Source of the DNA: an uncultured SAR86 cluster bacterium
GTDB taxonomy: Bacteria > Pseudomonadota > Gammaproteobacteria > Magnimaribacterales > TMED112
Length of the DNA stretch: 64,000 bases
Assembly (NCBI GenBank): GCA_902535365.1
Contig: CACATF010000001.1
Span: forward strand, 380,077-444,076
Direction: 5' to 3'
Shown: in pieces, positions 1 through 64,000 of the stretch
Layout: every line of letters begins with the position of its first letter
Position numbering within the stretch: the stretch's first letter is position 1
The notes under the pieces: model-generated
The model's database searches: none
The model's input: only the letters and a program-made list of their open reading frames with translations
What the model was told of the DNA's origin: nothing
Position numbers and translations under genes: made by a program

Positions 1-279
1 GTTGAACACCCATTTTTAAAAGAAATAACACAAGATAAAGATGTGAGGCTGATCGGAATAAGCTACAAAGATCTACCGGAAAATGCAGAGAGATACTTAG
101 AAAAAAATGGTAATCCTTATGTGTTTTCAATAAGTGATTTTAATGGAAGTTTTTCTTTAAAACTTGGTGTTACTGGTGCACCAGAAACATTTTTAATTAT
201 TGATGGTGAAATAGTTAAACACCGAATTGGTGAGGTTAATTTAGAGGTTTGGAATGAAAAGTTTAAAGATTATTTTTAG
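1..279 (+). CDS. ccmG: CcmG/DsbE cytochrome c maturation thioredoxin (5' partial)
   Basis: The frame is open from base 1, so the gene begins upstream of the window; the ORF-track GTG at 43 is internal. The visible part is the C-terminal half of a thioredoxin fold. It contains the cis-proline segment GVTGAPETFLI followed by the IDG turn and the IGEV strand that are typical of CcmG/DsbE. The CxxC active site must lie upstream of base 1. CcmG is a periplasmic membrane-anchored reductant of apocytochrome c in System I maturation. It overlaps ccmH by 26 bp, which supports the assignment. CcmG rather than a generic TlpA protein is judged from the ccmH neighbour. Confidence 0.85.
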   Translation, partial: VEHPFLKEITQDKDVRLIGISYKDLPENAERYLEKNGNPYVFSISDFNGSFSLKLGVTGAPETFLIIDGEIVKHRIGEVNLEVWNEKFKDYF

Positions 280-637
280 TATTATTTTAATTAGCCATTT
301 TATTTCAGCAGAGCAGTTATATTCAGACCTCTCCATACAAGAGCAGCAGAGGCTTGAGTATTTATCTGACAACATCAGATGTCCAAAGTGTTCCTATGGA
401 AACATTTCAAGCTCTAACGCACCAATTTCAAAGGATTTGAAGAAAGAAATTGCTCAAATGATTAAAGATGGATACACGGATGACGAAATATTTAATTTAT
501 TAGCAAATCGTTATGGTGATTACATTATTTTAAAAACAACTCCATCTAACAATAAGCTTATTTTTATACTGCCTTTAATGATTTTTCTTATATCTATATT
601 TCTTGTAACCACATATACTATAAAAAAATCTAAATGA
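254..637 (+). CDS. ccmH: CcmH cytochrome c-type biogenesis protein
   Basis: This 127-aa protein has an N-terminal signal peptide, the redox motif RCPKC (about residues 42-46) in the context NIRCPKCSYGN, a three-helix domain ending in YGDYIIL, and one C-terminal transmembrane helix (about 102-122). This is the standard short CcmH/NrfF layout. CcmH works with CcmG to keep apocytochrome heme-binding cysteines reduced for ligation by CcmF. It overlaps ccmG upstream and shares an ATGA overlap with smc downstream. In many gammaproteobacteria a ccmI/TPR gene follows; here there is none, and smc comes next. Confidence 0.9.
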   Translation: MKSLKIIFSIILISHFISAEQLYSDLSIQEQQRLEYLSDNIRCPKCSYGNISSSNAPISKDLKKEIAQMIKDGYTDDEIFNLLANRYGDYIILKTTPSNNKLIFILPLMIFLISIFLVTTYTIKKSK

Positions 638-2844
638 GACTTAAAAGCTTAAAATTAGCAGGGTTTAAAAGTTTTGTTGACCCAATAGAAATTGATTTCC
701 CAGGAATCATGTGCGGCATTGTTGGCCCAAATGGATGTGGTAAATCAAACATAATCGATGCCATTAAATGGGTGAAAGGGGAGCTATCAGCAAAGAGCCT
801 AAGAAGTGAAAGCCTGCAAGATGTAATTTTTAATGGATCTGACAATAGAAAACCTGTCAGCCACTGTTCCGTAGAGCTATGCTTTGATAATTCTGAAAAT
901 TTTCTAGGTGGAGAATATCTAAAATTTGATGAAGTTAGTGTAAAAAGGGAGATGGGTCGTGATGGGCAGTCCACTTATTTTATTAATAATGCAGTTGCAC
1001 GAAGAAGGGATGTGCAAGATCTTTTTCTAGGAACAGGTTTAGGGGGAAATAGCTATGCAATCATAGAGCAAGGCATTATTTCAAGCTTGGTCGGCGCAAA
1101 GCCTGAAGAGCTAAGAAGTTATGTAGAAGAAGCAGCAGGCATATCCAAATACAAGGAAAGAAAAAGAGAAACAGAATCAAGAATCAGAAGAACCTCGGAA
1201 AATATTTCAAGACTCAAAGATCTCGAGGATGAAGTCAAAAGGTCAATCAGAAGGTTAAATGCAGAAGCAAACCTTACTACTAGGTACAAGAAATTAAGAA
1301 CTAAAGAACAAGAGTTCCAAAAATATATTGTGAATGATGATTTGAAGAGTCTTTTAAGTCACATGAACAAATCAGAAAAAGAAAATAAGTCAATTGACCA
1401 GGATATAGAGAAGATTGATGGTGAAAGATTGGCAGTAATCGCTAAAAGGGACGTATGTAAAACAAACCTTATGGAAGGTTTAAAAACTTTGGAGGAAGCC
1501 CAAAGATCATTTTATGAATCAGGAGCAAAAATTTCTTTAATTGAAGAGAAAGAGCGATCTGTATCAAGCAGAATAGAGGAGCTTACAAGTGAAGAGAAAA
1601 AAAATCTTATGAACCTCGATGAACTTGCAAAAGAACAGTCTTCCTCAAAGACAAATCTCGATGAAATTAACCCAAAGATAAAATCAGATATAAAAAACAA
1701 GACCAAAAAATTAATTGAAAAACTTGAAGCAGAGCTTTCATCTAAGGACCAAACATCAATTGAGTCTGAGTTTATGGATACATGGAAAAAGGGCTATGAA
1801 TATGGAATGGGGGAAAATGATGACGCATCTGAAAAGATTAATTCTCTCAAAGAGCAATTTATATCAAGGAATGCACAAATAACAAAAGACATAAAAGAAC
1901 TTAAGGCAAATTTATCAAAAGAGAAAGTAGACCTAACAGAGTTAATTGAAAATAGAAAAAATAACGAACTTCATGTCATTGAGCTAAGGTCTGCGCAAGA
2001 CAAAGCAAACGAAGAGTTGAGAGGCTATGAAAATGCAATTTCACGCTTTGAGGCTGAAAAAGAACAAATTGTTCACCAAAAAAATGAACAAGAGGTAAAT
2101 CGCAGAAGTCTTGAAATTGAAGTTAAAGAAAAACAAGAAAAACTTAATTCATTTGATGATGTAAAAGACATTGAGGGTGAACGAGATCAAGTGATTATTG
2201 ATTTAGAGAAGTTACAAAAAAGAATTATGAATCTTGGGCCAATTAATTTTGCTGCACCAGAAACCTTGGAAGCAGAAAAACAAAGAAAAGAAATTCTATC
2301 AGGACAAATAGAAGAGCTTGAAACCTCTTTAACTAAATTAGATGAAGCAATTAAAAAAATAGATAGAGAGTCTAATAAGTCTTTTCATGGGTGTCTTACT
2401 TCGGTAAATAAATATCTAGAAGAGATGTTCCCAAAACTTTTTGGTGGCGGTTTTTGTAAATTAGATCTTATTGATAAAACGGAAGACTCAGGGCTTCAAT
2501 TAATGGCAAGGCTTCCAGGCAAAAAGAATACAAAATTATCTCAACTATCTGGAGGAGAAAAAGCACTAACCGCATTAGCTCTCGTATTTTCACTATTCTC
2601 AATTAATCCAGCACCATTTTGTCTGTTAGATGAGGTGGATGCTCCTCTTGATGATGAAAATACCTCAAGATTCATCAATCTTGTAAATGAGATGTCTGAG
2701 AAGGTTCAGTTTATATTTGTGACCCACAATAAGATTTCAATGGAAAAAAGCACACACCTTCTCGGGGTTACAATGCGTGACCTTGGAGTTTCAAAAGTTG
2801 TATCTGTAGATGTAGAACAAGCAATGGAGTTAGCTCAGTCTTGA
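634..2844 (+). CDS. smc: Short SMC chromosome-partition ATPase without a recognisable hinge
   Basis: The protein has both SMC head halves: Walker A GPNGCGKSN (31-39), the GTGLGGNSYAIIEQG segment (about 130-145), the C-motif QLSGGEKALTALAL (about 637-650) and Walker B FCLLDEVDAPLDD (about 662-674) with a following THN. It is 736 aa, against roughly 1,150-1,200 for bacterial SMC. Between the heads are two charged coiled-coil stretches (about 168-370 and 400-560). They are separated only by a short helix break containing MDTWKKGYEYGMGEN, with no globular glycine-rich hinge of about 150-200 aa. The frame is uninterrupted and codon use matches the neighbours, so it is not an evident pseudogene. 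smc-zipA-ligA is a known gammaproteobacterial order. It should bind ATP and DNA as a dimer; how it dimerises without a hinge is open. Confidence 0.9.
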   Translation: MRLKSLKLAGFKSFVDPIEIDFPGIMCGIVGPNGCGKSNIIDAIKWVKGELSAKSLRSESLQDVIFNGSDNRKPVSHCSVELCFDNSENFLGGEYLKFDEVSVKREMGRDGQSTYFINNAVARRRDVQDLFLGTGLGGNSYAIIEQGIISSLVGAKPEELRSYVEEAAGISKYKERKRETESRIRRTSENISRLKDLEDEVKRSIRRLNAEANLTTRYKKLRTKEQEFQKYIVNDDLKSLLSHMNKSEKENKSIDQDIEKIDGERLAVIAKRDVCKTNLMEGLKTLEEAQRSFYESGAKISLIEEKERSVSSRIEELTSEEKKNLMNLDELAKEQSSSKTNLDEINPKIKSDIKNKTKKLIEKLEAELSSKDQTSIESEFMDTWKKGYEYGMGENDDASEKINSLKEQFISRNAQITKDIKELKANLSKEKVDLTELIENRKNNELHVIELRSAQDKANEELRGYENAISRFEAEKEQIVHQKNEQEVNRRSLEIEVKEKQEKLNSFDDVKDIEGERDQVIIDLEKLQKRIMNLGPINFAAPETLEAEKQRKEILSGQIEELETSLTKLDEAIKKIDRESNKSFHGCLTSVNKYLEEMFPKLFGGGFCKLDLIDKTEDSGLQLMARLPGKKNTKLSQLSGGEKALTALALVFSLFSINPAPFCLLDEVDAPLDDENTSRFINLVNEMSEKVQFIFVTHNKISMEKSTHLLGVTMRDLGVSKVVSVDVEQAMELAQS

Positions 2845-3488
2845 ACCCTTTATATGAGTATTTAATTTATTTAGTCCTCGGTTTAACTATTGGGGGCATT
2901 ATAGTTCTTAAGCTAATTGATATTTATAAAAAGAGAGATGATATTCAAATATCAAAAGATCTAAGAGAGAAGAAGAAAGCAAAATTAAAACAATCACTAG
3001 AATCTGAAACTGGCAAGGCAGAAGAAATCAATGAGGTGAGGGTGCCAAGGCAAGGAGAGCTTGATCTGCCTGATGCTAACGAGGGAAAATTCATAGTCCT
3101 TCATTTAAAAGCTAAGCTCGATAACAAACCTTCATTTGAATTGTTAAAACAAAAAATTACAGCTAATGGGCTAGATTATAAGAATGGATACTTTGAAAAC
3201 CCTGGCAAAAATTCAACACCAAGCTTTTTAGTTCTAAATGGAGAAGAACCAGCTACCTTTTCAGATAATGCGGAGGTAAAAGTAATTACTATTGCTCTTC
3301 ACTTAAAAGGGCAAAGAAATGTTGAAAAAACATTTAATAAAATGTTGGAATTGGGAAGGTCAATTGCAGATGCTTGGGATATGAAGTTGTGTGATGAGAG
3401 CTTCAACACTATTTCAGAACAAAGAATTAGTGAATATAAAAATGAAGCACATGAAGTTGATCTAAAGAATGGCTCCTATGGCGGATAA
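2841..3488 (+). CDS. zipA: ZipA-like cell division protein
   Basis: This 215-aa protein has an N-terminal transmembrane helix (about 8-26, YLVLGLTIGGIIVLKLI), a short charged linker, and a C-terminal ZipA FtsZ-binding domain (about 83-205: KFIVLHLKAK, then FLVLNGEEPATF, then ITIALHLKGQRN). ZipA tethers FtsZ tails to the inner membrane at the Z ring. The start is TTG at 2841, overlapping the smc stop as TTGA, and the first membrane segment follows directly. The linker is much shorter than in enterobacterial ZipA. The position between smc and ligA matches Pseudomonas-type synteny and strengthens the call. Confidence 0.88.
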   Translation: MNPLYEYLIYLVLGLTIGGIIVLKLIDIYKKRDDIQISKDLREKKKAKLKQSLESETGKAEEINEVRVPRQGELDLPDANEGKFIVLHLKAKLDNKPSFELLKQKITANGLDYKNGYFENPGKNSTPSFLVLNGEEPATFSDNAEVKVITIALHLKGQRNVEKTFNKMLELGRSIADAWDMKLCDESFNTISEQRISEYKNEAHEVDLKNGSYGG

Positions 3489-5454
3489 GACAGAATTGTT
3501 GCAATTAAAAAAAGAAATTGAGCGACACAATAAGCTCTATCATGAGCAAGATAATCCTGAAATATCTGATGCTGAATACGATGCTTTATATCAACGGCTA
3601 AAAGAGCTTGAAAATATACTAGGTGCAGACCAAGACTCACCAACTCAACAAGTAGGAGCACCATCTTCAAGAAAATTTGAGAAGCATAATCATTTAAAGC
3701 CAATGCTTTCTTTGAGCAATGTTTTTTCAGATGACGATTTTTATAAATTTGAGGAAAGAGTTCTAAAAAGACTCAATACTGATAAAACAACTTTTTCTGT
3801 TGAGCCAAAATTTGATGGAATTGGAATCTCGCTAACATATGAAAATGGTAAGTTAACGAAAGCTGTTACCCGAGGAGATGGGGAAACTGGTGAAGTTGTA
3901 ACTGATAACATTAAAACTATTGTAAAAGTTCCTCATGTGATCGAGCATTCAAGTCCTAAAACAATTGAAATAAGGGGAGAAGTTTTTTTTAGACTTGATG
4001 ACTTTAGCAATATCAACTCAAAGCTTGAGGCTGATAATTTAAAAACATTTGTTAGTCCAAGAAATGCTGCTGCAGGCACTCTTAGAAACCTAGATATTGA
4101 AATAGTCAAACAAAGACCACTGGATATATTTTTTTATGGAATTGGTGGACATTCAGACGATGCCAATTATAAATCATACGAAGAATTTGTAAATTTTTTG
4201 AAAAAAAATAATTTTCCTGTGTGCGATTTAATCTCATTTGGCAATGCAGAGCATGTGGTTGGAAGTGTAGCTAAGATTTTATCATCACGGGAAGATCTAG
4301 ATTATGAAATCGATGGTGCGGTAGTAAAAGTCAATGACTTCCTACACCAACAAAAGCTTGGATTTGTTTCTAAAGCACCAAGATGGGCAGTCGCATGGAA
4401 GTTTCCAGCATCAGAGAAGTATTCCAAGGTAACTGATATTTTATTTTCAGTTGGCAGGACAGGTATTGTGACACCTTATGCAACTATTGAGCCAGTTCTA
4501 ATTTCTGGAGCAAATATTTCAAATGTTACTTTGCATAATATGGATGAACTAAGCAGGCTTGATATCAAAGTAAATGATACTGTTTTAGTAAAAAGAGCTG
4601 GAGATGTAATTCCTCAAATTACAAAAGTTAATGCCGATGTTAGGGATGGGTCAGAAACTGAAGTAAATATTCCTAACCAGTGTCCTTCATGTGGTAATAC
4701 CTTAAAAACAGAAGGGCCTTTCATGAAATGTGATGCTGGTATGAGTTGCCCAGCACAATTATTAGGATATTTTGAACATTTTGTTTCTAGAAAAGCAATG
4801 AATATTGATGGACTTGGGTACAAGATAAATGAAAGTCTCATCAACCTTGGATTTGTTAGCCAGGTAGCAGATTTATTTAAACTTAGACAACATGAATCCA
4901 AGCTTAAAAGCCTTGAAGGTTTTGGTGAAAAATCAATTGATAACCTATTTACTAGCATTGAGGCTGCAACCAATCCAACCTTAGAGGTTTTTATTAACTC
5001 ATTAGGTATTCCTGAAGTGGGTGAATCAACTGCAGCAGCTTTAGCAAGACACTTTAAAAGTTTTGATGTTTTACGTAGTGCTAGCTTTGATGAACTTATG
5101 GGCATAGATAGCATTGGTGATGTAGTTGCCAACAAAATCTTAAATTTCTTTAAATCTGACCCTATTGGCATCGATGCATTGCTAGAGGTTTTAGAGGTTC
5201 AAAATTTTCAATTAGGCGATTTGGATCATCTTGATGGGTTAAAGATAGTCATTACTGGATCGTTTGATGAGTATAGTAGAGAGGAACTTAAGGATCTAAT
5301 TAAAGAAAGGGGTGGGATTCCGTCAAGTGGTGTAAGTTCAAATACAAATTATGTTATTTTAGGAGAGAATCCTGGTTCAAAACATAAAAAAGCGTTGGAT
5401 TTGGGGATTGAAATAATAACTGAAGAAAATATCAAACCATTTTTAAAAATATGA
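3478..5454 (+). CDS. ligA: NAD-dependent DNA ligase LigA
   Basis: The full-length ligase is about 658 aa. The adenylation domain carries the catalytic lysine in EPKFDG (Lys111 from this start) and the RGDGETGE segment. An OB fold follows, then a C4 zinc finger (CPSCGNTL...CDAGMSCP, about 400-425), helix-hairpin-helix repeats, and a C-terminal BRCT domain (about 580-655, LKIVITGSFDEYSREEL). It seals nicks using NAD+ in replication and repair. Two ATG codons are possible, 3469 and 3478; I chose 3478 (MADKTELLQ), but 3469 adds only MAP. The gene overlaps the end of zipA and shares ATGA with the next gene. Confidence 0.97.
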   Translation: MADKTELLQLKKEIERHNKLYHEQDNPEISDAEYDALYQRLKELENILGADQDSPTQQVGAPSSRKFEKHNHLKPMLSLSNVFSDDDFYKFEERVLKRLNTDKTTFSVEPKFDGIGISLTYENGKLTKAVTRGDGETGEVVTDNIKTIVKVPHVIEHSSPKTIEIRGEVFFRLDDFSNINSKLEADNLKTFVSPRNAAAGTLRNLDIEIVKQRPLDIFFYGIGGHSDDANYKSYEEFVNFLKKNNFPVCDLISFGNAEHVVGSVAKILSSREDLDYEIDGAVVKVNDFLHQQKLGFVSKAPRWAVAWKFPASEKYSKVTDILFSVGRTGIVTPYATIEPVLISGANISNVTLHNMDELSRLDIKVNDTVLVKRAGDVIPQITKVNADVRDGSETEVNIPNQCPSCGNTLKTEGPFMKCDAGMSCPAQLLGYFEHFVSRKAMNIDGLGYKINESLINLGFVSQVADLFKLRQHESKLKSLEGFGEKSIDNLFTSIEAATNPTLEVFINSLGIPEVGESTAAALARHFKSFDVLRSASFDELMGIDSIGDVVANKILNFFKSDPIGIDALLEVLEVQNFQLGDLDHLDGLKIVITGSFDEYSREELKDLIKERGGIPSSGVSSNTNYVILGENPGSKHKKALDLGIEIITEENIKPFLKI

Positions 5455-6047
5455 GGAATCACTTAATTACCATAATTGCTATTTTTTTATTGGGATGCTC
5501 TACAAAAATCCCAATGAACCAAGATGATATTTGTATCATCATCGATGAAAATCCAAGGTGGAGCAATTCACTTTTAGATGCAAAGAAAAAATGGAATGCA
5601 GAGCCTAGTACTGTAATGGCAATAATTAGACAAGAATCGTCTTTTGACCCTAACGCAGCTCCTGATAGAGAGAAAGTTCTTGGATTCATACCTTGGAAAA
5701 GACCCTCTTCCGCGAGAGGTTATTCTCAAGCTGTCGAAGCAACATGGGAGCAGTATCAAAAAGAAACTGGTAACAGAGGGGCTCGAAGATCAAACTTTGA
5801 TAGTTCTGTAGATTTTATCGGTTGGTATCTTTCTAAAGCTCCATCGGCACGTATAAGAAGCTATGAAGTGGATAAACTATATATTGCATACCACGAAGGG
5901 TATGGTGGTTATAAGCGCAAATCCTATAAAGATAAAGCTTGGCTCCAGGATGTTGCTAAGAAAGTCAAATACAATTCAATACGCTATCAGAGACAGCTTA
6001 AAAGCTGCCCATTAAAGAAAAAGAAAAGTTTTTTTAATATTTTTTAG
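5451..6047 (+). CDS. Lytic transglycosylase SLT-domain lipoprotein
   Basis: A short signal sequence ends in the lipobox LLGC (Cys16), so the product should be a lipoprotein. The SLT/lysozyme-like core has the catalytic-glutamate motif MAIIRQESSFDP (Glu in RQES, about residue 63), ARGYSQAVEATW (about 91-102) and a YHEGYGGY block. This fits a family-1-type transglycosylase that cleaves murein between MurNAc and GlcNAc. The basic C-terminus (KKKKSFFNIF) is unusual. The start ATG overlaps the ligA stop as ATGA, so it is the last gene of the smc operon. It converges with the M16C gene, overlapping it by 4 bp. Confidence 0.85.
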   Translation: MRNHLITIIAIFLLGCSTKIPMNQDDICIIIDENPRWSNSLLDAKKKWNAEPSTVMAIIRQESSFDPNAAPDREKVLGFIPWKRPSSARGYSQAVEATWEQYQKETGNRGARRSNFDSSVDFIGWYLSKAPSARIRSYEVDKLYIAYHEGYGGYKRKSYKDKAWLQDVAKKVKYNSIRYQRQLKSCPLKKKKSFFNIF

Positions 6048-8926
6048 ATTCTTTTAATCAAGAAGTTTTCGTTTGCTGCAGTTTTTTCAAGATTTGGATT
6101 GATAATTGAGAAAACACTATACCTTTGTGATTTTAGTTTTTCAGCAGCCTCAACGATATCTTCTTTTGTTACTTCCATAATATTTTTTCTGTATTCTTGA
6201 CGTGCTTTTTGTGTTTTGTCTTCAGAATTTAATCGATAATCTTTAAATGCTTCTCCAGCAGGTGAGGATGGTTTATCGATGTCAGATAGTACAGATAGTT
6301 TGCTTTCCAAAATATTGTCGTCATCAAAGCTTCCTAAGGCGGCCCAGCTTAGAGATGACTCAAAGTCTTCTATGGTTTCAATAAACCTTGGGTCTCTGTA
6401 AGAAAACATTTTAAATGTTCCTGAAAATGGATCATAGGCTGCACCTCCACCATAAGCCCCACCTTGCTCTCTAACTTTTTTATGCAAGAATTCATTTCTT
6501 AAAAGGCTTGAGAGAATTACATATTTTGGTGATTCCTTGGCATCATATATTGGAGCATCAAGCGATAATGCAGAGAAATTTACTTGTGTATTAAGAGGCA
6601 ATGCTACTTTTGAAAAGCTAGGATTGAAGTCCAGAGATACATTTGAATCACCAGTTTTATTAAAATTAATTTTTCTTATGTCATCAAGTTGTTCACTTGA
6701 AAGCTTATGATTAGAAATAAATAGCATTTCATCCTTGCCTTTATTTAAGTTGCTGTAGAAATCTTTAACTTTTGTTAATTGGTTGGTGATCATTTCATCT
6801 TGTTGGGTGATATATGGAGCAAAACTTGCAATAGCGCTAAGCCCACCCATATTTTCTTGAACGTAAGAAAGTTTATTGTGTAACGATGCCGCTCCAAGCA
6901 TCGCAAATCTGTGACCATTCTCTACTATTGACTGTTGAAAGCCCATAAAATTTTGGAACATTAGTTCCGTAATCCTTTTCTTATCTTCAAGATCTGTGTT
7001 TTGCAGAATATCAAACATTAAATTTGTTGTTTCGACCGTATTGTCAGGTAAAAATTTTGAAGAAAGAGAAATTCTACCTTTGACCTCACCACTTTTATCA
7101 ACATAAAAATGGTTTGAGGCATTAATGCCCCCAGATATTTTAGAAATATCTTCTTGAAGCTGCATGTAGTCTTTGTCTTTAGTACCAACTTTTCCAAACA
7201 AAGCTGACAAAACCATTAATGAATTTACATCTTCAAGTGATGAAAGGTTTAGATCTTTGGATACAGAATTATATGTGAGGCCATTTGTAGGTTGCTCATA
7301 AAACGTTGGGCTGTATCCAAATGTTGCAAGTTTTTTTGTTTTTGGAAAAGAAATAGATTTAGGAACATCATTAAGCTCTAATTTTGGAAGAACTTCTTTG
7401 TCTGGCTCAGCATTTTGTCTATCAGCCAATCTCTTAGCATCATTGACTAAGTCCAATTTTTCTTTGCTGCTCATGCTTGATTTGATCCCATCTAAAATCT
7501 TGCGCAGCTCATCTTCCTTCTTATTGATAAGCTCTAAGTCAGGCACCATTTCCAGGTTCACTCTGTTTTTATTTGAAATAAAGAACCTACCAATTAAGTT
7601 TTGTAGATAGCCTTCTTTATGGGCATTTTCTTTTAACTGTTTTAATGCTTCATCTATATTGGATAGCGCTAAAGGATCTGATTTATAGAGTGCTCCTGGC
7701 GCCATTGAAAGCAATATCTGTAATCCATAAGGGAGAGAACTAGAAGAGATTTCACGTCTGTTTAGTTCAAGCTGATAAAGTGCTGATTCAATTTGTGATT
7801 CTGAAAAACCATCTTTTTTAATTTCAGCGAATGTCTTATCAATGAGCTTATTAAACTTATCCTGTGATTTTTCCGGGGTGCCCTCAATTCCACAAATAAA
7901 AATTAGATGTCGCATGCTATCTTCAAGACCAAGTATTTGAGCAGGAGATTTGCCAATATCATTAGTTTCCAAGACTTTATACAAAGGTGAAGACGAGTTA
8001 TCTAAAAGCAGAAGCGATATGAGGTGTGCCTCTAAAAGCTGATTGATATCAAAACTTTCTCCAAGTGTCCACGCAGAGTAGTTTTGAAAGCCTACTTGTT
8101 CTTTTGAGACAGGATTAAATGCTTCAGTTGCAGCAACTGGTTCTTTGAAATCTTTTTGCTTTTCTACAAATTCCAGCTTACTTTCTGGAATTTTCTTGAA
8201 GCGTTTTGCCAATTTATCATCAATAAATTTTTGAATTTCTTTTGCGTCAACATCGCCCCATGTGAAGTAAGTCGCATTGGAAGGGTGATAAAACTTCTGA
8301 TGAAACCCTTTAAGGTAGTCATGTGTCAGGTTAGTAATATCTTTAGGCTCACCACCGCTGTTATTTCTGTAAGTTAGATCAGGGAATAAATTTTTAGTTA
8401 AGGCCTGCCAAGTAGTATTTGAAATATTGCTCATAGACCCCTTCATTTCATTAAAGACCACACCCTTGTATTCAAGATCACTACTGCTCTTATCAAGCTT
8501 TGAAAATTCTAATCTGTGACCTTCTTGCTTAAAGTCATCTTCCTCAAGCAATGGGAAGTAAACCGCATCAAGATATACATCTAGCAAGTTAAAAAAGTCC
8601 TTTTTATTTTGTGTTGCAAATGGGTATGCGGTCCAATCGCTTGCTGTGAAGGCATTCATAAATGTGCTCATTGATCTTCGCAACATCATAAAAAACGGAT
8701 CTCTAACCTTAAATTTTTCTGATCCGCATAGTGTGGTGTGTTCAAGGATGTGAGCTACACCAGTAGAATCTTCTGGGATTGTTCTAAACATCACCATAAA
8801 AACTAACTCTTTTGAATCATTTTTCAGATGAATATGTTCTGAATTATATTCTTCTAATAAATAACGCTCTGCCTCGAAGCCTAGAGAAGAGTTTTGCTTT
8901 TTGTCTAAAAGTTTATAGCTTTGCAT
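6044..8926 (-). CDS. M16C-family (presequence protease/PreP-like) zinc metalloprotease
   Basis: This 960-aa protein has the inverted zinc motif HILEH within GVAHILEHTTLCGSEKF (about residues 58-74). That is followed by the FMNAFTASDWTAYPFATQNKKDF block diagnostic of the M16C (PreP/Cym1) clade, an M16C-associated central domain, and a C-terminal half with EQGGAYGGGA. These enzymes are clam-shell peptidases that degrade short unstructured peptides. No signal peptide is evident, so a cytoplasmic location is likely. It is a single gene, divergent from the DUF4136 lipoprotein gene with 53 bp between the starts. Confidence 0.92.
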   Translation of the reverse strand: MQSYKLLDKKQNSSLGFEAERYLLEEYNSEHIHLKNDSKELVFMVMFRTIPEDSTGVAHILEHTTLCGSEKFKVRDPFFMMLRRSMSTFMNAFTASDWTAYPFATQNKKDFFNLLDVYLDAVYFPLLEEDDFKQEGHRLEFSKLDKSSSDLEYKGVVFNEMKGSMSNISNTTWQALTKNLFPDLTYRNNSGGEPKDITNLTHDYLKGFHQKFYHPSNATYFTWGDVDAKEIQKFIDDKLAKRFKKIPESKLEFVEKQKDFKEPVAATEAFNPVSKEQVGFQNYSAWTLGESFDINQLLEAHLISLLLLDNSSSPLYKVLETNDIGKSPAQILGLEDSMRHLIFICGIEGTPEKSQDKFNKLIDKTFAEIKKDGFSESQIESALYQLELNRREISSSSLPYGLQILLSMAPGALYKSDPLALSNIDEALKQLKENAHKEGYLQNLIGRFFISNKNRVNLEMVPDLELINKKEDELRKILDGIKSSMSSKEKLDLVNDAKRLADRQNAEPDKEVLPKLELNDVPKSISFPKTKKLATFGYSPTFYEQPTNGLTYNSVSKDLNLSSLEDVNSLMVLSALFGKVGTKDKDYMQLQEDISKISGGINASNHFYVDKSGEVKGRISLSSKFLPDNTVETTNLMFDILQNTDLEDKKRITELMFQNFMGFQQSIVENGHRFAMLGAASLHNKLSYVQENMGGLSAIASFAPYITQQDEMITNQLTKVKDFYSNLNKGKDEMLFISNHKLSSEQLDDIRKINFNKTGDSNVSLDFNPSFSKVALPLNTQVNFSALSLDAPIYDAKESPKYVILSSLLRNEFLHKKVREQGGAYGGGAAYDPFSGTFKMFSYRDPRFIETIEDFESSLSWAALGSFDDDNILESKLSVLSDIDKPSSPAGEAFKDYRLNSEDKTQKARQEYRKNIMEVTKEDIVEAAEKLKSQRYSVFSIINPNLEKTAANENFLIKRI

Positions 8927-8979
8927 CTTGAAAAAGGTTTAGGGAACTAATATATATATTTTAGGTCATAAATAAAGAT

Positions 8980-9486
8980 ATGTTTAAGAAATTTTTAAGT
9001 TTAATAACTCTACTGGCAGTCGTCAGTTGTAGTTCCAGCCCAGTGAACGTCGAAAAAATTAGTTTTTTTGATTTATCAAACTATCAAACATTTGGCGTTA
9101 AAGTTTTTGCTCCAAGTGATGATGTAAAGGTTAGCCCATTCACTGTTCAAGCTTTTGAGAAAGAGTTCAATGAACAAATGATGAATTTGGGCCTTAAGCA
9201 AAGTCCTGAATCACAAATTACTGTAAAAGTAAGCCTTTCTGTTGAAGAAGATTCAAAGAGAAGTAATTTCAGGTACAGAAACAGCTACTACTCTAACTAT
9301 CTTTATGATGATTACGATGATGTTGATCGAATGTTCTTAAGAGTTTCAATCTTTGAAACAGCTACTGAAGAGCCTCTTTGGACAGGAGTAAGACAAGCTA
9401 AATATGTTAACGACAGTCTTGTGCTCTCATCGGAAGAAATCTCAAAGTACGTAAATAGTTTTCTGAATGAAATAATAAGTTCTTAA
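8980..9486 (+). CDS. DUF4136-like lipoprotein
   Basis: This 168-aa protein has a signal sequence with lipobox VVSC followed by SSSP, so it should be lipidated at Cys17. The mature part begins with the FDLSNYQTFG stretch and continues with a pattern of conserved-length beta strands ending in LRVSIFETATEEPLWTG, as in DUF4136 proteins. The family function is unknown; members are periplasmic or outer-membrane lipoproteins. A tyrosine/aspartate-rich run (YRNSYYSNYLYDDYDDVD) sits near the middle. The gene ends 4 bp into the convergent PNPOx-like gene. Confidence 0.7.
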   Translation: MFKKFLSLITLLAVVSCSSSPVNVEKISFFDLSNYQTFGVKVFAPSDDVKVSPFTVQAFEKEFNEQMMNLGLKQSPESQITVKVSLSVEEDSKRSNFRYRNSYYSNYLYDDYDDVDRMFLRVSIFETATEEPLWTGVRQAKYVNDSLVLSSEEISKYVNSFLNEIISS

Positions 9487-10070
9487 GGCACCAACCAAGA
9501 ACTAGAAAGCTTTCCCTTCTTATCCCATAAGAACCTACACCTTCTATGACCCTGTCTTTGTAGATAAAGAAATTCAAGGGAATTGAATTGAAATTCAATG
9601 GTTGAAAAGTTCTCATAACCATCTTCTAGAACAATGTCTTTCATGTGGAAGTCATATTTCATTGGGCTTTTTATAATGGCACTAGAACCATCCATAACTG
9701 AATAACATTTCTTAGATATGGCTTGTGATTCACCCCATGCTTCTTTTGTTTTCTTATTCTTGTGGTTAACCTTGGATACCCCTTGAAACCTGATCTGTGT
9801 TTTTAGTTTTGGATCATAACCAATCACACTAGTAGATTTATTGTTTTTTAAATTTTTAACTTTTGATGAGCGTACATCAGAGTGAAACCTTAAAGTACGC
9901 GTTTTTTTACAAAAATCTCTAAGCACCATTACTCTTGATGAAATATTTTTTCCGTCAAAATTACTCATTGTAAGTGTATGAAACAGAGAGTCTCTGTTCT
10001 TTATGCCATCTTCAATAAGCTCAAAAGCTTTCAATAAAAGGTCAGATTTTTTATTTAAATTCATAAACAC
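9483..10070 (-). CDS. Pyridoxamine 5'-phosphate oxidase-like FMN-binding protein
   Basis: The 195-aa sequence has the split-barrel FMN-binding pattern of the PNPOx family: SRVMVLRDF, then TLRFHSDVRSSKVKNLKNN (about 60-80), and a C-terminal RRCRFLWDKKGKLSSSWLVP that resembles the PNPOx dimerisation end. It is closer to the Alr4036/general flavin-nucleotide-binding group than to canonical PdxH, so the substrate cannot be stated. Start is ATG 10070, with another Met two codons later. It lies alone on the minus strand, divergent from the MBL gene with about 50 bp between starts. Confidence 0.72.
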   Translation of the reverse strand: MFMNLNKKSDLLLKAFELIEDGIKNRDSLFHTLTMSNFDGKNISSRVMVLRDFCKKTRTLRFHSDVRSSKVKNLKNNKSTSVIGYDPKLKTQIRFQGVSKVNHKNKKTKEAWGESQAISKKCYSVMDGSSAIIKSPMKYDFHMKDIVLEDGYENFSTIEFQFNSLEFLYLQRQGHRRCRFLWDKKGKLSSSWLVP

Positions 10071-10121
10071 AGTCTAGTTTATCTTTCTGCACATCTAAAA
10101 TTTTTGCATTAAAATAGTCTG

Positions 10122-11846
10122 ATGAGATTTTTAATATTTATTACATGTTTTCTATTAATTAGTGCTTGCTCTGAGCAGTCTCAGATTGTCTCGGATCAAA
10201 ATGAAATCAGGCAGCGAGAAAACAATGATGATTTAAAGTCTCTTTCTGAAGAATTCTCTGAAAATATTTATCAACCTCATGAGGATATAGTTGTAGCTGT
10301 AGGGTATGGTCTAGCAAACTCAATATTAATTATTGGTGAAGATGAAAACTTTGTAATTGATACTATGGGAGGGATGGAGACTGCAGAGAGAATACTCAAT
10401 GATTTCGCTAGTTATTCAGATAATCCAGTTACAACAATAGCTTATACACACTTTCATGCTGATCATACATTGGGTGCCCAAGTTTTTTTAGATCGTTATC
10501 CAAATCTTGATGTTATTTCTCATGAAACAACAATTGAAGAATTCGAAAAATTCTTTGGAATAAAGAGAGACATTATTGGCGCACGGTCAGGGAAGATGTT
10601 TGGGCTAATTCTACAGAATAAAGACAAAGCAGAATCAAATGGAATTGGTATTAAGCTTGAAGCTGGTATAGATACACCTGGTTATGTCAGACCAAACATT
10701 ACTTTCGATGAAACTCTTTCAATGCAAATAAGTGGAAAAAAAGTAGATTTTTATCATGCTCCTGGTGAAACAGATGATCAATTGTTTGTATGGATAGAGG
10801 AAATGAAGGCTCTATTTCCTGGAGACAATATATATAAAGCATTTCCAAATGTTTATACGATTAGAGGCACTTCATACCGTAGTTTTAGGTCTTGGTACAA
10901 AAGTATTGAAAAAATGATGAGCCTTGAACCAGAAATACTTGTTCCATCTCATGGAAAACCAATACTTGGCAAAGAAAAGATACAAAATATTCTGGGAACA
11001 TACAGAGATGCAATTAAATACGTGCACGACCAAACAATGAGATATCTTAATATGGGTTTCTCTCCAACAGATGCATCGCAGATGGTCAGGCTTCCAGATA
11101 ACTTAAGCACTGACCCTTATCTATTTGAGCTTTACGGCACTGTTGAATGGAGTTCACGAAATTTATTTAATGGGTATTTTGGTTGGTTCGATGGAAATCC
11201 AACAAATCTTTACCCTTTTAAAGAAAGTGAGCTAAATAGAAGAATTCTTGAACTGGTCAGTATAGATAAGATTGAAGAAGAGTTACAAAAAGCAATGAAC
11301 GAAGAGGATTATCAGTGGGCATTGTATCTTTCTGATATAGCCGAAGCTAACAACCCTGATCAAAATGAATACATTGGAGTTAAGGCACAGGCATTAAAAA
11401 TGCTTGGAAGCAAAGCATATAACCCTAATGCAATTAGTTTCTACAATAGTTCAGCTGCTGAAATGACAGGAGAATTGGCAGATGTGGCACTGATAGGTGA
11501 TGATGATGCGAAGGAACATCAACTTCACCAACTAAATATTGATATGTTTCTAGATGTTATGGCCACAAGATTAGATCCTTCAAAGGTAGATGGCCAAAAA
11601 TTAGATTCACTGGTTTATTTTAAAGATCTTGATCAAATGTGGAAACTAAGTATTAATAATAGTGTTTTTACTTACAAAGTAATAAATGATGTTCAGAAAA
11701 CAGATGTTAATATGGATTCAATTGCCTTCAAGAAATTAGTTTCTGGTTCATTAAACCCGATTGCAGATATATTGTTAACAAATCAAAACGCTGATGGTGA
11801 AAGAAAGAGAGAGTTTCTTGAATTTATGGCACTATTTAGAGAGTAA
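10122..11846 (+). CDS. Alkyl/aryl-sulfatase-like MBL-fold lipoprotein
   Basis: This 574-aa protein has a lipobox (LISAC) and a metallo-beta-lactamase core with YTHFHADHTLG (about residues 107-117), a second ligand region FYHAPGETDDQLF, FPGDNIYKAFPN, and VPSHGKP. The arrangement, the following alkyl-sulfatase dimerisation-like helical domain (about 300-440) and a C-terminal SCP2-like segment match the BDS1/SdsA family that hydrolyses alkyl sulfate esters. The protein is somewhat shorter than SdsA1, and the substrate is not provable from sequence. Export as a lipoprotein suggests periplasmic action. A coiled-coil gene starts 3 bp after its stop. Confidence 0.8.
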   Translation: MRFLIFITCFLLISACSEQSQIVSDQNEIRQRENNDDLKSLSEEFSENIYQPHEDIVVAVGYGLANSILIIGEDENFVIDTMGGMETAERILNDFASYSDNPVTTIAYTHFHADHTLGAQVFLDRYPNLDVISHETTIEEFEKFFGIKRDIIGARSGKMFGLILQNKDKAESNGIGIKLEAGIDTPGYVRPNITFDETLSMQISGKKVDFYHAPGETDDQLFVWIEEMKALFPGDNIYKAFPNVYTIRGTSYRSFRSWYKSIEKMMSLEPEILVPSHGKPILGKEKIQNILGTYRDAIKYVHDQTMRYLNMGFSPTDASQMVRLPDNLSTDPYLFELYGTVEWSSRNLFNGYFGWFDGNPTNLYPFKESELNRRILELVSIDKIEEELQKAMNEEDYQWALYLSDIAEANNPDQNEYIGVKAQALKMLGSKAYNPNAISFYNSSAAEMTGELADVALIGDDDAKEHQLHQLNIDMFLDVMATRLDPSKVDGQKLDSLVYFKDLDQMWKLSINNSVFTYKVINDVQKTDVNMDSIAFKKLVSGSLNPIADILLTNQNADGERKREFLEFMALFRE

Positions 11847-11849
11847 AGT

Positions 11850-12509
11850 ATGAGTCAGCCAACACGAATACCTAGAAGAAGAAAAACCAATGATAGTAGC
11901 CAATTTCTTTTTAGTGCATTAATCCTTGTTGGGGTAATAGCTTCATTAGTTGGTATGTACTTTTATATGGAAGAGCAAAAAAGTCTAAACGAAAAACAAC
12001 TGGCGACCTTAGTTGAAAAAGTGGAAGTAATTGAAGATGCCTTATCAATTACGAATGAAGATTCTGTTCAAAATATGGAAACAATGACTGATCAAATATC
12101 CTTTCTTGATACTGAGGTAAGAAAGCTTTGGGGCCATAGAAAAGGTTATTTGGATAATTTTAAAAAACAAACAGCAAGCTCTGATAGTAATGCAAAGAAG
12201 TTAACTAATATTTCTGCTAAAACTAATAGTCTTGAAGATAGGCTTGAATCACTCAACCAGAAAATAGAGTTAGCTGAAGACTTGCAGTTGAAAATCACAA
12301 TGCTCACTAATGAACTTAACAAACAAAAAAATATTGCTGAAGAAAACACTGAAGCACTAGAAGCAATTGACCAATATAGGCTTCAGAATAACCAAAAAAT
12401 TTCTGATGTGCTCAACAGGCTCAATGCTCTTTCGAGAGAAGCCGATGAGATTGAAAGAGAACTAAGAAGAATTAATTCAGTACTTACAGAGGAAGAAACC
12501 AATGAATAA
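11850..12509 (+). CDS. Membrane-anchored coiled-coil protein of unknown function
   Basis: I do not recognise a family. The 219-aa protein starts with a basic segment (RIPRRRKTND), has one transmembrane helix (about residues 19-40, FLFSALILVGVIASLVGMYFY) and then about 170 residues of heptad-rich coiled coil with many Glu, Asn and Leu. The topology predicts a short cytoplasmic tail and a periplasmic coil. The layout resembles small cell-envelope or division scaffolds, but that is only analogy. It follows the sulfatase-like gene with a 3-bp gap and overlaps the next small membrane gene by 8 bp. Confidence 0.75.
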   Translation: MSQPTRIPRRRKTNDSSQFLFSALILVGVIASLVGMYFYMEEQKSLNEKQLATLVEKVEVIEDALSITNEDSVQNMETMTDQISFLDTEVRKLWGHRKGYLDNFKKQTASSDSNAKKLTNISAKTNSLEDRLESLNQKIELAEDLQLKITMLTNELNKQKNIAEENTEALEAIDQYRLQNNQKISDVLNRLNALSREADEIERELRRINSVLTEEETNE

Positions 12510-12714
12510 CATCCTAAATGAGACCTTCTTTAAGATATTTCTTATTGTATGTTTAATACCGGCAGGTTTGCTTGTTGGCAAAGCCTTTTTAATGCTATCA
12601 CCCATTATTTTTTGGGTCCTTTCATACATGGCATTCAAGAAGGGAAACCAAAAAGAAACAATAATGTGGGTTATTTTTGCAATTTTGGGTTTAATCCTTG
12701 CCTTTGTCATATAG
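12502..12714 (+). CDS. Small two-helix membrane protein
   Basis: This 70-aa hydrophobic protein has two predicted transmembrane helices (about 10-38 and 51-69) joined by the polar KKGNQKET loop. No family is recognised. Its start overlaps the coiled-coil gene by 8 bp, a spacing that argues for translational coupling and for a real gene. tRNA-Leu begins 15 bp after the stop with no terminator visible, so the tRNA may be processed from this transcript. Confidence 0.6.
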   Translation: MNNILNETFFKIFLIVCLIPAGLLVGKAFLMLSPIIFWVLSYMAFKKGNQKETIMWVIFAILGLILAFVI

Positions 12715-12729
12715 AATAAGCAATCAGCT

Positions 12730-12814
12730 GGGGATGTGGTGGAACTGGCAGACACGCTGGATTTAGGTTCCAGTGCCGTAAGGCGTGGGGGTTCGACTCC
12801 CTCCATCCCTACCA
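12730..12814 (+). tRNA. tRNA-Leu (anticodon TAG)
   Basis: The sequence folds as a class II tRNA: acceptor arms GGGGATG and CATCCCT (G-U at the first pair), D arm GTGGAACTGGCAGAC, anticodon stem CTGGA/TCCAG with loop TTTAGGT (anticodon TAG), a variable arm built on GCC/GGC, the T arm with GTTCGAC, and an encoded CCA. It should read CUN leucine codons. It lies just downstream of the small membrane gene and is followed within 2 bp by the 3' end of a convergent esterase gene. Confidence 0.97.
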
Positions 12815-12815
12815 A

Positions 12816-13790
12816 TTAATTTTGGATTTTTCCATTCATATCAAATTGCTTCAAAAATTTCCAAATTTCATCAGCGGCAATAATGTCGTAAGAATTTAAA
12901 TCAGTTGGCCAATCATGCCCCATATTATTTGTAAGAAATAATTTTGTTTCAACTTGATTAAGGCACGAATAATTTAAAAATACTTCACCACTTTCACCGT
13001 CATTGTTTTCGTCAGTTATTGCTGTAACACTGCTATCTTCGCAAGCATTGTATGTGTTCCAGTAATCCATCATTTCAGTGAGTGGAAGTGACCGCCAATT
13101 TCCATCAATAGGAACGACAGTATCATCCTCGCTGTGAATATGAATGATTGGCGTTGGATGACTGGGATTACAGCTTGCATATGTGTTTGGATTCATTGTT
13201 CCACCAACAGAGGCAACGCCAGCTATTCTGTATCTTAGATTGCATGCAAGATGATAGCTCATTTTCCCCCCATTAGATTTTCCAGTTGCATAAACTCTGT
13301 TAGGATTAATTTGATAATTCGTTAAACTCCAATCTATTAAACTAGATATAAAATCAACATCATCTGCTGGGCTTTCACTTGACCAGCCGGTGTCATTCCA
13401 ATGCGGTTCTCCAGAACTTGGCAATATTGATCCTTGTGGGTATATAACAATGAACTTATCTTCGTCAGCTAATATTTGAAAACCTGAATATCCCAAGAAA
13501 TCTATTGCTTGGCGTCTGTAGCCATGAAGATTAAAAAGAAGTGGTGGGTTTGCAGTTTTTGAGTAAATATCATCTGGGACATAAACATAAAATTCTCTGT
13601 CCAGACCTAATCTAGTGTAGGTGCAATAAATAGTTTTTTCATATCCTGATGGATTGCATTCTGGTAAATCATTTGGAGTCGGAGGTGTTATTGGATTAAT
13701 GATCTCAGCATCACTAGAGCTGCTGCCACCACCGCATGCAAATAAAAATAAAAATGAAATGTAAGACATTGGTTTAAAGAAAAATTTCAT
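12816..13790 (-). CDS. PHB-depolymerase/feruloyl-esterase-like alpha/beta hydrolase lipoprotein
   Basis: This 324-aa protein has lipobox FACGGGSSSS, a Pro-rich spacer and an alpha/beta hydrolase of the LpqC/poly(3-hydroxybutyrate) depolymerase type. It has the HGYRRQ oxyanion region (about 88-93), nucleophile motif GKSNGG (Ser about 170), an acid in HSEDDTVVP and the histidine in MGHDWP near the end. Such enzymes cleave polyester or feruloyl esters outside the cytoplasm; the substrate is uncertain. The 3' end lies directly against tRNA-Leu on the opposite strand. Confidence 0.82.
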   Translation of the reverse strand: MKFFFKPMSYISFLFLFACGGGSSSSDAEIINPITPPTPNDLPECNPSGYEKTIYCTYTRLGLDREFYVYVPDDIYSKTANPPLLFNLHGYRRQAIDFLGYSGFQILADEDKFIVIYPQGSILPSSGEPHWNDTGWSSESPADDVDFISSLIDWSLTNYQINPNRVYATGKSNGGKMSYHLACNLRYRIAGVASVGGTMNPNTYASCNPSHPTPIIHIHSEDDTVVPIDGNWRSLPLTEMMDYWNTYNACEDSSVTAITDENNDGESGEVFLNYSCLNQVETKLFLTNNMGHDWPTDLNSYDIIAADEIWKFLKQFDMNGKIQN

Positions 13791-13873
13791 TTTTTATGAT
13801 TCTTATAAGTACAATTGTTACTCAGATACTATAACTTATATATCTTGATGGTAAGATTAATTATGGAAAACAT

Positions 13874-14290
13874 ATGAGTGATGAAGTCAAAAAATTCTTT
13901 TCTACTTATGGTGATTTTGTAAAAAAAGTTACAAGTGAACCTAGCTTAGATTTAGATGCATTGAAGCAAAGTTTAGAGGATGTTGAAAGTAAGTCTCCAA
14001 TTGAATCTGCAAGGCTAATGACTGCAGCTTTGGGGCTTGGAAGTGAAACAGGTGAATTTGTAGAAATAGTGAAAAAAATGTTCTTACAAGGCAAGCCACC
14101 TTCAGAGGAAAACATATTTCATATGAAAAGAGAACTTGGTGACATCATGTGGTATTGGGTTACAGCATGCTCAGCCTTAGATCTTGATCCTTTTGAAGTC
14201 ATCAAAGAAAACCAAGATAAATTAGAAGCACGATATGGTGAAAAATTTGAGGTTCAAAGAAGCGAAGTAAGAAAAGAAGGAGATCTTTAG
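13874..14290 (+). CDS. MazG-like nucleotide pyrophosphohydrolase
   Basis: This 138-aa all-alpha protein carries the MazG metal-binding signature: GSETGEFVEIVKK (ExxE type, about 55-67) followed by ELGDIMWYW (ExxD, about 88-96). These residues bind Mg2+ in NTP pyrophosphohydrolases that clear non-canonical nucleotides. It is a single-domain short MazG, so it is not the two-domain E. coli MazG. A five-codon reading frame (ATG at 13863) ends on the real start region. The next gene follows 17 bp downstream. Confidence 0.85.
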   Translation: MSDEVKKFFSTYGDFVKKVTSEPSLDLDALKQSLEDVESKSPIESARLMTAALGLGSETGEFVEIVKKMFLQGKPPSEENIFHMKRELGDIMWYWVTACSALDLDPFEVIKENQDKLEARYGEKFEVQRSEVRKEGDL

Positions 14291-14307
14291 CTTAAAACTC
14301 AATATCA

Positions 14308-14952
14308 ATGAGTAAAAAATATTTAGTTGCAGGGGCCACAGGCCTGATGGGCACAACGCTGGTAAACCAAATTCCCTTAAACGAAGATGTCACAGTAATC
14401 GCTAGACGCAAAATCAATTATAAACGGCCTGTAAATTTTTTAAATTTAGATGAGTATATTAAGCTGCCACATGCTGACCACTTATTCATTTGTTTAGGTT
14501 ATCCACTTGAGCTTAGAGATTTGCTTCTCATGCGTAAGTCTATCAAAGCAAAATTTAAAGCAGTTGATTACAATTTAGTTATTAAGATTGCTGAAGCGGC
14601 AAAACAATCAAATATTAAGTCAGTTTCTGTAATTTCTTCCATTGAAGCTCACCCAAAATCGCTTAACTATTATTTGAAAGTTAAAGGGGAAATGGAAAAC
14701 AAGATTAAAGAACTAGGATTTGAAAGCGTTAATATATTTAGGCCAAGTCATTTGCTTGGTGAAAGAGAAAAAGAGATAACTCTAGATGTGAAGATCTTTG
14801 AGTTTTTCACGAACATTACTGGAAATTTTCTTTTTGGATGGTTTAAGAAATATAAGAATATTCAGGCACAAAAATTAGCCGCAGCAATGTATAAAAAATC
14901 AAATAAAATGAGCAACACGGTTGATATCTTTACCTTTAAAGATTTCAGCTAG
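14308..14952 (+). CDS. NAD(P)-binding Rossmann protein (HTATIP2/atypical SDR-like)
   Basis: This 214-aa protein begins with the dinucleotide-binding loop VAGATGLMGTTLV (about residues 6-18), followed by VIARR after beta-2, and contains VSVISSIEAHPKSLNYYLKVKGEME, which supplies the YxxxK-like pair (YYLKVK). The length and pattern match the HTATIP2/CC3-like atypical SDR group found in many bacteria, in which the bound NADPH may be regulatory rather than catalytic. It sits 17 bp after the MazG-like gene and is probably co-transcribed with it. Confidence 0.75.
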   Translation: MSKKYLVAGATGLMGTTLVNQIPLNEDVTVIARRKINYKRPVNFLNLDEYIKLPHADHLFICLGYPLELRDLLLMRKSIKAKFKAVDYNLVIKIAEAAKQSNIKSVSVISSIEAHPKSLNYYLKVKGEMENKIKELGFESVNIFRPSHLLGEREKEITLDVKIFEFFTNITGNFLFGWFKKYKNIQAQKLAAAMYKKSNKMSNTVDIFTFKDFS

Positions 14953-15021
14953 CAATTCCAGAAATTTAGCCCAATAAAGTTTATAATTACACTACAAATT
15001 TATCTAATATGGGCTGTCAAA

Positions 15022-18000
15022 ATGAATAAAGAAATCTCTCTTAGTGATAAATATACAGCTAGAGAAGGAAAGATATTTCTAACCGGGATACAAGCTTTAG
15101 TTAGGCTACCATTAATTCAAAAAGAAATTGACGAGCGCAATAATCTCAATACTGGTGGTTTTATATCTGGTTATAAGGGTTCTCCGCTTGGTGGGTATGA
15201 TCTTGAACTTCAACGCGCAGCAAAATATCTAAATGAAAAATCAATAGTCCATCAACCCGGCTTAAATGAGGAGTTAGGTGCCACTGCTGTTTGGGGATCG
15301 CAGCAAGGAGAATTCAAAGGAAGAGGGGAAAAAGATGGTGTTTTTGGAATCTGGTATGGAAAAGGTCCTGGTATGGATAGAACTATGGATGTTTTTAAAC
15401 ATGCCAATGCAGCTGGTTCATCTAAACATGGAGGTGTTCTTGCTATAGCCGGTGATGACCATGGAGCTAAATCATCAACATTGCCACACCAATCTGACCA
15501 CAATTTTATGAGCGCATTTATGCCTTATTTATATCCAGCAGGTGTTGAAGAAATTATTAGATACGGTCTTTTGGGCATTGAAATGAGCAGATTCAGTGGA
15601 TGTTGGACAGGATTCAAAATTGTTTCTGATGTTGCTGATTCTGGCAAAACTTACGACACATCTATTGAGCAAGCAGAAATATTAATTCCTAGCCAAGATT
15701 TTATGAACGAGTATGCAGACTTAACTAGAAATATTATTTATACAGATACTCCAAGAGAACAAGATTTCAGGCTGCAAAGAGTAAAAGGTTTTGCAGCACA
15801 AGAGTTTGCAAGACTTAACAAAATAGACCGTGTTATTTGGAAAGAAGAAAATTCAAAGCTAGGCATAGTTACAACAGGAAAATCATACAACGACGTAAGA
15901 GAAGCTTTAAGATGGCTGAATATAGATGAGCAAAAAGCAAAAGAGCTTGGGCTTTGTCTTTACAAAGTTGGTATGCCATGGCCTCTCGAGCCACAAGGCA
16001 TAAGAGAATTTTGTGAAGGTTTAGATACAGTGCTTGTTGTTGAAGAAAAAAGGGAGCTTATTGAACATCAAGTTAAATGGCAGCTATACAACTGGAAGGA
16101 AAATGTTAGGCCACTAGTTATTGGCAAACATGATGAAGATAATAATTGGTTACTTCCTGCAGAAAATGATCTTCCGTTACAAACAATTCTTGAAGCTATT
16201 GTTCAGCGCCTTTATAAGCTGACCAATGACTCTCGATTATTGGAGCGACTTGATTGGTTTAAAAGAAGACATGAATCACAAGAGAAAGTTACTGCTCCAA
16301 TACAAAGAAAGCCTTTTTTCTGCTCGGGTTGTCCTCATAATACTTCTTTGCAACTTCCCGAGAATAAAAGAGCTCTTGGTGGAATTGGTTGTCATTACAT
16401 GGCGGTCAATACGGTTAAAGGGACTGAATTTTTTACTCAAATGGGTGGTGAGGGTACACCTTGGATTGGAATATCTCCTTTTTCTAAAGAAAAACATATC
16501 TTTGCTAATCTTGGGGATGGTACATACAAACACTCAGGTATTCTTGCTGTGAGGGCATCATTGGATGCAGGTGTGAATATTACATATAAGATTCTTTACA
16601 ACGATGCTGTAGCGATGACAGGAGGTCAAGCTATTGGGGGTAACTGGGATGTAACAGGCATAGTTAAACAGGTTTCAGCTGAAGGAGTTAAGAGAATATC
16701 AATTTTATCTGAGAACCCAAGTATATATAAACATTTAGAAACTAAAGGCATAAAGAGCATGCACCGGGACTCAATAATTACAGAACAACAAGCTCTTTCC
16801 GAATATGAGGGTGTTAGCGTATTGGTGTATGACCAAACATGTGCTGCTGAAAAAAGAAGAAGGCGTAAAAGAGGTTTGATGCATGATCCGGTAAAACGTG
16901 TAGTCATTAATCCAGAAGTGTGTGAAGGTTGTGGAGATTGTTCACTACAATCTAATTGTGTTTCAATAGAACCTCTTGAAACTGAACTAGGTAGAAAAAG
17001 ACGAATCAATCAGTCAACATGCAATAAGGACTACTCATGCATAAAGGGATTCTGTCCATCATTTGTAACTGTTGATGCTGAAATAAAGACAAAAACCGTA
17101 TTTGGTAACATTGAAGGAATACCAGAACCCGACATTCATGAATCGGATGGAGTTGCAAATATCATGTTAACAGGTATTGGTGGTACAGGAGTTCTGACAA
17201 TTTCTGCTATTATCGGAATGGCTGCTCATTTGCAAAATAAAGACTCATCAATTCTTGATATGACTGGCTTAGCGCAAAAGGGTGGAGCTGTTTGGTCACA
17301 CATAAAGGTTTATGAGAAAGGTGTTTTGCCGTTTAGTCACAAAATTTCTCCTGCTTCAGCTGATTTACTATTAGCATGTGATGCAGTTGTAGCTACTAAA
17401 CCTGAAATACAAGAAGTTATATCCGATGAAAAGACCAAATCTGTAATTAATACAAACACTATCCCTGTAGCAGATTTTGTTACAGATAGAAATCTAGATT
17501 TTAGATCTGATCATGTAGTTAAAGTAATTGAAAAAACAACACAAAGCATTGAGTCAGAGTTGCCAGCAATTAAAATTGCTGAATATCTGACTGGAGATGC
17601 AATTGGAGCTAATATGGTGATGCTAGGAGCAGCATATCAGAAAGGACTGGTGCCTCTTTCATCTGAGTTCATAGTCAAAGCAATTGAATTAAATAAAGTG
17701 AGTGTTGATATGAATATTTATAGCTTCAATCTTGGCCGCTTATACATACATGATCCAGCAAATGAGTTATTTGGGTTCCTAGAAAAATCAAAAAATGAAC
17801 TAAATGTGAAAGAACTCGAAGAGGATAGGCTTAATAGGTTAAACAAATATGATTCAAAGCTTTATGATGAATTTAAAAATAACCTTGAAAAGATAAATAA
17901 AATTCTTGAAACGGAAGTAGATGTAGATGAGCTTCACAGAGACTCAATTCGAGAGCTTTATAGAGTTTTTGCAATTAAAGATGAGTATGAGGTTGCAAAA

Positions 18001-18414
18001 ATGCACTTGTCTACAACATTTAAAACTTTAGATGATCAATTCTCAAGCTGGAAAAATATTAGTTTTTACCTAGCACCTCCAATGCTATCTTTTTTAAGAG
18101 ATAAAAAAACTGGAAGGCCGAGAAAAATAAGATTTCCAGGCTACATAGCTATTCCGCTATTCAAGTTACTCAATTCAATGTCTGGACTAAGAGGTACTTG
18201 GTTAGATCCCCTACAATTTTCGCCAGATAAGCGAAGAGATCTTGAGCATAAAAAGATATTTATCAATTCTCTAGATACAATATCAAGAATGGACGGTGGT
18301 GAGAAAAAGTTAAAATTATCAGTATTGGTTAATGCATCTTTTGATGTAAAAGGCTATGGCCCTGTAAGAGAAAAATCTTACCAAGAATTCAAAAAAATAA
18401 TAATGGAAAAATAG
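15022..18414 (+). CDS. Fused indolepyruvate:ferredoxin oxidoreductase (IorA-IorB type)
   Basis: The 1,130-aa protein combines the alpha and gamma parts of 2-oxoacid:ferredoxin oxidoreductase. The N-terminal pyrimidine-binding domain has GFISGYKGSPLGGYD; the TPP-binding region is about 430-620 (CSGCPHNTS, GGEGTPWIGISPF, YNDAVAMTGGQ). A cysteine-rich iron-sulfur segment (CEGCGDCSLQSNC, about 634-646, and CNKDYSCIKGFC) follows, and the gamma domain begins with GIGGTGVLT (about 718). It oxidatively decarboxylates aryl-pyruvates from transamination of aromatic amino acids to acyl-CoA. A six-codon upstream frame (15009-15029) overlaps the start ATG. The DUF442 gene starts on the base after its stop. 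Confidence 0.9.
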   Translation: MNKEISLSDKYTAREGKIFLTGIQALVRLPLIQKEIDERNNLNTGGFISGYKGSPLGGYDLELQRAAKYLNEKSIVHQPGLNEELGATAVWGSQQGEFKGRGEKDGVFGIWYGKGPGMDRTMDVFKHANAAGSSKHGGVLAIAGDDHGAKSSTLPHQSDHNFMSAFMPYLYPAGVEEIIRYGLLGIEMSRFSGCWTGFKIVSDVADSGKTYDTSIEQAEILIPSQDFMNEYADLTRNIIYTDTPREQDFRLQRVKGFAAQEFARLNKIDRVIWKEENSKLGIVTTGKSYNDVREALRWLNIDEQKAKELGLCLYKVGMPWPLEPQGIREFCEGLDTVLVVEEKRELIEHQVKWQLYNWKENVRPLVIGKHDEDNNWLLPAENDLPLQTILEAIVQRLYKLTNDSRLLERLDWFKRRHESQEKVTAPIQRKPFFCSGCPHNTSLQLPENKRALGGIGCHYMAVNTVKGTEFFTQMGGEGTPWIGISPFSKEKHIFANLGDGTYKHSGILAVRASLDAGVNITYKILYNDAVAMTGGQAIGGNWDVTGIVKQVSAEGVKRISILSENPSIYKHLETKGIKSMHRDSIITEQQALSEYEGVSVLVYDQTCAAEKRRRRKRGLMHDPVKRVVINPEVCEGCGDCSLQSNCVSIEPLETELGRKRRINQSTCNKDYSCIKGFCPSFVTVDAEIKTKTVFGNIEGIPEPDIHESDGVANIMLTGIGGTGVLTISAIIGMAAHLQNKDSSILDMTGLAQKGGAVWSHIKVYEKGVLPFSHKISPASADLLLACDAVVATKPEIQEVISDEKTKSVINTNTIPVADFVTDRNLDFRSDHVVKVIEKTTQSIESELPAIKIAEYLTGDAIGANMVMLGAAYQKGLVPLSSEFIVKAIELNKVSVDMNIYSFNLGRLYIHDPANELFGFLEKSKNELNVKELEEDRLNRLNKYDSKLYDEFKNNLEKINKILETEVDVDELHRDSIRELYRVFAIKDEYEVAKMHLSTTFKTLDDQFSSWKNISFYLAPPMLSFLRDKKTGRPRKIRFPGYIAIPLFKLLNSMSGLRGTWLDPLQFSPDKRRDLEHKKIFINSLDTISRMDGGEKKLKLSVLVNASFDVKGYGPVREKSYQEFKKIIMEK

Positions 18415-18834
18415 ATGAAGAAGGTTACAGGTTGCTTCTACGTATCATCACAAATTGATGTGGATTCAGTTAGGTTTGCTAAAGAACAAGGCTTCGATCA
18501 AATAATCTGCAATAGACCAAATAATGAAGAGAATGACCAAGTTGACTATGAGGTAATCGAGGCAGAAGCAATAGATCAGGGATTGGAATTTCATTTTGTT
18601 CCAATCTGTTCAGGAAATATTAATCTAGAGGCAATTCAAAAAACTAGACAGCTCCTATCTAAAAAAAAGAAAACACTTGCCTACTGTCGAACTGGAACTA
18701 GATGCATAACAGTGTGGGCTTGTGCAAAAGCATCTTGCAAATGTCCAGACAAAATCTTAAAAAACGTGCGAGATGCAGGGTATAACTTAGATTATCTCAG
18801 AGAATTTCTAATAGATTTAAAGCCTACTTCTTAA
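18415..18834 (+). CDS. DUF442/TIGR01244-family sulfurtransferase-like phosphatase-fold protein
   Basis: This 139-aa protein matches the DUF442 (Blh N-domain) family: an N-terminal YVSSQI strand, the FDQIICNRPNNEE segment, and the P-loop-like active site YCRTGTRC (about 92-99) shared with dual-specificity phosphatases and rhodaneses. Family members are linked to persulfide or sulfide handling, though biochemical proof is limited. It begins immediately after the stop of the fused IOR, which indicates one operon. It overlaps the convergent small membrane gene by 11 bp. Confidence 0.8.
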   Translation: MKKVTGCFYVSSQIDVDSVRFAKEQGFDQIICNRPNNEENDQVDYEVIEAEAIDQGLEFHFVPICSGNINLEAIQKTRQLLSKKKKTLAYCRTGTRCITVWACAKASCKCPDKILKNVRDAGYNLDYLREFLIDLKPTS

Positions 18835-19078
18835 ACAGAAGCACAAACCACACAACCGGAATAACTATTAGACACCCAAGGGTGATATTAATTGCTGTCA
18901 TAAGCGGAAAATCTAAAACAGCTCCAAGAAAATCGGAAAGACTGTTTCCAATTAATGCCCCGTAAATTGCACCATGAACTCCGCTCCCTTTAAAATACTT
19001 ATCAATATCAATGCCAAGGATTGTTGCAAAAGCAAGCACTCCATTATCGATTAAACCAAAAATGAATCCTTCAGGCAT
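18824..19078 (-). CDS. Small glycine-rich membrane protein
   Basis: This 84-aa hydrophobic protein has two or three transmembrane stretches, a glycine-rich middle (GSGVHGAIYGALIGNSLSDFLG) and a C-terminal helix ending in VWFVLLFKK. I do not recognise a named family. It is the last gene of the putA unit, starting 2 bp after the DUF4345 stop; that spacing is the main support that it is expressed. It converges with the DUF442 gene, overlapping by 11 bp. Confidence 0.6.
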   Translation of the reverse strand: MPEGFIFGLIDNGVLAFATILGIDIDKYFKGSGVHGAIYGALIGNSLSDFLGAVLDFPLMTAINITLGCLIVIPVVWFVLLFKK

Positions 19079-19080
19079 AA

Positions 19081-19467
19081 TTAAAAAATATTTTTCTCCA
19101 TCCTTTTAAGAGCTGTATAAAGGAAGATGAGGTAAACAATTTCGAATGCTGTGAATCCCCAAAGAAAGGCAGATGTAAATTCACCAAATAAGACAGTTAC
19201 GAACCTGCCAAGAAGTATCCCAGAAATTATAAATAGCAATATTTTAAAAAATGATTTTTCATGTTTTGTTTTAAAGAAAGCTAATAGGGCATAAAGAGCT
19301 ATTAGAAAATTTATTCCACCATATACAGCTCTTAATTCAGCAGAACCAAGGTCTGAATTAATTGATAGGCCAACTGCTGAAACATAATCTGAAGGGTTAA
19401 AAAGAGCCCAACCACCTAACCAGCCATATGTTATTGCTGTTAGAGCTAAAAAGATTTTATTTATCAT
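19081..19467 (-). CDS. DUF4345-like membrane protein
   Basis: This 128-aa protein has four predicted transmembrane helices. The loop after the first helix carries the DUF4345 hallmark: ALFNPSDYVSAVGLS followed by SAELRAVYGGINFLIALYAL. The function of this family is unknown. It overlaps the putA stop by one base and is probably translated from the same mRNA; a link with proline use is possible but not shown. Confidence 0.75.
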   Translation of the reverse strand: MINKIFLALTAITYGWLGGWALFNPSDYVSAVGLSINSDLGSAELRAVYGGINFLIALYALLAFFKTKHEKSFFKILLFIISGILLGRFVTVLFGEFTSAFLWGFTAFEIVYLIFLYTALKRMEKNIF

Positions 19468-22400
19468 TATTTATTATTTTTATTAAGTAGGTCTATATTA
19501 CCACCTGTCGCCATGACATTGTCAGTAAATGTTTTTTCAGTCACAAAACTATGCAAGTAATTTGGTCCGCCTGCTTTTGGTCCAGTACCACTTAAACCTT
19601 GTCCACCAAATGGCTGCACGCCAACTACTGCTCCAACAATATCTCTGTTAAGGTAAAAATTTCCTATGTTTGCCTTCGAAAAAATTTTCTCTGCTTTATC
19701 AGTAATTCGAGAATGCAGTCCCATAGTCAAACCATATCCTACGTTATTTACTTTTTCTATAACCTCTTCAAGCTCCTGATGTTTATATGTTGCAAAATGA
19801 AGGATTGGGCCAAAATTTTCTTCATCAATTTCCGATATATCATTAATTTTGAAAGCTATTGGATTCAAAAAATAACCATTCTTTGAATTGGATTTTACTT
19901 CGATAAACTGATGTGTTTTCTTAAGATTATTAATGTGCATATTTAACTTATCGAGTGATGTCTGATTTATGATTGGACCAATATCTGTGCTCGCATTGTT
20001 TGGATCTCCAATTTCAAGTTCATCCATTGCTTCTTTTAGATAATTCCAATATTCTTGTGCAACTTCCTCCTGAACATAAACGACTCTTAATGCGCTGCAC
20101 CTTTGTCCAGCACTATAGAAAGCAGATCTTACAACATCGTCAATCACCTGCTCTTTAAGTGAAGAAGAATCCACAAACATTACATTTTGACCACCTGTTT
20201 CTGCAATAAGCGTTTTAATTGGTCCATCTGATTCTGCAAGATTCATATTAATTTTTTTAGCTGCTGAAGTTGAGCCAGTAAATGCAACACCACTCAATGC
20301 ATTTATCTTTGTTAATTCATTGCCTGCATCTTTTCCACCAACTACCAAATGCAATGCATCCTTTGGCACCCCACAATCATGGAAAACTTTCACAATTTCT
20401 GATGCAATTAAGGATGTATCCTCAGCCGGCTTAGCAATAACAGTATTTCCAGTAAGCAAAGCTGCTGATACTTGGCCAACAAAAATTGCCATTGGAAAAT
20501 TCCATGGACTAATACATAAAAAAGTTCCTTTTGGTGCATGCCTAAGATAGTTTTTCTCTCCAGATGGACTTTCTAATTCAATATCATTAAAGATTTTTTT
20601 TGCTTGCGCTGAGTAATAATTAATAAAATCTATTGATTCTCTAACTTCAGCATCACAATCCTTTAGAGTTTTGCCAGCCTCATTAGCTAGAAGATAGAAA
20701 AACTTATATTTTTCATCCTCAAAACGATCGGAGATTCTTTTAAAAATTTTTGTTCTTTCATCAAGGCTTGAATGCCTCCAATCATCACTCTCTTTAAAAG
20801 AAATTTCTTTAATATCCTCGTCTGTTAAGAAACTCACATTCCCTATAATTTTATTAGGGTCAAAAGGAGCAGCCACTTTGTTGTCTTCTTTAGAAATTTC
20901 GCTTCCATTAATTACCGAACATGCGTGAAACATATTTGAATCAAACTTTTCCATCTCATTTTTAAGCATTTTTAAATCTTCCATATCACCAAAATCAAAC
21001 CCAATAGAATTATCTCTGTCAGAAAAAATGTTTTTTGGTCGTGGAACATTCTGTAAGTATCTTTCTTTGTCCAAGCTATCTAATGCAACTTTAATTGGGT
21101 TTTCTGTGACTTCAGAAATTGGGACATTCTTATTTAAATATTTATTAACAAATGAGCTGTTAGCTCCGTTTTCAAGTAACCTTCTCACGAGGTAAGGCAG
21201 AAGCTCTTTCTTTGAGCCGACTGGTGCATAAACTCTTGTTAAAGGGAATGAATCATATTCTTTGATTGCATTCCTATAAGTGAGATCACCCATTCCAAAA
21301 ATTCTTTGAAATTCAAATTTATTTTCCTTCCCTTTGTATAATTCCATTATTGCAGCAATCGTATGTGCATTATGTGTTGCAAAGTATGGTCTAAGATTTT
21401 TTGTTTTCGCAATCTTTGCAGCTGTAGCTAAATAGTTAAGGTCTGTGAATGATTTAGATGTGAAAACAGGGAGATCTTTAGAGCCCTTCATCTGATGAAT
21501 TTTTATTTCTTGATCCCAATAAGCACCCTTAACCAACCTCATCATCAATCCATTTCTTTGAGATCCAAGTTCATCAATAAAATCAACAATCACTGGAGCA
21601 CGTTTCCCATAAGCTTGTATAGCTAATCCTAATCCACCCCAGTCTTTTATTTCCTTTCTCTTTGACAGCTCTTCAATAATTTTTAAACTTATCTCAAGCC
21701 TATCTTGTTCTTCAGCATCAATTGTAAGTGCTATGTCTTGGGCTGCTGATTGAACACAAAGCTGGTAAGTTCTTTCGAGCAATTCAGACATTACTCGCTT
21801 CTCTTTCATAGCATCATATCTTGGGTGAATAGCCGAAAGCTTTATAGATATTTCATGGAATGAATTTGATAGCAAAGCATTTTTATCACCAACTTTCCGA
21901 ATCGCATTCTCATAAGCATCATAGAAGAAATCTACATCTGATTGGGTTCTTGCTGCTTCTCCAAGCATATCGAAGGAGCATGGAGTTTTTGACCCAAAAG
22001 CATCCAAAGCTTTTTCAATATCAACACCTGAAACAAATTCTTCACTCAAGATTTCCATCCCTTTTTTTATGGCTTCGCGAAGGATTGGGTCTCCTATTCG
22101 AGATGTAACGCCTTGAATCCAACTTAAAGGATTTGATGTTATGGATTGATCTAGCTCAACCACTTGTTCAGCAACAAACAAACCAAAAGTCGTAGCGTTT
22201 ACAAACAAAGATGGTGAGCTATTAAAATGTTCCAACCATTTCTTACCACCAATCTTTTCTTCAATGATGTCATCACATGTTTGATTATCAGGAATTCTTA
22301 GAAGAGATTCTGCCAAGCACATTAAAGCAATTCCTTCTTGGTTGCTTAATCCATACTCTAAGAAAAAACTGTCTAATCTAGTTTTGTTTCTATCTCTTCT

Positions 22401-22544
22401 GCAGTTTTCAACTATTTTGTGAGACTTTGATTTAATAGTTTCGGCATTGATCCAATCATTTGATTGAATCATATCTTTTACCAATGCCGACTCTTCAGCA
22501 TATTTCAGTTCTTTTAGTTTTTTGTAATAGCCCTGTGAACTCAT
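19467..22544 (-). CDS. putA: Bifunctional proline dehydrogenase/glutamate-semialdehyde dehydrogenase PutA
   Basis: This 1,025-aa protein oxidises proline to glutamate in two coupled steps. The N-terminal FAD-binding TIM barrel (about 90-460) has RLVKGAYWD and the ARPYFATHNAHT-like ATHNAHT block. The C-terminal aldehyde dehydrogenase domain (about 540-1010) has LCISPWNFPMAIF, the glutamate in LIAETGGQN, the catalytic cysteine in SAGQRCSALR (about 815) and GVQPFGGQGLSGTGPKAGG. There is no N-terminal ribbon-helix-helix domain, so it is a non-regulatory short PutA. The lysR gene just upstream on the same strand is the likely regulator. Confidence 0.96.
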   Translation of the reverse strand: MSSQGYYKKLKELKYAEESALVKDMIQSNDWINAETIKSKSHKIVENCRRDRNKTRLDSFFLEYGLSNQEGIALMCLAESLLRIPDNQTCDDIIEEKIGGKKWLEHFNSSPSLFVNATTFGLFVAEQVVELDQSITSNPLSWIQGVTSRIGDPILREAIKKGMEILSEEFVSGVDIEKALDAFGSKTPCSFDMLGEAARTQSDVDFFYDAYENAIRKVGDKNALLSNSFHEISIKLSAIHPRYDAMKEKRVMSELLERTYQLCVQSAAQDIALTIDAEEQDRLEISLKIIEELSKRKEIKDWGGLGLAIQAYGKRAPVIVDFIDELGSQRNGLMMRLVKGAYWDQEIKIHQMKGSKDLPVFTSKSFTDLNYLATAAKIAKTKNLRPYFATHNAHTIAAIMELYKGKENKFEFQRIFGMGDLTYRNAIKEYDSFPLTRVYAPVGSKKELLPYLVRRLLENGANSSFVNKYLNKNVPISEVTENPIKVALDSLDKERYLQNVPRPKNIFSDRDNSIGFDFGDMEDLKMLKNEMEKFDSNMFHACSVINGSEISKEDNKVAAPFDPNKIIGNVSFLTDEDIKEISFKESDDWRHSSLDERTKIFKRISDRFEDEKYKFFYLLANEAGKTLKDCDAEVRESIDFINYYSAQAKKIFNDIELESPSGEKNYLRHAPKGTFLCISPWNFPMAIFVGQVSAALLTGNTVIAKPAEDTSLIASEIVKVFHDCGVPKDALHLVVGGKDAGNELTKINALSGVAFTGSTSAAKKINMNLAESDGPIKTLIAETGGQNVMFVDSSSLKEQVIDDVVRSAFYSAGQRCSALRVVYVQEEVAQEYWNYLKEAMDELEIGDPNNASTDIGPIINQTSLDKLNMHINNLKKTHQFIEVKSNSKNGYFLNPIAFKINDISEIDEENFGPILHFATYKHQELEEVIEKVNNVGYGLTMGLHSRITDKAEKIFSKANIGNFYLNRDIVGAVVGVQPFGGQGLSGTGPKAGGPNYLHSFVTEKTFTDNVMATGGNIDLLNKNNK

Positions 22545-22589
22545 TTTTCTGAGCTATTTTAACTTTTATTAGCTGGAATTAGGAGGTTT

Positions 22590-23498
22590 TTATGATGCTG
22601 ATTTTGCTTGTTTGAATGATTCTTTGATTAACTCTTTTAACCATATATGTCCTGGATCATTATCGTTAGATTCATGCCAAGATAGAAAGAATTGAGACGG
22701 TGAAACTTCAAAAGGAAGTGTTTTAAATGCCAGTTTATGTTTTTTAGCAAATGATTTAGTTGTTGTTATAACCATATCAGTGCTATTAAGTATTTCAGGG
22801 GTAATTAAGTAGTGTTGAGCTCTCAGAATAACTCTTCTATCAAGCTGAAGTTTTGCTAAGGCATTATCGACTAAAGCACCTCCACGCCTTCTACCTGAAA
22901 TACAGATGTGGTCCAGGTCCAGATACTGCTCAATGCTTAAGTGTTTTTCGGCCGCTAGTTTATGGTCTTTTCTAAAGACGCATACGAATTCATCCTCAAA
23001 TATGAGTTCCTTTTTTATTTCAGAATCTGATGGTGGGAATGGGTCTACTGAAAAACTGACTTCATTTGCAGCAAGATCATGTTGTAGGTTGTCTCTGCTT
23101 GTGTAGTAGCTTGTTAGTTTTACATTAGGAGCAATTTCGTGAACCTTTTTCATCAGGATTGGAAGAACTCTGCCTTCACTAACATCATTCAATGAAAGTC
23201 TAAATGTTCTGCTTGAAACAGCTGGATCAAATGCATCAGGTTTCTCTAAGCTTCTTTGAAGAATAGAAAGGGCATCTCTAACATGAATAATAATATTCTC
23301 AGTCTTAGCTGTTGGCTTAACGCCCTGACCAACTCTAATAAAAAGTTGATCATCAAAATAGTCTCTTAATTTTGAGAGAGCACTACTGACAGCAGGTTGT
23401 GTAATCCCTACTATTTCTCCGGCTTTTGTGAGACTGCCCTCTGTATAAATTGCATTAAAAACAACTAACAGGTTTAAATCCAAGTTATTTAACTTCAT
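22590..23498 (-). CDS. LysR-family transcriptional regulator
   Basis: This 302-aa protein has the N-terminal LysR winged HTH (LDLNLLVVFNAIYTEGSLTKAGEIVGITQPAVSSALSKLRD, about 6-46) and a periplasmic-binding-protein-like effector domain (about 90-295) with FRLSLNDVSEGRVLP. It lies 45 bp upstream of putA in the same direction and is divergent from the acyl-CoA dehydrogenase operon. Either could be its target; the intergenic gap contains two palindromes. The ligand is unknown. Confidence 0.9.
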   Translation of the reverse strand: MKLNNLDLNLLVVFNAIYTEGSLTKAGEIVGITQPAVSSALSKLRDYFDDQLFIRVGQGVKPTAKTENIIIHVRDALSILQRSLEKPDAFDPAVSSRTFRLSLNDVSEGRVLPILMKKVHEIAPNVKLTSYYTSRDNLQHDLAANEVSFSVDPFPPSDSEIKKELIFEDEFVCVFRKDHKLAAEKHLSIEQYLDLDHICISGRRRGGALVDNALAKLQLDRRVILRAQHYLITPEILNSTDMVITTTKSFAKKHKLAFKTLPFEVSPSQFFLSWHESNDNDPGHIWLKELIKESFKQAKSAS

Positions 23499-23513
23499 AT
23501 TCTGGTAATCAAT

Positions 23514-23551
23514 TATACCCCAGGTGTATAATATAAGTAGTATTTATATTA
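23514..23551. promoter_or_regulatory. Paired palindromes in the lysR/acyl-CoA dehydrogenase intergenic region
   Basis: Two overlapping inverted repeats are visible. TATAC-N7-GTATA spans 23514-23530, and TAATATAA-N7-TTATATTA (eight matching bases per arm) spans 23529-23551. LysR proteins usually bind dyads containing T-N11-A next to or within divergent promoters, so these are candidate sites. A TATAAT at 23527-23532 may be a -10 element for the plus-strand operon. Because the sequence is AT-rich, the second repeat could partly be chance. Confidence 0.45.
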
Positions 23552-23592
23552 CAAAAGTAGACATATAAATATTGCCTTTTCCGGGGGGAATA

Positions 23593-24810
23593 ATGAATTT
23601 TGAAACAACAGAAAAAATAGATTTTTACTTGCCTAAGGTAAAAGCTTTTGTAGAAGATCACGTAATTCCAGTAGAAAAAGAAATACATGCACAAGACAGA
23701 CCTCTGGAAGAAAGGTGGCAGCCACATCCGGAATTGGAACCTCTTAAAGAAGAGGCAAAAAAGCAGGGCTTATGGAATCTATTCTTACCAGATAGCGAGC
23801 TTGGTGCTGGGTTGTCGAATTTTGAATATGCTCACCTTGCTGAGCAAATGGGTAGAACAGCATTTGCTTCAGAAGCAATGAATTGCAGTGCTCCAGATAC
23901 AGGTAATATGGAAGTGTTGGTTAGATATGGTTCTAATGAACAGCAAGATCAATGGTTGAAGCCTCTTCTTAATGGTGAAATTAGGTCTGCTTTTGGAATG
24001 ACTGAACCTGGTGTCGCATCATCTGATGCAACAAATATGGAAGCTAAAGCTGAACTAGTTAATGGCGAATGGGTTATCAATGGAGAAAAGTGGTGGACTT
24101 CTGGAGCAGGCGACCCAAGATGTAAAATTATTATCTTTATGTGTGTTACCAACCCAGATAACGACAGACATAGAAGGCATTCAATGATCCTTGTACCAAT
24201 GGATACACCTGGAGTTGAAGTCCAAAGAATGATGCATGTTTTTGGATACGATGATGCTCCTCATGGCCATGCTCATATCAAATTTAACAACGTAAAAGTT
24301 CCTTATGAAAATGTAATCTTAGGGGAAGGTAGAGGTTTTGAAATAGCTCAAGGTAGACTTGGGCCTGGTCGAATTCATCATTGTATGAGAGCCATTGGTG
24401 CTGCTGAAGTTGCTCTAGAAATGATGTGCGATCGAGGTATGAAAAGAACAGCCTTCGGTCAAGAGTTAGTAAGGCTAGGTGGCAATTATGATGTAATTGC
24501 TAACTCCAGAATAGAAATCAATCAAGCACGACTGCTAACTTTACAGGCTGCTTGGATGATGGATAAGTATGGTAATAAACATGCAGCAAGTGAAATTGCA
24601 CAAATAAAAGTAGTTGCTCCAAATGTTGCATGCGATGTTATCGATAGAGCAATACAAATGCATGGCGGCGGTGGAGTATCACAAGACTTTCCGTTAGCTA
24701 AAATGTATTCCTTTATGCGTTGTTTGCGACTAGCTGATGGTCCAGATGAGGTCCATAGAAGGAGCGTTGCTAGAATTGAGTTGGCCAAACAATTTTCCAA
24801 CGATAAATGA
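23593..24810 (+). CDS. Acyl-CoA dehydrogenase family protein
   Basis: This acyl-CoA dehydrogenase is about 405 aa. It shows an N-terminal helical domain, the middle beta domain with [17 protein letters not shown] and [16 protein letters not shown], and a C-terminal helical domain with [13 protein letters not shown] and [19 protein letters not shown]...[17 protein letters not shown]. The end motif fits the ACAD10/11-like clade acting on longer or branched acyl-CoA. I chose ATG 23593 because GGGGGG (23583-23588) is a good ribosome-binding site; the ORF-track TTG at 23572 lies before it. It heads a seven-member plus-strand cluster. Confidence 0.9.
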
Positions 24811-24884
24811 ATAAGGTAGCTAGACTCACAGGATCTAGACACCCAATAATCCAAACGCCAATGGCAAAATTATGGAAGTTTTAA
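24807..24884 (+). pseudogene. 25-codon nitronate-monooxygenase-like N-terminal remnant
   Basis: An ATG overlapping the acyl-CoA dehydrogenase stop (ATGA at 24807) opens a 25-codon frame that reads LTGSRHPIIQTPMA before a stop in the next gene's first codons. The PIIQxPM pattern after a short LTG lead is how nitronate monooxygenase/2-nitropropane dioxygenase proteins begin, where it forms the first flavin-binding strand of the barrel. I infer that a once-coupled gene was deleted after its first two dozen codons and its start was left between the neighbours. A short coincidental peptide cannot be excluded. Confidence 0.45.
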
Positions 24885-25963
24885 GAACCCCAGATTCGTG
24901 TTTTAAGGATTTAAAGGAATACCCATACAAGCCTGTTTATACCAATGTAAAGACATCAGATGGCACCTTGCTAAGAATTCATCACATAGATGAGGGGCCA
25001 AAGGATGGGCCCATATTGCTTGCGATGCATGGGCAACCAGTATGGAGTTATTTATACATACGAATGATACCTTTTCTGACAAACGCTGGTATTAGAGTCA
25101 TCGCTCCTGATCTAGTTGGGTATGGTAAATCTGATAAACCAGCTGCTCGAGAAGATTACTCCTATCAAAATCAGGTTGATTGGATGGGAGCTTGGTTAAA
25201 ACAAAATGATTTTAAAGATCTAACATTTTTTGGACAAGATTGGGGAGGTTTGATTGGTTTGCGCATGGTGGCAGCTGATCCAGACCGTTTTCTTAGAGTA
25301 GCAGTTGGAAATACAGGCTTACCTTACAATCCAGATGTTGATCAGGAAGTAATAGAAAAGGTTCACACATTTAGAGCAAGCAAAAAAAAGTATTCAATAT
25401 TTAAAATGTGGGAAGAAGTGTCAAAGATGGATAAGAAAAGCCTAAGTCTTGAAAAGGGTGTGAAAACACATCCAGCTTTAAAGTTTATGTGGTGGCAGAA
25501 ATGGACATGGGACACTAATGATCCAGCCTTTGGGTTGGTTAATTCAATGCAGATGGAGCGAGGTTCATATATCGGTAGATTAATTTATTATTTCTTTCAA
25601 AGAATGGGCCTTAGTAAAATAGCTCCCTTCAAAACAGATTTAATTAAGGCATATGAAGCGCCTTTCCCAAATCCAAGTTATAAAATGGGACCCAGAGCCA
25701 TGCCAAGCCAAGTGCCAATAATTCCTGATAAGTCTTTAGAAGCACAAAGAGTAGCTCGAGAGTTCTTTAAGACATCTGACAAACCATTTTTATCGGTATT
25801 TGCAGGCAATGATCCAGTGACTAATGGTATTGAAAAGGATGTTTTAAGAATGGCACCCAATGCTATTAGTGCAGAAAAAATTGGTGGCGGCCATTTTTTT
25901 CAATGGACCAAAGCTGAAAAACTATCAAATATTCTTATACAATTTATTAAGGAAGGAAAATGA
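24872..25963 (+). CDS. Haloalkane dehalogenase-like alpha/beta hydrolase
   Basis: The 363-aa protein follows the haloalkane dehalogenase subfamily I plan. It has HGQPVWSYLYIRMIPFL (about 53-69), nucleophile aspartate in GQDWGG (Asp123 with halide-type Trp124), an acid in FAGNDPVTNG (about 310) and the histidine in GGGHFFQW (about 345). The DhlA halide-binding Glu of HGEP is Gln here (Gln55), so true dehalogenase activity is plausible but unproven. It is longer than DhlA because of an enlarged cap region. It overlaps the nitronate-monooxygenase-like remnant and the next gene by 4 bp. Confidence 0.75.
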   Translation: MEVLRTPDSCFKDLKEYPYKPVYTNVKTSDGTLLRIHHIDEGPKDGPILLAMHGQPVWSYLYIRMIPFLTNAGIRVIAPDLVGYGKSDKPAAREDYSYQNQVDWMGAWLKQNDFKDLTFFGQDWGGLIGLRMVAADPDRFLRVAVGNTGLPYNPDVDQEVIEKVHTFRASKKKYSIFKMWEEVSKMDKKSLSLEKGVKTHPALKFMWWQKWTWDTNDPAFGLVNSMQMERGSYIGRLIYYFFQRMGLSKIAPFKTDLIKAYEAPFPNPSYKMGPRAMPSQVPIIPDKSLEAQRVAREFFKTSDKPFLSVFAGNDPVTNGIEKDVLRMAPNAISAEKIGGGHFFQWTKAEKLSNILIQFIKEGK

Positions 25964-26367
25964 TAGTAACAAACCTACAAAGACCAAGTGAAGATCAAAT
26001 GAAAATGTTTTTGGAGTTTCCAGATAATGCTCCAATCAAGATGGTCAACCTTTTAAAATTTAAAATTAAGGCAGAATACGCAGATGGTAGGTCTACTGAT
26101 CTTTCAGGTAAAGAAGCGTATGCAATTTATGCTCAAGAAGTACAGGAGCATCTTAAAAAAGTAGGCGCAAAGCTAACCTTCTCAGCAAAAGTCAAAGATC
26201 TACTCATTGGTGAGGTAGAGGATTTATGGGATAGTGTTGCCATTGCTGAGTACCCCAATAAAAGTGCAATGATCAATATGTTTATGAGTCCTGAATATCT
26301 GGAAAGCGAAAAACACAGAAGTGCTGGTCTTGAAGGCCAATTAAATATCATTACGCAAGATGAATAA
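25960..26367 (+). CDS. DUF1330 family protein
   Basis: This 135-aa ferredoxin-like alpha/beta-barrel protein has the DUF1330 pattern: APIKMVNLLKFK (about 26-37), the YAIYAQEVQEHLKKVGAKLTF helix-strand, and the VAIAEYPNKSAMINMFMSPEYLE segment near the end. The family function is undefined. Start and stop overlap both neighbours (4 and 8 bp), so it belongs to the acyl-CoA dehydrogenase operon. Confidence 0.82.
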   Translation: MIVTNLQRPSEDQMKMFLEFPDNAPIKMVNLLKFKIKAEYADGRSTDLSGKEAYAIYAQEVQEHLKKVGAKLTFSAKVKDLLIGEVEDLWDSVAIAEYPNKSAMINMFMSPEYLESEKHRSAGLEGQLNIITQDE

Positions 26368-26815
26368 ATTATTTCCTGATGTTGCAGATAACAATTACAT
26401 GGGCGCTAAGTCCGCTTACTACTTTTTCATCCTATGGATGTTATTAAATACTTGGCGTAGTTTTGTGCATTTCACTGCTGAAGATGCCGGGCTTAATTCC
26501 ATTGCAAATTTAATAATTTTTGAAGGCACTCCAGATCCCAATCAAGTAATTTATCTATTTGGTTCACTCTGGGGAGAGGTCCAGGTTCTTTTATGTTTGG
26601 TAAGTTGGGTAATTTTAGTGAAATATAGAAGCTTACTATCTTTCATGTATCTTATCTGGCTGTTGGAGTGGGTCTTGCGCATCACACTCATATCATCATG
26701 GCATGGTCTTGATGATAGTTATAGAACAGCACCGACTCCTGGAGCAGTTTATGCGCCATACATTGCAGGATTGTTAGCAGTATTTTTTGCACTATCTTTA
26801 AAAAAAATTAAATGA
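26360..26815 (+). CDS. Four-helix membrane protein of unknown function
   Basis: This 151-aa hydrophobic protein has about four transmembrane helices (about 19-33, 66-86, 91-112, 131-147). It has conserved-looking polar loops such as NTWRSFVHFTAEDAG and SSWHGLDDSYRTAPTPGA. I do not recognise a named family. It overlaps DUF1330 by 8 bp and the MBL gene by 4 bp, so it is a genuine operon member. Confidence 0.65.
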   Translation: MNKLFPDVADNNYMGAKSAYYFFILWMLLNTWRSFVHFTAEDAGLNSIANLIIFEGTPDPNQVIYLFGSLWGEVQVLLCLVSWVILVKYRSLLSFMYLIWLLEWVLRITLISSWHGLDDSYRTAPTPGAVYAPYIAGLLAVFFALSLKKIK

Positions 26816-27906
26816 AGTATTTAAAGCTATTATTTCTCAGTCTTGGTGTTGTGACCTTGCTGGTTTTTATTTCCTTACAATTTCCTTCTGTAAAAAAAGA
26901 AATATACAAAACTCTTTTTAAGGCAACTGTTAATAATTCCATGAGCGTATGGGAGGATAATAACTCTCTTAAAGCAACAGTATGTGGTTCTGGAACTCCA
27001 TTGAGAACAAAAAACGTAGCTCAGTCATGCATTATGGTTGAAGCTGGGAATGATCTATACATAGTTGACGTTGGAGATGGTAGTGTTGCTAATATTCAAC
27101 GTTGGGGCATTAATCTTAGCAATCTCAAAGCGGCTTTAATTACGCATTTGCATTCTGACCATATTGCAGATTTACCTGACTTAAACTTACTGAGCTGGGT
27201 AAATAGATCAAGAGAACAAAATTTAACTATATTTGGGCCAGAGGGCATCGAAACAACAATCAAAGGATTCAACCAAGCTTATGTCTTAGATCATAAATTC
27301 CGAAATGAACACCATGGTGATGAGCAAGCTCCTTTAGGTGTGGATGAAATGGTTGCAAATACGATTGATGGCGAAGGCGTTATACTTAGCGATAATGGTT
27401 TAACAGTCACAGCTTTTTTAGTTGAGCATGATCCAGTTACACCGGCATATGGATATAGGTTTGATTACAAAGGTCGATCAATTGTAATAAGCGGTGACAC
27501 AGCATACAGCACTAACCTGATTAATTTTGCAAAGGATGTTGATCTTTTGTTTCACGATGCCATCTCATACGAGATGACAGATATTAACACTGAAGCAATG
27601 AACAGTTTTTATGAAACTACCAATAACGATTTTTATCGATTTGGTGCCGATTTATTTCAGCATATTGAAGATTACCATACTCCCTTTGAAGAGGTGGCTA
27701 TTGTTGCGAAACAGAGCAATGCAAAGAAGCTCATTTTCTACCATGTCATTCCAACACCAACAAAACCTATTGATGGATTAATGAAAAATATCATGACTGA
27801 GAAGGTCGATCAGCATCACAAGGATTGGCTCTTTGCCGAAGAAGGATTAACTATAGAGCTACCTCTTAATAGTGATGAAATAGTTATGTCTAACTTCGAT
27901 GCATAA
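26812..27906 (+). CDS. Membrane-anchored RNase Z-like MBL-fold hydrolase
   Basis: An N-terminal hydrophobic segment (about 4-24) precedes a metallo-beta-lactamase domain. Its motifs are CGSGTPLRTK (about 57-66), the metal site LITHLHSDHIADLPDL (about 103-118), VEHDPVTPAYGYRF, SGDTAYSTN, FHDAIS and a terminal FYHVIP. This is the RNase Z/ElaC-like layout, but the signal anchor makes a tRNA-processing role unlikely; an exported hydrolase is the better inference. It shares 4 bp with the upstream gene and is followed by 59 bp before the protease gene. Confidence 0.8.
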   Translation: MKYLKLLFLSLGVVTLLVFISLQFPSVKKEIYKTLFKATVNNSMSVWEDNNSLKATVCGSGTPLRTKNVAQSCIMVEAGNDLYIVDVGDGSVANIQRWGINLSNLKAALITHLHSDHIADLPDLNLLSWVNRSREQNLTIFGPEGIETTIKGFNQAYVLDHKFRNEHHGDEQAPLGVDEMVANTIDGEGVILSDNGLTVTAFLVEHDPVTPAYGYRFDYKGRSIVISGDTAYSTNLINFAKDVDLLFHDAISYEMTDINTEAMNSFYETTNNDFYRFGADLFQHIEDYHTPFEEVAIVAKQSNAKKLIFYHVIPTPTKPIDGLMKNIMTEKVDQHHKDWLFAEEGLTIELPLNSDEIVMSNFDA

Positions 27907-27965
27907 ATCTTGGTTTTATATCTATTTGTGCTAATCTAATCATCCACTAATTAAAGGAAGGGCAA

Positions 27966-30413
27966 ATGAAAATTTCAAAATCAATTTTATTTTTTACAAC
28001 ATTATTTTTTATTAACCTTAATGCTCAAGATATTCCACCAGAAGTCTTAGAGAGAATGCCAGCCGAGATGAAAGAAAAAATTCTGGCTGAAAAAGAGGAG
28101 AAATCAAAAGATTACGAAACTGTACAAGAATTTCTCGATGACGGTGAGTACGAAACTAATGATGGGTTTATGACACTGCATAAAAACGTTGAAGACGATG
28201 AATATTTTTTACAGCTTGATAAAAATGACCTTGAAAAAGAATTTATCTATTTCGCTTATGTATTAAATGCACCACAAGCTGCTGGTGTGAGAGGTGGAGC
28301 CATAGGTCAAGGTGCTGTTTTAGAGTTCCGAAGATTCAAGGATGAAATAGCACTTTTCAAAAAGAATACCAATTTTTCAAACGAGACTGATAATAACATT
28401 GGAAAAGCCGACCTAACTAACATTATGGAAGCTTTCTTAGATTCATTTGAAGTTGTTGTTGAAGAGGGTGAAAGTATTGTTATCTCAGTAAGCGACCTCT
28501 TTTTATCAGAAACTTTAACTTCTGTATCACCTAACCTTCCAAGGGAATATAGAGATTTTGTTGATCTAGATCTAGGCAGGCTTGATGACGATAAAACGTT
28601 TATTAATCAAGTTAGAAACTATCCAAAAAATACTGCTGTTGAGGTTACTTTTGGTTTTTCTAACCCAAAACCAAACCAAAGGAACGCTGTTTACGCTGTT
28701 GCAGACGCAAGATTTACTTCTATAGTAGCTAGGCATTTATTTGTAGAAATGCCTGATGATCAGTTCAATACAAGAGTTGCTGATCAAAGGGTAGGGTATT
28801 TTTCACAAAGAGTTACTGACCTATCAACTTATGATAATTATCCACAAAGAGATTTAATTAATAAGTGGAGATTAATTAAAAAAGATCCAGAAGCAGAGCT
28901 ATCTGAACCAGTAAATCCAATTGTTTTCTGGGTTGAAAAATCAACACCAGAGGAGATTAAGCCCATGGTAGTTAAAGGCATAGAGGCATGGAATTTGGCT
29001 TTTGAGCGAGCTGGGTTTAAAAATGCCATTGTGGCTAAGATACAACCGGATGATGCCGATTGGGATGCAGGCGATATTCAATACAATGTTGTTAGATGGT
29101 CATCATCGCCAAGACCAGCGTTTTCAGGCTATGGTCCAAGTATTGGAAATCCAAGAACTGGTGAATTAATAGCTGCAGACATAGTACAAGAATTTAACGC
29201 GATCAAAAGAGGCTATAACTACAGAAAGCTTTGGGGCTGGACCCCTGAAAATGATCCACTTGAGCAGTGGATAATAAGTCTGACAATACATGAAGTCGGC
29301 CACACTATAGGATTACGACATAACTTCAGTGCCAGTTATTTGTATGGTCCTAGAGAAGTGCATGATAAAAATATCACTGGCAATACAACGATTTCTTCAA
29401 TTATGGATTATGACCCAATCAATATTGCACCACCAGGCTTGGAGCAAGGAAATTACTTTCCAACAGAACCTGGTGAATATGATAGATGGGCTGTTGAGTT
29501 TGCCTACAAACCAAACTTAACAGATGAAGAGAGAGCGGAGCTGCTAGCTTTATCGGTATTGCCTGCATACAGATATGGTACTGATGGTGATGCTATGGGT
29601 ACGCCAGGCAGAAATATAGACCCAAGAACCAGAAGAGGTGATATGTCTAATGATGTTGTGACATACACAGCCGATAGATTCATTACATTGGATAATAAAA
29701 TAGCTGAACTGCCTGAAATTTATAATGATGAGGGTGAAACAAAAAACGATTTCACTAATTCTTTCTATAGTCTTGTAAGTGATAAAGGCAGATTTATGGA
29801 TATTGTTGCAGGCCAAGTTGGTGGCGTTTATGTAACAAGGCTTGTTAATGGGCAAGACGATGTCAACGCGTACGAACCAGTGCCGTATGAAAAACAAAAA
29901 GCCGCAATGGACCTAATTACTTCTAAGTTTCTCGCAAATGGAGTTTGGGATTTCGATCCAAAAATTATAAAGAACTTACAAAGAGAGAAAAGAGCAACAG
30001 GCTACGGTGGCGGTGGCAATGAAGATCCACAGTTACATGAGTATGTTTTAAGAATGCAAACAAGGGTGCTCGCTTCACTATTGCATCCTGCTGTTATGAC
30101 AAGACTAGTAGACTCATCAGAATATGGAAATACTTATCTTCCAGATGAGGTGTTAAGTGACTTGTTTAACGGTATGTTTGTAGCTGGAGAAACTCCAGAT
30201 ACGTACAAAAGGAACCTTCAGTCATTTTATGTTGATGCTTTAATCAGTGTTTTTGATGATAAGAGTGAATATGATGATATTGCTAAAGCTGCAGTATTTG
30301 CCTCTTTACAAGAAATTAATAAGTTCACCAAAACTAATTCCAGAAAGCCTGATGTTAAAAATCACTATCTGTATTTAAATTGGAAAGTTGATAGTTTCTT
30401 TGAAGATTATTGA
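27966..30413 (+). CDS. Secreted zinc-dependent metalloprotease (DUF5117/DUF4953 type)
   Basis: The 815-aa product has a signal peptide (about 1-20), a DUF5117-like N-terminal domain (YFLQLDKNDLEKEFIYFAYVL), and a metzincin-like site HEVGHTIGLRHNF (His442, Glu443, His446, His452) followed by SSIMDYDPINIAPPG. A DUF4953-like C-terminal part follows. These features define the DUF5117/5118 family of extracytoplasmic metalloproteases; physiological substrates are not known. It has a good ribosome-binding site (AAAGGAAGGG) and ends just before a strong bidirectional-looking terminator. Confidence 0.88.
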   Translation: MKISKSILFFTTLFFINLNAQDIPPEVLERMPAEMKEKILAEKEEKSKDYETVQEFLDDGEYETNDGFMTLHKNVEDDEYFLQLDKNDLEKEFIYFAYVLNAPQAAGVRGGAIGQGAVLEFRRFKDEIALFKKNTNFSNETDNNIGKADLTNIMEAFLDSFEVVVEEGESIVISVSDLFLSETLTSVSPNLPREYRDFVDLDLGRLDDDKTFINQVRNYPKNTAVEVTFGFSNPKPNQRNAVYAVADARFTSIVARHLFVEMPDDQFNTRVADQRVGYFSQRVTDLSTYDNYPQRDLINKWRLIKKDPEAELSEPVNPIVFWVEKSTPEEIKPMVVKGIEAWNLAFERAGFKNAIVAKIQPDDADWDAGDIQYNVVRWSSSPRPAFSGYGPSIGNPRTGELIAADIVQEFNAIKRGYNYRKLWGWTPENDPLEQWIISLTIHEVGHTIGLRHNFSASYLYGPREVHDKNITGNTTISSIMDYDPINIAPPGLEQGNYFPTEPGEYDRWAVEFAYKPNLTDEERAELLALSVLPAYRYGTDGDAMGTPGRNIDPRTRRGDMSNDVVTYTADRFITLDNKIAELPEIYNDEGETKNDFTNSFYSLVSDKGRFMDIVAGQVGGVYVTRLVNGQDDVNAYEPVPYEKQKAAMDLITSKFLANGVWDFDPKIIKNLQREKRATGYGGGGNEDPQLHEYVLRMQTRVLASLLHPAVMTRLVDSSEYGNTYLPDEVLSDLFNGMFVAGETPDTYKRNLQSFYVDALISVFDDKSEYDDIAKAAVFASLQEINKFTKTNSRKPDVKNHYLYLNWKVDSFFEDY

Positions 30414-30440
30414 TCTTTAACTTAGATATTAATTTTGTGA

Positions 30441-30471
30441 AATGGCGGTCTTTAAAAGGCCGCCATTTTAG
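30441..30471 (+). terminator. Rho-independent terminator after the metalloprotease gene
   Basis: AATGGCGG (30441-30448) pairs with CCGCCATT (30460-30467). The inner TCTT/AAGG bases extend it to about 12 bp with a three-base TAA loop, and TTTTA follows. The GC-rich stem stands out in AT-rich surroundings. It lies between two convergent genes, and A-rich sequence on the left lets it serve the minus-strand gene as well. Confidence 0.85.
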
Positions 30472-33400
30472 TTTTGGAAACTGACAATTATTTTCTTAAT
30501 TGCTCCATCTCTTTCAAATATCTTTTTACTGATATTTTGAGGAAGCAAAAGTCCAGTTATTTTCTCTGTTTCTCCAGATGAATATGTTATTTCAATCAAT
30601 GATTTGCGTGATCTTTGGTAGACAACAGGTGTTTGACATATGGTAAAGGCAAAAGACCCTTTCTTTAATTCAATTATACTTCTATGGCCTTTGGAGTTGA
30701 TGTGCTCAAAGTTTGCCCTTTTTGTTAGATATTCATTTTCATTGAAGATTCCATTGCTAAAACTTATCTGACCATTTGATGTTTCCACGCCCAGTTCTGC
30801 CATTCTCGCAATAATATCCTCTTTAACCTGACCAGTCATTCCAGGCTGTTGTGCACCTTTGCCAGCTGGTGTATGTGAATAAGGATCTGTTGGAATGGCT
30901 CCGTACTCTAGTGGCGTTTTGTCTGCACCTATACCCTTATTGATTTCAAAATAGTGTTTTTTCAGCTTATTAATTACTCTAACCCCGGCTTTTTCATCTA
31001 TAGCTTTTTGAATAAGTTCTTGAACAGCTATAAGCAGTTTTGAAACCATATGCCAGTAGATCGAACCTAACCCTTCATAACCATAAAATGTGCCTGATCT
31101 TCCAGTAAATGACTTATGATCAAAAACCTTTTCATATATTGCGCAAACCTTAGCTTTATCATTTTTTAACAATGCCGAGTAAGTATCTGGCAGCTGATCA
31201 AGAGCCAATCCCAATGCAGCGGCATTATTAAAATTACCATTGAAGTGAAAAATACCTTTACTGTCTTTGACTATAATTGTTTTATTCTTGTCTTTAAGAA
31301 GCTTCACCAAAAGTTTCGAAGAGTGAACAAGTTTTTTTGGGACAATATTTTTCTCAAGGAAGCCTGGAAGTTTTTTTGCCGGGTATAAGATGTAACTTAG
31401 CTGATCTTTTCTGTAAAGCTCACTATTCTTAAGAGAATCAAGCAGTGCTACTGCTTGTTTTGGATTTATCTTGCCTGAGCTTAAGGCTGCTACCTGACCC
31501 TCTAACATTTCAGGCAAATGAGATATTTTTACCTTATCTTTATCAATAGTAAGAAGATTGTAAGCATGATATAGGTTGTCTGGTCTTTTGTTCATTTCTA
31601 TAGCGTGATCTAAGTGTTCATTGAGTGAAGCAAGGAATGCAATCACGTCAGCTTTTGGTATTTCGACGTACTGACCAGTAAATTTATTCTTATAAATCTT
31701 ATTTCTATAAAGCGAGCCTGCCTTCCCAAGCTTATTAACCACTTCAAATCTTGACTTATCAGTGGATCGTAATTTTGCTTCATTAAATATTTTTGAAACT
31801 GATGAGAAGTATGTTCTTAGTTCATGTGAGATAACTAGATCGGATCCATTAAAATCCGTTAGTAAATCCACAAGATATTTAGAAAACCTTCTCAAGTAAA
31901 ACAAGGTAACCATTGAGACGCCATTGCCAACAAGTGCATTGTTTGCATCATTCCATTCAGGTCTTTGAGTATTAAGCCATATGCCCGCTTCAGGTATAAA
32001 ATTCGATATCTTCGCAAGAAGAGTAACAAGCAATTTTTCTGCAAGCGTAGCCCTAACTAAAGCATCTTTACTGTTCGCTAAGAGAGCACCATCAGATCCA
32101 ATTTTATTTTTTGCCTTGTCAATCTTATCGGCTTCAGCAAAATCATAATCAATAGTATTTTTTGGATCTTTCATGATTTGTGTATGGGATTTTATTTTGT
32201 AGGGAACATTTGCATAGACAAAACACGATCTATTCAAAAGTTCTGACATATGATCAGGGTTGTGTTTATTTGAGAACTCTAAAAGTTTTAATAGATAAAT
32301 TATTTGATGATCTCCCCAATAACCTATATAAGCCCAAGGATTATCGGGTTCTATTCTTTCCCAATCAAAACCATCTTTAGTGACTCGATAAGGGTTGTAA
32401 CCCTCAAAAGTCGACGCATTTAAGAATCTAAATATCATGCTATTAATAAATGATGGGTATGATTGCGCAAGGGCCTCCCAGTTTTGAAAAATATCTCTCC
32501 AATTTCCCTGATAATCAAGAACATCTTTGCCAGTTGTCTCATCAGTCATATTGATATCAAACTTGTTCCATGGTCTGCTTGGATCCCCATGCCTGCGACT
32601 AAATTTAAGTGGCAAATATTCATGAGCTAGTCTGTAAAAATCGTCGTTTGCATGATCAGAAAGCTTGAGTAATTTTTTTAAATGAAATGTATTTGGAAGT
32701 TGGTCTAGTTTGTCTTTGTATTTTGTGAGAATTTTTTTATTGGCCTTACCTAAATACTGAATAAAGTCATCTCGACGCACTTGATAGTTATTATCAAAAA
32801 TGCCGCCACGCATAATATTAAATAGAACATTAGCAAAATGTCTGGCATTGCGATTGCTGTCTTCAGTAAGCTGCAACCCATCAGCAGCAGCTACGAGTTT
32901 GGTTAGCTCGTTGGAACCATCTTCAGCATCAGTTAATACTTCTTGATGTAATTTTTTATTTTTTCTTATTTGAGAAATTAGTTGTGTCACACCTGAAGCA
33001 TCTTTATTAACGTCTGCTAATATTGTCCAGTTTTTATGACTTTTAGCTCCCAATGAAAAAGACGAATTAATGAAATAGGCACCTCGCTCACCTTTAACAT
33101 CATCTTCATTGTCGAGCTTATGCCCAGTTCTAAATTTTTGTAACTGTGCCGATGAAAGTAATCTGTTTGTATTTTTAAAGTCTGGCGACCAGACCACATT
33201 AGATTTTAGTGCCTCGCTTGGTTCAGCTCTGTCGATGATGACAGCACTTAATGCAAAAATTCCAAGTTTAGAGTGACGATCAAGTTCTGATCTCTTGTAG
33301 GCATCGACTAAATTGCTTGTGCTGTTTTGTAATGCCTCTTCAACACCCCAAGGCATAATGTTTTGGATTCCATCAACAAATTCAACTTTTATTTTGCTGC

Positions 33401-33911
33401 CACTTAAGTTTTTAAATCGAGCTGTTCTAACAAATCCAAACTTTTTTGATGTTGTCCACTCATAGCTAAACGATATTTTAAGATCATGATTGACCTCCTC
33501 AAAGATAGCTTTGTTGCCTTTAAAATTTTTATATAGATTATTCGCACAATCATATATTCCATCGTGTCTAGGTGAAAAAGGCTCCCATAAAAACTTTTTA
33601 CTGCCTTTGTGAACTATAAAAATTGATTTTGAACCTGTATTTTCAATGTTGTCAGTTATCTTGTCGTCGGTAACATATGGAAACAATGCATTATTTGAAT
33701 TTGACCGACCAGCACTGATGCCGCCATTGCTTGATAAAAATAACCAATGATCATTTGAGCTAACAATGCTCATAAAAAATGGCCGCATGTTTGCTACATT
33801 TGAAATCTTATAGAATAGCTCTCCATTGTAATGGATTTGCTCCCCAACTGCATTTTGATGGTTGGTCTTATCTAACAGACCATTAATTAAAAGTGCATTA
33901 TATTTTTTCAT
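30468..33911 (-). CDS. Large GH94-like carbohydrate-active enzyme (glycoside phosphorylase-like)
   Basis: This 1,147-aa protein has no clear signal peptide. The N-terminal beta-sandwich region carries SSNGGISAGRSNSNNALFPY (about 59-78), as in GH94 glycoside phosphorylases. An (alpha/alpha)6-type catalytic region carries RRHGDPSRPWN and NTQRPEWNDANNALVGNG, where WND (Asp655) resembles the WND motif holding the general-acid aspartate of cellobiose phosphorylase. The length is near that of beta-1,2-oligoglucan phosphorylases. The substrate is not provable; a glucan-derived oligosaccharide is inferred from the divergent GH-A glycosidase and GPH transporter genes next door. No frameshift is seen. 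Confidence 0.6.
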   Translation of the reverse strand: MKKYNALLINGLLDKTNHQNAVGEQIHYNGELFYKISNVANMRPFFMSIVSSNDHWLFLSSNGGISAGRSNSNNALFPYVTDDKITDNIENTGSKSIFIVHKGSKKFLWEPFSPRHDGIYDCANNLYKNFKGNKAIFEEVNHDLKISFSYEWTTSKKFGFVRTARFKNLSGSKIKVEFVDGIQNIMPWGVEEALQNSTSNLVDAYKRSELDRHSKLGIFALSAVIIDRAEPSEALKSNVVWSPDFKNTNRLLSSAQLQKFRTGHKLDNEDDVKGERGAYFINSSFSLGAKSHKNWTILADVNKDASGVTQLISQIRKNKKLHQEVLTDAEDGSNELTKLVAAADGLQLTEDSNRNARHFANVLFNIMRGGIFDNNYQVRRDDFIQYLGKANKKILTKYKDKLDQLPNTFHLKKLLKLSDHANDDFYRLAHEYLPLKFSRRHGDPSRPWNKFDINMTDETTGKDVLDYQGNWRDIFQNWEALAQSYPSFINSMIFRFLNASTFEGYNPYRVTKDGFDWERIEPDNPWAYIGYWGDHQIIYLLKLLEFSNKHNPDHMSELLNRSCFVYANVPYKIKSHTQIMKDPKNTIDYDFAEADKIDKAKNKIGSDGALLANSKDALVRATLAEKLLVTLLAKISNFIPEAGIWLNTQRPEWNDANNALVGNGVSMVTLFYLRRFSKYLVDLLTDFNGSDLVISHELRTYFSSVSKIFNEAKLRSTDKSRFEVVNKLGKAGSLYRNKIYKNKFTGQYVEIPKADVIAFLASLNEHLDHAIEMNKRPDNLYHAYNLLTIDKDKVKISHLPEMLEGQVAALSSGKINPKQAVALLDSLKNSELYRKDQLSYILYPAKKLPGFLEKNIVPKKLVHSSKLLVKLLKDKNKTIIVKDSKGIFHFNGNFNNAAALGLALDQLPDTYSALLKNDKAKVCAIYEKVFDHKSFTGRSGTFYGYEGLGSIYWHMVSKLLIAVQELIQKAIDEKAGVRVINKLKKHYFEINKGIGADKTPLEYGAIPTDPYSHTPAGKGAQQPGMTGQVKEDIIARMAELGVETSNGQISFSNGIFNENEYLTKRANFEHINSKGHRSIIELKKGSFAFTICQTPVVYQRSRKSLIEITYSSGETEKITGLLLPQNISKKIFERDGAIKKIIVSFQN

Positions 33912-33959
33912 TTATGTGGCTCATGAAAGCTTAATAGTTTACATTCTTTAACTGATCTT

Positions 33960-34967
33960 ATGAATATACTTAAAAAATTGCTTGCTTTAATAATATTTGG
34001 TCTAGCACTCACAGCACATTCAAACGAAAGAGACGTAATTACAATTAAAGGCAATCATCTTCATGTGAATAATGAAATGTATTTTATGAAGGGCCTTTGT
34101 TATCACCCAGTCCCTAAGGGCGAGACAGCTAGAAGTTTTTATAACCTGGATCAAGATCTGGCATTAATGGTCGAAGCAGGAGTGAATACAATTAGGGTGT
34201 ATGAGCCTATCGATGATAAAGAAGTATTAGATAAGCTCGATGCAGCTGGCATTAAGGTAATTATTAGTTTTGGTTACAACAACCCCAATGCATTTGATAT
34301 TGCTACAGGTGGTTTTATTGAATACATACAAAAATACAAAGATCATAATGCAATTCTCCTGTGGGAGTTAGGTAATGAATACAATTACCATCCAGAATGG
34401 TTTGGCGGCGATATAAATATTTGGTACAAGACCTTAGATATTGCAGCAGGTCTAATTCAAATGATTGATGAATCAAGACCTGTTTCAACGGCACATGGAG
34501 AGTTACCTCAAGACGATGTCTTAGCTTATGGCAAGAATATTGATATCTGGGGTGTGAATGTTTATCGATGGGATAAGCCAGCTTCAATTCTTCGCGAGTG
34601 GCGCATCAAAAATGTAAAAAAACCAATTTATTATGCCGAAGCTGGTGCTGACAGTTACATGGCAACAACACAACTTGGTTATTTTGAAGGGGAAAGCCAA
34701 GAAGCGCAGGCAGATGCGAATAGGAATATCCTTCAAGCAATAATTGAAAATAAAAAACACAATGCTGGTGTCATGTTATTCCAATTCACCGATGGATGGT
34801 GGAAAGCAGGCAATCCTGATCAGCATGATAAAGGTGGTTGGGCTCCTAATAGTGGAGGTGTGCCATATGATGGTGCTCCAAATGAAGAATGGTGGGGAAT
34901 TGTTGATATTGATCGCAACAAAAAACTAACCTTTGATGTTGTCAAACAAGCCTATACCCAAAATTAA
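33960..34967 (+). CDS. Secreted clan GH-A TIM-barrel glycosidase/glucanosyltransferase-like protein
   Basis: The 335-aa protein has a signal peptide (about 1-21) and a single TIM barrel. It has MKGLCYHPVPKGET (about 43-56) and GVNTIRVYEP, the acid/base glutamate in LLWELGNEYNYH (Glu140) and the nucleophile glutamate in PIYYAEAGAD (Glu227). This pair placement is characteristic of clan GH-A, close to GH2 C-domain, GH17 or GH72-like enzymes. It probably trims a beta-glucan in the periplasm. Its stop is immediately followed by the MFS start (1 bp overlap). Confidence 0.75.
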   Translation: MNILKKLLALIIFGLALTAHSNERDVITIKGNHLHVNNEMYFMKGLCYHPVPKGETARSFYNLDQDLALMVEAGVNTIRVYEPIDDKEVLDKLDAAGIKVIISFGYNNPNAFDIATGGFIEYIQKYKDHNAILLWELGNEYNYHPEWFGGDINIWYKTLDIAAGLIQMIDESRPVSTAHGELPQDDVLAYGKNIDIWGVNVYRWDKPASILREWRIKNVKKPIYYAEAGADSYMATTQLGYFEGESQEAQADANRNILQAIIENKKHNAGVMLFQFTDGWWKAGNPDQHDKGGWAPNSGGVPYDGAPNEEWWGIVDIDRNKKLTFDVVKQAYTQN

Positions 34968-36388
34968 TGAATTCTGTCACTGAAACACAGTATGCAAAAG
35001 TTCCATTAGGCCAAAAAATAGCTTTTGGACTTGGGATGTTGGCAAATCAGCTATTTCCGGCAGCGGTTTCTATCTTTATGGTTGTGTTGGTACAGGATCT
35101 TGGGTTTGATCCAATGTTGTGGGGTATCATTTTCTTTGTTCCCAGATTATTTGATGCAATCACAGACCCTATTATGGGGTTCATTTCAGACAATACTAAA
35201 TCAAAGTGGGGTAAAAGAAGACAGTACGTCATGCTCGGTGGGCTTATCATGGGTGTTTCTTTTATTTTCATGTGGCAGCTTTATGCAGCTAATGGTCTAA
35301 CTTATAACTTTTGGTATTTCTTAATCCTATCCATAGTTTTTTATTTAGGCTTAACAATTTTTAGCATTCCTTATGTGGCAATGGGCTATGAGATGAGCAC
35401 AGATTTTCATGAAAGAACAAGATTGATGGCTATCGCACAATGGATTGGGCAATGGGCTTGGGTATTAGCTCCTTGGATCTGGGTAATAATCTATGACCAG
35501 ACTTTATTCGCCAGTGCTGAGGCAGGCACCAGGGAACTCTCGATCTACATAGGCATAGTTTGCACAATATTAGCTCTTGTTCCAGCTGTTTTTGTGAAAA
35601 GTAAATCCACACTTGATGATACAAACTTAACACCAATCAATGCACAAAATATTGGTAACAGTGTGGTGAATATATTTGTCGCATTTAAGGACGCTTATCT
35701 CAACAAACCATTTAGAAAGCTTTGTATTGCTACGTTCTTAATTTTCAATTCTTTTCAAACAATTGCAGCCTTCTCCTTTTTTATCATTGTGCATTATTTA
35801 TTTGCCGGTGATGCCGGAGCAGCCGGAGTTTGGCCTACTTTGCATGGAAGTGTCGGCGCACTTATTACTACATTTATCGTTATTCCAACTATCACTAGAA
35901 TGTCTGAGCATTTCGGTAAAAAGAAAACATTTTTAATCTCACAGGCCATATCAATTTTTGGTTACATATTATTTTGGTTCTTGTTTGTTCCAGGTAAACC
36001 TTATCTATTTTTATATGCATTGCCATTTTTCTCATTTGGAATTGGCGGATTATTCACTTTGATGATGAGTATGACTGCCGATGTATGTGATTATGAAGAG
36101 TACCGTAATGGTCTGCCAAGAAAAGAGGGAATCTTTGGAGCTGTGTACTGGTGGATGGTTAAATTTGGTACTGCCATTGCAGGTTTATTTACTGGCTTCA
36201 TTATGTCTTATGTTGGATTCAATCCAGATGCAGCAACCCAAACTGATGAAGCGCTTACAGGACTGAGATTGGCCTATACCTTAATACCTATCACTGGTAC
36301 GTTATTAGCAATTTACGTCATGCGAAATTATGAGATTGATGAAGAGGAAGCTAATAGAATTAGATTAGAAATTTCAAAATCTAAGTAG
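34967..36388 (+). CDS. GPH-family (MelB-like) sugar:cation symporter
   Basis: The 473-aa protein has about 12 transmembrane helices. It has the glycoside-pentoside-hexuronide signature RLFDAITDPIMGFISDNTKSKWGKRRQYVMLG (about 61-92) and the second-half DVCDYEEYRNGLPRKEGIFGAVYWW block. It should import a glycoside or oligosaccharide with Na+ or H+. Coupling to the GH-A glycosidase start-to-stop, and the neighbouring GH94-like enzyme, suggest uptake of the glycosidase product for cytoplasmic breakdown. Confidence 0.85.
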   Translation: MNSVTETQYAKVPLGQKIAFGLGMLANQLFPAAVSIFMVVLVQDLGFDPMLWGIIFFVPRLFDAITDPIMGFISDNTKSKWGKRRQYVMLGGLIMGVSFIFMWQLYAANGLTYNFWYFLILSIVFYLGLTIFSIPYVAMGYEMSTDFHERTRLMAIAQWIGQWAWVLAPWIWVIIYDQTLFASAEAGTRELSIYIGIVCTILALVPAVFVKSKSTLDDTNLTPINAQNIGNSVVNIFVAFKDAYLNKPFRKLCIATFLIFNSFQTIAAFSFFIIVHYLFAGDAGAAGVWPTLHGSVGALITTFIVIPTITRMSEHFGKKKTFLISQAISIFGYILFWFLFVPGKPYLFLYALPFFSFGIGGLFTLMMSMTADVCDYEEYRNGLPRKEGIFGAVYWWMVKFGTAIAGLFTGFIMSYVGFNPDAATQTDEALTGLRLAYTLIPITGTLLAIYVMRNYEIDEEEANRIRLEISKSK

Positions 36389-36424
36389 TCATAGAATTCT
36401 TTTTAAGTTAAATTAATCAATCCT

Positions 36425-36501
36425 AGACCCGTAGCTCAGTTGGCTAGAGCGCTGCCTTGACATGGCAGAGGTCGTTGGTTCAAGTCCAATCGGGTCTACC
36501 A
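36425..36501 (+). tRNA. tRNA-Val (anticodon GAC)
   Basis: A complete 77-nt cloverleaf is present: acceptor AGACCCG/CGGGTCT, D loop AGCTCAGTTGGCTAGAGC, anticodon stem CTGCC/GGCAG with loop TTGACAT (anticodon GAC), T arm with GTTCAAGTC, and an encoded CCA. It reads GUC/GUU valine codons. The final A of CCA is also the A of an in-frame ATG of the next gene. Confidence 0.97.
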
Positions 36502-36518
36502 TGATATATAATCAACCA

Positions 36519-37100
36519 ATGGCCTTAGTTGATCCAAAAGAAACCATTCAATCAAAAGAAGTTCAAGAATTGGTAAAGTTTTTTAATGAAACTTTAGGAT
36601 TCTGTCCCAATTCTGTTCTGACGATGCAAAGAAAACCTGGTTTGGCTGAAGCATTCGTTAATTTAAATAAAGCGGTGATGAAAAATGACTCAGAAATAAC
36701 TTCTGAATTTAAACGGTTAATAGCTTTTGTTTCGAGCAATGCCACAGGATGTCGTTATTGCCAAGCTCACACCATCAGAGCCGCAGAAAGATATGGGTCA
36801 TCAAAAGAGAGAATGTTAGAAATCTGGAATTTTGAAGAAAGTGCTCATTTTTCTGAAAGGGAAAAATCTGCTCTGGCATTCGCAATTGCTGCAAGTAAAG
36901 TCCCTCAAGCAGTCACTCCAAACCTTGAGCAAAATCTAAAAATACATTGGTCAGATGATGAGATTGTTGAAATTATGGGTGTTGTAGCATTGTTTGGCTA
37001 TTTAAATAGGTGGAATGATGTAATGGCAACTCCATTGGAAAATGATGCAGCCTTATCTGCAAAAGAATTATTGGCTTCTTGGGATAGGGGAAGGCATTAA
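36519..37100 (+). CDS. Carboxymuconolactone decarboxylase/AhpD-like family protein
   Basis: The protein is about 193 aa. It has the AhpD-type redox motif CRYCQAH (CxxCxxH) in FVSSNATGCRYCQAHTIRAA, followed by the helical FSEREKSALAFAIAASKVP region of CMD proteins. Such proteins act as thiol peroxidases or decarboxylases; which applies here is not clear. The ORF track starts inside the tRNA. ATG 36501 overlaps the tRNA CCA, so I chose ATG 36519 (MALVDPKE); neither has a Shine-Dalgarno. It converges with the esterase gene (4 bp overlap). Confidence 0.8.
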   Translation: MALVDPKETIQSKEVQELVKFFNETLGFCPNSVLTMQRKPGLAEAFVNLNKAVMKNDSEITSEFKRLIAFVSSNATGCRYCQAHTIRAAERYGSSKERMLEIWNFEESAHFSEREKSALAFAIAASKVPQAVTPNLEQNLKIHWSDDEIVEIMGVVALFGYLNRWNDVMATPLENDAALSAKELLASWDRGRH

Positions 37101-37942
37101 TCAATCAATACTGCAGCAGCAGATGGTGCCATTTTGCGATTGCTGTGATCAACCCCTCTAATTTCTTTGTAACTCCAGTTAAAATTAAGATTATTCTGTT
37201 CGGTCATTTTGGATACCGATTGATAAAAATTAATTGCTCGTTTAAATCTGTTTGGTCCTTGTCTCATTGCTCCATCTGACTGATTTAAAGATGAAGTAAC
37301 TTTCACATCATGAGATCCAATATGAATATGAAGATCCATCGACAGAAAATCTCTAATATTTTTAGATGTAAGACCAATAGGGGGTTCTTTCAGCCCATAT
37401 GGAAAAGATCCACCATCTAAAAATGTATACCAGCCTGAATTAGCAGCAACAGCGGTTTTTACTTTTGGCGCATCCGACATCAGCAAATATCTATGCACAA
37501 ATTGGGCACCACCAGAGTGACCATAAATCTTGTATAGGTCGGTCTTCACTCCGAATAAATTTTTATAGTGGTTGAACATAATGTCTATAGAGTTGTTTAG
37601 ATACAAATCTCTATTCTTCAGTATCTTTCCAGTAGACGAAGACATTTGCAAGGTATTGTAGTTTGAGAATTTTGACCGAGAAAACTCTGGGGCAATTAGA
37701 ATGATATTCTTATCTTTGGCATGATTAGCCCAAACTTCGATATAACCATCAGCATTTCTGCTATTTCCATGGATGATAAAAAGAATTTCTGTTTGATCAT
37801 TAACTTCTTGGGGCAGAACATAAAAAACATTGATTGAAGGCTTGTCCCATTCGGCAAATACTGTTTTCTCATAAACGGCAGCTGCAGAATAAAGTGTCAG
37901 AGTGCTAAGTGCCAGCAAAAAAAGTTGCTTGATTTTATCCAT
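37097..37942 (-). CDS. Secreted alpha/beta hydrolase
   Basis: This 281-aa protein has an N-terminal signal peptide and an alpha/beta hydrolase core. It has ILFIIHGNSRNADGY (oxyanion HGN, about 54-68), nucleophile in IYGHSGGAQFVHRYL (Ser about 146), and a C-terminal DHSNRKMAPSAA that may supply the histidine. The fold resembles PHB-depolymerase/esterase proteins; the substrate is not known. Only 32 bp separate its start from the divergent glycosyltransferase start. Confidence 0.75.
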   Translation of the reverse strand: MDKIKQLFLLALSTLTLYSAAAVYEKTVFAEWDKPSINVFYVLPQEVNDQTEILFIIHGNSRNADGYIEVWANHAKDKNIILIAPEFSRSKFSNYNTLQMSSSTGKILKNRDLYLNNSIDIMFNHYKNLFGVKTDLYKIYGHSGGAQFVHRYLLMSDAPKVKTAVAANSGWYTFLDGGSFPYGLKEPPIGLTSKNIRDFLSMDLHIHIGSHDVKVTSSLNQSDGAMRQGPNRFKRAINFYQSVSKMTEQNNLNFNWSYKEIRGVDHSNRKMAPSAAAVLID

Positions 37943-37974
37943 ACCTTATATTGTAACTCTAGCAAAGACGAAAT

Positions 37975-39048
37975 ATGTTTGAAATTAGCGTTATTATTCC
38001 AACCTACAATGAGTCTGAAAATATTATTGGGCTAATTGTTGAAGTTCAATCCCAGCTTGAAGGTTATGATTACGAAATTATTGTTGTAGATGACAATAGC
38101 CCTGATGGCACACATTTAAAAGTAAAGGATTATGCTAAAAATAATTCAAAAGTGTCCTGTATCAATAGAACTTGGAAAAAGGGCCTTTCATCAGCAGTCG
38201 TTGAAGGGGTTGCTCTATCTACAAAAAGATATATCAGCGTGATGGATGGTGATGGGCAGCACGATCCAGAAGATTTGAAAAGGATGATTGAGCTGGCCAA
38301 AGCAGAAGATTCTGACATTGTGATTGGTTCTAGGTTCCTCAATGAAGCAAACACTGCTTCTTTGTCGGCAAACAGAAATAAACTTAGTAAAGTTGGGATA
38401 AGTATTACAAATCTGTTCAGTAATGTTAGATCAACAGACCCATTGTCTGGTTTGTTTTTAATTAGAAAAGAGAAGTTCACAGATGTTCAAGAAAAATTAT
38501 ATAAAGACGGCTTCAAGATCCTTTTTGATATTTTGATGCTATCTAAGGGGTTGCAGCTTAATGAAGTGCAAATTAATTTTAGAGAAAGGCTAAGAGGAGA
38601 GAGTAAATTAAATATTTCTACTGTTTTTAATCTTGGGGGACAAATACTTGAGAACCTTTCGCGTGGTTTGATACCTGCAAATTTTTTAGTTTTTTCACTG
38701 GTTGGATCATTTGGAGTTTTGGTGCACCTAGCTGTCTTAAATATAGCCTTAGTTGCTAATCAAAGCTTTATTCCATCAAATATTTTGGCAACGCTTGTTG
38801 CTATGACTTCAAACTATTTTATGAATAACTATCTTACCTTTCACAACATGCATAAAACCTTTAATCAAAGACTTGCTGGGGCTTTAAAGTATTTCTTTGC
38901 CAATTCTTTTTCAATAATTGCCAACATAGGGGTTGCATCTCAACTCTATTTAAATGATTTTACAGCAATGTCTTCAGCTTTATTTGGTATTCTGGCAGGA
39001 TTGATTCTTAATTACTTCTTGAGTGTAAATTTAGTTTTCAAAAAATGA
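37975..39048 (+). CDS. GT2 glycosyltransferase fused to a GtrA-like membrane domain
   Basis: The 357-aa protein has a GT-A glycosyltransferase of the dolichol-phosphate mannosyltransferase type (SVIIPTYNESENI, VDDNSPDGT, MDGDGQHDPED with the DxD-like motif, GSRF), about 1-220. Four helices of a GtrA domain (about 235-355) follow. It should transfer a sugar to a polyprenyl phosphate and pass it across the inner membrane. It overlaps the downstream GT-C-like gene by 4 bp, which would provide the matching polyprenyl-phosphosugar-using transferase. Confidence 0.85.
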   Translation: MFEISVIIPTYNESENIIGLIVEVQSQLEGYDYEIIVVDDNSPDGTHLKVKDYAKNNSKVSCINRTWKKGLSSAVVEGVALSTKRYISVMDGDGQHDPEDLKRMIELAKAEDSDIVIGSRFLNEANTASLSANRNKLSKVGISITNLFSNVRSTDPLSGLFLIRKEKFTDVQEKLYKDGFKILFDILMLSKGLQLNEVQINFRERLRGESKLNISTVFNLGGQILENLSRGLIPANFLVFSLVGSFGVLVHLAVLNIALVANQSFIPSNILATLVAMTSNYFMNNYLTFHNMHKTFNQRLAGALKYFFANSFSIIANIGVASQLYLNDFTAMSSALFGILAGLILNYFLSVNLVFKK

Positions 39049-40145
39049 TGATTAGGGCGATTAATTGTATTTTTTTGATCTTTGCCCTGATTTTTATATT
39101 TCAAAAAACAGAAAAGGAGCACTACTACAACTGGGATGCAATTCCTTATTCAATGGGTCTACATATATATGAAGGCAGATCAGTTGATGAAGCTCATTAT
39201 TTAACTTACTACAACTTAAGAGAAGAAGTAGGGCCAAGGCTGTTTCAAGACTTATGTTGCTCAGGCAAATACAGAAGCGACCAATTTTCCAGCTCAGAAA
39301 ATCTTAATTCAATGTTGCCAATGTATGTGTCTAAACCTGGGTACATATCTTTAATAAGTGCGGTAAAGAATGTTTTTAATATTAGTGAATATCAAGCCAT
39401 GAAATACATCTCTATATATGCAGTTCTGTTGTTAAGTCTTTTGTTCTTTGTGTCATTTTTTCAAGCCAGTGGTATTGCTCAATTTGCATGGATACCATTA
39501 GTCATAGCTGGCGATATTCTTTTTCTTGGGAAGTTGATGACCCCAGACGCTGTTACCACCTTAATCTTTGCGCTTGGCCTGGTGTTCCTGTTAAGTAAAC
39601 GCCTAATAAGTGGCTATATTTTCCTAGCATTATCAATGTTGTTTAGACTAGATATGATTGTGGCGGTGGGTCTTTTAGGTTTATTGCCACTTTTAAATCA
39701 AAAATTTATTTTTGCTGCTGTAAATTCAATAGTTTTCTTATCAATTTATTTTATTGTTTCTTCTGGATCTGATCATATTGGATGGTGGGCACATTTCTAC
39801 ACAAGCGTAATAAGCCAACAAAGCAATCTAACTGATTTTAAGCCCGAATTTGATTTTGAAAGATATCTTTCAATTGTTTTCGGCAATCTGGAGTGGATTT
39901 TGAGAGACACAAATTACATTAAGTGGTTTGCTATGAATCTTATTTTATTTTTTACCGGTGCATACTTTTATCAAAAGAAAAAAAATGTTTTCTTAAATAC
40001 GGTATTAATGATTCTGTGCGTATCGATAATAATTAAGTTCTTCTTATTCCCTAAAGTCGATGCAAGAATTTATCTTTCAATACTAACGCCTGCTTTATTC
40101 ATTGCGTTTTTTAATTTGAGTTATAGAAAAAAGGTGGAGTCATAA
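39045..40145 (+). CDS. GT-C-like polytopic membrane protein
   Basis: The 366-aa protein has about 9-10 transmembrane helices. After the first helix a periplasmic loop has the acidic YYNWDAIPYSM motif and a long soluble stretch, as in GT-C glycosyltransferases, which use polyprenyl-phosphosugars. No named family is certain. The 4-bp overlap with the GT2-GtrA gene supports a pair in which sugar is made on the inside and used on the outside, perhaps to decorate a surface lipid or glycan. Confidence 0.6.
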   Translation: MMIRAINCIFLIFALIFIFQKTEKEHYYNWDAIPYSMGLHIYEGRSVDEAHYLTYYNLREEVGPRLFQDLCCSGKYRSDQFSSSENLNSMLPMYVSKPGYISLISAVKNVFNISEYQAMKYISIYAVLLLSLLFFVSFFQASGIAQFAWIPLVIAGDILFLGKLMTPDAVTTLIFALGLVFLLSKRLISGYIFLALSMLFRLDMIVAVGLLGLLPLLNQKFIFAAVNSIVFLSIYFIVSSGSDHIGWWAHFYTSVISQQSNLTDFKPEFDFERYLSIVFGNLEWILRDTNYIKWFAMNLILFFTGAYFYQKKKNVFLNTVLMILCVSIIIKFFLFPKVDARIYLSILTPALFIAFFNLSYRKKVES

Positions 40146-40170
40146 AGGGGTTATTTAGTACACTAAGTAA

Positions 40171-41325
40171 ATGCGCTTAATTTCAATTTTAACTACAGTA
40201 TTTTTAGCTGCATGCGGAGGTGGAGGCAGTTCAGCCCCTGAAGAAACTCCTACTCCTACTCCTGCCCCAACCACACAAAACTGCAATGTGTTTGTTACTA
40301 AAGGCCCATATCCTCAAATTTGGCCCACATTGGAATGGAACACTGCTTCTCTAGAAAGTCAGGGTATGTGCCCAGATGAAGTTCAAAGTGTAATTGACTA
40401 TGCATTTCTAGAAGGCAATGATACGGGCGCAATTATTGTAATTAGAAATGGTTACATTGTTATTGAAGAATACGATTCAGGAAAAACAGAAAATGATTTG
40501 GCAACAAGTTGGTCAGTGGGAAAAAGTTTTGCCAGCGCTTTGATGGGTGTGGCCTTAGAGGAAGGCTTAGTGAGTTCGCTTGATGAAACAACAGGACAAT
40601 TCTTTCCTGAATGGGCTGGGACTGAACGAGAAAATATTACTATTAGAAATTTAATGACATTACGAACGGGTCTAGAGGCAGACTGCCTGGGGCCGCCTAA
40701 TGACTTTGATAATGGAGGCAATAGTATTTATTTTTCTCTTGATCAGGTCGCATGTGCTTTGAATCGCGAATTACAAGGACCAATCGGCGAGAAGCTATAT
40801 AGCTATTCAAATTCTGATGTCATGTTAGCAGGAGAGATCATGGAAATTACTTCTGGTATGAAGTTAGATGAGTATTTAGATCAAAAACTTGGGTCAATTA
40901 TGAATGCTGATTACCAGTGGTGGGAGGATGCATTTGGGAATTCACTTGGATATTGCTGTATTGACGCAACACCACGAGATTTTGGTAGGTTTGGTCTACT
41001 GTTTGCAAGAAATGGTGAATGGGATGGACAGCAACTCATACCTCAATCCTGGATAGAGCTCAGTACAAGTTTAGCTTTGAATGGTGAATACGGATATTAC
41101 TGGTGGCCAATAAATGGACATGATGGTTTTGTTGCTATAGGTTTGCACGGCCAAACCATTGCAGTGATACCAGAGGACAATCTAGTCATCATGAGATTTG
41201 GAAACTATTCCAGGCTTGGTGATGGCTCCACTGTTAGAGTTGGCACTAATGGACATTCGACTAGTCAGCCGCTTAGTTATGACATAACTTCTTTTATTAA
41301 TAGGGTTACTGCTCTAATTAGATGA
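40171..41325 (+). CDS. Beta-lactamase-fold (class C/esterase-like) serine hydrolase lipoprotein
   Basis: The 384-aa protein has lipobox LAACGGGGSS and a Pro/Thr spacer, then a serine beta-lactamase fold. It has SxxK in SWSVGKSF (Ser115, Lys118), the YxN motif YSN (Tyr212), and an HGQTIAVIP-like end segment taking the KTG position. These proteins are often esterases or D-amino peptidases, not resistance enzymes, and nothing here points to antibiotic hydrolysis. It lies 25 bp after the GT-C-like gene and 32 bp before the peptidase. Confidence 0.82.
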   Translation: MRLISILTTVFLAACGGGGSSAPEETPTPTPAPTTQNCNVFVTKGPYPQIWPTLEWNTASLESQGMCPDEVQSVIDYAFLEGNDTGAIIVIRNGYIVIEEYDSGKTENDLATSWSVGKSFASALMGVALEEGLVSSLDETTGQFFPEWAGTERENITIRNLMTLRTGLEADCLGPPNDFDNGGNSIYFSLDQVACALNRELQGPIGEKLYSYSNSDVMLAGEIMEITSGMKLDEYLDQKLGSIMNADYQWWEDAFGNSLGYCCIDATPRDFGRFGLLFARNGEWDGQQLIPQSWIELSTSLALNGEYGYYWWPINGHDGFVAIGLHGQTIAVIPEDNLVIMRFGNYSRLGDGSTVRVGTNGHSTSQPLSYDITSFINRVTALIR

Positions 41326-41357
41326 TTTTTAATTTAAAATTAGTATAGTTTTTACAT

Positions 41358-43436
41358 ATGTTAAAAAAATACCTTTCAATTCTTTTTCTTTTCGTTTCAG
41401 TTCAAAACATGTTTGCCGACTATGGCTGGGTGCAAGATCTTGTTGGGATAGATGAAGAGTCTTTTAATTATGTGGAGGGAAGTGATCCGGATTTAGAGAA
41501 TTACACAAAAGATGCTTTCTTTACTAATGTCACACTGTCTCCAAATGGCAAATACTTAGCTTTTCAAAGCAAAAGTTCAGAATTTACCGAAGGTATTTTA
41601 GTTGCAGATGCAGAAAAATACTTTGAGAAAGGATTAGCAGGATCAACAGTAGCAAAAATTGCAGTTGAAGGTGGTGAGGACCAAGATTTAGGTGTCAGGC
41701 AGTTGTTCTTGTGTAATGCAATTTGGGCTTCAAATAGATATATCTTAATTGAGTTATGTGGAAAGCGTTTTGACTTCATAGAAGGCGAAATTTTTGTTGC
41801 TTTAGGGGTGTTTAAAATTTTTGATATGGAAACGAAAGAGTTTAGGAACTTCTTGTATCCTGTGGAGGGCGGCAGTTCTAAAGGAAGTCAAAATTTTCAA
41901 GATAGAATTAAAGTAGCCACATTCATTTCTAGATACGATGATGATCATATCCTCATGTCTATTCCAGAGAATAGAAGAGGGTACCGCTTTGCAAATCTTA
42001 GAAAGATAAGATTAGACAAAAGAGGCACTGAAGCACGTGGAGATAATGTTTATGTTTCAAAAGAGCCTTGCCAGACACAAATACGATTCAGAGCTTCAAA
42101 TTTTTGCAATCAAAGCAATATTTATTTGCTAGACCAAAATAAGAAACCTGTTCTAACCTTTTCGAGCGATCTTGATGGTGTCTATGCTCACCTAGCTGAC
42201 AAAGAAACCACAAAGATTGATATTGATTTAGAAGATTTTACACCAGTTGCAATTAAAGGTAGTAATTTATATATGGTAAATAATTCAGGTCTTGCACCAA
42301 GCGCAGTAAGCGTCTTCAATATCAAAACAAAAAAAATAAATAAAATCTCACCATCGGATTGCTCAACAGTTGGCTCTGCTTACAACTCTCTTAATCAAAA
42401 TGTGCCCTATGCAGTTCAAATGGAATGTGATGGATACAAAGAAATTATATATTTTGATCAAGAAAGTAGGGACGCAAAGCTACTGATGAACCTTTCACGA
42501 AGCTTTCCAGATAAATATATTAGTTTTGGTGGGTGGACAGATTCAAATGACAAAGCCTTGTTATCTATACAGGATTCATCTAGTTTTGTTGAAGTATTCC
42601 TTTTAGATTTAAAGAAACAAAAACTCCAATTTGTAGGAACTGCATCCAATATACCTAAGGATAAATTATTTAAAAATGAGAGAAGAAAATTTACCACTAG
42701 AGATGGCGAGACAATTTATGGCTATCTAACAAAACCAAAACAAAAAATTAAAAAACTTTTTGTATATGTGCATGGTGGTCCATATGGTGTAAGAGATTTT
42801 GATGCATTTGACCCATTCGAGCAATATTTAGTAAGTAAGGGCGCAGCTGTTTTGAAAGTAAACTTTCGCGGTTCAGGCGGCTTTGGCCAAGAAAAAATTG
42901 AGAATGCTTATAAAGAATGGGGAGGAATGCTTCTTAATGATGTTGCAGATGCAACTATTGCTACTCAAAAAGAATTAGGGTTAAGCAGAGATGAAACATG
43001 CGCAGTCGGAGCTAGTTATGGTGGTTATGCTGCCCTTACTTTGGCTTATAAACATGGAGATATATTTGAATGTGTAGCTGGCGGCATGGGTGTATATGAC
43101 ATGAAGATCTTAAGGGATGGTTCAGATGAAAGCATTTATACATATCAAGACGATTATTTTGAAATAGCAGAAGATTTTTGGGGGAGTGATGAAAAACAAC
43201 ATATTGATTTTTCTCCTGTTTTTAATGCTGACAAAATGAAGAGCAGAATTTTAATGTGGCATGGTTTACAAGATCCAATTTCACCAATTATGCATCTTGA
43301 TTTAATGAAAGAAGCTTTAGAAGAAAATAACGTGGAATATAAGTCATTCACGATGAGCAGACTAGGCCATACTTTTGGAAGAGAAGAAGATATGCGAGCG
43401 CACTTCCCAGTTATCAAAGATTTTTTATTTGAGTGA
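41358..43436 (+). CDS. S9-family prolyl-oligopeptidase-like peptidase
   Basis: The 692-aa protein has a signal peptide (about 1-20), a beta-propeller N-domain (about 50-440) and a C-terminal alpha/beta hydrolase peptidase domain. That domain has YVHGGPYGVRDFD, the nucleophile in VGASYGGYAAL (Ser553), the acid in WHGLQDPISP and the histidine in SRLGHTFGR. The pattern matches S9C acylaminoacyl/dipeptidyl peptidases that release peptides in the periplasm. It converges with the MFS gene, with one base between the stops. Confidence 0.9.
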   Translation: MLKKYLSILFLFVSVQNMFADYGWVQDLVGIDEESFNYVEGSDPDLENYTKDAFFTNVTLSPNGKYLAFQSKSSEFTEGILVADAEKYFEKGLAGSTVAKIAVEGGEDQDLGVRQLFLCNAIWASNRYILIELCGKRFDFIEGEIFVALGVFKIFDMETKEFRNFLYPVEGGSSKGSQNFQDRIKVATFISRYDDDHILMSIPENRRGYRFANLRKIRLDKRGTEARGDNVYVSKEPCQTQIRFRASNFCNQSNIYLLDQNKKPVLTFSSDLDGVYAHLADKETTKIDIDLEDFTPVAIKGSNLYMVNNSGLAPSAVSVFNIKTKKINKISPSDCSTVGSAYNSLNQNVPYAVQMECDGYKEIIYFDQESRDAKLLMNLSRSFPDKYISFGGWTDSNDKALLSIQDSSSFVEVFLLDLKKQKLQFVGTASNIPKDKLFKNERRKFTTRDGETIYGYLTKPKQKIKKLFVYVHGGPYGVRDFDAFDPFEQYLVSKGAAVLKVNFRGSGGFGQEKIENAYKEWGGMLLNDVADATIATQKELGLSRDETCAVGASYGGYAALTLAYKHGDIFECVAGGMGVYDMKILRDGSDESIYTYQDDYFEIAEDFWGSDEKQHIDFSPVFNADKMKSRILMWHGLQDPISPIMHLDLMKEALEENNVEYKSFTMSRLGHTFGREEDMRAHFPVIKDFLFE

Positions 43437-43437
43437 G

Positions 43438-44703
43438 TTAACCAAAATCACGAGCAAGTTTAGCTTTATCACTTTCGTAAAACTTACCGGCTAGATAATA
43501 GAGAATTGGACCCAGAATCAAGAACATTATGTTGAAGCCAACAAGAGTAATTGTGTATGGAATTTCAACTTCTGATGCAATTAGAGAATCCAATGCTATG
43601 CCTGCAATCATGCTGCCAGGAACATAACCTAAAAGATTCAAACATACTAAGTTAAAACCAACAATAGTTCCTCGGATGTTAGAAGGCACAAGTTCTTGAA
43701 TTACCGCAAACACTGGGCCATAAAAACATCCTAAACTAAATGCAGACACGCAAATTCCTGCCCAGAACAGGAAATCTGTTGGTTCAAGATATCGCGTAAA
43801 AGCAAAAGGCACTGTTAATAGAGTTAGAATCAATAAAAACCATGTCCTAGGAAAATTATATTTTTTTAATGCCCAGTCGCTAAATGTACCACCAAAGACA
43901 CTCCCCAGAAGACCAAAGATAGTAAATATCCAACCCGATGCTTGAGCAAATGCCGCTCTATCTAACCCTTTATCTTGAATGGCCCAAACTTGATCAAAGA
44001 CTGACGCTCCTAAAAGTACATGGTAGATAGTTCCAGCTAGAATAGTTAAAACTAATGATTTTGATGTTCGTAATACCTTAAATAATAATGTGATTATTTC
44101 TAGAAATGATTGTTTGGGAGCCTTAGTGGTGACTGTTTTTCTTGGTGTATCTTTAACAAGCAGCATCACTAGACCCAACACAACACCAATTCCACCAAGC
44201 AAATAAAAGCATCCTCTCCAACCAATCACAGGCGCTAAATAACCAGCTAAAATTAAGCTAACACCAACACCTAAGGGTACACCCATGTAATAAAATCCAG
44301 CTGCAAAACCTAATCTTTTAATGTCGTAGCGATCCGACAAGATTGACATCGTTGTCGGCGTCATAGCTGATTCGCCAATACCAATAAAAAGTCTTGGTAT
44401 AGCAAGAGTTACAAAGTTTTTTGCCATACCAGAAACAGCAGTGAAAAAGCTCCAGACAATGACACCAATACCAATTATTTTTGTTCGGTTATATCTATCA
44501 GCCAAAGTGCCAACAAATAAGCCTGATACCGTATAAAAGAAGATAAAAATTACACCGGTTAGCAAGCCAAACTGAGTATTGGTGAGTTCTAGATCTGGGA
44601 TAATAAAATTAGCAAAGCTTGCAAGAAATTGCCTATCAACAAAATTGATTATATTTAAAACAGTGACAAATACTAAAAAGCTAGTGTTCCTTAAATTAAA
44701 GAT
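43438..44703 (-). CDS. MFS transporter with unresolved start (possible frameshift)
   Basis: The ORF track begins at a TTG (44565) inside the first helices. The frame stays open upstream to 44724 and encodes a proper MFS N-terminus there, with FLVFVTVLNIINFVDRQFL and FANFIIPDLELTNTQFGLLTG; the first conserved loop follows as GTLADRYNRTK. No ATG, GTG or TTG lies in that frame between the stop at 44725-44727 and this region. Removing one G from the G5 run (C5 on plus, 44708-44712) would join it to ATG 44734. So this is either a frameshift or an unusual start, for example ATC at 44703 after AAGGGGG. About 12 helices; substrate unknown. Confidence 0.7.
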   Translation of the reverse strand: MFNLRNTSFLVFVTVLNIINFVDRQFLASFANFIIPDLELTNTQFGLLTGVIFIFFYTVSGLFVGTLADRYNRTKIIGIGVIVWSFFTAVSGMAKNFVTLAIPRLFIGIGESAMTPTTMSILSDRYDIKRLGFAAGFYYMGVPLGVGVSLILAGYLAPVIGWRGCFYLLGGIGVVLGLVMLLVKDTPRKTVTTKAPKQSFLEIITLLFKVLRTSKSLVLTILAGTIYHVLLGASVFDQVWAIQDKGLDRAAFAQASGWIFTIFGLLGSVFGGTFSDWALKKYNFPRTWFLLILTLLTVPFAFTRYLEPTDFLFWAGICVSAFSLGCFYGPVFAVIQELVPSNIRGTIVGFNLVCLNLLGYVPGSMIAGIALDSLIASEVEIPYTITLVGFNIMFLILGPILYYLAGKFYESDKAKLARDFG

Positions 44704-44769
44704 ATATCCCCCTTTGCGATGTAATTATTATCATAATCCCATAAGGATTATTTTAAAAACTCATTTTTA

Positions 44770-45459
44770 TCAAAAACTAATTGAACTCTCGTTTACAAAC
44801 AAAATTTTATCGTCTTTCTTTTTTCCAATGAGTTGGCCATCGTGGTTGATGCCCATAAAAAACAACTCTTCATTATTCGATTCAAGCATAATTTCCTTTT
44901 CGTTATGAATACATAAATTGGTCCATCTATTGCTCCAATCCTCATCAAGATCATCTTCTAAAAATACAAAGAGTTTTGAAGAAAGCATTTCAATTATTTG
45001 TTCCGTAACTTTATCTATATCTGTATTTATCTCTAAATTACCCCATTGCTTATTTGAGTCTGATAATTGTAAGTTGACACCAATGCCTATAACTATTTTA
45101 AAAATGTTATTCATTGATGAGGTTTCTACCAAAATACCACCTACTTTTTTATTTAAATAAAAAAGATCATTTGGCCACTTAAGAAGCACATTTTTTTTAA
45201 GGATTTGTTGGAGAGATTCAGCAAGAATTAAACCAACTTTAACACTTAGCCCATTAATAAGATTGTGTCTGGTAAAGCCAAATGAAAAATAAAGATTGCC
45301 TTTGGGGCTGTTCCATTCTTTTTCATTACGACCTCGACCTTTTGTTTGCATATCAGCTGTTACAAGAATTGGTATATCGGAATTGTTTAACTCATTAAGA
45401 CAGATATCATTTGTAGATTCTGTTTCATCAAGATGAATTCGTTTTAAGCCGCTTGGCAT
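44770..45459 (-). CDS. birA: Biotin--[acetyl-CoA-carboxylase] ligase (short BirA)
   Basis: The 229-aa protein has the biotin ligase core. DETESTNDI is followed by the adenylate-forming loop KGRGRNEKEWNSPKGNLYFS (GRGR, about 40-43), LLKWPNDLFYLNKKVGGILVE and IGIGVNL. It biotinylates the BCCP subunit of acetyl-CoA carboxylase. It lacks the N-terminal winged HTH of E. coli BirA, so it should not repress transcription directly. Its start overlaps the stop of the second YwaF gene by one base. Confidence 0.93.
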   Translation of the reverse strand: MPSGLKRIHLDETESTNDICLNELNNSDIPILVTADMQTKGRGRNEKEWNSPKGNLYFSFGFTRHNLINGLSVKVGLILAESLQQILKKNVLLKWPNDLFYLNKKVGGILVETSSMNNIFKIVIGIGVNLQLSDSNKQWGNLEINTDIDKVTEQIIEMLSSKLFVFLEDDLDEDWSNRWTNLCIHNEKEIMLESNNEELFFMGINHDGQLIGKKKDDKILFVNESSISF

Positions 45460-46142
45460 TAGGTTCTTTTAAGGTATGGCAAGTATGCAAGAAATGCGAA
45501 GGCGTACGCTGCAGGTATCAAAGCAATTAAATGGTAAGGCGCATCTGGAAAGAAGTTCATAATATTATCACCATAAGGTTTCTCTAAAACGAACCAATAG
45601 TTTGTTTCGAAATTGAGATTAAATACATAAACCAAAGGCAAGAACACAAAAGTAGTTACTAACATCAAATTCCTATAGTCTTTGAGGTATGGCCTTTCAT
45701 GCATATGAAATATGGCAGTGAAAACTCCAACAAGAATTAAAGCATGACCATACATAGTGTCTAAGTATTCAGGAGAGGGAAAACCCAGGACTGTATCAGG
45801 TGTCAAAATAGACATACCACCACCTGTTAAACCCCAGAAATATGCAAAGACAAAAAATGCTCGAATTTTAGTTACTAAATAAGCTGCAATACACCATGTT
45901 GAAAAAGCACACATATGTAGTGGCATTGCATCCCACCAATCAAACCCTCTTTCAGTTATTTTAAAAAAAGGATTTGTTATCTCGTGATAGAGAATAGCGG
46001 CAACCAAGACATATTTAAAAATATTTTTAGTTTGTCGTGAAGAATCTTTGAGTGCTAGTGGTATACCAACAGCAGCACCAATAAAGAAAATTACATTTAA
46101 AAAATGGATAGGATCTAATAGATTAAATGCTTCAGCAGTCAT
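45459..46142 (-). CDS. YwaF/TIGR02206-family integral membrane protein (copy 2)
   Basis: The 227-aa protein has about seven transmembrane helices. It has the conserved MPLHMCAFSTWC segment in helix 3 (about 73-84), GLTGGGMSILTPD (about 104-116) and GHALILVGVFTAIF. This matches the YwaF/TMEM164-like TIGR02206 family. The histidine and cysteine of PLHMC are shared by both copies here. Human TMEM164 is reported to be a lipid acyltransferase; whether that applies to bacterial YwaF is unknown. It shares 4 bp with the GMC oxidoreductase gene. Confidence 0.8.
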   Translation of the reverse strand: MTAEAFNLLDPIHFLNVIFFIGAAVGIPLALKDSSRQTKNIFKYVLVAAILYHEITNPFFKITERGFDWWDAMPLHMCAFSTWCIAAYLVTKIRAFFVFAYFWGLTGGGMSILTPDTVLGFPSPEYLDTMYGHALILVGVFTAIFHMHERPYLKDYRNLMLVTTFVFLPLVYVFNLNFETNYWFVLEKPYGDNIMNFFPDAPYHLIALIPAAYAFAFLAYLPYLKRT

Positions 46143-47818
46143 AATTTATTTTGTTCTTTGATTATATCAGCTGCTTTCTCAGCAATCATTATTGTTGGTG
46201 CATTTGTGTTCCCACCCACTAAAGTTGGCATTATTGATGCATCGACAACTCTAATGCCTGACAAACCGTGAACCCTCAAGTTGGTATCAACAACCGCCAT
46301 GTCATCATTACCCATTTTGCATGTGCCAATAGGGTGATAGATTGTGTCTGAGCGAGCTCTGATTGCAGATTCTATCGCTTTATCATCGTTTATATTTACA
46401 GGATCTAGTACATTGGAAAATTGATTAAGAGGTTCTGTATTAAGTATCTTCATCATCACTTTATAACCTTTAATCATTGTTGACATATCTTCTCTATTCG
46501 ACAAAAACTGTGGATCGATCTCAGGATCTTTAAGAGGATCTTTGGAAGCAATTCTAACAGTGCCGACTGATTTAGGTCGCAACAAACATACATGACAGCT
46601 AAATCCATTGCCTGGTGTTTTTTTTCTGCCATGATCTTCAATCATGCCTATTGCAAAGTGTAGCTGTATGTCTGGTGCGTCTAAGTCTTCTGATGTTTTT
46701 AGGAAAGCACCACCTTCTGCAATGGGTGAAGAAAACATGCCAGTTCTTGTCAGGATGTATCTTAATACTTCAAATGGAGCTCTAAGTATAAATTTTAATG
46801 ATTGTGATCCCATCAAAGACCAACTATCAACTCGATGGGATGTTATATAGTCGATGTGATCTTGAAGGTTTTCTCCAACACCATTTAGTTCGTGAATACA
46901 TTCAATTTCTTTCGACTCAAGAAAAGCTCGATTTCCAACTCCAGATCTTTGAAGCAGAGTAGGGGAGCCATATGCACCGCCACATAATAAAACTTCTTTT
47001 GCACATCTAATCTCTTCAGGAACACCATTTATCAAACACTTAACTGCTTTAGCTGTTTTATTTTCAAAAATAACCTTATCGACCGTGGTTTCAGTCAAGA
47101 TTGTTAAATTTGGTCTTGCTCTTGCTGGGTTTAGATAAGCTGCAGCAGTAGACCAGCGGCGACCATTTTTTTGAGTTACTTGATATCTGCCAATGCCTTC
47201 TTGATCTTCACCATTAAAATCATCTGTATATCTGTAATGTTGTGTTCCTGCTTCAATAAACATTGAAACAAAAGGGTTGTTATTTCTTATCTTAGCAACG
47301 TTTAATGGTCCTGAATCATTATGAAAATAATTCTTAAACTGTTCATTGCCTTCAGCTTTCTTGAAGTAGGGCAGGACATCATCATAAGACCACCCATCAT
47401 TACCTAACGAAGCCCAATGGTCATAATCCCATTTATGACCACGAATATAGAGCATTGCATTAACAGAGCTTGATCCACCTAAAGTTTTTCCTCTTGGTTG
47501 ATAGCCTCTTCTATTGGTTTGGTATTCTTGTGGTACTTGATAAGTTCCTCCAGCTGAATCGGCTAAATTTGCTGTGCCTTCTGTGACTGTGACGGAACTA
47601 AATTCTTTTTGAGGAACAGTCTCGTAGGGATAAACATACTTAGGATTCTCATCATTTAAAATAAATGCAAAAAGCGCAGGCGTATGTATAGCTTCTGAGT
47701 TATCTTTTGGGCCTGTTTCAATTAAACAGACTGATACATTCTCATCTTCAGACAATCTATTTGCTAGCACACAACCAGCTGATCCTCCTCCAACAATTAC
47801 GTAATCAAAATCTCTCAT
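46139..47818 (-). CDS. GMC-family flavin oxidoreductase (choline/alcohol dehydrogenase-like)
   Basis: The 559-aa protein begins with the FAD-binding motif YVIVGGGSAGCVLANRLSED (about 5-24). It has the GMC signature GKTLGGSSSVNAMLYIRGHKWDYD (about 113-136), ends with PIGTCKMG (His-containing) and closes with GNTNAPTIMIAEKAADII. GMC enzymes oxidise alcohols such as choline or polyethylene glycol; the substrate here is unknown. Compared with typical members, an inserted loop about 75-107 (EFSSVTVTEGTANLAD) lies just before the signature. It is flanked by two YwaF genes with 4-bp overlaps on both sides. Confidence 0.9.
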   Translation of the reverse strand: MRDFDYVIVGGGSAGCVLANRLSEDENVSVCLIETGPKDNSEAIHTPALFAFILNDENPKYVYPYETVPQKEFSSVTVTEGTANLADSAGGTYQVPQEYQTNRRGYQPRGKTLGGSSSVNAMLYIRGHKWDYDHWASLGNDGWSYDDVLPYFKKAEGNEQFKNYFHNDSGPLNVAKIRNNNPFVSMFIEAGTQHYRYTDDFNGEDQEGIGRYQVTQKNGRRWSTAAAYLNPARARPNLTILTETTVDKVIFENKTAKAVKCLINGVPEEIRCAKEVLLCGGAYGSPTLLQRSGVGNRAFLESKEIECIHELNGVGENLQDHIDYITSHRVDSWSLMGSQSLKFILRAPFEVLRYILTRTGMFSSPIAEGGAFLKTSEDLDAPDIQLHFAIGMIEDHGRKKTPGNGFSCHVCLLRPKSVGTVRIASKDPLKDPEIDPQFLSNREDMSTMIKGYKVMMKILNTEPLNQFSNVLDPVNINDDKAIESAIRARSDTIYHPIGTCKMGNDDMAVVDTNLRVHGLSGIRVVDASIMPTLVGGNTNAPTIMIAEKAADIIKEQNKL

Positions 47819-48558
47819 GCTTTTTTAAACTTATCCCAAAACATAAATGGCAAATAAGTTATAAAAAATACCACCACAGCAAGAGGGATAACTCCCAGCA
47901 TGTGATAAGGTGGGCTTGGCATGAAATCCATTAATGAGGCACCGCCAGGTGTATCCATAAGATACCAGTAATTAGCAAGATCATTCACATTTTCACCAAC
48001 AACTGGATCAAAAAATGTAAAGTCGCCAATAGCTACATTAATGAGGTATATAGGTAGTAGTAAAAGTATTGAAATTACTGCCATTTTCCAAAAGTTTTGG
48101 AGGTATGGTCGGTACTTTAAAACTGCTAGTGCAAAAAATATGCCCAAAATAATTTGACCATGACCATAGAAGAACATGAAGTACTCAATATCTGGCCATG
48201 CAAAATCAAGATCTGGTGTAATGATGGCCATAGTGGCACCACCTATACCCCAATAGAATGGTAGCTCGAAGAATAGTTGATTCTTCTCTTTGCTTAATAA
48301 AAATATGCCAATCAATACAGCACTAAAGTTACACATATGCAAAGGGAGATACGTCTGCCATGGTTTATCAAAACCATAGATATAAATAAACGGTTTTGTT
48401 ATCTCAAATATTATTAATGATAAGCCAATTAGTTTTGCTACTAAGTCCTGTGATTTTGTATTAATGAAGTTACCCAGAATACAAAATAAAACAATAATTA
48501 TGCCTGTCCAAATCATTGTGGAAACGTGTTGGTCTCCAAATAAAATAAAAGGTTCCAT
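47815..48558 (-). CDS. YwaF/TIGR02206-family integral membrane protein (copy 1)
   Basis: The 247-aa protein has seven predicted helices and is a distant paralog of the other YwaF. It has FEITKPFIYIYGFDKPWQTYLPLHMCNFSAVLIG (about 49-82), WGIGGATMAIITPDLDFAWPD and GHGQIILGIFFALA. It shares the LPLHMC motif and the xGGxxxxxTPD motif. It is the first gene of the unit. An AGGGAGAGAACATGG-like ribosome-binding site (AGGGAGA) precedes ATG 48558. Its function is unknown. Confidence 0.8.
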   Translation of the reverse strand: MEPFILFGDQHVSTMIWTGIIIVLFCILGNFINTKSQDLVAKLIGLSLIIFEITKPFIYIYGFDKPWQTYLPLHMCNFSAVLIGIFLLSKEKNQLFFELPFYWGIGGATMAIITPDLDFAWPDIEYFMFFYGHGQIILGIFFALAVLKYRPYLQNFWKMAVISILLLLPIYLINVAIGDFTFFDPVVGENVNDLANYWYLMDTPGGASLMDFMPSPPYHMLGVIPLAVVVFFITYLPFMFWDKFKKA

Positions 48559-48629
48559 GTTCTCTCCCTAATGTGTCAATAAAGTTAAATAATACTTCGT
48601 CAGTTGATAGTAACAAAATTTAATTTAAG

Positions 48630-49169
48630 ATGAAAAATAATAGTAAATTTATGTCAAACGACTGTCTGTTATTAAATGGAAACGGGAAGCCTCTTAGTTA
48701 TTTTCCCCTGTCGACTATTGATTGGAAAACTTCAATTAAATTAGTCCTCACCAAGAACGTAATCATTATTAAAAATCATGATGATTGGGTTGTTAGATCG
48801 CCATCGGTAACTGTGGATGTGCCAAGCATAATAATGCTGCGAAGATTTCATAAATTTCAGAACTACGTAAAATTTTCACGATCAAATGTTTATTTGAGAG
48901 ATATGTACAAATGTCAGTATTGCTCTGATATTTTTGAAAGAAACCGTTTAACACTTGACCATGTAGTGCCAAAATCAAAAGGCGGAGAGACCAGCTGGGA
49001 AAACATTGTTACATGCTGCAACTCTTGCAATACTTTTAAAGGCTCAAAGGATTTAAAACCCATCAATAAACCTATTAAACCTTCATTCGCCCACTTGCTA
49101 AATGGTCACAAATTAAAAGCCAGTGATTTTCCAGACAAATCTTGGAGTGAGTATATTTTTAGTACTTAA
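48630..49169 (+). CDS. HNH endonuclease family protein
   Basis: The 179-aa protein has an N-terminal domain with SNDCLLLNGNGKPLSYFPLSTIDWKTSIKLV and a C-terminal HNH domain: CQYC (zinc pair), LTLDHVVPKSKGGETSWENIVTCCNSCNTFKG (about 106-137). The second cysteine pair is CNSC. This is the standalone proteobacterial HNH family that lies beside core genes in many genomes and is not tied to a mobile element. The start may be ATG 48630 or 48651; neither has a good ribosome-binding site. Confidence 0.82.
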   Translation: MKNNSKFMSNDCLLLNGNGKPLSYFPLSTIDWKTSIKLVLTKNVIIIKNHDDWVVRSPSVTVDVPSIIMLRRFHKFQNYVKFSRSNVYLRDMYKCQYCSDIFERNRLTLDHVVPKSKGGETSWENIVTCCNSCNTFKGSKDLKPINKPIKPSFAHLLNGHKLKASDFPDKSWSEYIFST

Positions 49170-49749
49170 TTGAGCAACCGTAGGGCCTTGTTTTTGACTC
49201 TTGCACGCTTAGACCACTAGCCAAATCATTCATTGCTGCAACAACATAATTCTTTGCTTTTGATAAGTCTGTATTAAAGAGCGCTCCAGTTCTGCCCATA
49301 TTGTCAATCGCTCCTTGGTACTGCAATTTCTGATTTTCATCAATGATATACATGTGAGGTGTTGTTTTTGCCTTATACATTTTTCCAACTTCGCCTGAGG
49401 TGTCAAAAAGTACATGCGAAGGTTTAGCACTTCTTGCATTGGTTAGTTCAATGGCTTCATCTGGTGAGACATAGCCTTGCTTGCCTTCAGCAGACGAAAT
49501 AATTGATAACCAAATTACACCTTCTTCAGTATATTTTTCTTGTAAGTTTTGCATGTTGGATGTTTCATAGTGTCTCTGAACAAACGGGCAATCATGATTA
49601 GTCCATTCAAGAATAACTTTTTTCCCTTTGAATGAATCTAACTCGATGTTTTCTCCATTTTGATTCATAAGCTGAAAGCTTGGAGCTGTAAGTTCACTAG
49701 CACTTACTATGCCAAGACTCAGCAATAAAAATAAAACTTTAATTTTCAT
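49159..49749 (-). CDS. Secreted thioredoxin-like/redoxin family protein with a one-cysteine CPFV site
   Basis: This 196-aa protein has a signal peptide (about 1-17) and a peroxiredoxin/thioredoxin-like fold: VILEWTNHDCPFVQRHYET (about 44-62) and TPHMYIIDENQKLQYQGAID. The site has one cysteine where thioredoxins have CxxC. A second cysteine near the end (GCSIKY) could be its partner. The gene overlaps dsbD by 11 bp, so DsbD may keep it reduced in the periplasm. Confidence 0.8.
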   Translation of the reverse strand: MKIKVLFLLLSLGIVSASELTAPSFQLMNQNGENIELDSFKGKKVILEWTNHDCPFVQRHYETSNMQNLQEKYTEEGVIWLSIISSAEGKQGYVSPDEAIELTNARSAKPSHVLFDTSGEVGKMYKAKTTPHMYIIDENQKLQYQGAIDNMGRTGALFNTDLSKAKNYVVAAMNDLASGLSVQESKTRPYGCSIKY

Positions 49750-51685
49750 TGATTACCTCTCTTAAATAACTCTCAGTTAATATTTCATTAAGAACCATTG
49801 GTTCGTCAAGTTTTTTGCTCCAGTAAATATAAAGCGGAATGCCTGATCGATTATATTTTTCTATTTGCTGTGCTATTTCTGGGTCTCTATTTGTCCAATC
49901 AGCTTTTAAGTAGGTAATATTTTTTTCTTCAAATAAATTAAATATCTCATCCGTAAAGGCTACACCTTCATTCACTTTACATGTTATGCACCAAGCAGCT
50001 GTGTAATTAATAAAATACGCATCACCATTTATTTTGAGTTCCTTTTCCAGATCTGCTGACCAGCTAATTGAATCATTGCTTTGGGTGATTGTTTGTTGTT
50101 TAAAATCCCAATTAAATAATTGGTACCCATAAGCACACCCTATGACCAAACCAATCAAAATAGCATGCTTGATTTTAATAATGAATAGCCATGCAGTGAA
50201 CGCGAGCAGCAACCAACCAATAAGCACAAATAGGATTGAATTAGCATCAACCTGATTGGCAAGAACCCAGAGTAACCAAATCGCAGCACCAAACATCATA
50301 AAACCAAATAATTGTTTAAGAGACTCCATCCATTTCCCAGGTTTTGGTAACAGATTTACTAGCGATGGAAACAATGCAATTAAGAAATATGGCAATGCAA
50401 AACCTAAGGCTAAAAAGAAGAAAATAAGATAAGAATGTATATCTGGTTGAATTAGTGCAGCACCCAAAGCAGCTCCCATGAAAGGAGCAGTGCATGGCGA
50501 TGCAACTATTACTGATAAAGCACCCGTCATCATAGAGTTGATAGGCCCAGAGCCATTAGCAAATTTCTCAAATTTGCCTAGGCTACTGCCTATGTTCAAA
50601 TCAGTTATTAGATATACACCAATAGCAAATATGAGTCCTGCCAAAATAGTCACGACGAATGGACTTTGTAATTGGTATCCCCAACCTATTAGTTCTCCAG
50701 CATTTTTAAGCGTTACAAGAGTAAAGGCTATGATCATAAAGGTAATAATCACACCTACGACATAAGCACCTGCGTTAACTGTAACTGACGTCTTTGAATC
50801 GCTTGCACTTTTTACAAGAGATAATCCCTTTAGAGCAATCACTGGCAATACGCATGGCATTAAATTTAGAATTAAACCTCCTATGAGTGCAAATAAAATA
50901 GCAGTGAGTATGCTTATGCTTTCTGCTGCAGCAACTTTTATTTCAGATGTTGGTTGATTAATTTCAAAATAATAAGCGTCTGATAGAACTACGCCTGAAA
51001 GAGGTTTGTCAAAATCTTCATAAACATTAAATGATAAAGCTTGATTAATATTTTCTTGAGGATCTGAGTAGTCAAAAACCTGATCATCAAAAGGAAAAAA
51101 ATAACTATTTTCTGTTATGGCGTCTGATGAAAGGGTAAATGCATTGTCTGTTCGTCTTATTTCAAGATCTGGTGGTGCTCTAATTGGTACCTGAGCCTCC
51201 CATTTTGATAATTCCTCAACTTTTTGGGTAACATTTAAAATATTCTTAGTAAGAGAAAGCTCAAGGATTGTTTCTTCGGGGATACAAATATCATCACAGA
51301 CTAAAAATTTAATATCTATTTCTGTGCTTGCATCGGCAAGATTGTCGAATGTTATTTCAAATGGAAAGACAACCTCATTTTCATAGCCATAAGTCATTAA
51401 TGGGGGGTATTCAATCTTTGAAGGCCCAGGCCATGTATTTTTATTAATTACCCAACCCTTGGGATTTTTATATGAAAAGGTCGGTGGTCCGCCAGAATCA
51501 CCAGGATTAACCCAATAGGTATGCCAGCCTGGAGTGAATGTAAATTTATAACCAAACTTATATGTGCCTGGCTCTTGTATTAAATTATCTTTACCAATGA
51601 TTGAGATCTCAGCATGATCTGTTCGTGCTGAACTAGTTTCCGCAACATATGTCGCTGCTAAGAAAATAAAAACTAAATATCTCAT
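49739..51685 (-). CDS. DsbD-family thiol:disulfide interchange protein
   Basis: The 648-aa protein has a signal peptide, an N-terminal DsbD-alpha-like domain (about 25-230; IKFLVCDDICIPEE carries the cysteine pair), eight transmembrane helices (about 260-520) with LNLMPCVLPVIALKG and VASPCTAPFMGAALG supplying the membrane cysteines, and a C-terminal thioredoxin domain with YTAAWCITCKVNEG (about 565-578). It passes electrons from cytoplasmic thioredoxin to periplasmic partners. The N-domain is more like ScsB/DipZ than E. coli DsbD. Its last 11 bp overlap the redoxin gene. Confidence 0.88.
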   Translation of the reverse strand: MRYLVFIFLAATYVAETSSARTDHAEISIIGKDNLIQEPGTYKFGYKFTFTPGWHTYWVNPGDSGGPPTFSYKNPKGWVINKNTWPGPSKIEYPPLMTYGYENEVVFPFEITFDNLADASTEIDIKFLVCDDICIPEETILELSLTKNILNVTQKVEELSKWEAQVPIRAPPDLEIRRTDNAFTLSSDAITENSYFFPFDDQVFDYSDPQENINQALSFNVYEDFDKPLSGVVLSDAYYFEINQPTSEIKVAAAESISILTAILFALIGGLILNLMPCVLPVIALKGLSLVKSASDSKTSVTVNAGAYVVGVIITFMIIAFTLVTLKNAGELIGWGYQLQSPFVVTILAGLIFAIGVYLITDLNIGSSLGKFEKFANGSGPINSMMTGALSVIVASPCTAPFMGAALGAALIQPDIHSYLIFFFLALGFALPYFLIALFPSLVNLLPKPGKWMESLKQLFGFMMFGAAIWLLWVLANQVDANSILFVLIGWLLLAFTAWLFIIKIKHAILIGLVIGCAYGYQLFNWDFKQQTITQSNDSISWSADLEKELKINGDAYFINYTAAWCITCKVNEGVAFTDEIFNLFEEKNITYLKADWTNRDPEIAQQIEKYNRSGIPLYIYWSKKLDEPMVLNEILTESYLREVINEN

Positions 51686-51694
51686 ATCAAAGTA

Positions 51695-51712
51695 GGGCGG
51701 CTAATGCCGCCC
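51695..51712 (-). terminator. GC-rich hairpin between hsp20 and dsbD
   Basis: A perfect 7-bp stem GGGCGGC/GCCGCCC encloses a four-base loop. On the minus strand it lies just after the hsp20 stop and 10 bp before the dsbD start. The following TACTTTG is only weakly T-rich, so it may act as a partial terminator or a 3' stabiliser of hsp20 mRNA, not a strict stop. Confidence 0.55.
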
Positions 51713-51718
51713 AAAACA

Positions 51719-52135
51719 TTATTTAACCTCTATGCTTCGAGGTTTTTTGTGATCAGGAACCACTCTCTCCATATCTATAGTCAAAAGACCATTTTTTAAA
51801 GATGCTCCTAATACTTCAAGATCTTCAGCTAAAGTAAATTTTAACTTGAATGCTCTCTTAGCAATTCCACGATGAAGTGCCTCGGCATTTGAGTCTGTAT
51901 CTTTTGGTCCATCATATTTGACAGTCAAGACAGCATCACTTAGCTCTATATCTATATCTTTCTTTTCAATTCCAGCTAGAGCAACCTCTATTTGGAAATT
52001 TAGCCCATCCTTATAAATATTATATGGTGGGTAACCGGATTGAGATTCGTTAGAAAGTCTTTCGAATCTATCAACGAGATTTTCAAAACCTAAAACACGG
52101 TTTGAAAACATTGGATCAGTAAAATTAATTAACAT
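51719..52135 (-). CDS. Small heat-shock protein (Hsp20/IbpA family)
   Basis: The 138-aa protein has the alpha-crystallin domain (about 37-125): YPPYNIYKDGLNFQIEVALAGIEKKDIDIELSDAVLTV, RGIAKRAFKLKFTLAEDLEV and LKNGLLTIDMERVVP. The C-terminal tail has an IxV-type ending (RSIEVK). It is an ATP-independent holdase in the cytoplasm. A clear ribosome-binding site AAGGAGG is sequestered in a ROSE-like hairpin directly upstream. Confidence 0.93.
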   Translation of the reverse strand: MLINFTDPMFSNRVLGFENLVDRFERLSNESQSGYPPYNIYKDGLNFQIEVALAGIEKKDIDIELSDAVLTVKYDGPKDTDSNAEALHRGIAKRAFKLKFTLAEDLEVLGASLKNGLLTIDMERVVPDHKKPRSIEVK

Positions 52136-52137
52136 AT

Positions 52138-52192
52138 TAGTCCTCCTTAAAGCGACTAGTTAAATTTAAGATGGCCTCACCTGAGCACCATC
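52138..52192 (-). promoter_or_regulatory. ROSE-type RNA thermometer in the hsp20 5' UTR
   Basis: On the minus strand, AGTCGCTTTAAGGAGGACT lies 3 bp before the ATG. TAGTC-(g)-CT pairs with AGGACTA (52138-52158), leaving one bulged G and a TTAAGG loop, so the Shine-Dalgarno is partly paired. UCGCU opposite AGGA is the UYGCU-type element diagnostic of ROSE thermometers. A second hairpin (52170-52192) with GATGG/CCATC plus CTC/GAG lies just upstream, as in multi-hairpin ROSE elements. The pairing is read by eye, without a folding calculation. Confidence 0.7.
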
Positions 52193-52198
52193 ATTGTT

Positions 52199-52226
52199 AA
52201 TTTAGATCTAATTACAGAAAAATCAA
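52199..52226 (-). promoter_or_regulatory. Candidate hsp20 promoter
   Basis: On the minus strand TTGATT and TAAATT are spaced by 16 bp, and CTTGATT also resembles a sigma-32 -35 (CTTGAA). The -10 does not match the sigma-32 CCCCAT pattern well. If used, transcription would start just before the two hairpins, giving a leader of about 60 nt. Support is weak. Confidence 0.35.
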
Positions 52227-52326
52227 GAACTTTTTTATCAAAAAGTAACGTTTACTTCCCAAAATATTGTTTTTTTTTATTTATATGAGTAGTATAGGTT
52301 ACATTATTTTTAATTAAGGAGATATA

Positions 52327-52752
52327 ATGACATTTTTTTCACGAGCTTTGTTACTATTTGTAACAGGCATAGTGCAGATTTTTTTTGCAGCACATCTTTT
52401 ATTTAATTGGACTATTCTTGATCTTCCATCAGATCTAATGTTTATTCCAGGCATTCTAGTTTTACTAGCCTCAGCAGTACTTACAATTGATTATTATTTT
52501 GGTAATAGAGACAACAGGGTAGTGCTATATGATGAATATATTGCAGATAGATACTACAAGATTGGAGCTGCTGGCTATGCTATGACAGGTATAGGAGTAT
52601 TTGTTCTATATTCTATCCAAGATTATTCAAAGTGGAGCTTGGAGGCAGCAAATGCATTTATCTATGATTTAGCTGCATTTTTCTGGTTTGTATTTGGATC
52701 ATTAATAGTTATATTTTCATATGGCGACTATAAAGAGTCAGTAGATGGGTAA
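52327..52752 (+). CDS. Four-helix membrane protein paired with an HTH regulator
   Basis: The 141-aa protein has four predicted transmembrane helices arranged as two hairpins around a polar middle (DYYFGNRDNRVVLYDEYIADRYYKIG). Its fold pattern and its position before a small XRE regulator resemble DUF2178-type membrane proteins, but the family is uncertain. An AGGAG ribosome-binding site precedes the ATG. It overlaps the regulator gene by 8 bp. A role as a membrane partner of that regulator is inferred from context only. Confidence 0.65.
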   Translation: MTFFSRALLLFVTGIVQIFFAAHLLFNWTILDLPSDLMFIPGILVLLASAVLTIDYYFGNRDNRVVLYDEYIADRYYKIGAAGYAMTGIGVFVLYSIQDYSKWSLEAANAFIYDLAAFFWFVFGSLIVIFSYGDYKESVDG

Positions 52753-52999
52753 AGATCATAAAGATTTAGTAGTTCTGCTAACACAAAAAAGAAAGGAGGC
52801 TGGCATTACGCAAGCAAGCCTTGCTGAGGCTGTACAGGTTTCAAGAAAAAGCATCAATGCTATTGAAAATGGAATTTATGTTCCATCAACGGTATTGGCA
52901 ATAAAAATTGCTACAGTATTGAATTGCAATGTTGAAGACTTATTTAAACTACATGATGGAACTTTTCCATTATTAACGGAGTCAAAAAAATATGATTAA
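52745..52999 (+). CDS. Small XRE-family HTH regulator
   Basis: The 84-aa protein is almost entirely an HTH_3 domain: RKEAGITQASLAEAVQVSRKSINAIENGIYVPSTVLAIKIATVLNCNVEDLFKL. This is the YozG-like single-domain type commonly encoded beside a small membrane protein. It should repress its own promoter or be a dedicated switch for the preceding gene. It overlaps both neighbours by 8 bp. Confidence 0.85.
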   Translation: MGKDHKDLVVLLTQKRKEAGITQASLAEAVQVSRKSINAIENGIYVPSTVLAIKIATVLNCNVEDLFKLHDGTFPLLTESKKYD

Positions 53000-53474
53000 A
53001 AAAATACACATTTTAATTCTCTTATCAATTTTAGCCCTTGGTGGATGTGCAACAGGTGGCTTTTCACCTGATGTCGTTTCAAGGGATGCAGCCGCAAAAA
53101 GCCAATATGTCCAATCAGGCGTAGTTGTATCAGTTAGAAATGTGACTATCGAAGGCGACAGAGATAGTGGAAATTTATTTGGATCAATTCTAGGTGCCAT
53201 TGTTGGGTCAAACATAGGTGGCGAGGATGACGAAACAACACGAGAAGTGGGTGCTGTGGTCGGAACTGCAGTTGGTTCAGTGGTAGGACAAAATGTTGGT
53301 GAAAGTCTATCTAGAAAGGCTGGAGTTGAAATCATAATTAAGCTAGATACCAATGAAAGAGAAATATCTATTGTCCAAGAAATGCCAGAGGATGTTGATT
53401 ACTCATTTAGAGCAGGTGATAAGGTCAGAATTGTAAGATCAGGTGGTAAGGCAAGAGTTGTGCCTTATAATTAA
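52992..53474 (+). CDS. SlyB-like outer-membrane lipoprotein (glycine-zipper)
   Basis: The 160-aa protein has lipobox ALGGCATGG (Cys19). The glycine-zipper region GNLFGSILGAIVGSNIGG...VGAVVGTAVGSVVGQNVGE (about 55-108) precedes a beta-rich C-terminal part (IIIKLDTNEREISIVQEM...VRIVRSGGKARVVPYN). SlyB/Pcp-type lipoproteins support outer-membrane integrity. It overlaps the regulator by 8 bp and is followed 4 bp later by recX. Confidence 0.85.
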   Translation: MIKKIHILILLSILALGGCATGGFSPDVVSRDAAAKSQYVQSGVVVSVRNVTIEGDRDSGNLFGSILGAIVGSNIGGEDDETTREVGAVVGTAVGSVVGQNVGESLSRKAGVEIIIKLDTNEREISIVQEMPEDVDYSFRAGDKVRIVRSGGKARVVPYN

Positions 53475-53478
53475 ATGA

Positions 53479-53913
53479 TTGGAACCTGTAAATCTATGGA
53501 ATAAAGCTCTCGATCTTCTTTCAAGAAGGGAGCACTCTGTATTCGAGCTCAGAACAAAGTTAAAGAGATTTAGCGAAAATGCTTCTGAGCTTGAAGATAC
53601 AATCAAACGCTTAAAAGATTCAAACTTTCTGGATGATAAAAAGTTCAGTGAGTCTTTTGTCCGCAGCAAATCCCAATCTGGGTATGGCCCCAATTACATT
53701 CAACAGTATTTAAGAAAAAAGGGTGTAAACTCAAGTGACTACGATATTTATGGCTATGATATTGACTGGGCTGCCATTTGCCATGAGCTTTATCTAAGAA
53801 AATCTAAAGGAAAAGAATTAAACCATAAAGAAAAAGAAAAGATTTTAAGATTTTTAGCCTATAGAGGTTTTAGTTATGAAATAATAAAAAACGCTCAAAA
53901 AGATATCGAATAA
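53479..53913 (+). CDS. recX: RecX-like regulatory protein
   Basis: The 144-aa protein has RecX three-helix repeats: LLSRREHSVFELRTKLKRF, then IKRLKDSNFLDDKKFSESFVRSKSQSGYGPNYIQQYLRKKGV (about 39-80) and a final FLAYRGFSYEIIKNA. RecX inhibits RecA filaments. In most bacteria recX follows recA, whereas here it is inserted between an envelope lipoprotein gene and dnaX. There is no in-frame ATG near the start; TTG 53479 is the likely start. It overlaps dnaX by one base. Confidence 0.85.
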   Translation: MEPVNLWNKALDLLSRREHSVFELRTKLKRFSENASELEDTIKRLKDSNFLDDKKFSESFVRSKSQSGYGPNYIQQYLRKKGVNSSDYDIYGYDIDWAAICHELYLRKSKGKELNHKEKEKILRFLAYRGFSYEIIKNAQKDIE

Positions 53914-55466
53914 TGGCATTAGCAAATAAATACAGACCAACAAAATTTTCGGAAGTGATCGGACAAGAGGCCGCAGTCGTTGCCTTAAAAAACATTATAA
54001 AAAATCAAAACTTCCACAATGGATATATTTTTGCTGGCACACGTGGAGTCGGTAAAACAACTCTTGGCAGATTGTTTGCTAAGGCTTTAAATTGCAGTAA
54101 TTATGACTTAGAGAGTGGTTCTACTTGTAATGTATGTGCTAATTGCGAGGCTATCCAAACAAACTCACACCTTGATTTAATTGAAATAGATGCAGCTTCA
54201 AGAACAGGTGTCGATGATATGAGAGAGCTATTAGAATCTGTTCAATATAGACCTTCCCAAGGAAACTATAAGGTTTATCTGATTGATGAAGTGCACATGC
54301 TGTCAATACAAAGCTTTAATGCTTTGTTAAAAACATTGGAGGAGCCGCCTGCGCATGTTGTTTTTATTCTTGCCACAACAGAATCAAATAAAATTCCAAA
54401 AACAATTATCTCAAGATGTTTGCAGTTCAATCTAAAATTGGTTCCTGATGCTCAGATTAGTGAAAACTTGCAGAAAGTTTTTGAAAATGAGGGGGTAAAG
54501 TATGACGATAAGTCCCTTGATTTGCTTGTCGAGTTAGCAAAAGGTTCAGTCCGTGATTCTTTAACTCTCGCTGATCAAGCAATGTCTCATTGTGACAACA
54601 ATCTTAATGAGTCAGAAATTTCAAAACTACATGGTGTGCTAGATTTATCTTCAACAGCTAAGTTATTTGAAGCCATTTTCTCAAATGATGTTAATGAAGT
54701 AACTATTGAGCTTGAAAGATACCAGTCCCTTGATGTCAATTATGAGATCTTGTTCGACAGAGCGCTAAAATTCTTGCACGCAGAAATCATTAGAAATTTA
54801 AAAGATAAAGAAGGAGATGCACAAGATATGCATCTATATTACCAGTTCTTTACAAATGGCCTCATAGATGGAAAGCAAACTGGCAATATTAGAGATTCTT
54901 TCGATATAGCTGTTTTAAGATGTTTGTCATTTTCAGAAAACCAGATAACTGTAAAAAAAAAGCAAACTGAACCAGCAATAAAGACTGCAGAAATTACCGA
55001 AGAAAAAATTCAGCCAACCCCTGCACCAGAAATAAAAACAGAAGCGCAACCTCAAGACAAAGAAGAAAAAAAAATAACAACAAATAACTGGCTGAATATC
55101 TTTGATGAGATTGATTTGTCTGGTCCTGCCCGAGCATTTTTCTCAAACTTGCAATTAGATAAGGTAGAGGACAATAAATTATTTTTTAGTGGTTCAGATA
55201 TGTTTACATCAAGAATAACGAGGGAAAACATTGATGATTTAATCGTATCGCTCAATAAAGCTGGTTATAAAAATTATGAGGTAGTTATTGAAGCGACTGA
55301 AGCTGCGGTTAAAACTCCATCAACTGCTTGGGAAAAAAAGCGAAAAGAAGAAATTATAGCTTTTAAAAAAGAGATTTTAGAAAGTGACTTATTGGTAAAC
55401 CTAAAACATAATTTTGGAGAGGAGATTACCCAAGATAAATTTCAAGTAATTGATCATGAAGAATGA
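53913..55466 (+). CDS. dnaX: DNA polymerase III subunit gamma/tau DnaX
   Basis: The 517-aa protein has an AAA+ ATPase core: GTRGVGKTTLGRLFAKALNC (Walker A, about 43-62), zinc cysteines CNVCANCEAI, DAASRTGVDDMRELL, VYLIDEVHMLS (Walker B) and ATTESNKIPKTIISRC (sensor I). Domain III follows to about 340, then a variable, charged tau tail. It forms the clamp-loader motor and in tau form couples polymerase and helicase. An A9 run at 54953-54961 carries A AAA AAG; a -1 shift reads GCA AAC TGA and would make a gamma-like 352-aa protein. The gene overlaps recX by one base. Confidence 0.96.
   Translation: MALANKYRPTKFSEVIGQEAAVVALKNIIKNQNFHNGYIFAGTRGVGKTTLGRLFAKALNCSNYDLESGSTCNVCANCEAIQTNSHLDLIEIDAASRTGVDDMRELLESVQYRPSQGNYKVYLIDEVHMLSIQSFNALLKTLEEPPAHVVFILATTESNKIPKTIISRCLQFNLKLVPDAQISENLQKVFENEGVKYDDKSLDLLVELAKGSVRDSLTLADQAMSHCDNNLNESEISKLHGVLDLSSTAKLFEAIFSNDVNEVTIELERYQSLDVNYEILFDRALKFLHAEIIRNLKDKEGDAQDMHLYYQFFTNGLIDGKQTGNIRDSFDIAVLRCLSFSENQITVKKKQTEPAIKTAEITEEKIQPTPAPEIKTEAQPQDKEEKKITTNNWLNIFDEIDLSGPARAFFSNLQLDKVEDNKLFFSGSDMFTSRITRENIDDLIVSLNKAGYKNYEVVIEATEAAVKTPSTAWEKKRKEEIIAFKKEILESDLLVNLKHNFGEEITQDKFQVIDHEE
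54953..54961 (+). promoter_or_regulatory. Probable dnaX slippery site (A9) for gamma/tau production
   Basis: In-frame codons are GTA AAA AAA AAG CAA, so the slippery heptamer A AAA AAG is present inside a run of nine A. Reading shifted by -1 meets TGA at 54968-54970. E. coli dnaX uses ribosomal -1 shifting at A AAA AAG, and Thermus thermophilus dnaX uses transcriptional slippage at an A9 run. Which applies here cannot be told. Confidence 0.7.
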
Positions 55467-56061
55467 AAACAGCCTATTGGCCCAATTAATCAAAGCTTTT
55501 AAGATTCTTCCTGGTGTTGGTGAAAAATCAGCACAGCGAATGGCCTTCTATCTGCTAGAAAATAATAGGGAGGGAGGCACAAAACTTTCAAAGTTGCTGA
55601 CTAATGCAATGGAGAACATAAGAAATTGCGCGTCCTGTCGAAACCTTACTGAGGACATATATTGTGATATTTGTTCTGACACCAAAAGAGATAATTCTAC
55701 TCTTTGCATCGTAGAGAGCCCCACAGACGTTATTGCTATCGAAAATTCCGGCAGTTTTAAAGGGAAGTACTATGTGCTTATGGGCAGACTGTCACCTATT
55801 GATGGAGTGAATCCAGCCGACCTTGGAATACCAAAACTAATTGAAGATATAAATGCAAATGACATCAAAGAGGTAATCATTGCAACAAGCCCAACAATAG
55901 AAGGGGATGCCACATCCTTCTACATAAAAGATCAAATTACGAAAGAAAATATTATTATTTCAAGAATTGCGTATGGCGTTCCAATGGGGGGAGAATTAGA
56001 ATATGTTGATAACACAACGCTGAGTCGTGCCATACAGGGACGAAGGGAAATTGAAAAATGA
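55456..56061 (+). CDS. recR: Recombination protein RecR
   Basis: The protein is about 201 aa. It has an HhH segment ([19 protein letters not shown]), a C4 zinc finger [16 protein letters not shown] (about 55-70), a TOPRIM domain ([28 protein letters not shown]) and a C-terminal [24 protein letters not shown]. With RecF and RecO it loads RecA at gaps. ATG 55456 is preferred over TTG 55450. In most bacteria a ybaB/ebfC gene lies between dnaX and recR; here recR starts within the end of dnaX (11-bp overlap), so ybaB is missing from this position. Confidence 0.96.
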
Positions 56062-56624
56062 GCATCAAATCTGATAACTGGATAATAGAACAAGCTGAAA
56101 AAAATCAATTGATTGATCCATTTGAAGCAAATCAAATAAGAGAAGTTGATGGAAATAAAATTGTTTCTTATGGGGTATCAAGTTATGGATATGACGTACG
56201 CTGTTCCAACGAATTCAAAATTTTTACCAATACTTTTTCTTCAGTGGTTGATCCTAAAAACTTTGATTCAAATAGTTTTGTTGATGTGGTTGCAGATGAA
56301 TGCATCATCCCGCCAAATTCATTTGCTCTGGCACGAACTGTTGAATATTTTAAGATCCCAAGATCAGTTTTGACTCTCTGTCTTGGCAAATCCACTTACG
56401 CACGTTGTGGAATAATTGTGAATGTCACACCGCTAGAACCGGAGTGGGAAGGCCACGTTACTTTAGAGTTCTCAAATACCACTAATTTGCCTGCAAAAAT
56501 CTACGCAAATGAAGGGGTTGCTCAAATGTTATTTTTTGAGTCTGATGATATCTGTAAAACAAGCTATAAGGATCGTGGGGGCAAGTATCAGGGACAGACT
56601 GGTGTTACTCTGCCAAAAACTTAG
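56058..56624 (+). CDS. dcd: dCTP deaminase
   Basis: The 188-aa trimeric enzyme has [15 protein letters not shown] (about 36-50), [32 protein letters not shown] (about 110-141; includes the catalytic Glu in TLEFSN) and [10 protein letters not shown] at the end. It deaminates dCTP to dUTP for thymidylate synthesis. It overlaps recR by 4 bp and converges with the DUF3108 gene, sharing 20 bp. Confidence 0.96.
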
Positions 56625-57267
56625 GCCTTTCTTTTAAACTTAAAATTCTTTTCTCACCATTTTTCAAGATAGCTTGGCTTTGAATGATCAAGTAATCAAA
56701 TTCAGGTGCAATGTAGTAAATAATTGGTCCAACTTCATCAGCGGTAGCCTCAACAACAAGGGTATTAATTTGCCCAAATGGTGTAGATATTTCTTCCTCA
56801 CCTGTGAGCTTATAATTTTTCTTTATTACTTTGCTCTTAGTGTTGTCAAAAATACTTAAACTATATTCATTGACACCGTTGGCAGCATTAAGCCTGACCT
56901 GTGCATCGCTAGCCAATTGTTCAAGAACCTCTGTTTCTGCGGCAATAGTACCTAGCTCTTTTGAAGTAATGTTTTTTCCATCAAATGCTAAAGAAAACTT
57001 TTTCGGCTCATCTCTAAAAGGATCTTTAACTGATGTTTTTTTTGAGGTGACAGAGTTGCCATCAACAGCAAAATCAGAATCAATAGAATACGTATAAAAA
57101 AAGACATTCATTTTAACTCTGGTGTTAATCTCATTGCCCTCAACTGTGAAGTAGCGGTTGAGAGGGAAGCTAAAACCCATAGCTTGAAACTGAAATTTTG
57201 CCTCATAACTCTTGAATTCATAAGAGTTTATAGAAAGTGAGACGAATAGGGCTAATAGTATTCTCAT
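56605..57267 (-). CDS. DUF3108 family periplasmic protein
   Basis: The 220-aa protein has a signal sequence and the DUF3108 pattern: [27 protein letters not shown], then [23 protein letters not shown], and [16 protein letters not shown] near the C-terminus. Function is unknown. The purM-purN-DUF3108 order is common in marine gammaproteobacteria. It starts 4 bp inside the end of purN. The shared 20 bp with dcd is coding on both strands. Confidence 0.8.
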
Positions 57268-57818
57268 GTCAAATATTCAGAAACTGTTTTTGGATAAATA
57301 TCATTTTCTATTTCTTTTACCTTATTTATAAGACTCTCCAAGTTATCATTTGGTTCAATTGGAAAACTTTCTTGACGAATGATTGGTCCAGCATCAAGTT
57401 CATTGATAACGAAATGTATGGTTGTTCCGTGATGAGTATCATGAGCTGCTAAAGCTCTTTTATGGGTATCAAGGCCTGGGTATTTTGGTAACAGTGAAGG
57501 ATGAATATTTATAATTTGACCTTCGTATGCATCAACTAAAAATGAGGATAATATTCTCATATATCCAGCTAGCACAATGTAGTCAAAATCAATCCCCTCG
57601 AGGTATTTATAAATTTCCTGATCAAAGGTTTCTCTTTCGAGATAATCTTGGTGGTCAATAATTTTGCATGGCTTATTGAACTCAGTAGCAATCTGAATGC
57701 CATTTGCTTTTGGATTATTTGTAAAGGTAGAGACAACTTCATAGCTAAGATCATCCTCTTGTTCTAAAAAAGATCTTAAATTTGTCCCTGTGCCTGAGAA
57801 GAAAACAACTATTTTCAT
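57264..57818 (-). CDS. purN: Phosphoribosylglycinamide formyltransferase PurN
   Basis: The 184-aa protein uses 10-formyl-THF to formylate GAR in purine synthesis. It has the N-terminal VVFFSGTGTNLRSFLEQED, YIVLAGYMRILSSFLVDAYEGQIINIHPSLLPKYPGLDTHKRAL (catalytic Asn in NIHPSLLP, His nearby) and THFVINELDAGPII-type GTTIHFVINELDAGPII. It is encoded between purM and DUF3108 with 4-bp overlaps on both sides. Confidence 0.96.
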   Translation of the reverse strand: MKIVVFFSGTGTNLRSFLEQEDDLSYEVVSTFTNNPKANGIQIATEFNKPCKIIDHQDYLERETFDQEIYKYLEGIDFDYIVLAGYMRILSSFLVDAYEGQIINIHPSLLPKYPGLDTHKRALAAHDTHHGTTIHFVINELDAGPIIRQESFPIEPNDNLESLINKVKEIENDIYPKTVSEYLT

Positions 57819-58807
57819 ACAAAAATTAATGATTGATCAGATTTTGTATCAACATAACCTATTTCAAATAATTCTTTGTTTTCACTCATTGCTTTATCAG
57901 CATTTTCTCGATCCATTACAATGCAGTAACCTATTCCACAATTAAAGACATTTAACATTTCATCAGAAGATACATTTCCAAGCTTTTGGAGTGTTGAAAA
58001 AATAGTTGGCATATCCCACGAATCTTTATTAATACACATTGTGTAATTTGTAGTTAGTCTTGAGAGATTTTCATGTAGACCGCCCCCAGTAATATGAGCC
58101 ATTCCTTTCACGTTGCATGTATTGATAAGATCGAGCACTTCATTGACATAAATTCGGGTTGGGGTCAGGAGCTCTTTTAAAAAATCATCTGAAATATTTT
58201 GTTGGGAAATTACAGAATTAATAAGTGAGAAGCCATTTGAATGAAACCCAGAGGAGGGCAGTGCTAGGATAATATCGTCTGAGCTTATTTCATTACCTGA
58301 AATAATGTTAGCCTTTTCGTTGATGCCTAGAGAAAACCCTACTAGATCAAAATTGTCACCTTGATAGTGATTAGGCATTTCAGCTGTTTCTCCACCAACT
58401 AGCTCACACCCCGCCAAATTACAACCATCAATGATCCCTGACACAATTTCTTTAGCTTTTTCGCGATCTAAGTTGGAACAACCATAATAATCTAAGAAAG
58501 CTAATGGTTTTGCTCCACTAACAATTAAATCATTGACACACATTGCCACTAAATCTATTCCAATAGTTGTTAAATCATTGGTTTGTAGTGCCAACCTCAT
58601 TTTTGTGCCTACACCATCACAAGCTAAAGCATAAACTGGATTGACATACTCGCTTGGTGCTTCAATGTATCCAGAAAAACCTCCGATACCACCAAGGGAG
58701 AAAGAATGTTGTGATTTGGAAGTTAATTTTTTTATATCTTCAATAAATTTTTGACCTTGATCGATATCAACACCTGAGTCTTTATAGTTATTTTTATTTT
58801 TTGTCAT
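57815..58807 (-). CDS. purM: Phosphoribosylformylglycinamidine cyclo-ligase PurM
   Basis: The 330-aa ATP-dependent AIR synthetase has YKDSGVDIDQG (N-terminus), GIGGFSGYIEAP, LACDGVGTKMRLA, AMCVNDLIVSGAKPLAFLDYYGCS, VGGETAEMPNHY, and AHITGGGLHENLSR. It makes the purine precursor AIR from FGAM. Only 19 bp separate its ATG from the divergent DUF2066-like gene, so its promoter must lie inside that gene. Confidence 0.97.
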   Translation of the reverse strand: MTKNKNNYKDSGVDIDQGQKFIEDIKKLTSKSQHSFSLGGIGGFSGYIEAPSEYVNPVYALACDGVGTKMRLALQTNDLTTIGIDLVAMCVNDLIVSGAKPLAFLDYYGCSNLDREKAKEIVSGIIDGCNLAGCELVGGETAEMPNHYQGDNFDLVGFSLGINEKANIISGNEISSDDIILALPSSGFHSNGFSLINSVISQQNISDDFLKELLTPTRIYVNEVLDLINTCNVKGMAHITGGGLHENLSRLTTNYTMCINKDSWDMPTIFSTLQKLGNVSSDEMLNVFNCGIGYCIVMDRENADKAMSENKELFEIGYVDTKSDQSLIFV

Positions 58808-58826
58808 AAAATAGTAGTTCTTTGGT

Positions 58827-59768
58827 ATGTTTATAAAAAAATTAGCTTCTTATTTGGCAATTATACTTTCTTTTACATCTGTGAGTTTTAATTCTCATGC
58901 TCAAGAAACAGATAATTTCCTTTTGCTTTATGAAAGCTATAACAAGCTTAACAAAATTGAAGAGATCATAGAAAACTCAGAAACAAAAATATTAACAAAA
59001 TATGGTGTAAATCAAGAGTACTTTGCCAGCAATGATCTAATACTTGAACCATCAATGCATTTTATCGGTTATCAAGTGAAACGTTTCAATGATCAAAGAC
59101 TAATTGAGCTTAAATTTAGCAAAGTATCGATTGAGAAATTTTTTCAAGATCAGTCCGTTCCTTATTTGGCTTTTGAGGGGAAAACGAAAGTTTACATTGG
59201 CGTAAATGACTCATTTTTTCAAAATTCAAATTTATTTATTATTGAAGACTCTGATTTTCAAAATGAATTGATAAATTCAAAACTGATATCAGAGTTAAAT
59301 CAAAATATTTCAATAGAGTTTGACTTCATAAATAAATTCCCGTCCACCTCCTATGAAAAAGATGATTTACTCACAGAACTATCAAGCATGTCGCAAGGGG
59401 ACTGGACTCTAATGCTTATTGATAGGTTTGATCTTGCAAACTGGAGTATTAATTTCCCCAAAAGTTCAAAAATATTTATACAAAAGGGTTTTGAATTCCA
59501 AAATCTATTGCTTGATGAGGTTTTAGCGGAAGTTAAGAAAACAAATATTGCATCAGAAAAAAACTACTTTACAGTTGCTTTTGATTTGGGCATGTCAGAG
59601 GATGACTTTGCTGATCTCATAGACCTATTTTCGCAAAGCACAGATATTTTACATTTTAGGGTTAAGCAAATAGAAAATTCATACATTACTTTTGAGTATG
59701 AGACCTACCTAGATGAGGAAAAGGCCTATAACTTTATGCTTAGATCTGGAGCTATTGAAACTAAATGA
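58827..59768 (+). CDS. DUF2066-like secreted protein
   Basis: The 313-aa protein has a signal peptide ending near SFNSHAQ (about 1-25). The LTKYGVNQEYF and SMHFIGYQVKRFNDQRLIELKFSK segments and the position opposite purM and before hda match the DUF2066 genes of gammaproteobacteria; sequence similarity alone is weak. Function unknown. It overlaps hda by 4 bp. Confidence 0.6.
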   Translation: MFIKKLASYLAIILSFTSVSFNSHAQETDNFLLLYESYNKLNKIEEIIENSETKILTKYGVNQEYFASNDLILEPSMHFIGYQVKRFNDQRLIELKFSKVSIEKFFQDQSVPYLAFEGKTKVYIGVNDSFFQNSNLFIIEDSDFQNELINSKLISELNQNISIEFDFINKFPSTSYEKDDLLTELSSMSQGDWTLMLIDRFDLANWSINFPKSSKIFIQKGFEFQNLLLDEVLAEVKKTNIASEKNYFTVAFDLGMSEDDFADLIDLFSQSTDILHFRVKQIENSYITFEYETYLDEEKAYNFMLRSGAIETK

Positions 59769-60469
59769 AAAACATAACCAGCAAAAAACAATTATTTCTT
59801 GATTTTGGTAGAGATTATGATGCTAGTTTAAGCAATTTCTTCTTTTCCAAAGCAAATGAAATTATTAAGAATGAAATTCATTTATTAATGCAGAGCAATG
59901 ATAAAAGCGACCTTTTTATTTATGGAGAGAGCGCAGCTGGTAAAACATTTCTGCTCAATTCAATTCTTAATGATGCTCCTGATAGTTCTCAAACCATTTA
60001 CATTGATCTATCAAAACTAAATGAGGAGAAAGATTATTTTTCAGATTTTGAAAATTTTGATTTAATCTGCCTTGATAACTTAGATTCTCTTAATCAAGAC
60101 TTAGAAATACAAATATTTAACCTCATTAATGTATCCAAAGCTTCTGGCACTTCACTTATATTTGCCTCAGGCGTACCTGTTAGTGAGCTTCAGGTTTTCC
60201 CAGATCTTTACTCTAGACTTAAAGAAATAAACTTCTTTACATTAAAAAGTCTTGATGGAGATGAAACTCTTGATTGCTTAAATTTTTTGGCTCCAAAGCT
60301 CGATTTGCATATCCATGCAGATGCGCTTGAATTAATCGCTAAGAAGATCAAAAGAGATTTTTTATCTATTAAGCAGGCTCTCATTGATTTTGATAAGTAC
60401 CTTTACTCAGAAAAAAAACAGCCGACAAAAATGTCGGCCGCTTCATTTTTAAAAATATATTTCGACTAA
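59765..60469 (+). CDS. hda: Hda-like DnaA regulatory inactivator
   Basis: The 234-aa AAA+ protein begins with a candidate clamp-binding motif QLFLDF (about 9-14). It has LFIYGESAAGKTFLLNSIL (Walker A), LICLDNLDSL (Walker B), FASGVPVSEL and SRLKEINFFTLKSL. Hda with the DNA-bound clamp stimulates ATP hydrolysis on DnaA to prevent re-initiation. Gene order (purM opposite, DUF2066 upstream) is typical. Its last 59 bp contain the sppA terminator on the other strand. Confidence 0.88.
   Translation: MKNITSKKQLFLDFGRDYDASLSNFFFSKANEIIKNEIHLLMQSNDKSDLFIYGESAAGKTFLLNSILNDAPDSSQTIYIDLSKLNEEKDYFSDFENFDLICLDNLDSLNQDLEIQIFNLINVSKASGTSLIFASGVPVSELQVFPDLYSRLKEINFFTLKSLDGDETLDCLNFLAPKLDLHIHADALELIAKKIKRDFLSIKQALIDFDKYLYSEKKQPTKMSAASFLKIYFD
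60411..60438 (-). terminator. sppA terminator inside the hda coding sequence
   Basis: On the minus strand GCCGAC, loop ATTTTT and GTCGGC form a perfect 6-bp GC-rich stem. It is followed by TG and eight T (60411-60418 as A on plus), which is a canonical intrinsic terminator. It lies 28 bp after the sppA stop. On the plus strand it codes for KQPTKMSAA near the end of Hda, with no T-run, so it should act only against sppA transcripts. Confidence 0.85.
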
Positions 60470-62319
60470 TCTATAGCTTCACACTCAAGACAGTAAATTC
60501 TTATGTTGTCATACATATTTCTACTGTTTAGATCGAAGCCTACTTCTTTTTCAAAGAAATTCTTAATCAAGCCTGGCAATTCGAATGGATTTACAGGTGC
60601 TGGAGCAGGCGGAATGACATGTTCAACTTTAAAGTCTTCCAGCTCAGCAATAGATGCTGCATAGTCAATCGCATCATGTAAGGTGCCTAATTCATCCACC
60701 AATCCAATTTCTAGAGCCATTTCTCCTGAATAAACTCTACCTTTAGCTATCTCTCTAACAGTCTCAATAGGCAACCCTCGATCTTCTGCTGTTTGAGTGG
60801 TAAATTGCACATATATACTGTCGGTTGCAGCTTTGAATGCCTCAGAAAATTCCTCTGGCCAATCCATTGCAGTGAAATCAAATGCACCGTATTTGGTGGT
60901 TGAATAACCATCGTAATTTATGCCCATCCAGTCATATATTTTTTCAAAACTAAACATAGTGCTATACACACCAATTGAACCTGTGATTGTGTCTGGTTCT
61001 GCATAGATTTTATCTGCTAGAGATGAGATCCAATAACCACCTGAGGCTGCAAGAGTTCCCATAGAAACAACTACTGGTATGCCTTTCTCTTGGGCTTTTT
61101 CAATTTCCCATCTCATGTAGTCTGAAGCAACAACACTACCACCAGGCGAGTTAACTCTAAGCACAATAGCTTTGGTATCTTCATCTTCATGCGCTTCTTT
61201 TAACATAGCAACAACACCGTCAGAGCCTGCTGTTCCAAAAGTTACATCACCACCCATAATTGTGCCTTCAACAGTCACAACCTTTATTTCATTATCACTG
61301 TTTACTGGCATTTCCTCTTCAAAGCTTGCTAGGTAGTCTCTGTAATAAACAACATTTAGTTTTTCCTCATCATCTTCTGAAGCTCCATACTTTTCTATCA
61401 TTCTTTTATCAAAGTCTTCCTCTTCTTCTTGAAAATCAATCATGCCCCAATCCATAGCAGCATTTCTTGGAGTCGTAGTACCATCGATAATTTCTTGGAT
61501 GGATTCATCAGCAATCCATTGCATATCAACATTTCGATTTTCATATACAAAATTCTTCCATTTTGCCCACAAAGGCTCATAGAAAGCTAGATTAACTTTT
61601 GCTTCCTCACTCATACTATCTCTCAAGAAAGATTCTGGTCCTGTCTTAAAATCACCAGCTGCATAGATACGTGGTGTAATTAAGAATTTTTCAAAGAAAT
61701 TTTTAAGGTATTGCCTTGCACCACCAAAACCCTGGATATCTATAATGCCATACGTTGAAGTTGATATTTCGCTGGCTCCAGAAGCAAGTAAATAATCAGT
61801 TGCAACCATAAAGTCTGATCTCACGACCACTTCCTTACCCGCATCAACAGCTTCTTTAATTTTTTGTGCTATTGGTAAGGCGTAAACAATGCTTACACCC
61901 AAACCTGAAGGATCAAAAATCATAGTAGAAACTCGGTCATCGTTTTTGAAATCCTCAAAAAACTCAAGCATATCTTGATACGGGTAATAGATTGGTGATT
62001 GATTACCTCCGAAACTAAACTCGTCATACCACTCTGCAGCAGGTTCACTTGGTGGCTGGTCTACCACCACACCAGAAGGTTTAAAAACAACAACTTTGCC
62101 AGCAGGATCGACTTTATCAGACCCTTCCCACAGCGGACTTATTAAACTACCAATTACACCTAGCGCTACGAATAAAAATATTCCTGTTGCAAGTGTAAAT
62201 CTCACTCCAATCCAGAAATAATCTCTACCTGTTCTGATGTAATGCCAGACAGTACTAAAAAAATTTCCTAATTTTGAAGCAAAACTATCTTCTTTTTTCT
62301 CAACTTTTTTCTTAGCCAT
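60466..62319 (-). CDS. sppA: Signal peptide peptidase SppA (67 kDa type)
   Basis: The 617-aa protein has an N-terminal cytoplasmic tail, one transmembrane helix (about 38-62) and tandem SppA domains. The catalytic lysine is in AAGDFKTGPESF (Lys225), and the nucleophile serine is in GTLAASGGYWISS (Ser426). Their spacing of 201 is close to the 200 of E. coli SppA (Lys209/Ser409). It degrades cleaved signal peptides in the membrane. It is transcribed alone and ends in the terminator within hda. The promoter lies in the 196-bp gap facing the TlpA-like gene. Confidence 0.93.
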   Translation of the reverse strand: MAKKKVEKKEDSFASKLGNFFSTVWHYIRTGRDYFWIGVRFTLATGIFLFVALGVIGSLISPLWEGSDKVDPAGKVVVFKPSGVVVDQPPSEPAAEWYDEFSFGGNQSPIYYPYQDMLEFFEDFKNDDRVSTMIFDPSGLGVSIVYALPIAQKIKEAVDAGKEVVVRSDFMVATDYLLASGASEISTSTYGIIDIQGFGGARQYLKNFFEKFLITPRIYAAGDFKTGPESFLRDSMSEEAKVNLAFYEPLWAKWKNFVYENRNVDMQWIADESIQEIIDGTTTPRNAAMDWGMIDFQEEEEDFDKRMIEKYGASEDDEEKLNVVYYRDYLASFEEEMPVNSDNEIKVVTVEGTIMGGDVTFGTAGSDGVVAMLKEAHEDEDTKAIVLRVNSPGGSVVASDYMRWEIEKAQEKGIPVVVSMGTLAASGGYWISSLADKIYAEPDTITGSIGVYSTMFSFEKIYDWMGINYDGYSTTKYGAFDFTAMDWPEEFSEAFKAATDSIYVQFTTQTAEDRGLPIETVREIAKGRVYSGEMALEIGLVDELGTLHDAIDYAASIAELEDFKVEHVIPPAPAPVNPFELPGLIKNFFEKEVGFDLNSRNMYDNIRIYCLECEAID

Positions 62320-62438
62320 ATTTATACCTTTAAAAATAATTTAAAACAGACCTTCAATCTTACCGCATTAATCGCAGAATGTGACTAATTTAAAGACATT
62401 CAGTGGTCTTATTGAGAAGAATACACAAGTTTTCGCAA

Positions 62439-62458
62439 ATGTAAAGTAAACTTTACAT
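62439..62458. promoter_or_regulatory. Perfect palindrome matching the TyrR-box consensus
   Basis: ATGTAAAGT-AA-ACTTTACAT is a 20-bp perfect inverted repeat; the core TGTAAA-N6-TTTACA equals the E. coli TyrR strong-box consensus. TATAAT at 62469-62474 lies 11 bp after, so the palindrome covers the expected -35 of the TlpA-like gene and would be a repression site. The gap (62320-62515) is shared with the sppA start. The identity of the binding protein is not known. Confidence 0.6.
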
Positions 62459-62515
62459 AAAAAATTCCTATAATAATTGCTTATAATTTTAGAGTTTGGC
62501 CATATTTATAATGCT

Positions 62516-62959
62516 ATGAAAAATTACTTGAAAATTCTTTTATTACTAATTCTTGCTGGTTGCAAGCAGGGGGATCTTGAATTTACACAAGGTGGTAAAG
62601 AATTTTCAATTAATTATGACAACGAGATTGTTGTTTTAAATGTTTGGGCTGACTGGTGTCCACCTTGTATAAAAGAGTTTCCTTACTTTAATAAACTGAA
62701 TGAGCTTGAAGGTGTTACTGTTTTAGGATTTCATTTTGATCAGTTTGACCTGATATCTAATGAAGATGTGATGAATTCATTGACCAAATTTGATGTCCAA
62801 TTCAAGAACCTTAAGACAGACCCACGAGAAATATGGGGAATGGATATTCCAGACCATGTTCCTACAACCTACATTATTGAGAATGGAGAAATTACAAAAG
62901 AACTAATAAAGCCCCAAACCTACGAATCTTTGATAGCCGAACTTGGGCTTAGTCAATAA
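62516..62959 (+). CDS. TlpA-like thioredoxin-fold lipoprotein
   Basis: From ATG 62516 the protein is 147 aa with lipobox LILAGC (about Cys14) and a thioredoxin fold: VVLNVWADWCPPCIKEFPYFN (CPPC, about 49-52) and VPTTYIIENGEI (cis-Pro). I rejected the ORF-track start at 62477 because it puts the lipobox too far in. TlpA-like lipoproteins reduce periplasmic disulfides. It converges with xseA (11-bp overlap). Confidence 0.85.
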   Translation: MKNYLKILLLLILAGCKQGDLEFTQGGKEFSINYDNEIVVLNVWADWCPPCIKEFPYFNKLNELEGVTVLGFHFDQFDLISNEDVMNSLTKFDVQFKNLKTDPREIWGMDIPDHVPTTYIIENGEITKELIKPQTYESLIAELGLSQ

Positions 62960-64000
62960 CACGTGATTTAATACTGCCTTTCTGAACTTTTGTCTCAATC
63001 AGCTCACCATCTGTAACAGCATTGGAGTCAGTAATTACATTGCCAGAACTATCAAAAGTAATTGAATAACCTCTATTCAAGATCTGGTTAGGGTTTAGAG
63101 TTTGTAACTTTTCTTTCAGAATCTCAAAATTAGATTTCTTGTTAAAAATAATATTATTTGTTCCATTGAGTAATGACTCTTTTAATTTATTGAGTGAATG
63201 GCTTTCAGAGATTATTCTTGCTGCAGGTGATTCTGCCTGTAATGCTAGGGCGGTAAGTTTAAGAGAGGTTTGCTTCTTGATTAAATTATTTTTCTGACTA
63301 GTAACAAGCCTTTCAAAGATAGAATCAAGTTTGAGATACTGTTCTTCCAATCTTTGCTTTGGTGATCGTAATAAACGTTTAAAAGTTAAGAGTTTCTCTT
63401 TATTCTTGTTGATTACTTGTTTTGTTTCTTTCAGTAATGAATCTTGTAGATACGAGAAATAATCACTTAGTTTGCTTGCACCTTCTGTTACTAATTCAGC
63501 AGCTGCTGTTGGAGTAGCAGCTCGAGTATTTGCTACAAAATCACACAATGTAAAATCTGTTTCATGCCCAACACCACTAATGATCGGGATTGGGTAATCT
63601 GAAATGTAACGACAAAGTGTTTCATCATTAAAGCTCCACAGATCTTCAATCGATCCTCCACCTCGACAAAGTATCACCGAATCAACAGAAGCCTTAGCAT
63701 GATAATCAGTGATCTGTTTAAGCGAACTTAATATGGATTCTGCTGATCCATCACCTTGAACTTTTGAAGGCACAATAATTATCTCCACATGAGGGGCACG
63801 TCGTTGAATTGTTGCCACTACATCTTTGACCGCAGCACCATGTGCAGATGTGACAACTGCAACCCTATTTGAAATTTCAGGGATTTGGTCGGCTAATTTT
63901 TTTTGATAAAGACCTTCTTCGTTCAGCTTATTTTTTAGGAGCTCGTATTTACGCATGAGTTCACCAAAACCAGCCAGCTCCATTTTACTGGCAATCATTT
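62949..64000 (-). CDS. xseA: Exodeoxyribonuclease VII large subunit XseA (5' partial)
   Basis: The frame runs past the window end at 64000, so the N-terminal OB fold is missing; the ORF-track start at 63998 is only the first codon in view. The catalytic domain is present: VAVVTSAHGAAVKDVVATIQRRAP, VILCRGGGSIEDLWSFNDE, PIISGVGHETDFTLCDFVANTRAATPTAAAEL. A coiled-coil region and ILNRGYSITF near the end follow. With XseB it degrades single-stranded DNA. It is the last gene on this edge. Confidence 0.94.
   Translation of the reverse strand, partial: MIASKMELAGFGELMRKYELLKNKLNEEGLYQKKLADQIPEISNRVAVVTSAHGAAVKDVVATIQRRAPHVEIIIVPSKVQGDGSAESILSSLKQITDYHAKASVDSVILCRGGGSIEDLWSFNDETLCRYISDYPIPIISGVGHETDFTLCDFVANTRAATPTAAAELVTEGASKLSDYFSYLQDSLLKETKQVINKNKEKLLTFKRLLRSPKQRLEEQYLKLDSIFERLVTSQKNNLIKKQTSLKLTALALQAESPAARIISESHSLNKLKESLLNGTNNIIFNKKSNFEILKEKLQTLNPNQILNRGYSITFDSSGNVITDSNAVTDGELIETKVQKGSIKSRVID

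Follow-up and report, generated by a model that had tools for sequence, protein, structure and literature searches.

The window, by which we mean the whole 64,000-nucleotide stretch of DNA analysed here, carries on its forward strand an smc gene encoding a protein of 736 aa without a hinge (634..2844). The open reading frame starts with ATG, contains no internal stop and sits between ccmH and zipA-ligA. Upstream of it, the cytochrome c biogenesis gene ccmH (254..637, + strand; PF03918, E 2.8e-24) occurs near smc in most SAR86 loci and anchors the synteny. Downstream, the smc stop is overlapped by the TTG start of a short zipA (2841..3488, + strand; PF04354, E 5.5e-10), followed by ligA, which encodes the NAD-dependent DNA ligase (3469..5454, + strand; PF01653, E 1.2e-86). 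The zipA product is divergent and 215 aa long; its ZipA_C domain passes the Pfam cut-off, and TIGR02205 gives 28.9 bits, under its cut-off of 119.65.

All parts of the smc gene are encoded on the + strand. The N-terminal ATPase head half (residues 1-169; 634..1140), recognised from the sequence, an SMC_N match and the structure model, holds the Walker A motif GPNGCGKSN at residues 31-39 (724-750). It is followed by the N-arm, modelled by AlphaFold as one long helix of about 25 nm (residues 170-337; 1141..1644), by a tip that replaces the hinge and that no hinge profile matches (residues 338-397; 1645..1824), and by the C-arm and joint, also placed from the AlphaFold model (residues about 398-575; 1825..2358). 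The C-terminal head half (residues about 576-736; 2359..2841), delimited from the sequence and its invariant columns, carries the signature LSGGEKAL at residues 638-645 (2545-2568) and the Walker B motif FCLLDE at residues 662-667 (2617-2634). The core residues of all three motifs are invariant among 46 SAR86 Smc sequences.

This split ABC head with its three motifs is that of an Smc protein. The window protein reaches 733 bits with TIGR02168, the prokaryotic Smc equivalog (cut-off 567), a genome-wide search for SMC_N matches found only this one Smc in the assembly, the smc-zipA-ligA order is preserved, and the SAR86 heads sit among gammaproteobacterial Smcs in trees built without the actinobacterial hinge-less sequences. 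We therefore conclude that the ORF encodes the genuine Smc subunit of an Smc-ScpAB condensin, which was probably inherited vertically. The further SMC_N matches in the genome are a 374-aa ORF, probably RecF judging by its size, and a weak match in a 211-aa ORF. An earlier sequence-only reading of this DNA had described an intact 736-aa frame with both head halves complete and had taken it, on synteny, for the true chromosomal smc, all of which our analysis bears out.

A hinge is generally counted among the standard components of SMC complexes. When we aligned the window protein with a full-length gammaproteobacterial Smc, it covered canonical residues 1-360 and 839-1167. The missing segment, canonical residues about 361-838, comprises the entire hinge, which lies at about 495-650 in the full-length protein, together with the distal half of both arms, and about 60 residues stand in their place. 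The sequence-only reading had estimated arms about 400 residues shorter than usual; the shortening is real, but against 13 full-length gammaproteobacterial controls (1,161-1,177 aa, versus 736 aa) the figure is about 430. It had also seen a helix break near residue 380 where a hinge was expected, and was right that no hinge lies there, although the element is in fact a tip spanning residues about 338-397.

The Pfam SMC_hinge profile had no match in the window protein or in a six-frame search of 61 SAR86 genomes; it matched 12 of the 13 controls. However, this profile misses some real hinges (the Caulobacter hinge gave no match), so we rejected it as sufficient proof of absence, and a phylum-wide scan with it was uninformative for the same reason. 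We therefore trained a hinge HMM on 9 or 10 of the 13 gammaproteobacterial control Smcs; it scored 115-224 bits in 13/13 controls and at most 4.7 bits in all SAR86 Smcs. Further full-length gammaproteobacterial Smcs scored 64-222 bits, except for a divergent 1,153-aa Smc on a very long branch (L297 in genome G318, family f52), which gave -27 bits and possibly carries a divergent hinge. The six-frame hinge search of the 61 genomes found no separate hinge protein encoded elsewhere in SAR86. Since a hinge is not found in it, the window protein is classed as a hinge-less variant of bacterial Smc rather than as a canonical Smc.

The structure models agree with the profiles. An AlphaFold monomer model of the window Smc, based on a 46-sequence alignment, consists of the heads, a continuous N-arm helix at residues 170-337, two short helices at 347-364 and 370-391, and a C-arm starting at residue 398, with no alpha/beta domain between the arms and a tip confidence (pLDDT) of about 48-68. 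In a second model, made for an Smc from a sister family, the long helices flank a single short helix (342-359). Within the limits of monomer models, neither contains a globular hinge domain, and the best Foldseek match of both was the Pyrococcus Smc head with its coil and joint. The tip helices were more amphipathic than shuffled sequences in three of four cases (p about 0.015). A DNA-binding basic tip is unsupported, the net charge ranging from -5 to +1, and a zinc hook was rejected, as CXXC occurs in none of the 75 SAR86 Smcs scanned. In the window's genus the tip, with its motif FW..GY..G.G, changes more quickly than the arms (identity is 0.23-0.27 over residues 341-380), whereas in family f3 it is about as conserved as the arms and a tip motif is conserved. 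Tip sequences differ from one SAR86 family to another, and similarity between family tips was not demonstrated.

The hinge-less form is fixed across the SAR86 order and is not confined to the genome of the window. Every intact Smc from four SAR86 families, drawn from MAGs, single-cell genomes and two closed chromosomes (CP097968 and CP097973), is without a hinge, and no SAR86 relative with a hinge-bearing full-length smc was found. Relatives that carry a name in the genome collection belong to the SAR86 cluster, and TMED112 is among the nearest. Smc length is 732-736 aa in the window's genus (18 genomes with a match), 727-732 aa in f3, 809-810 aa in f4, 821-830 aa in f2 and 995 aa in genus g9 of f3, compared with mostly about 1,160-1,270 aa for the other gammaproteobacterial Smc frames listed in a class-wide sample. 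Within a family it hardly varies, in agreement with the published idea of a tuned Smc arm length (PMC5344682). The best explanation is that the loss of the hinge and distal arms goes back to the ancestor of the SAR86 order or further. A collapsed assembly or a decaying gene might be suspected, since the genome of the window is a draft of 16 contigs at 86.6% completeness, but the same length and anatomy recur in dozens of MAGs and single-cell genomes as well as in both closed chromosomes, and the heads are strongly conserved and free of stops. We consider an assembly artefact refuted and an artefact of any kind scarcely credible.

The 995-aa proteins of genus g9, which includes SAR86E (L057, L058 and L124-L127), derive from the short hinge-less form by duplication of facing arm segments. 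They correspond to the short form plus two tandem duplications, one in the N-arm at an offset of 120 (residues about 225-450) and one in the C-arm at an offset of 143 (residues about 569-800). The duplications score 127-244 and 209-267 at these offsets, respectively, against at most 33 at the other offsets tried, and the duplicated copies in L124 share up to 50-53% identity. In the antiparallel coil these duplicated stretches should lie opposite one another, and the protein still has just one tip. Thus the arms were lengthened on both strands with the hinge still absent; retention of a hinge in the 995-aa form was rejected, as its hinge HMM score is at most 4.7 bits and the duplications explain its length.

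The partners of the complex have been retained. In the genome of the window, scpA and scpB are adjacent and lie about 125 kb from smc; each protein was found in 56/61 SAR86 genomes. The ScpA sequence aligns over almost the whole Pfam model, and the N-domain of ScpA resembles the protein of a solved kleisin-N/Smc interface. ParB was present in 35/41 SAR86 genomes, including 21/21 of the more complete ones. A search of the 41 genomes for the SbcC-type Walker B domain of MukB-like and SbcC proteins gave nothing above the cut-off, so that neither MukB nor Rad50/SbcC was found among them; nor did we find a second SMC. The window Smc itself scores 18 bits with PF13558 (cut-off 27) and is not a MukB/MksB protein by this measure. 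With ScpA, ScpB and ParB kept and no replacement found, the SAR86 condensin pathway looks complete apart from the hinge, as judged from gene content. The closed genome TMED112-A1 (G006, CP097968; L227-L277), a single contig, had no match for scpA, scpB or most of their neighbourhood. The searches and stretches examined in this genome together span its whole chromosome. A selective loss of ScpAB there was set aside, as most surrounding genes are also without a match, and the gap resembles a missing segment or a more extensive deletion.

Outside SAR86, the hinge is also missing from the Smcs of two gammaproteobacterial families whose genomes measure about 1.0-1.1 Mb: f128, at 926-944 aa (L180, L181, L187-L204), and f38, at 923-938 aa (L182, L183, L207-L215). 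All of them score at most 4.4 bits with the hinge HMM. From the order in which relatives are drawn, f38 is inferred to belong to one order with f149 and f203, whose Smcs keep the hinge, which would mean either an independent loss or a gene transfer. However, the AU test on Smc trees did not reject a single hinge-less clade (p 0.43), and in the head-only tree f128 and f38 join SAR86 in a group that also takes in one long-branch Smc with a hinge. We have accordingly dropped the claim that the Smc trees prove independent hinge loss in f128 and f38. The sequence-only reading had also suggested that the compact Smc could reflect genome streamlining. Streamlining alone is too simple, since most gammaproteobacterial genomes of at most 1.7 Mb (n=34) have a full-length Smc and one SAR86 genus has re-lengthened its arms by duplication. 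In a 1.5 Mb genome (G063) the Smc is 1,000 aa long and short-armed yet still has its hinge (L184; 83 bits), so arm shortening can happen without hinge loss. In family f29, the smc of a complete 1.0 Mb genome (G214:C1:453171-456669) looks fragmented with stops, while among its congeners G307 (0.9 Mb) has no smc match and G085 (1.7 Mb) a full-length Smc; this route looks like smc decay, different from the remodelling in SAR86.

Compared with canonical bacterial Smc (TIGR02168), the SAR86 protein has the same head halves, motifs, joint, synteny, ScpA and ScpB partners and single copy, but it is without the hinge and distal arms and measures 736 aa instead of about 1,170. RecN likewise has an SMC-like head, a short coil and no alpha/beta hinge. 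To our knowledge, however, RecN has no kleisin partner, and the window Smc scores 30.5 bits with TIGR00634 against a cut-off of 407.85, which sets it apart from RecN. Rad50/SbcC and the archaeal ASRP proteins (ClsN/Sph) share with it an ABC head, an antiparallel coil and the absence of an SMC hinge fold, but in the published accounts consulted they dimerise through a CXXC zinc hook (PMC12153180, PMC9389158), which SAR86 lacks, and their models give the window Smc 30-61 bits, far under the family cut-offs. The engineered Mini-Smc and the Smc with a Rad50 zinc hook of B. subtilis resemble it in their shortened arms and in the replacement of the hinge by a non-hinge dimerisation domain, but they are artificial and either keep the hinge or gain a zinc hook (PMC5344682), whereas SAR86 has neither. 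A natural parallel in anatomy comes from a marine actinobacterial clade in which hinge-less SMCs were reported in 2025; as described there, they are natural, abundant in the ocean and devoid of both hinge and CXXC zinc hook (PMC12153180), a combination also found in the SAR86 Smc. Taxonomy and the Smc tree, in which SAR86 sits among the gammaproteobacterial Smcs sampled, place it in another phylum. The section of that article on hinge-less SMCs reports no kleisin partners, and the article does not name SAR86 (PMC12153180).

Since condensins dimerise through the hinge, the sequence-only reading had proposed a condensin held together by other means or a new compact architecture, and our results support it. 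How, then, might two such proteins be held together? In B. subtilis, an unrelated zinc hook can substitute for the Smc hinge with normal growth, and a strain without the smc hinge region is described as an smc null (PMC5344682), so it seems to be dimerisation, more than the fold, that counts. In addition, arm-arm contacts are said to help hinge-less B. subtilis Smc dimerise (PMC5526789). We therefore consider some dimerisation at or near the SAR86 tip likely. Our preferred reading, to which we would give a probability of roughly 50%, is an Smc-ScpAB condensin that has lost its hinge and distal arms and would dimerise through its helical tip, arm contacts and bridging by ScpA. By turning back on itself at the tip, the protein would form an antiparallel coil of about 25 nm, and two such rods would pair through their amphipathic tip helices, forming a small helical bundle, and through contacts along the arms, with ScpA bridging both heads. 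The tip would thus take over the hinge's task of keeping the distal ends together, ATP-driven head engagement could still power ParB/parS loading and DNA loop formation, and any hinge-specific DNA gate or channel would have been lost. Tip pairing is favoured by the amphipathic helices, by tip conservation in f3 and by the single tip kept upon arm duplication; the low tip pLDDT and the fast drift in the window's genus, on the other hand, are unlike a tight, specific interface.

Those same two features, together with the shortness of the tip, suit a molecule without a distal dimerisation domain, in which the tip is a simple coil turn and the rods are held by arm-arm contacts, ATP-dependent head engagement and ScpA. 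The arm contacts reported for hinge-less B. subtilis Smc and the retention of ScpA also speak for this arrangement, but the smc-null description of the hinge-region deletion, the amphipathic helices and the conserved f3 motif count against it, and we regard it as possible, though doubtful. In a broader form, SAR86 Smc-ScpAB would fold and segregate the chromosome without any distal dimerisation domain, a state reached more than once in small-genome bacteria; we think this rather improbable, but if it were true, the core motor could do without the hinge, which would then not be universal. A hypothetical SAR86 adaptor clamping the tips together is unlikely: the FW..GY..G.G motif of the window's genus could be its docking site, but no candidate turned up, the genes around smc are ordinary, and the variation of the tip between families means that a common adaptor would have to co-evolve. 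It is more unlikely still that the protein has ceased to be a loop-extruding condensin and become a short DNA-tethering or repair ATPase of RecN-like shape, as its compact coil without a hinge fold might suggest, since the kleisin ScpA, ScpB and ParB are all retained, the equivalog score is high and the RecN score far under its cut-off, and no replacement condensin was found.

A search of the open-licence literature for SAR86 together with SMC or ScpA found no report of a hinge-less Smc in this group. Hinge-less SMCs as such were already known; what is new here is an entire gammaproteobacterial order without the hinge, in which the kleisin partners are identified and arm length forms an internal series. 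The hinge has been assigned roles as dimer clasp, as DNA contact and, in Wadjet, as a gate for obstacle bypass (PMC12647877). An abundant ocean order nevertheless keeps Smc, ScpA, ScpB and ParB without it, which makes the SAR86 Smc a natural test of whether a hinge is needed at all. In this order one motor comes in versions that differ in their arms: a helix of about 168 residues, the longer arms of the sister families, and arms lengthened again by paired duplication. SAR86 thus offers a natural series for testing the roles of the hinge and of arm length in DNA loading and loop extrusion.
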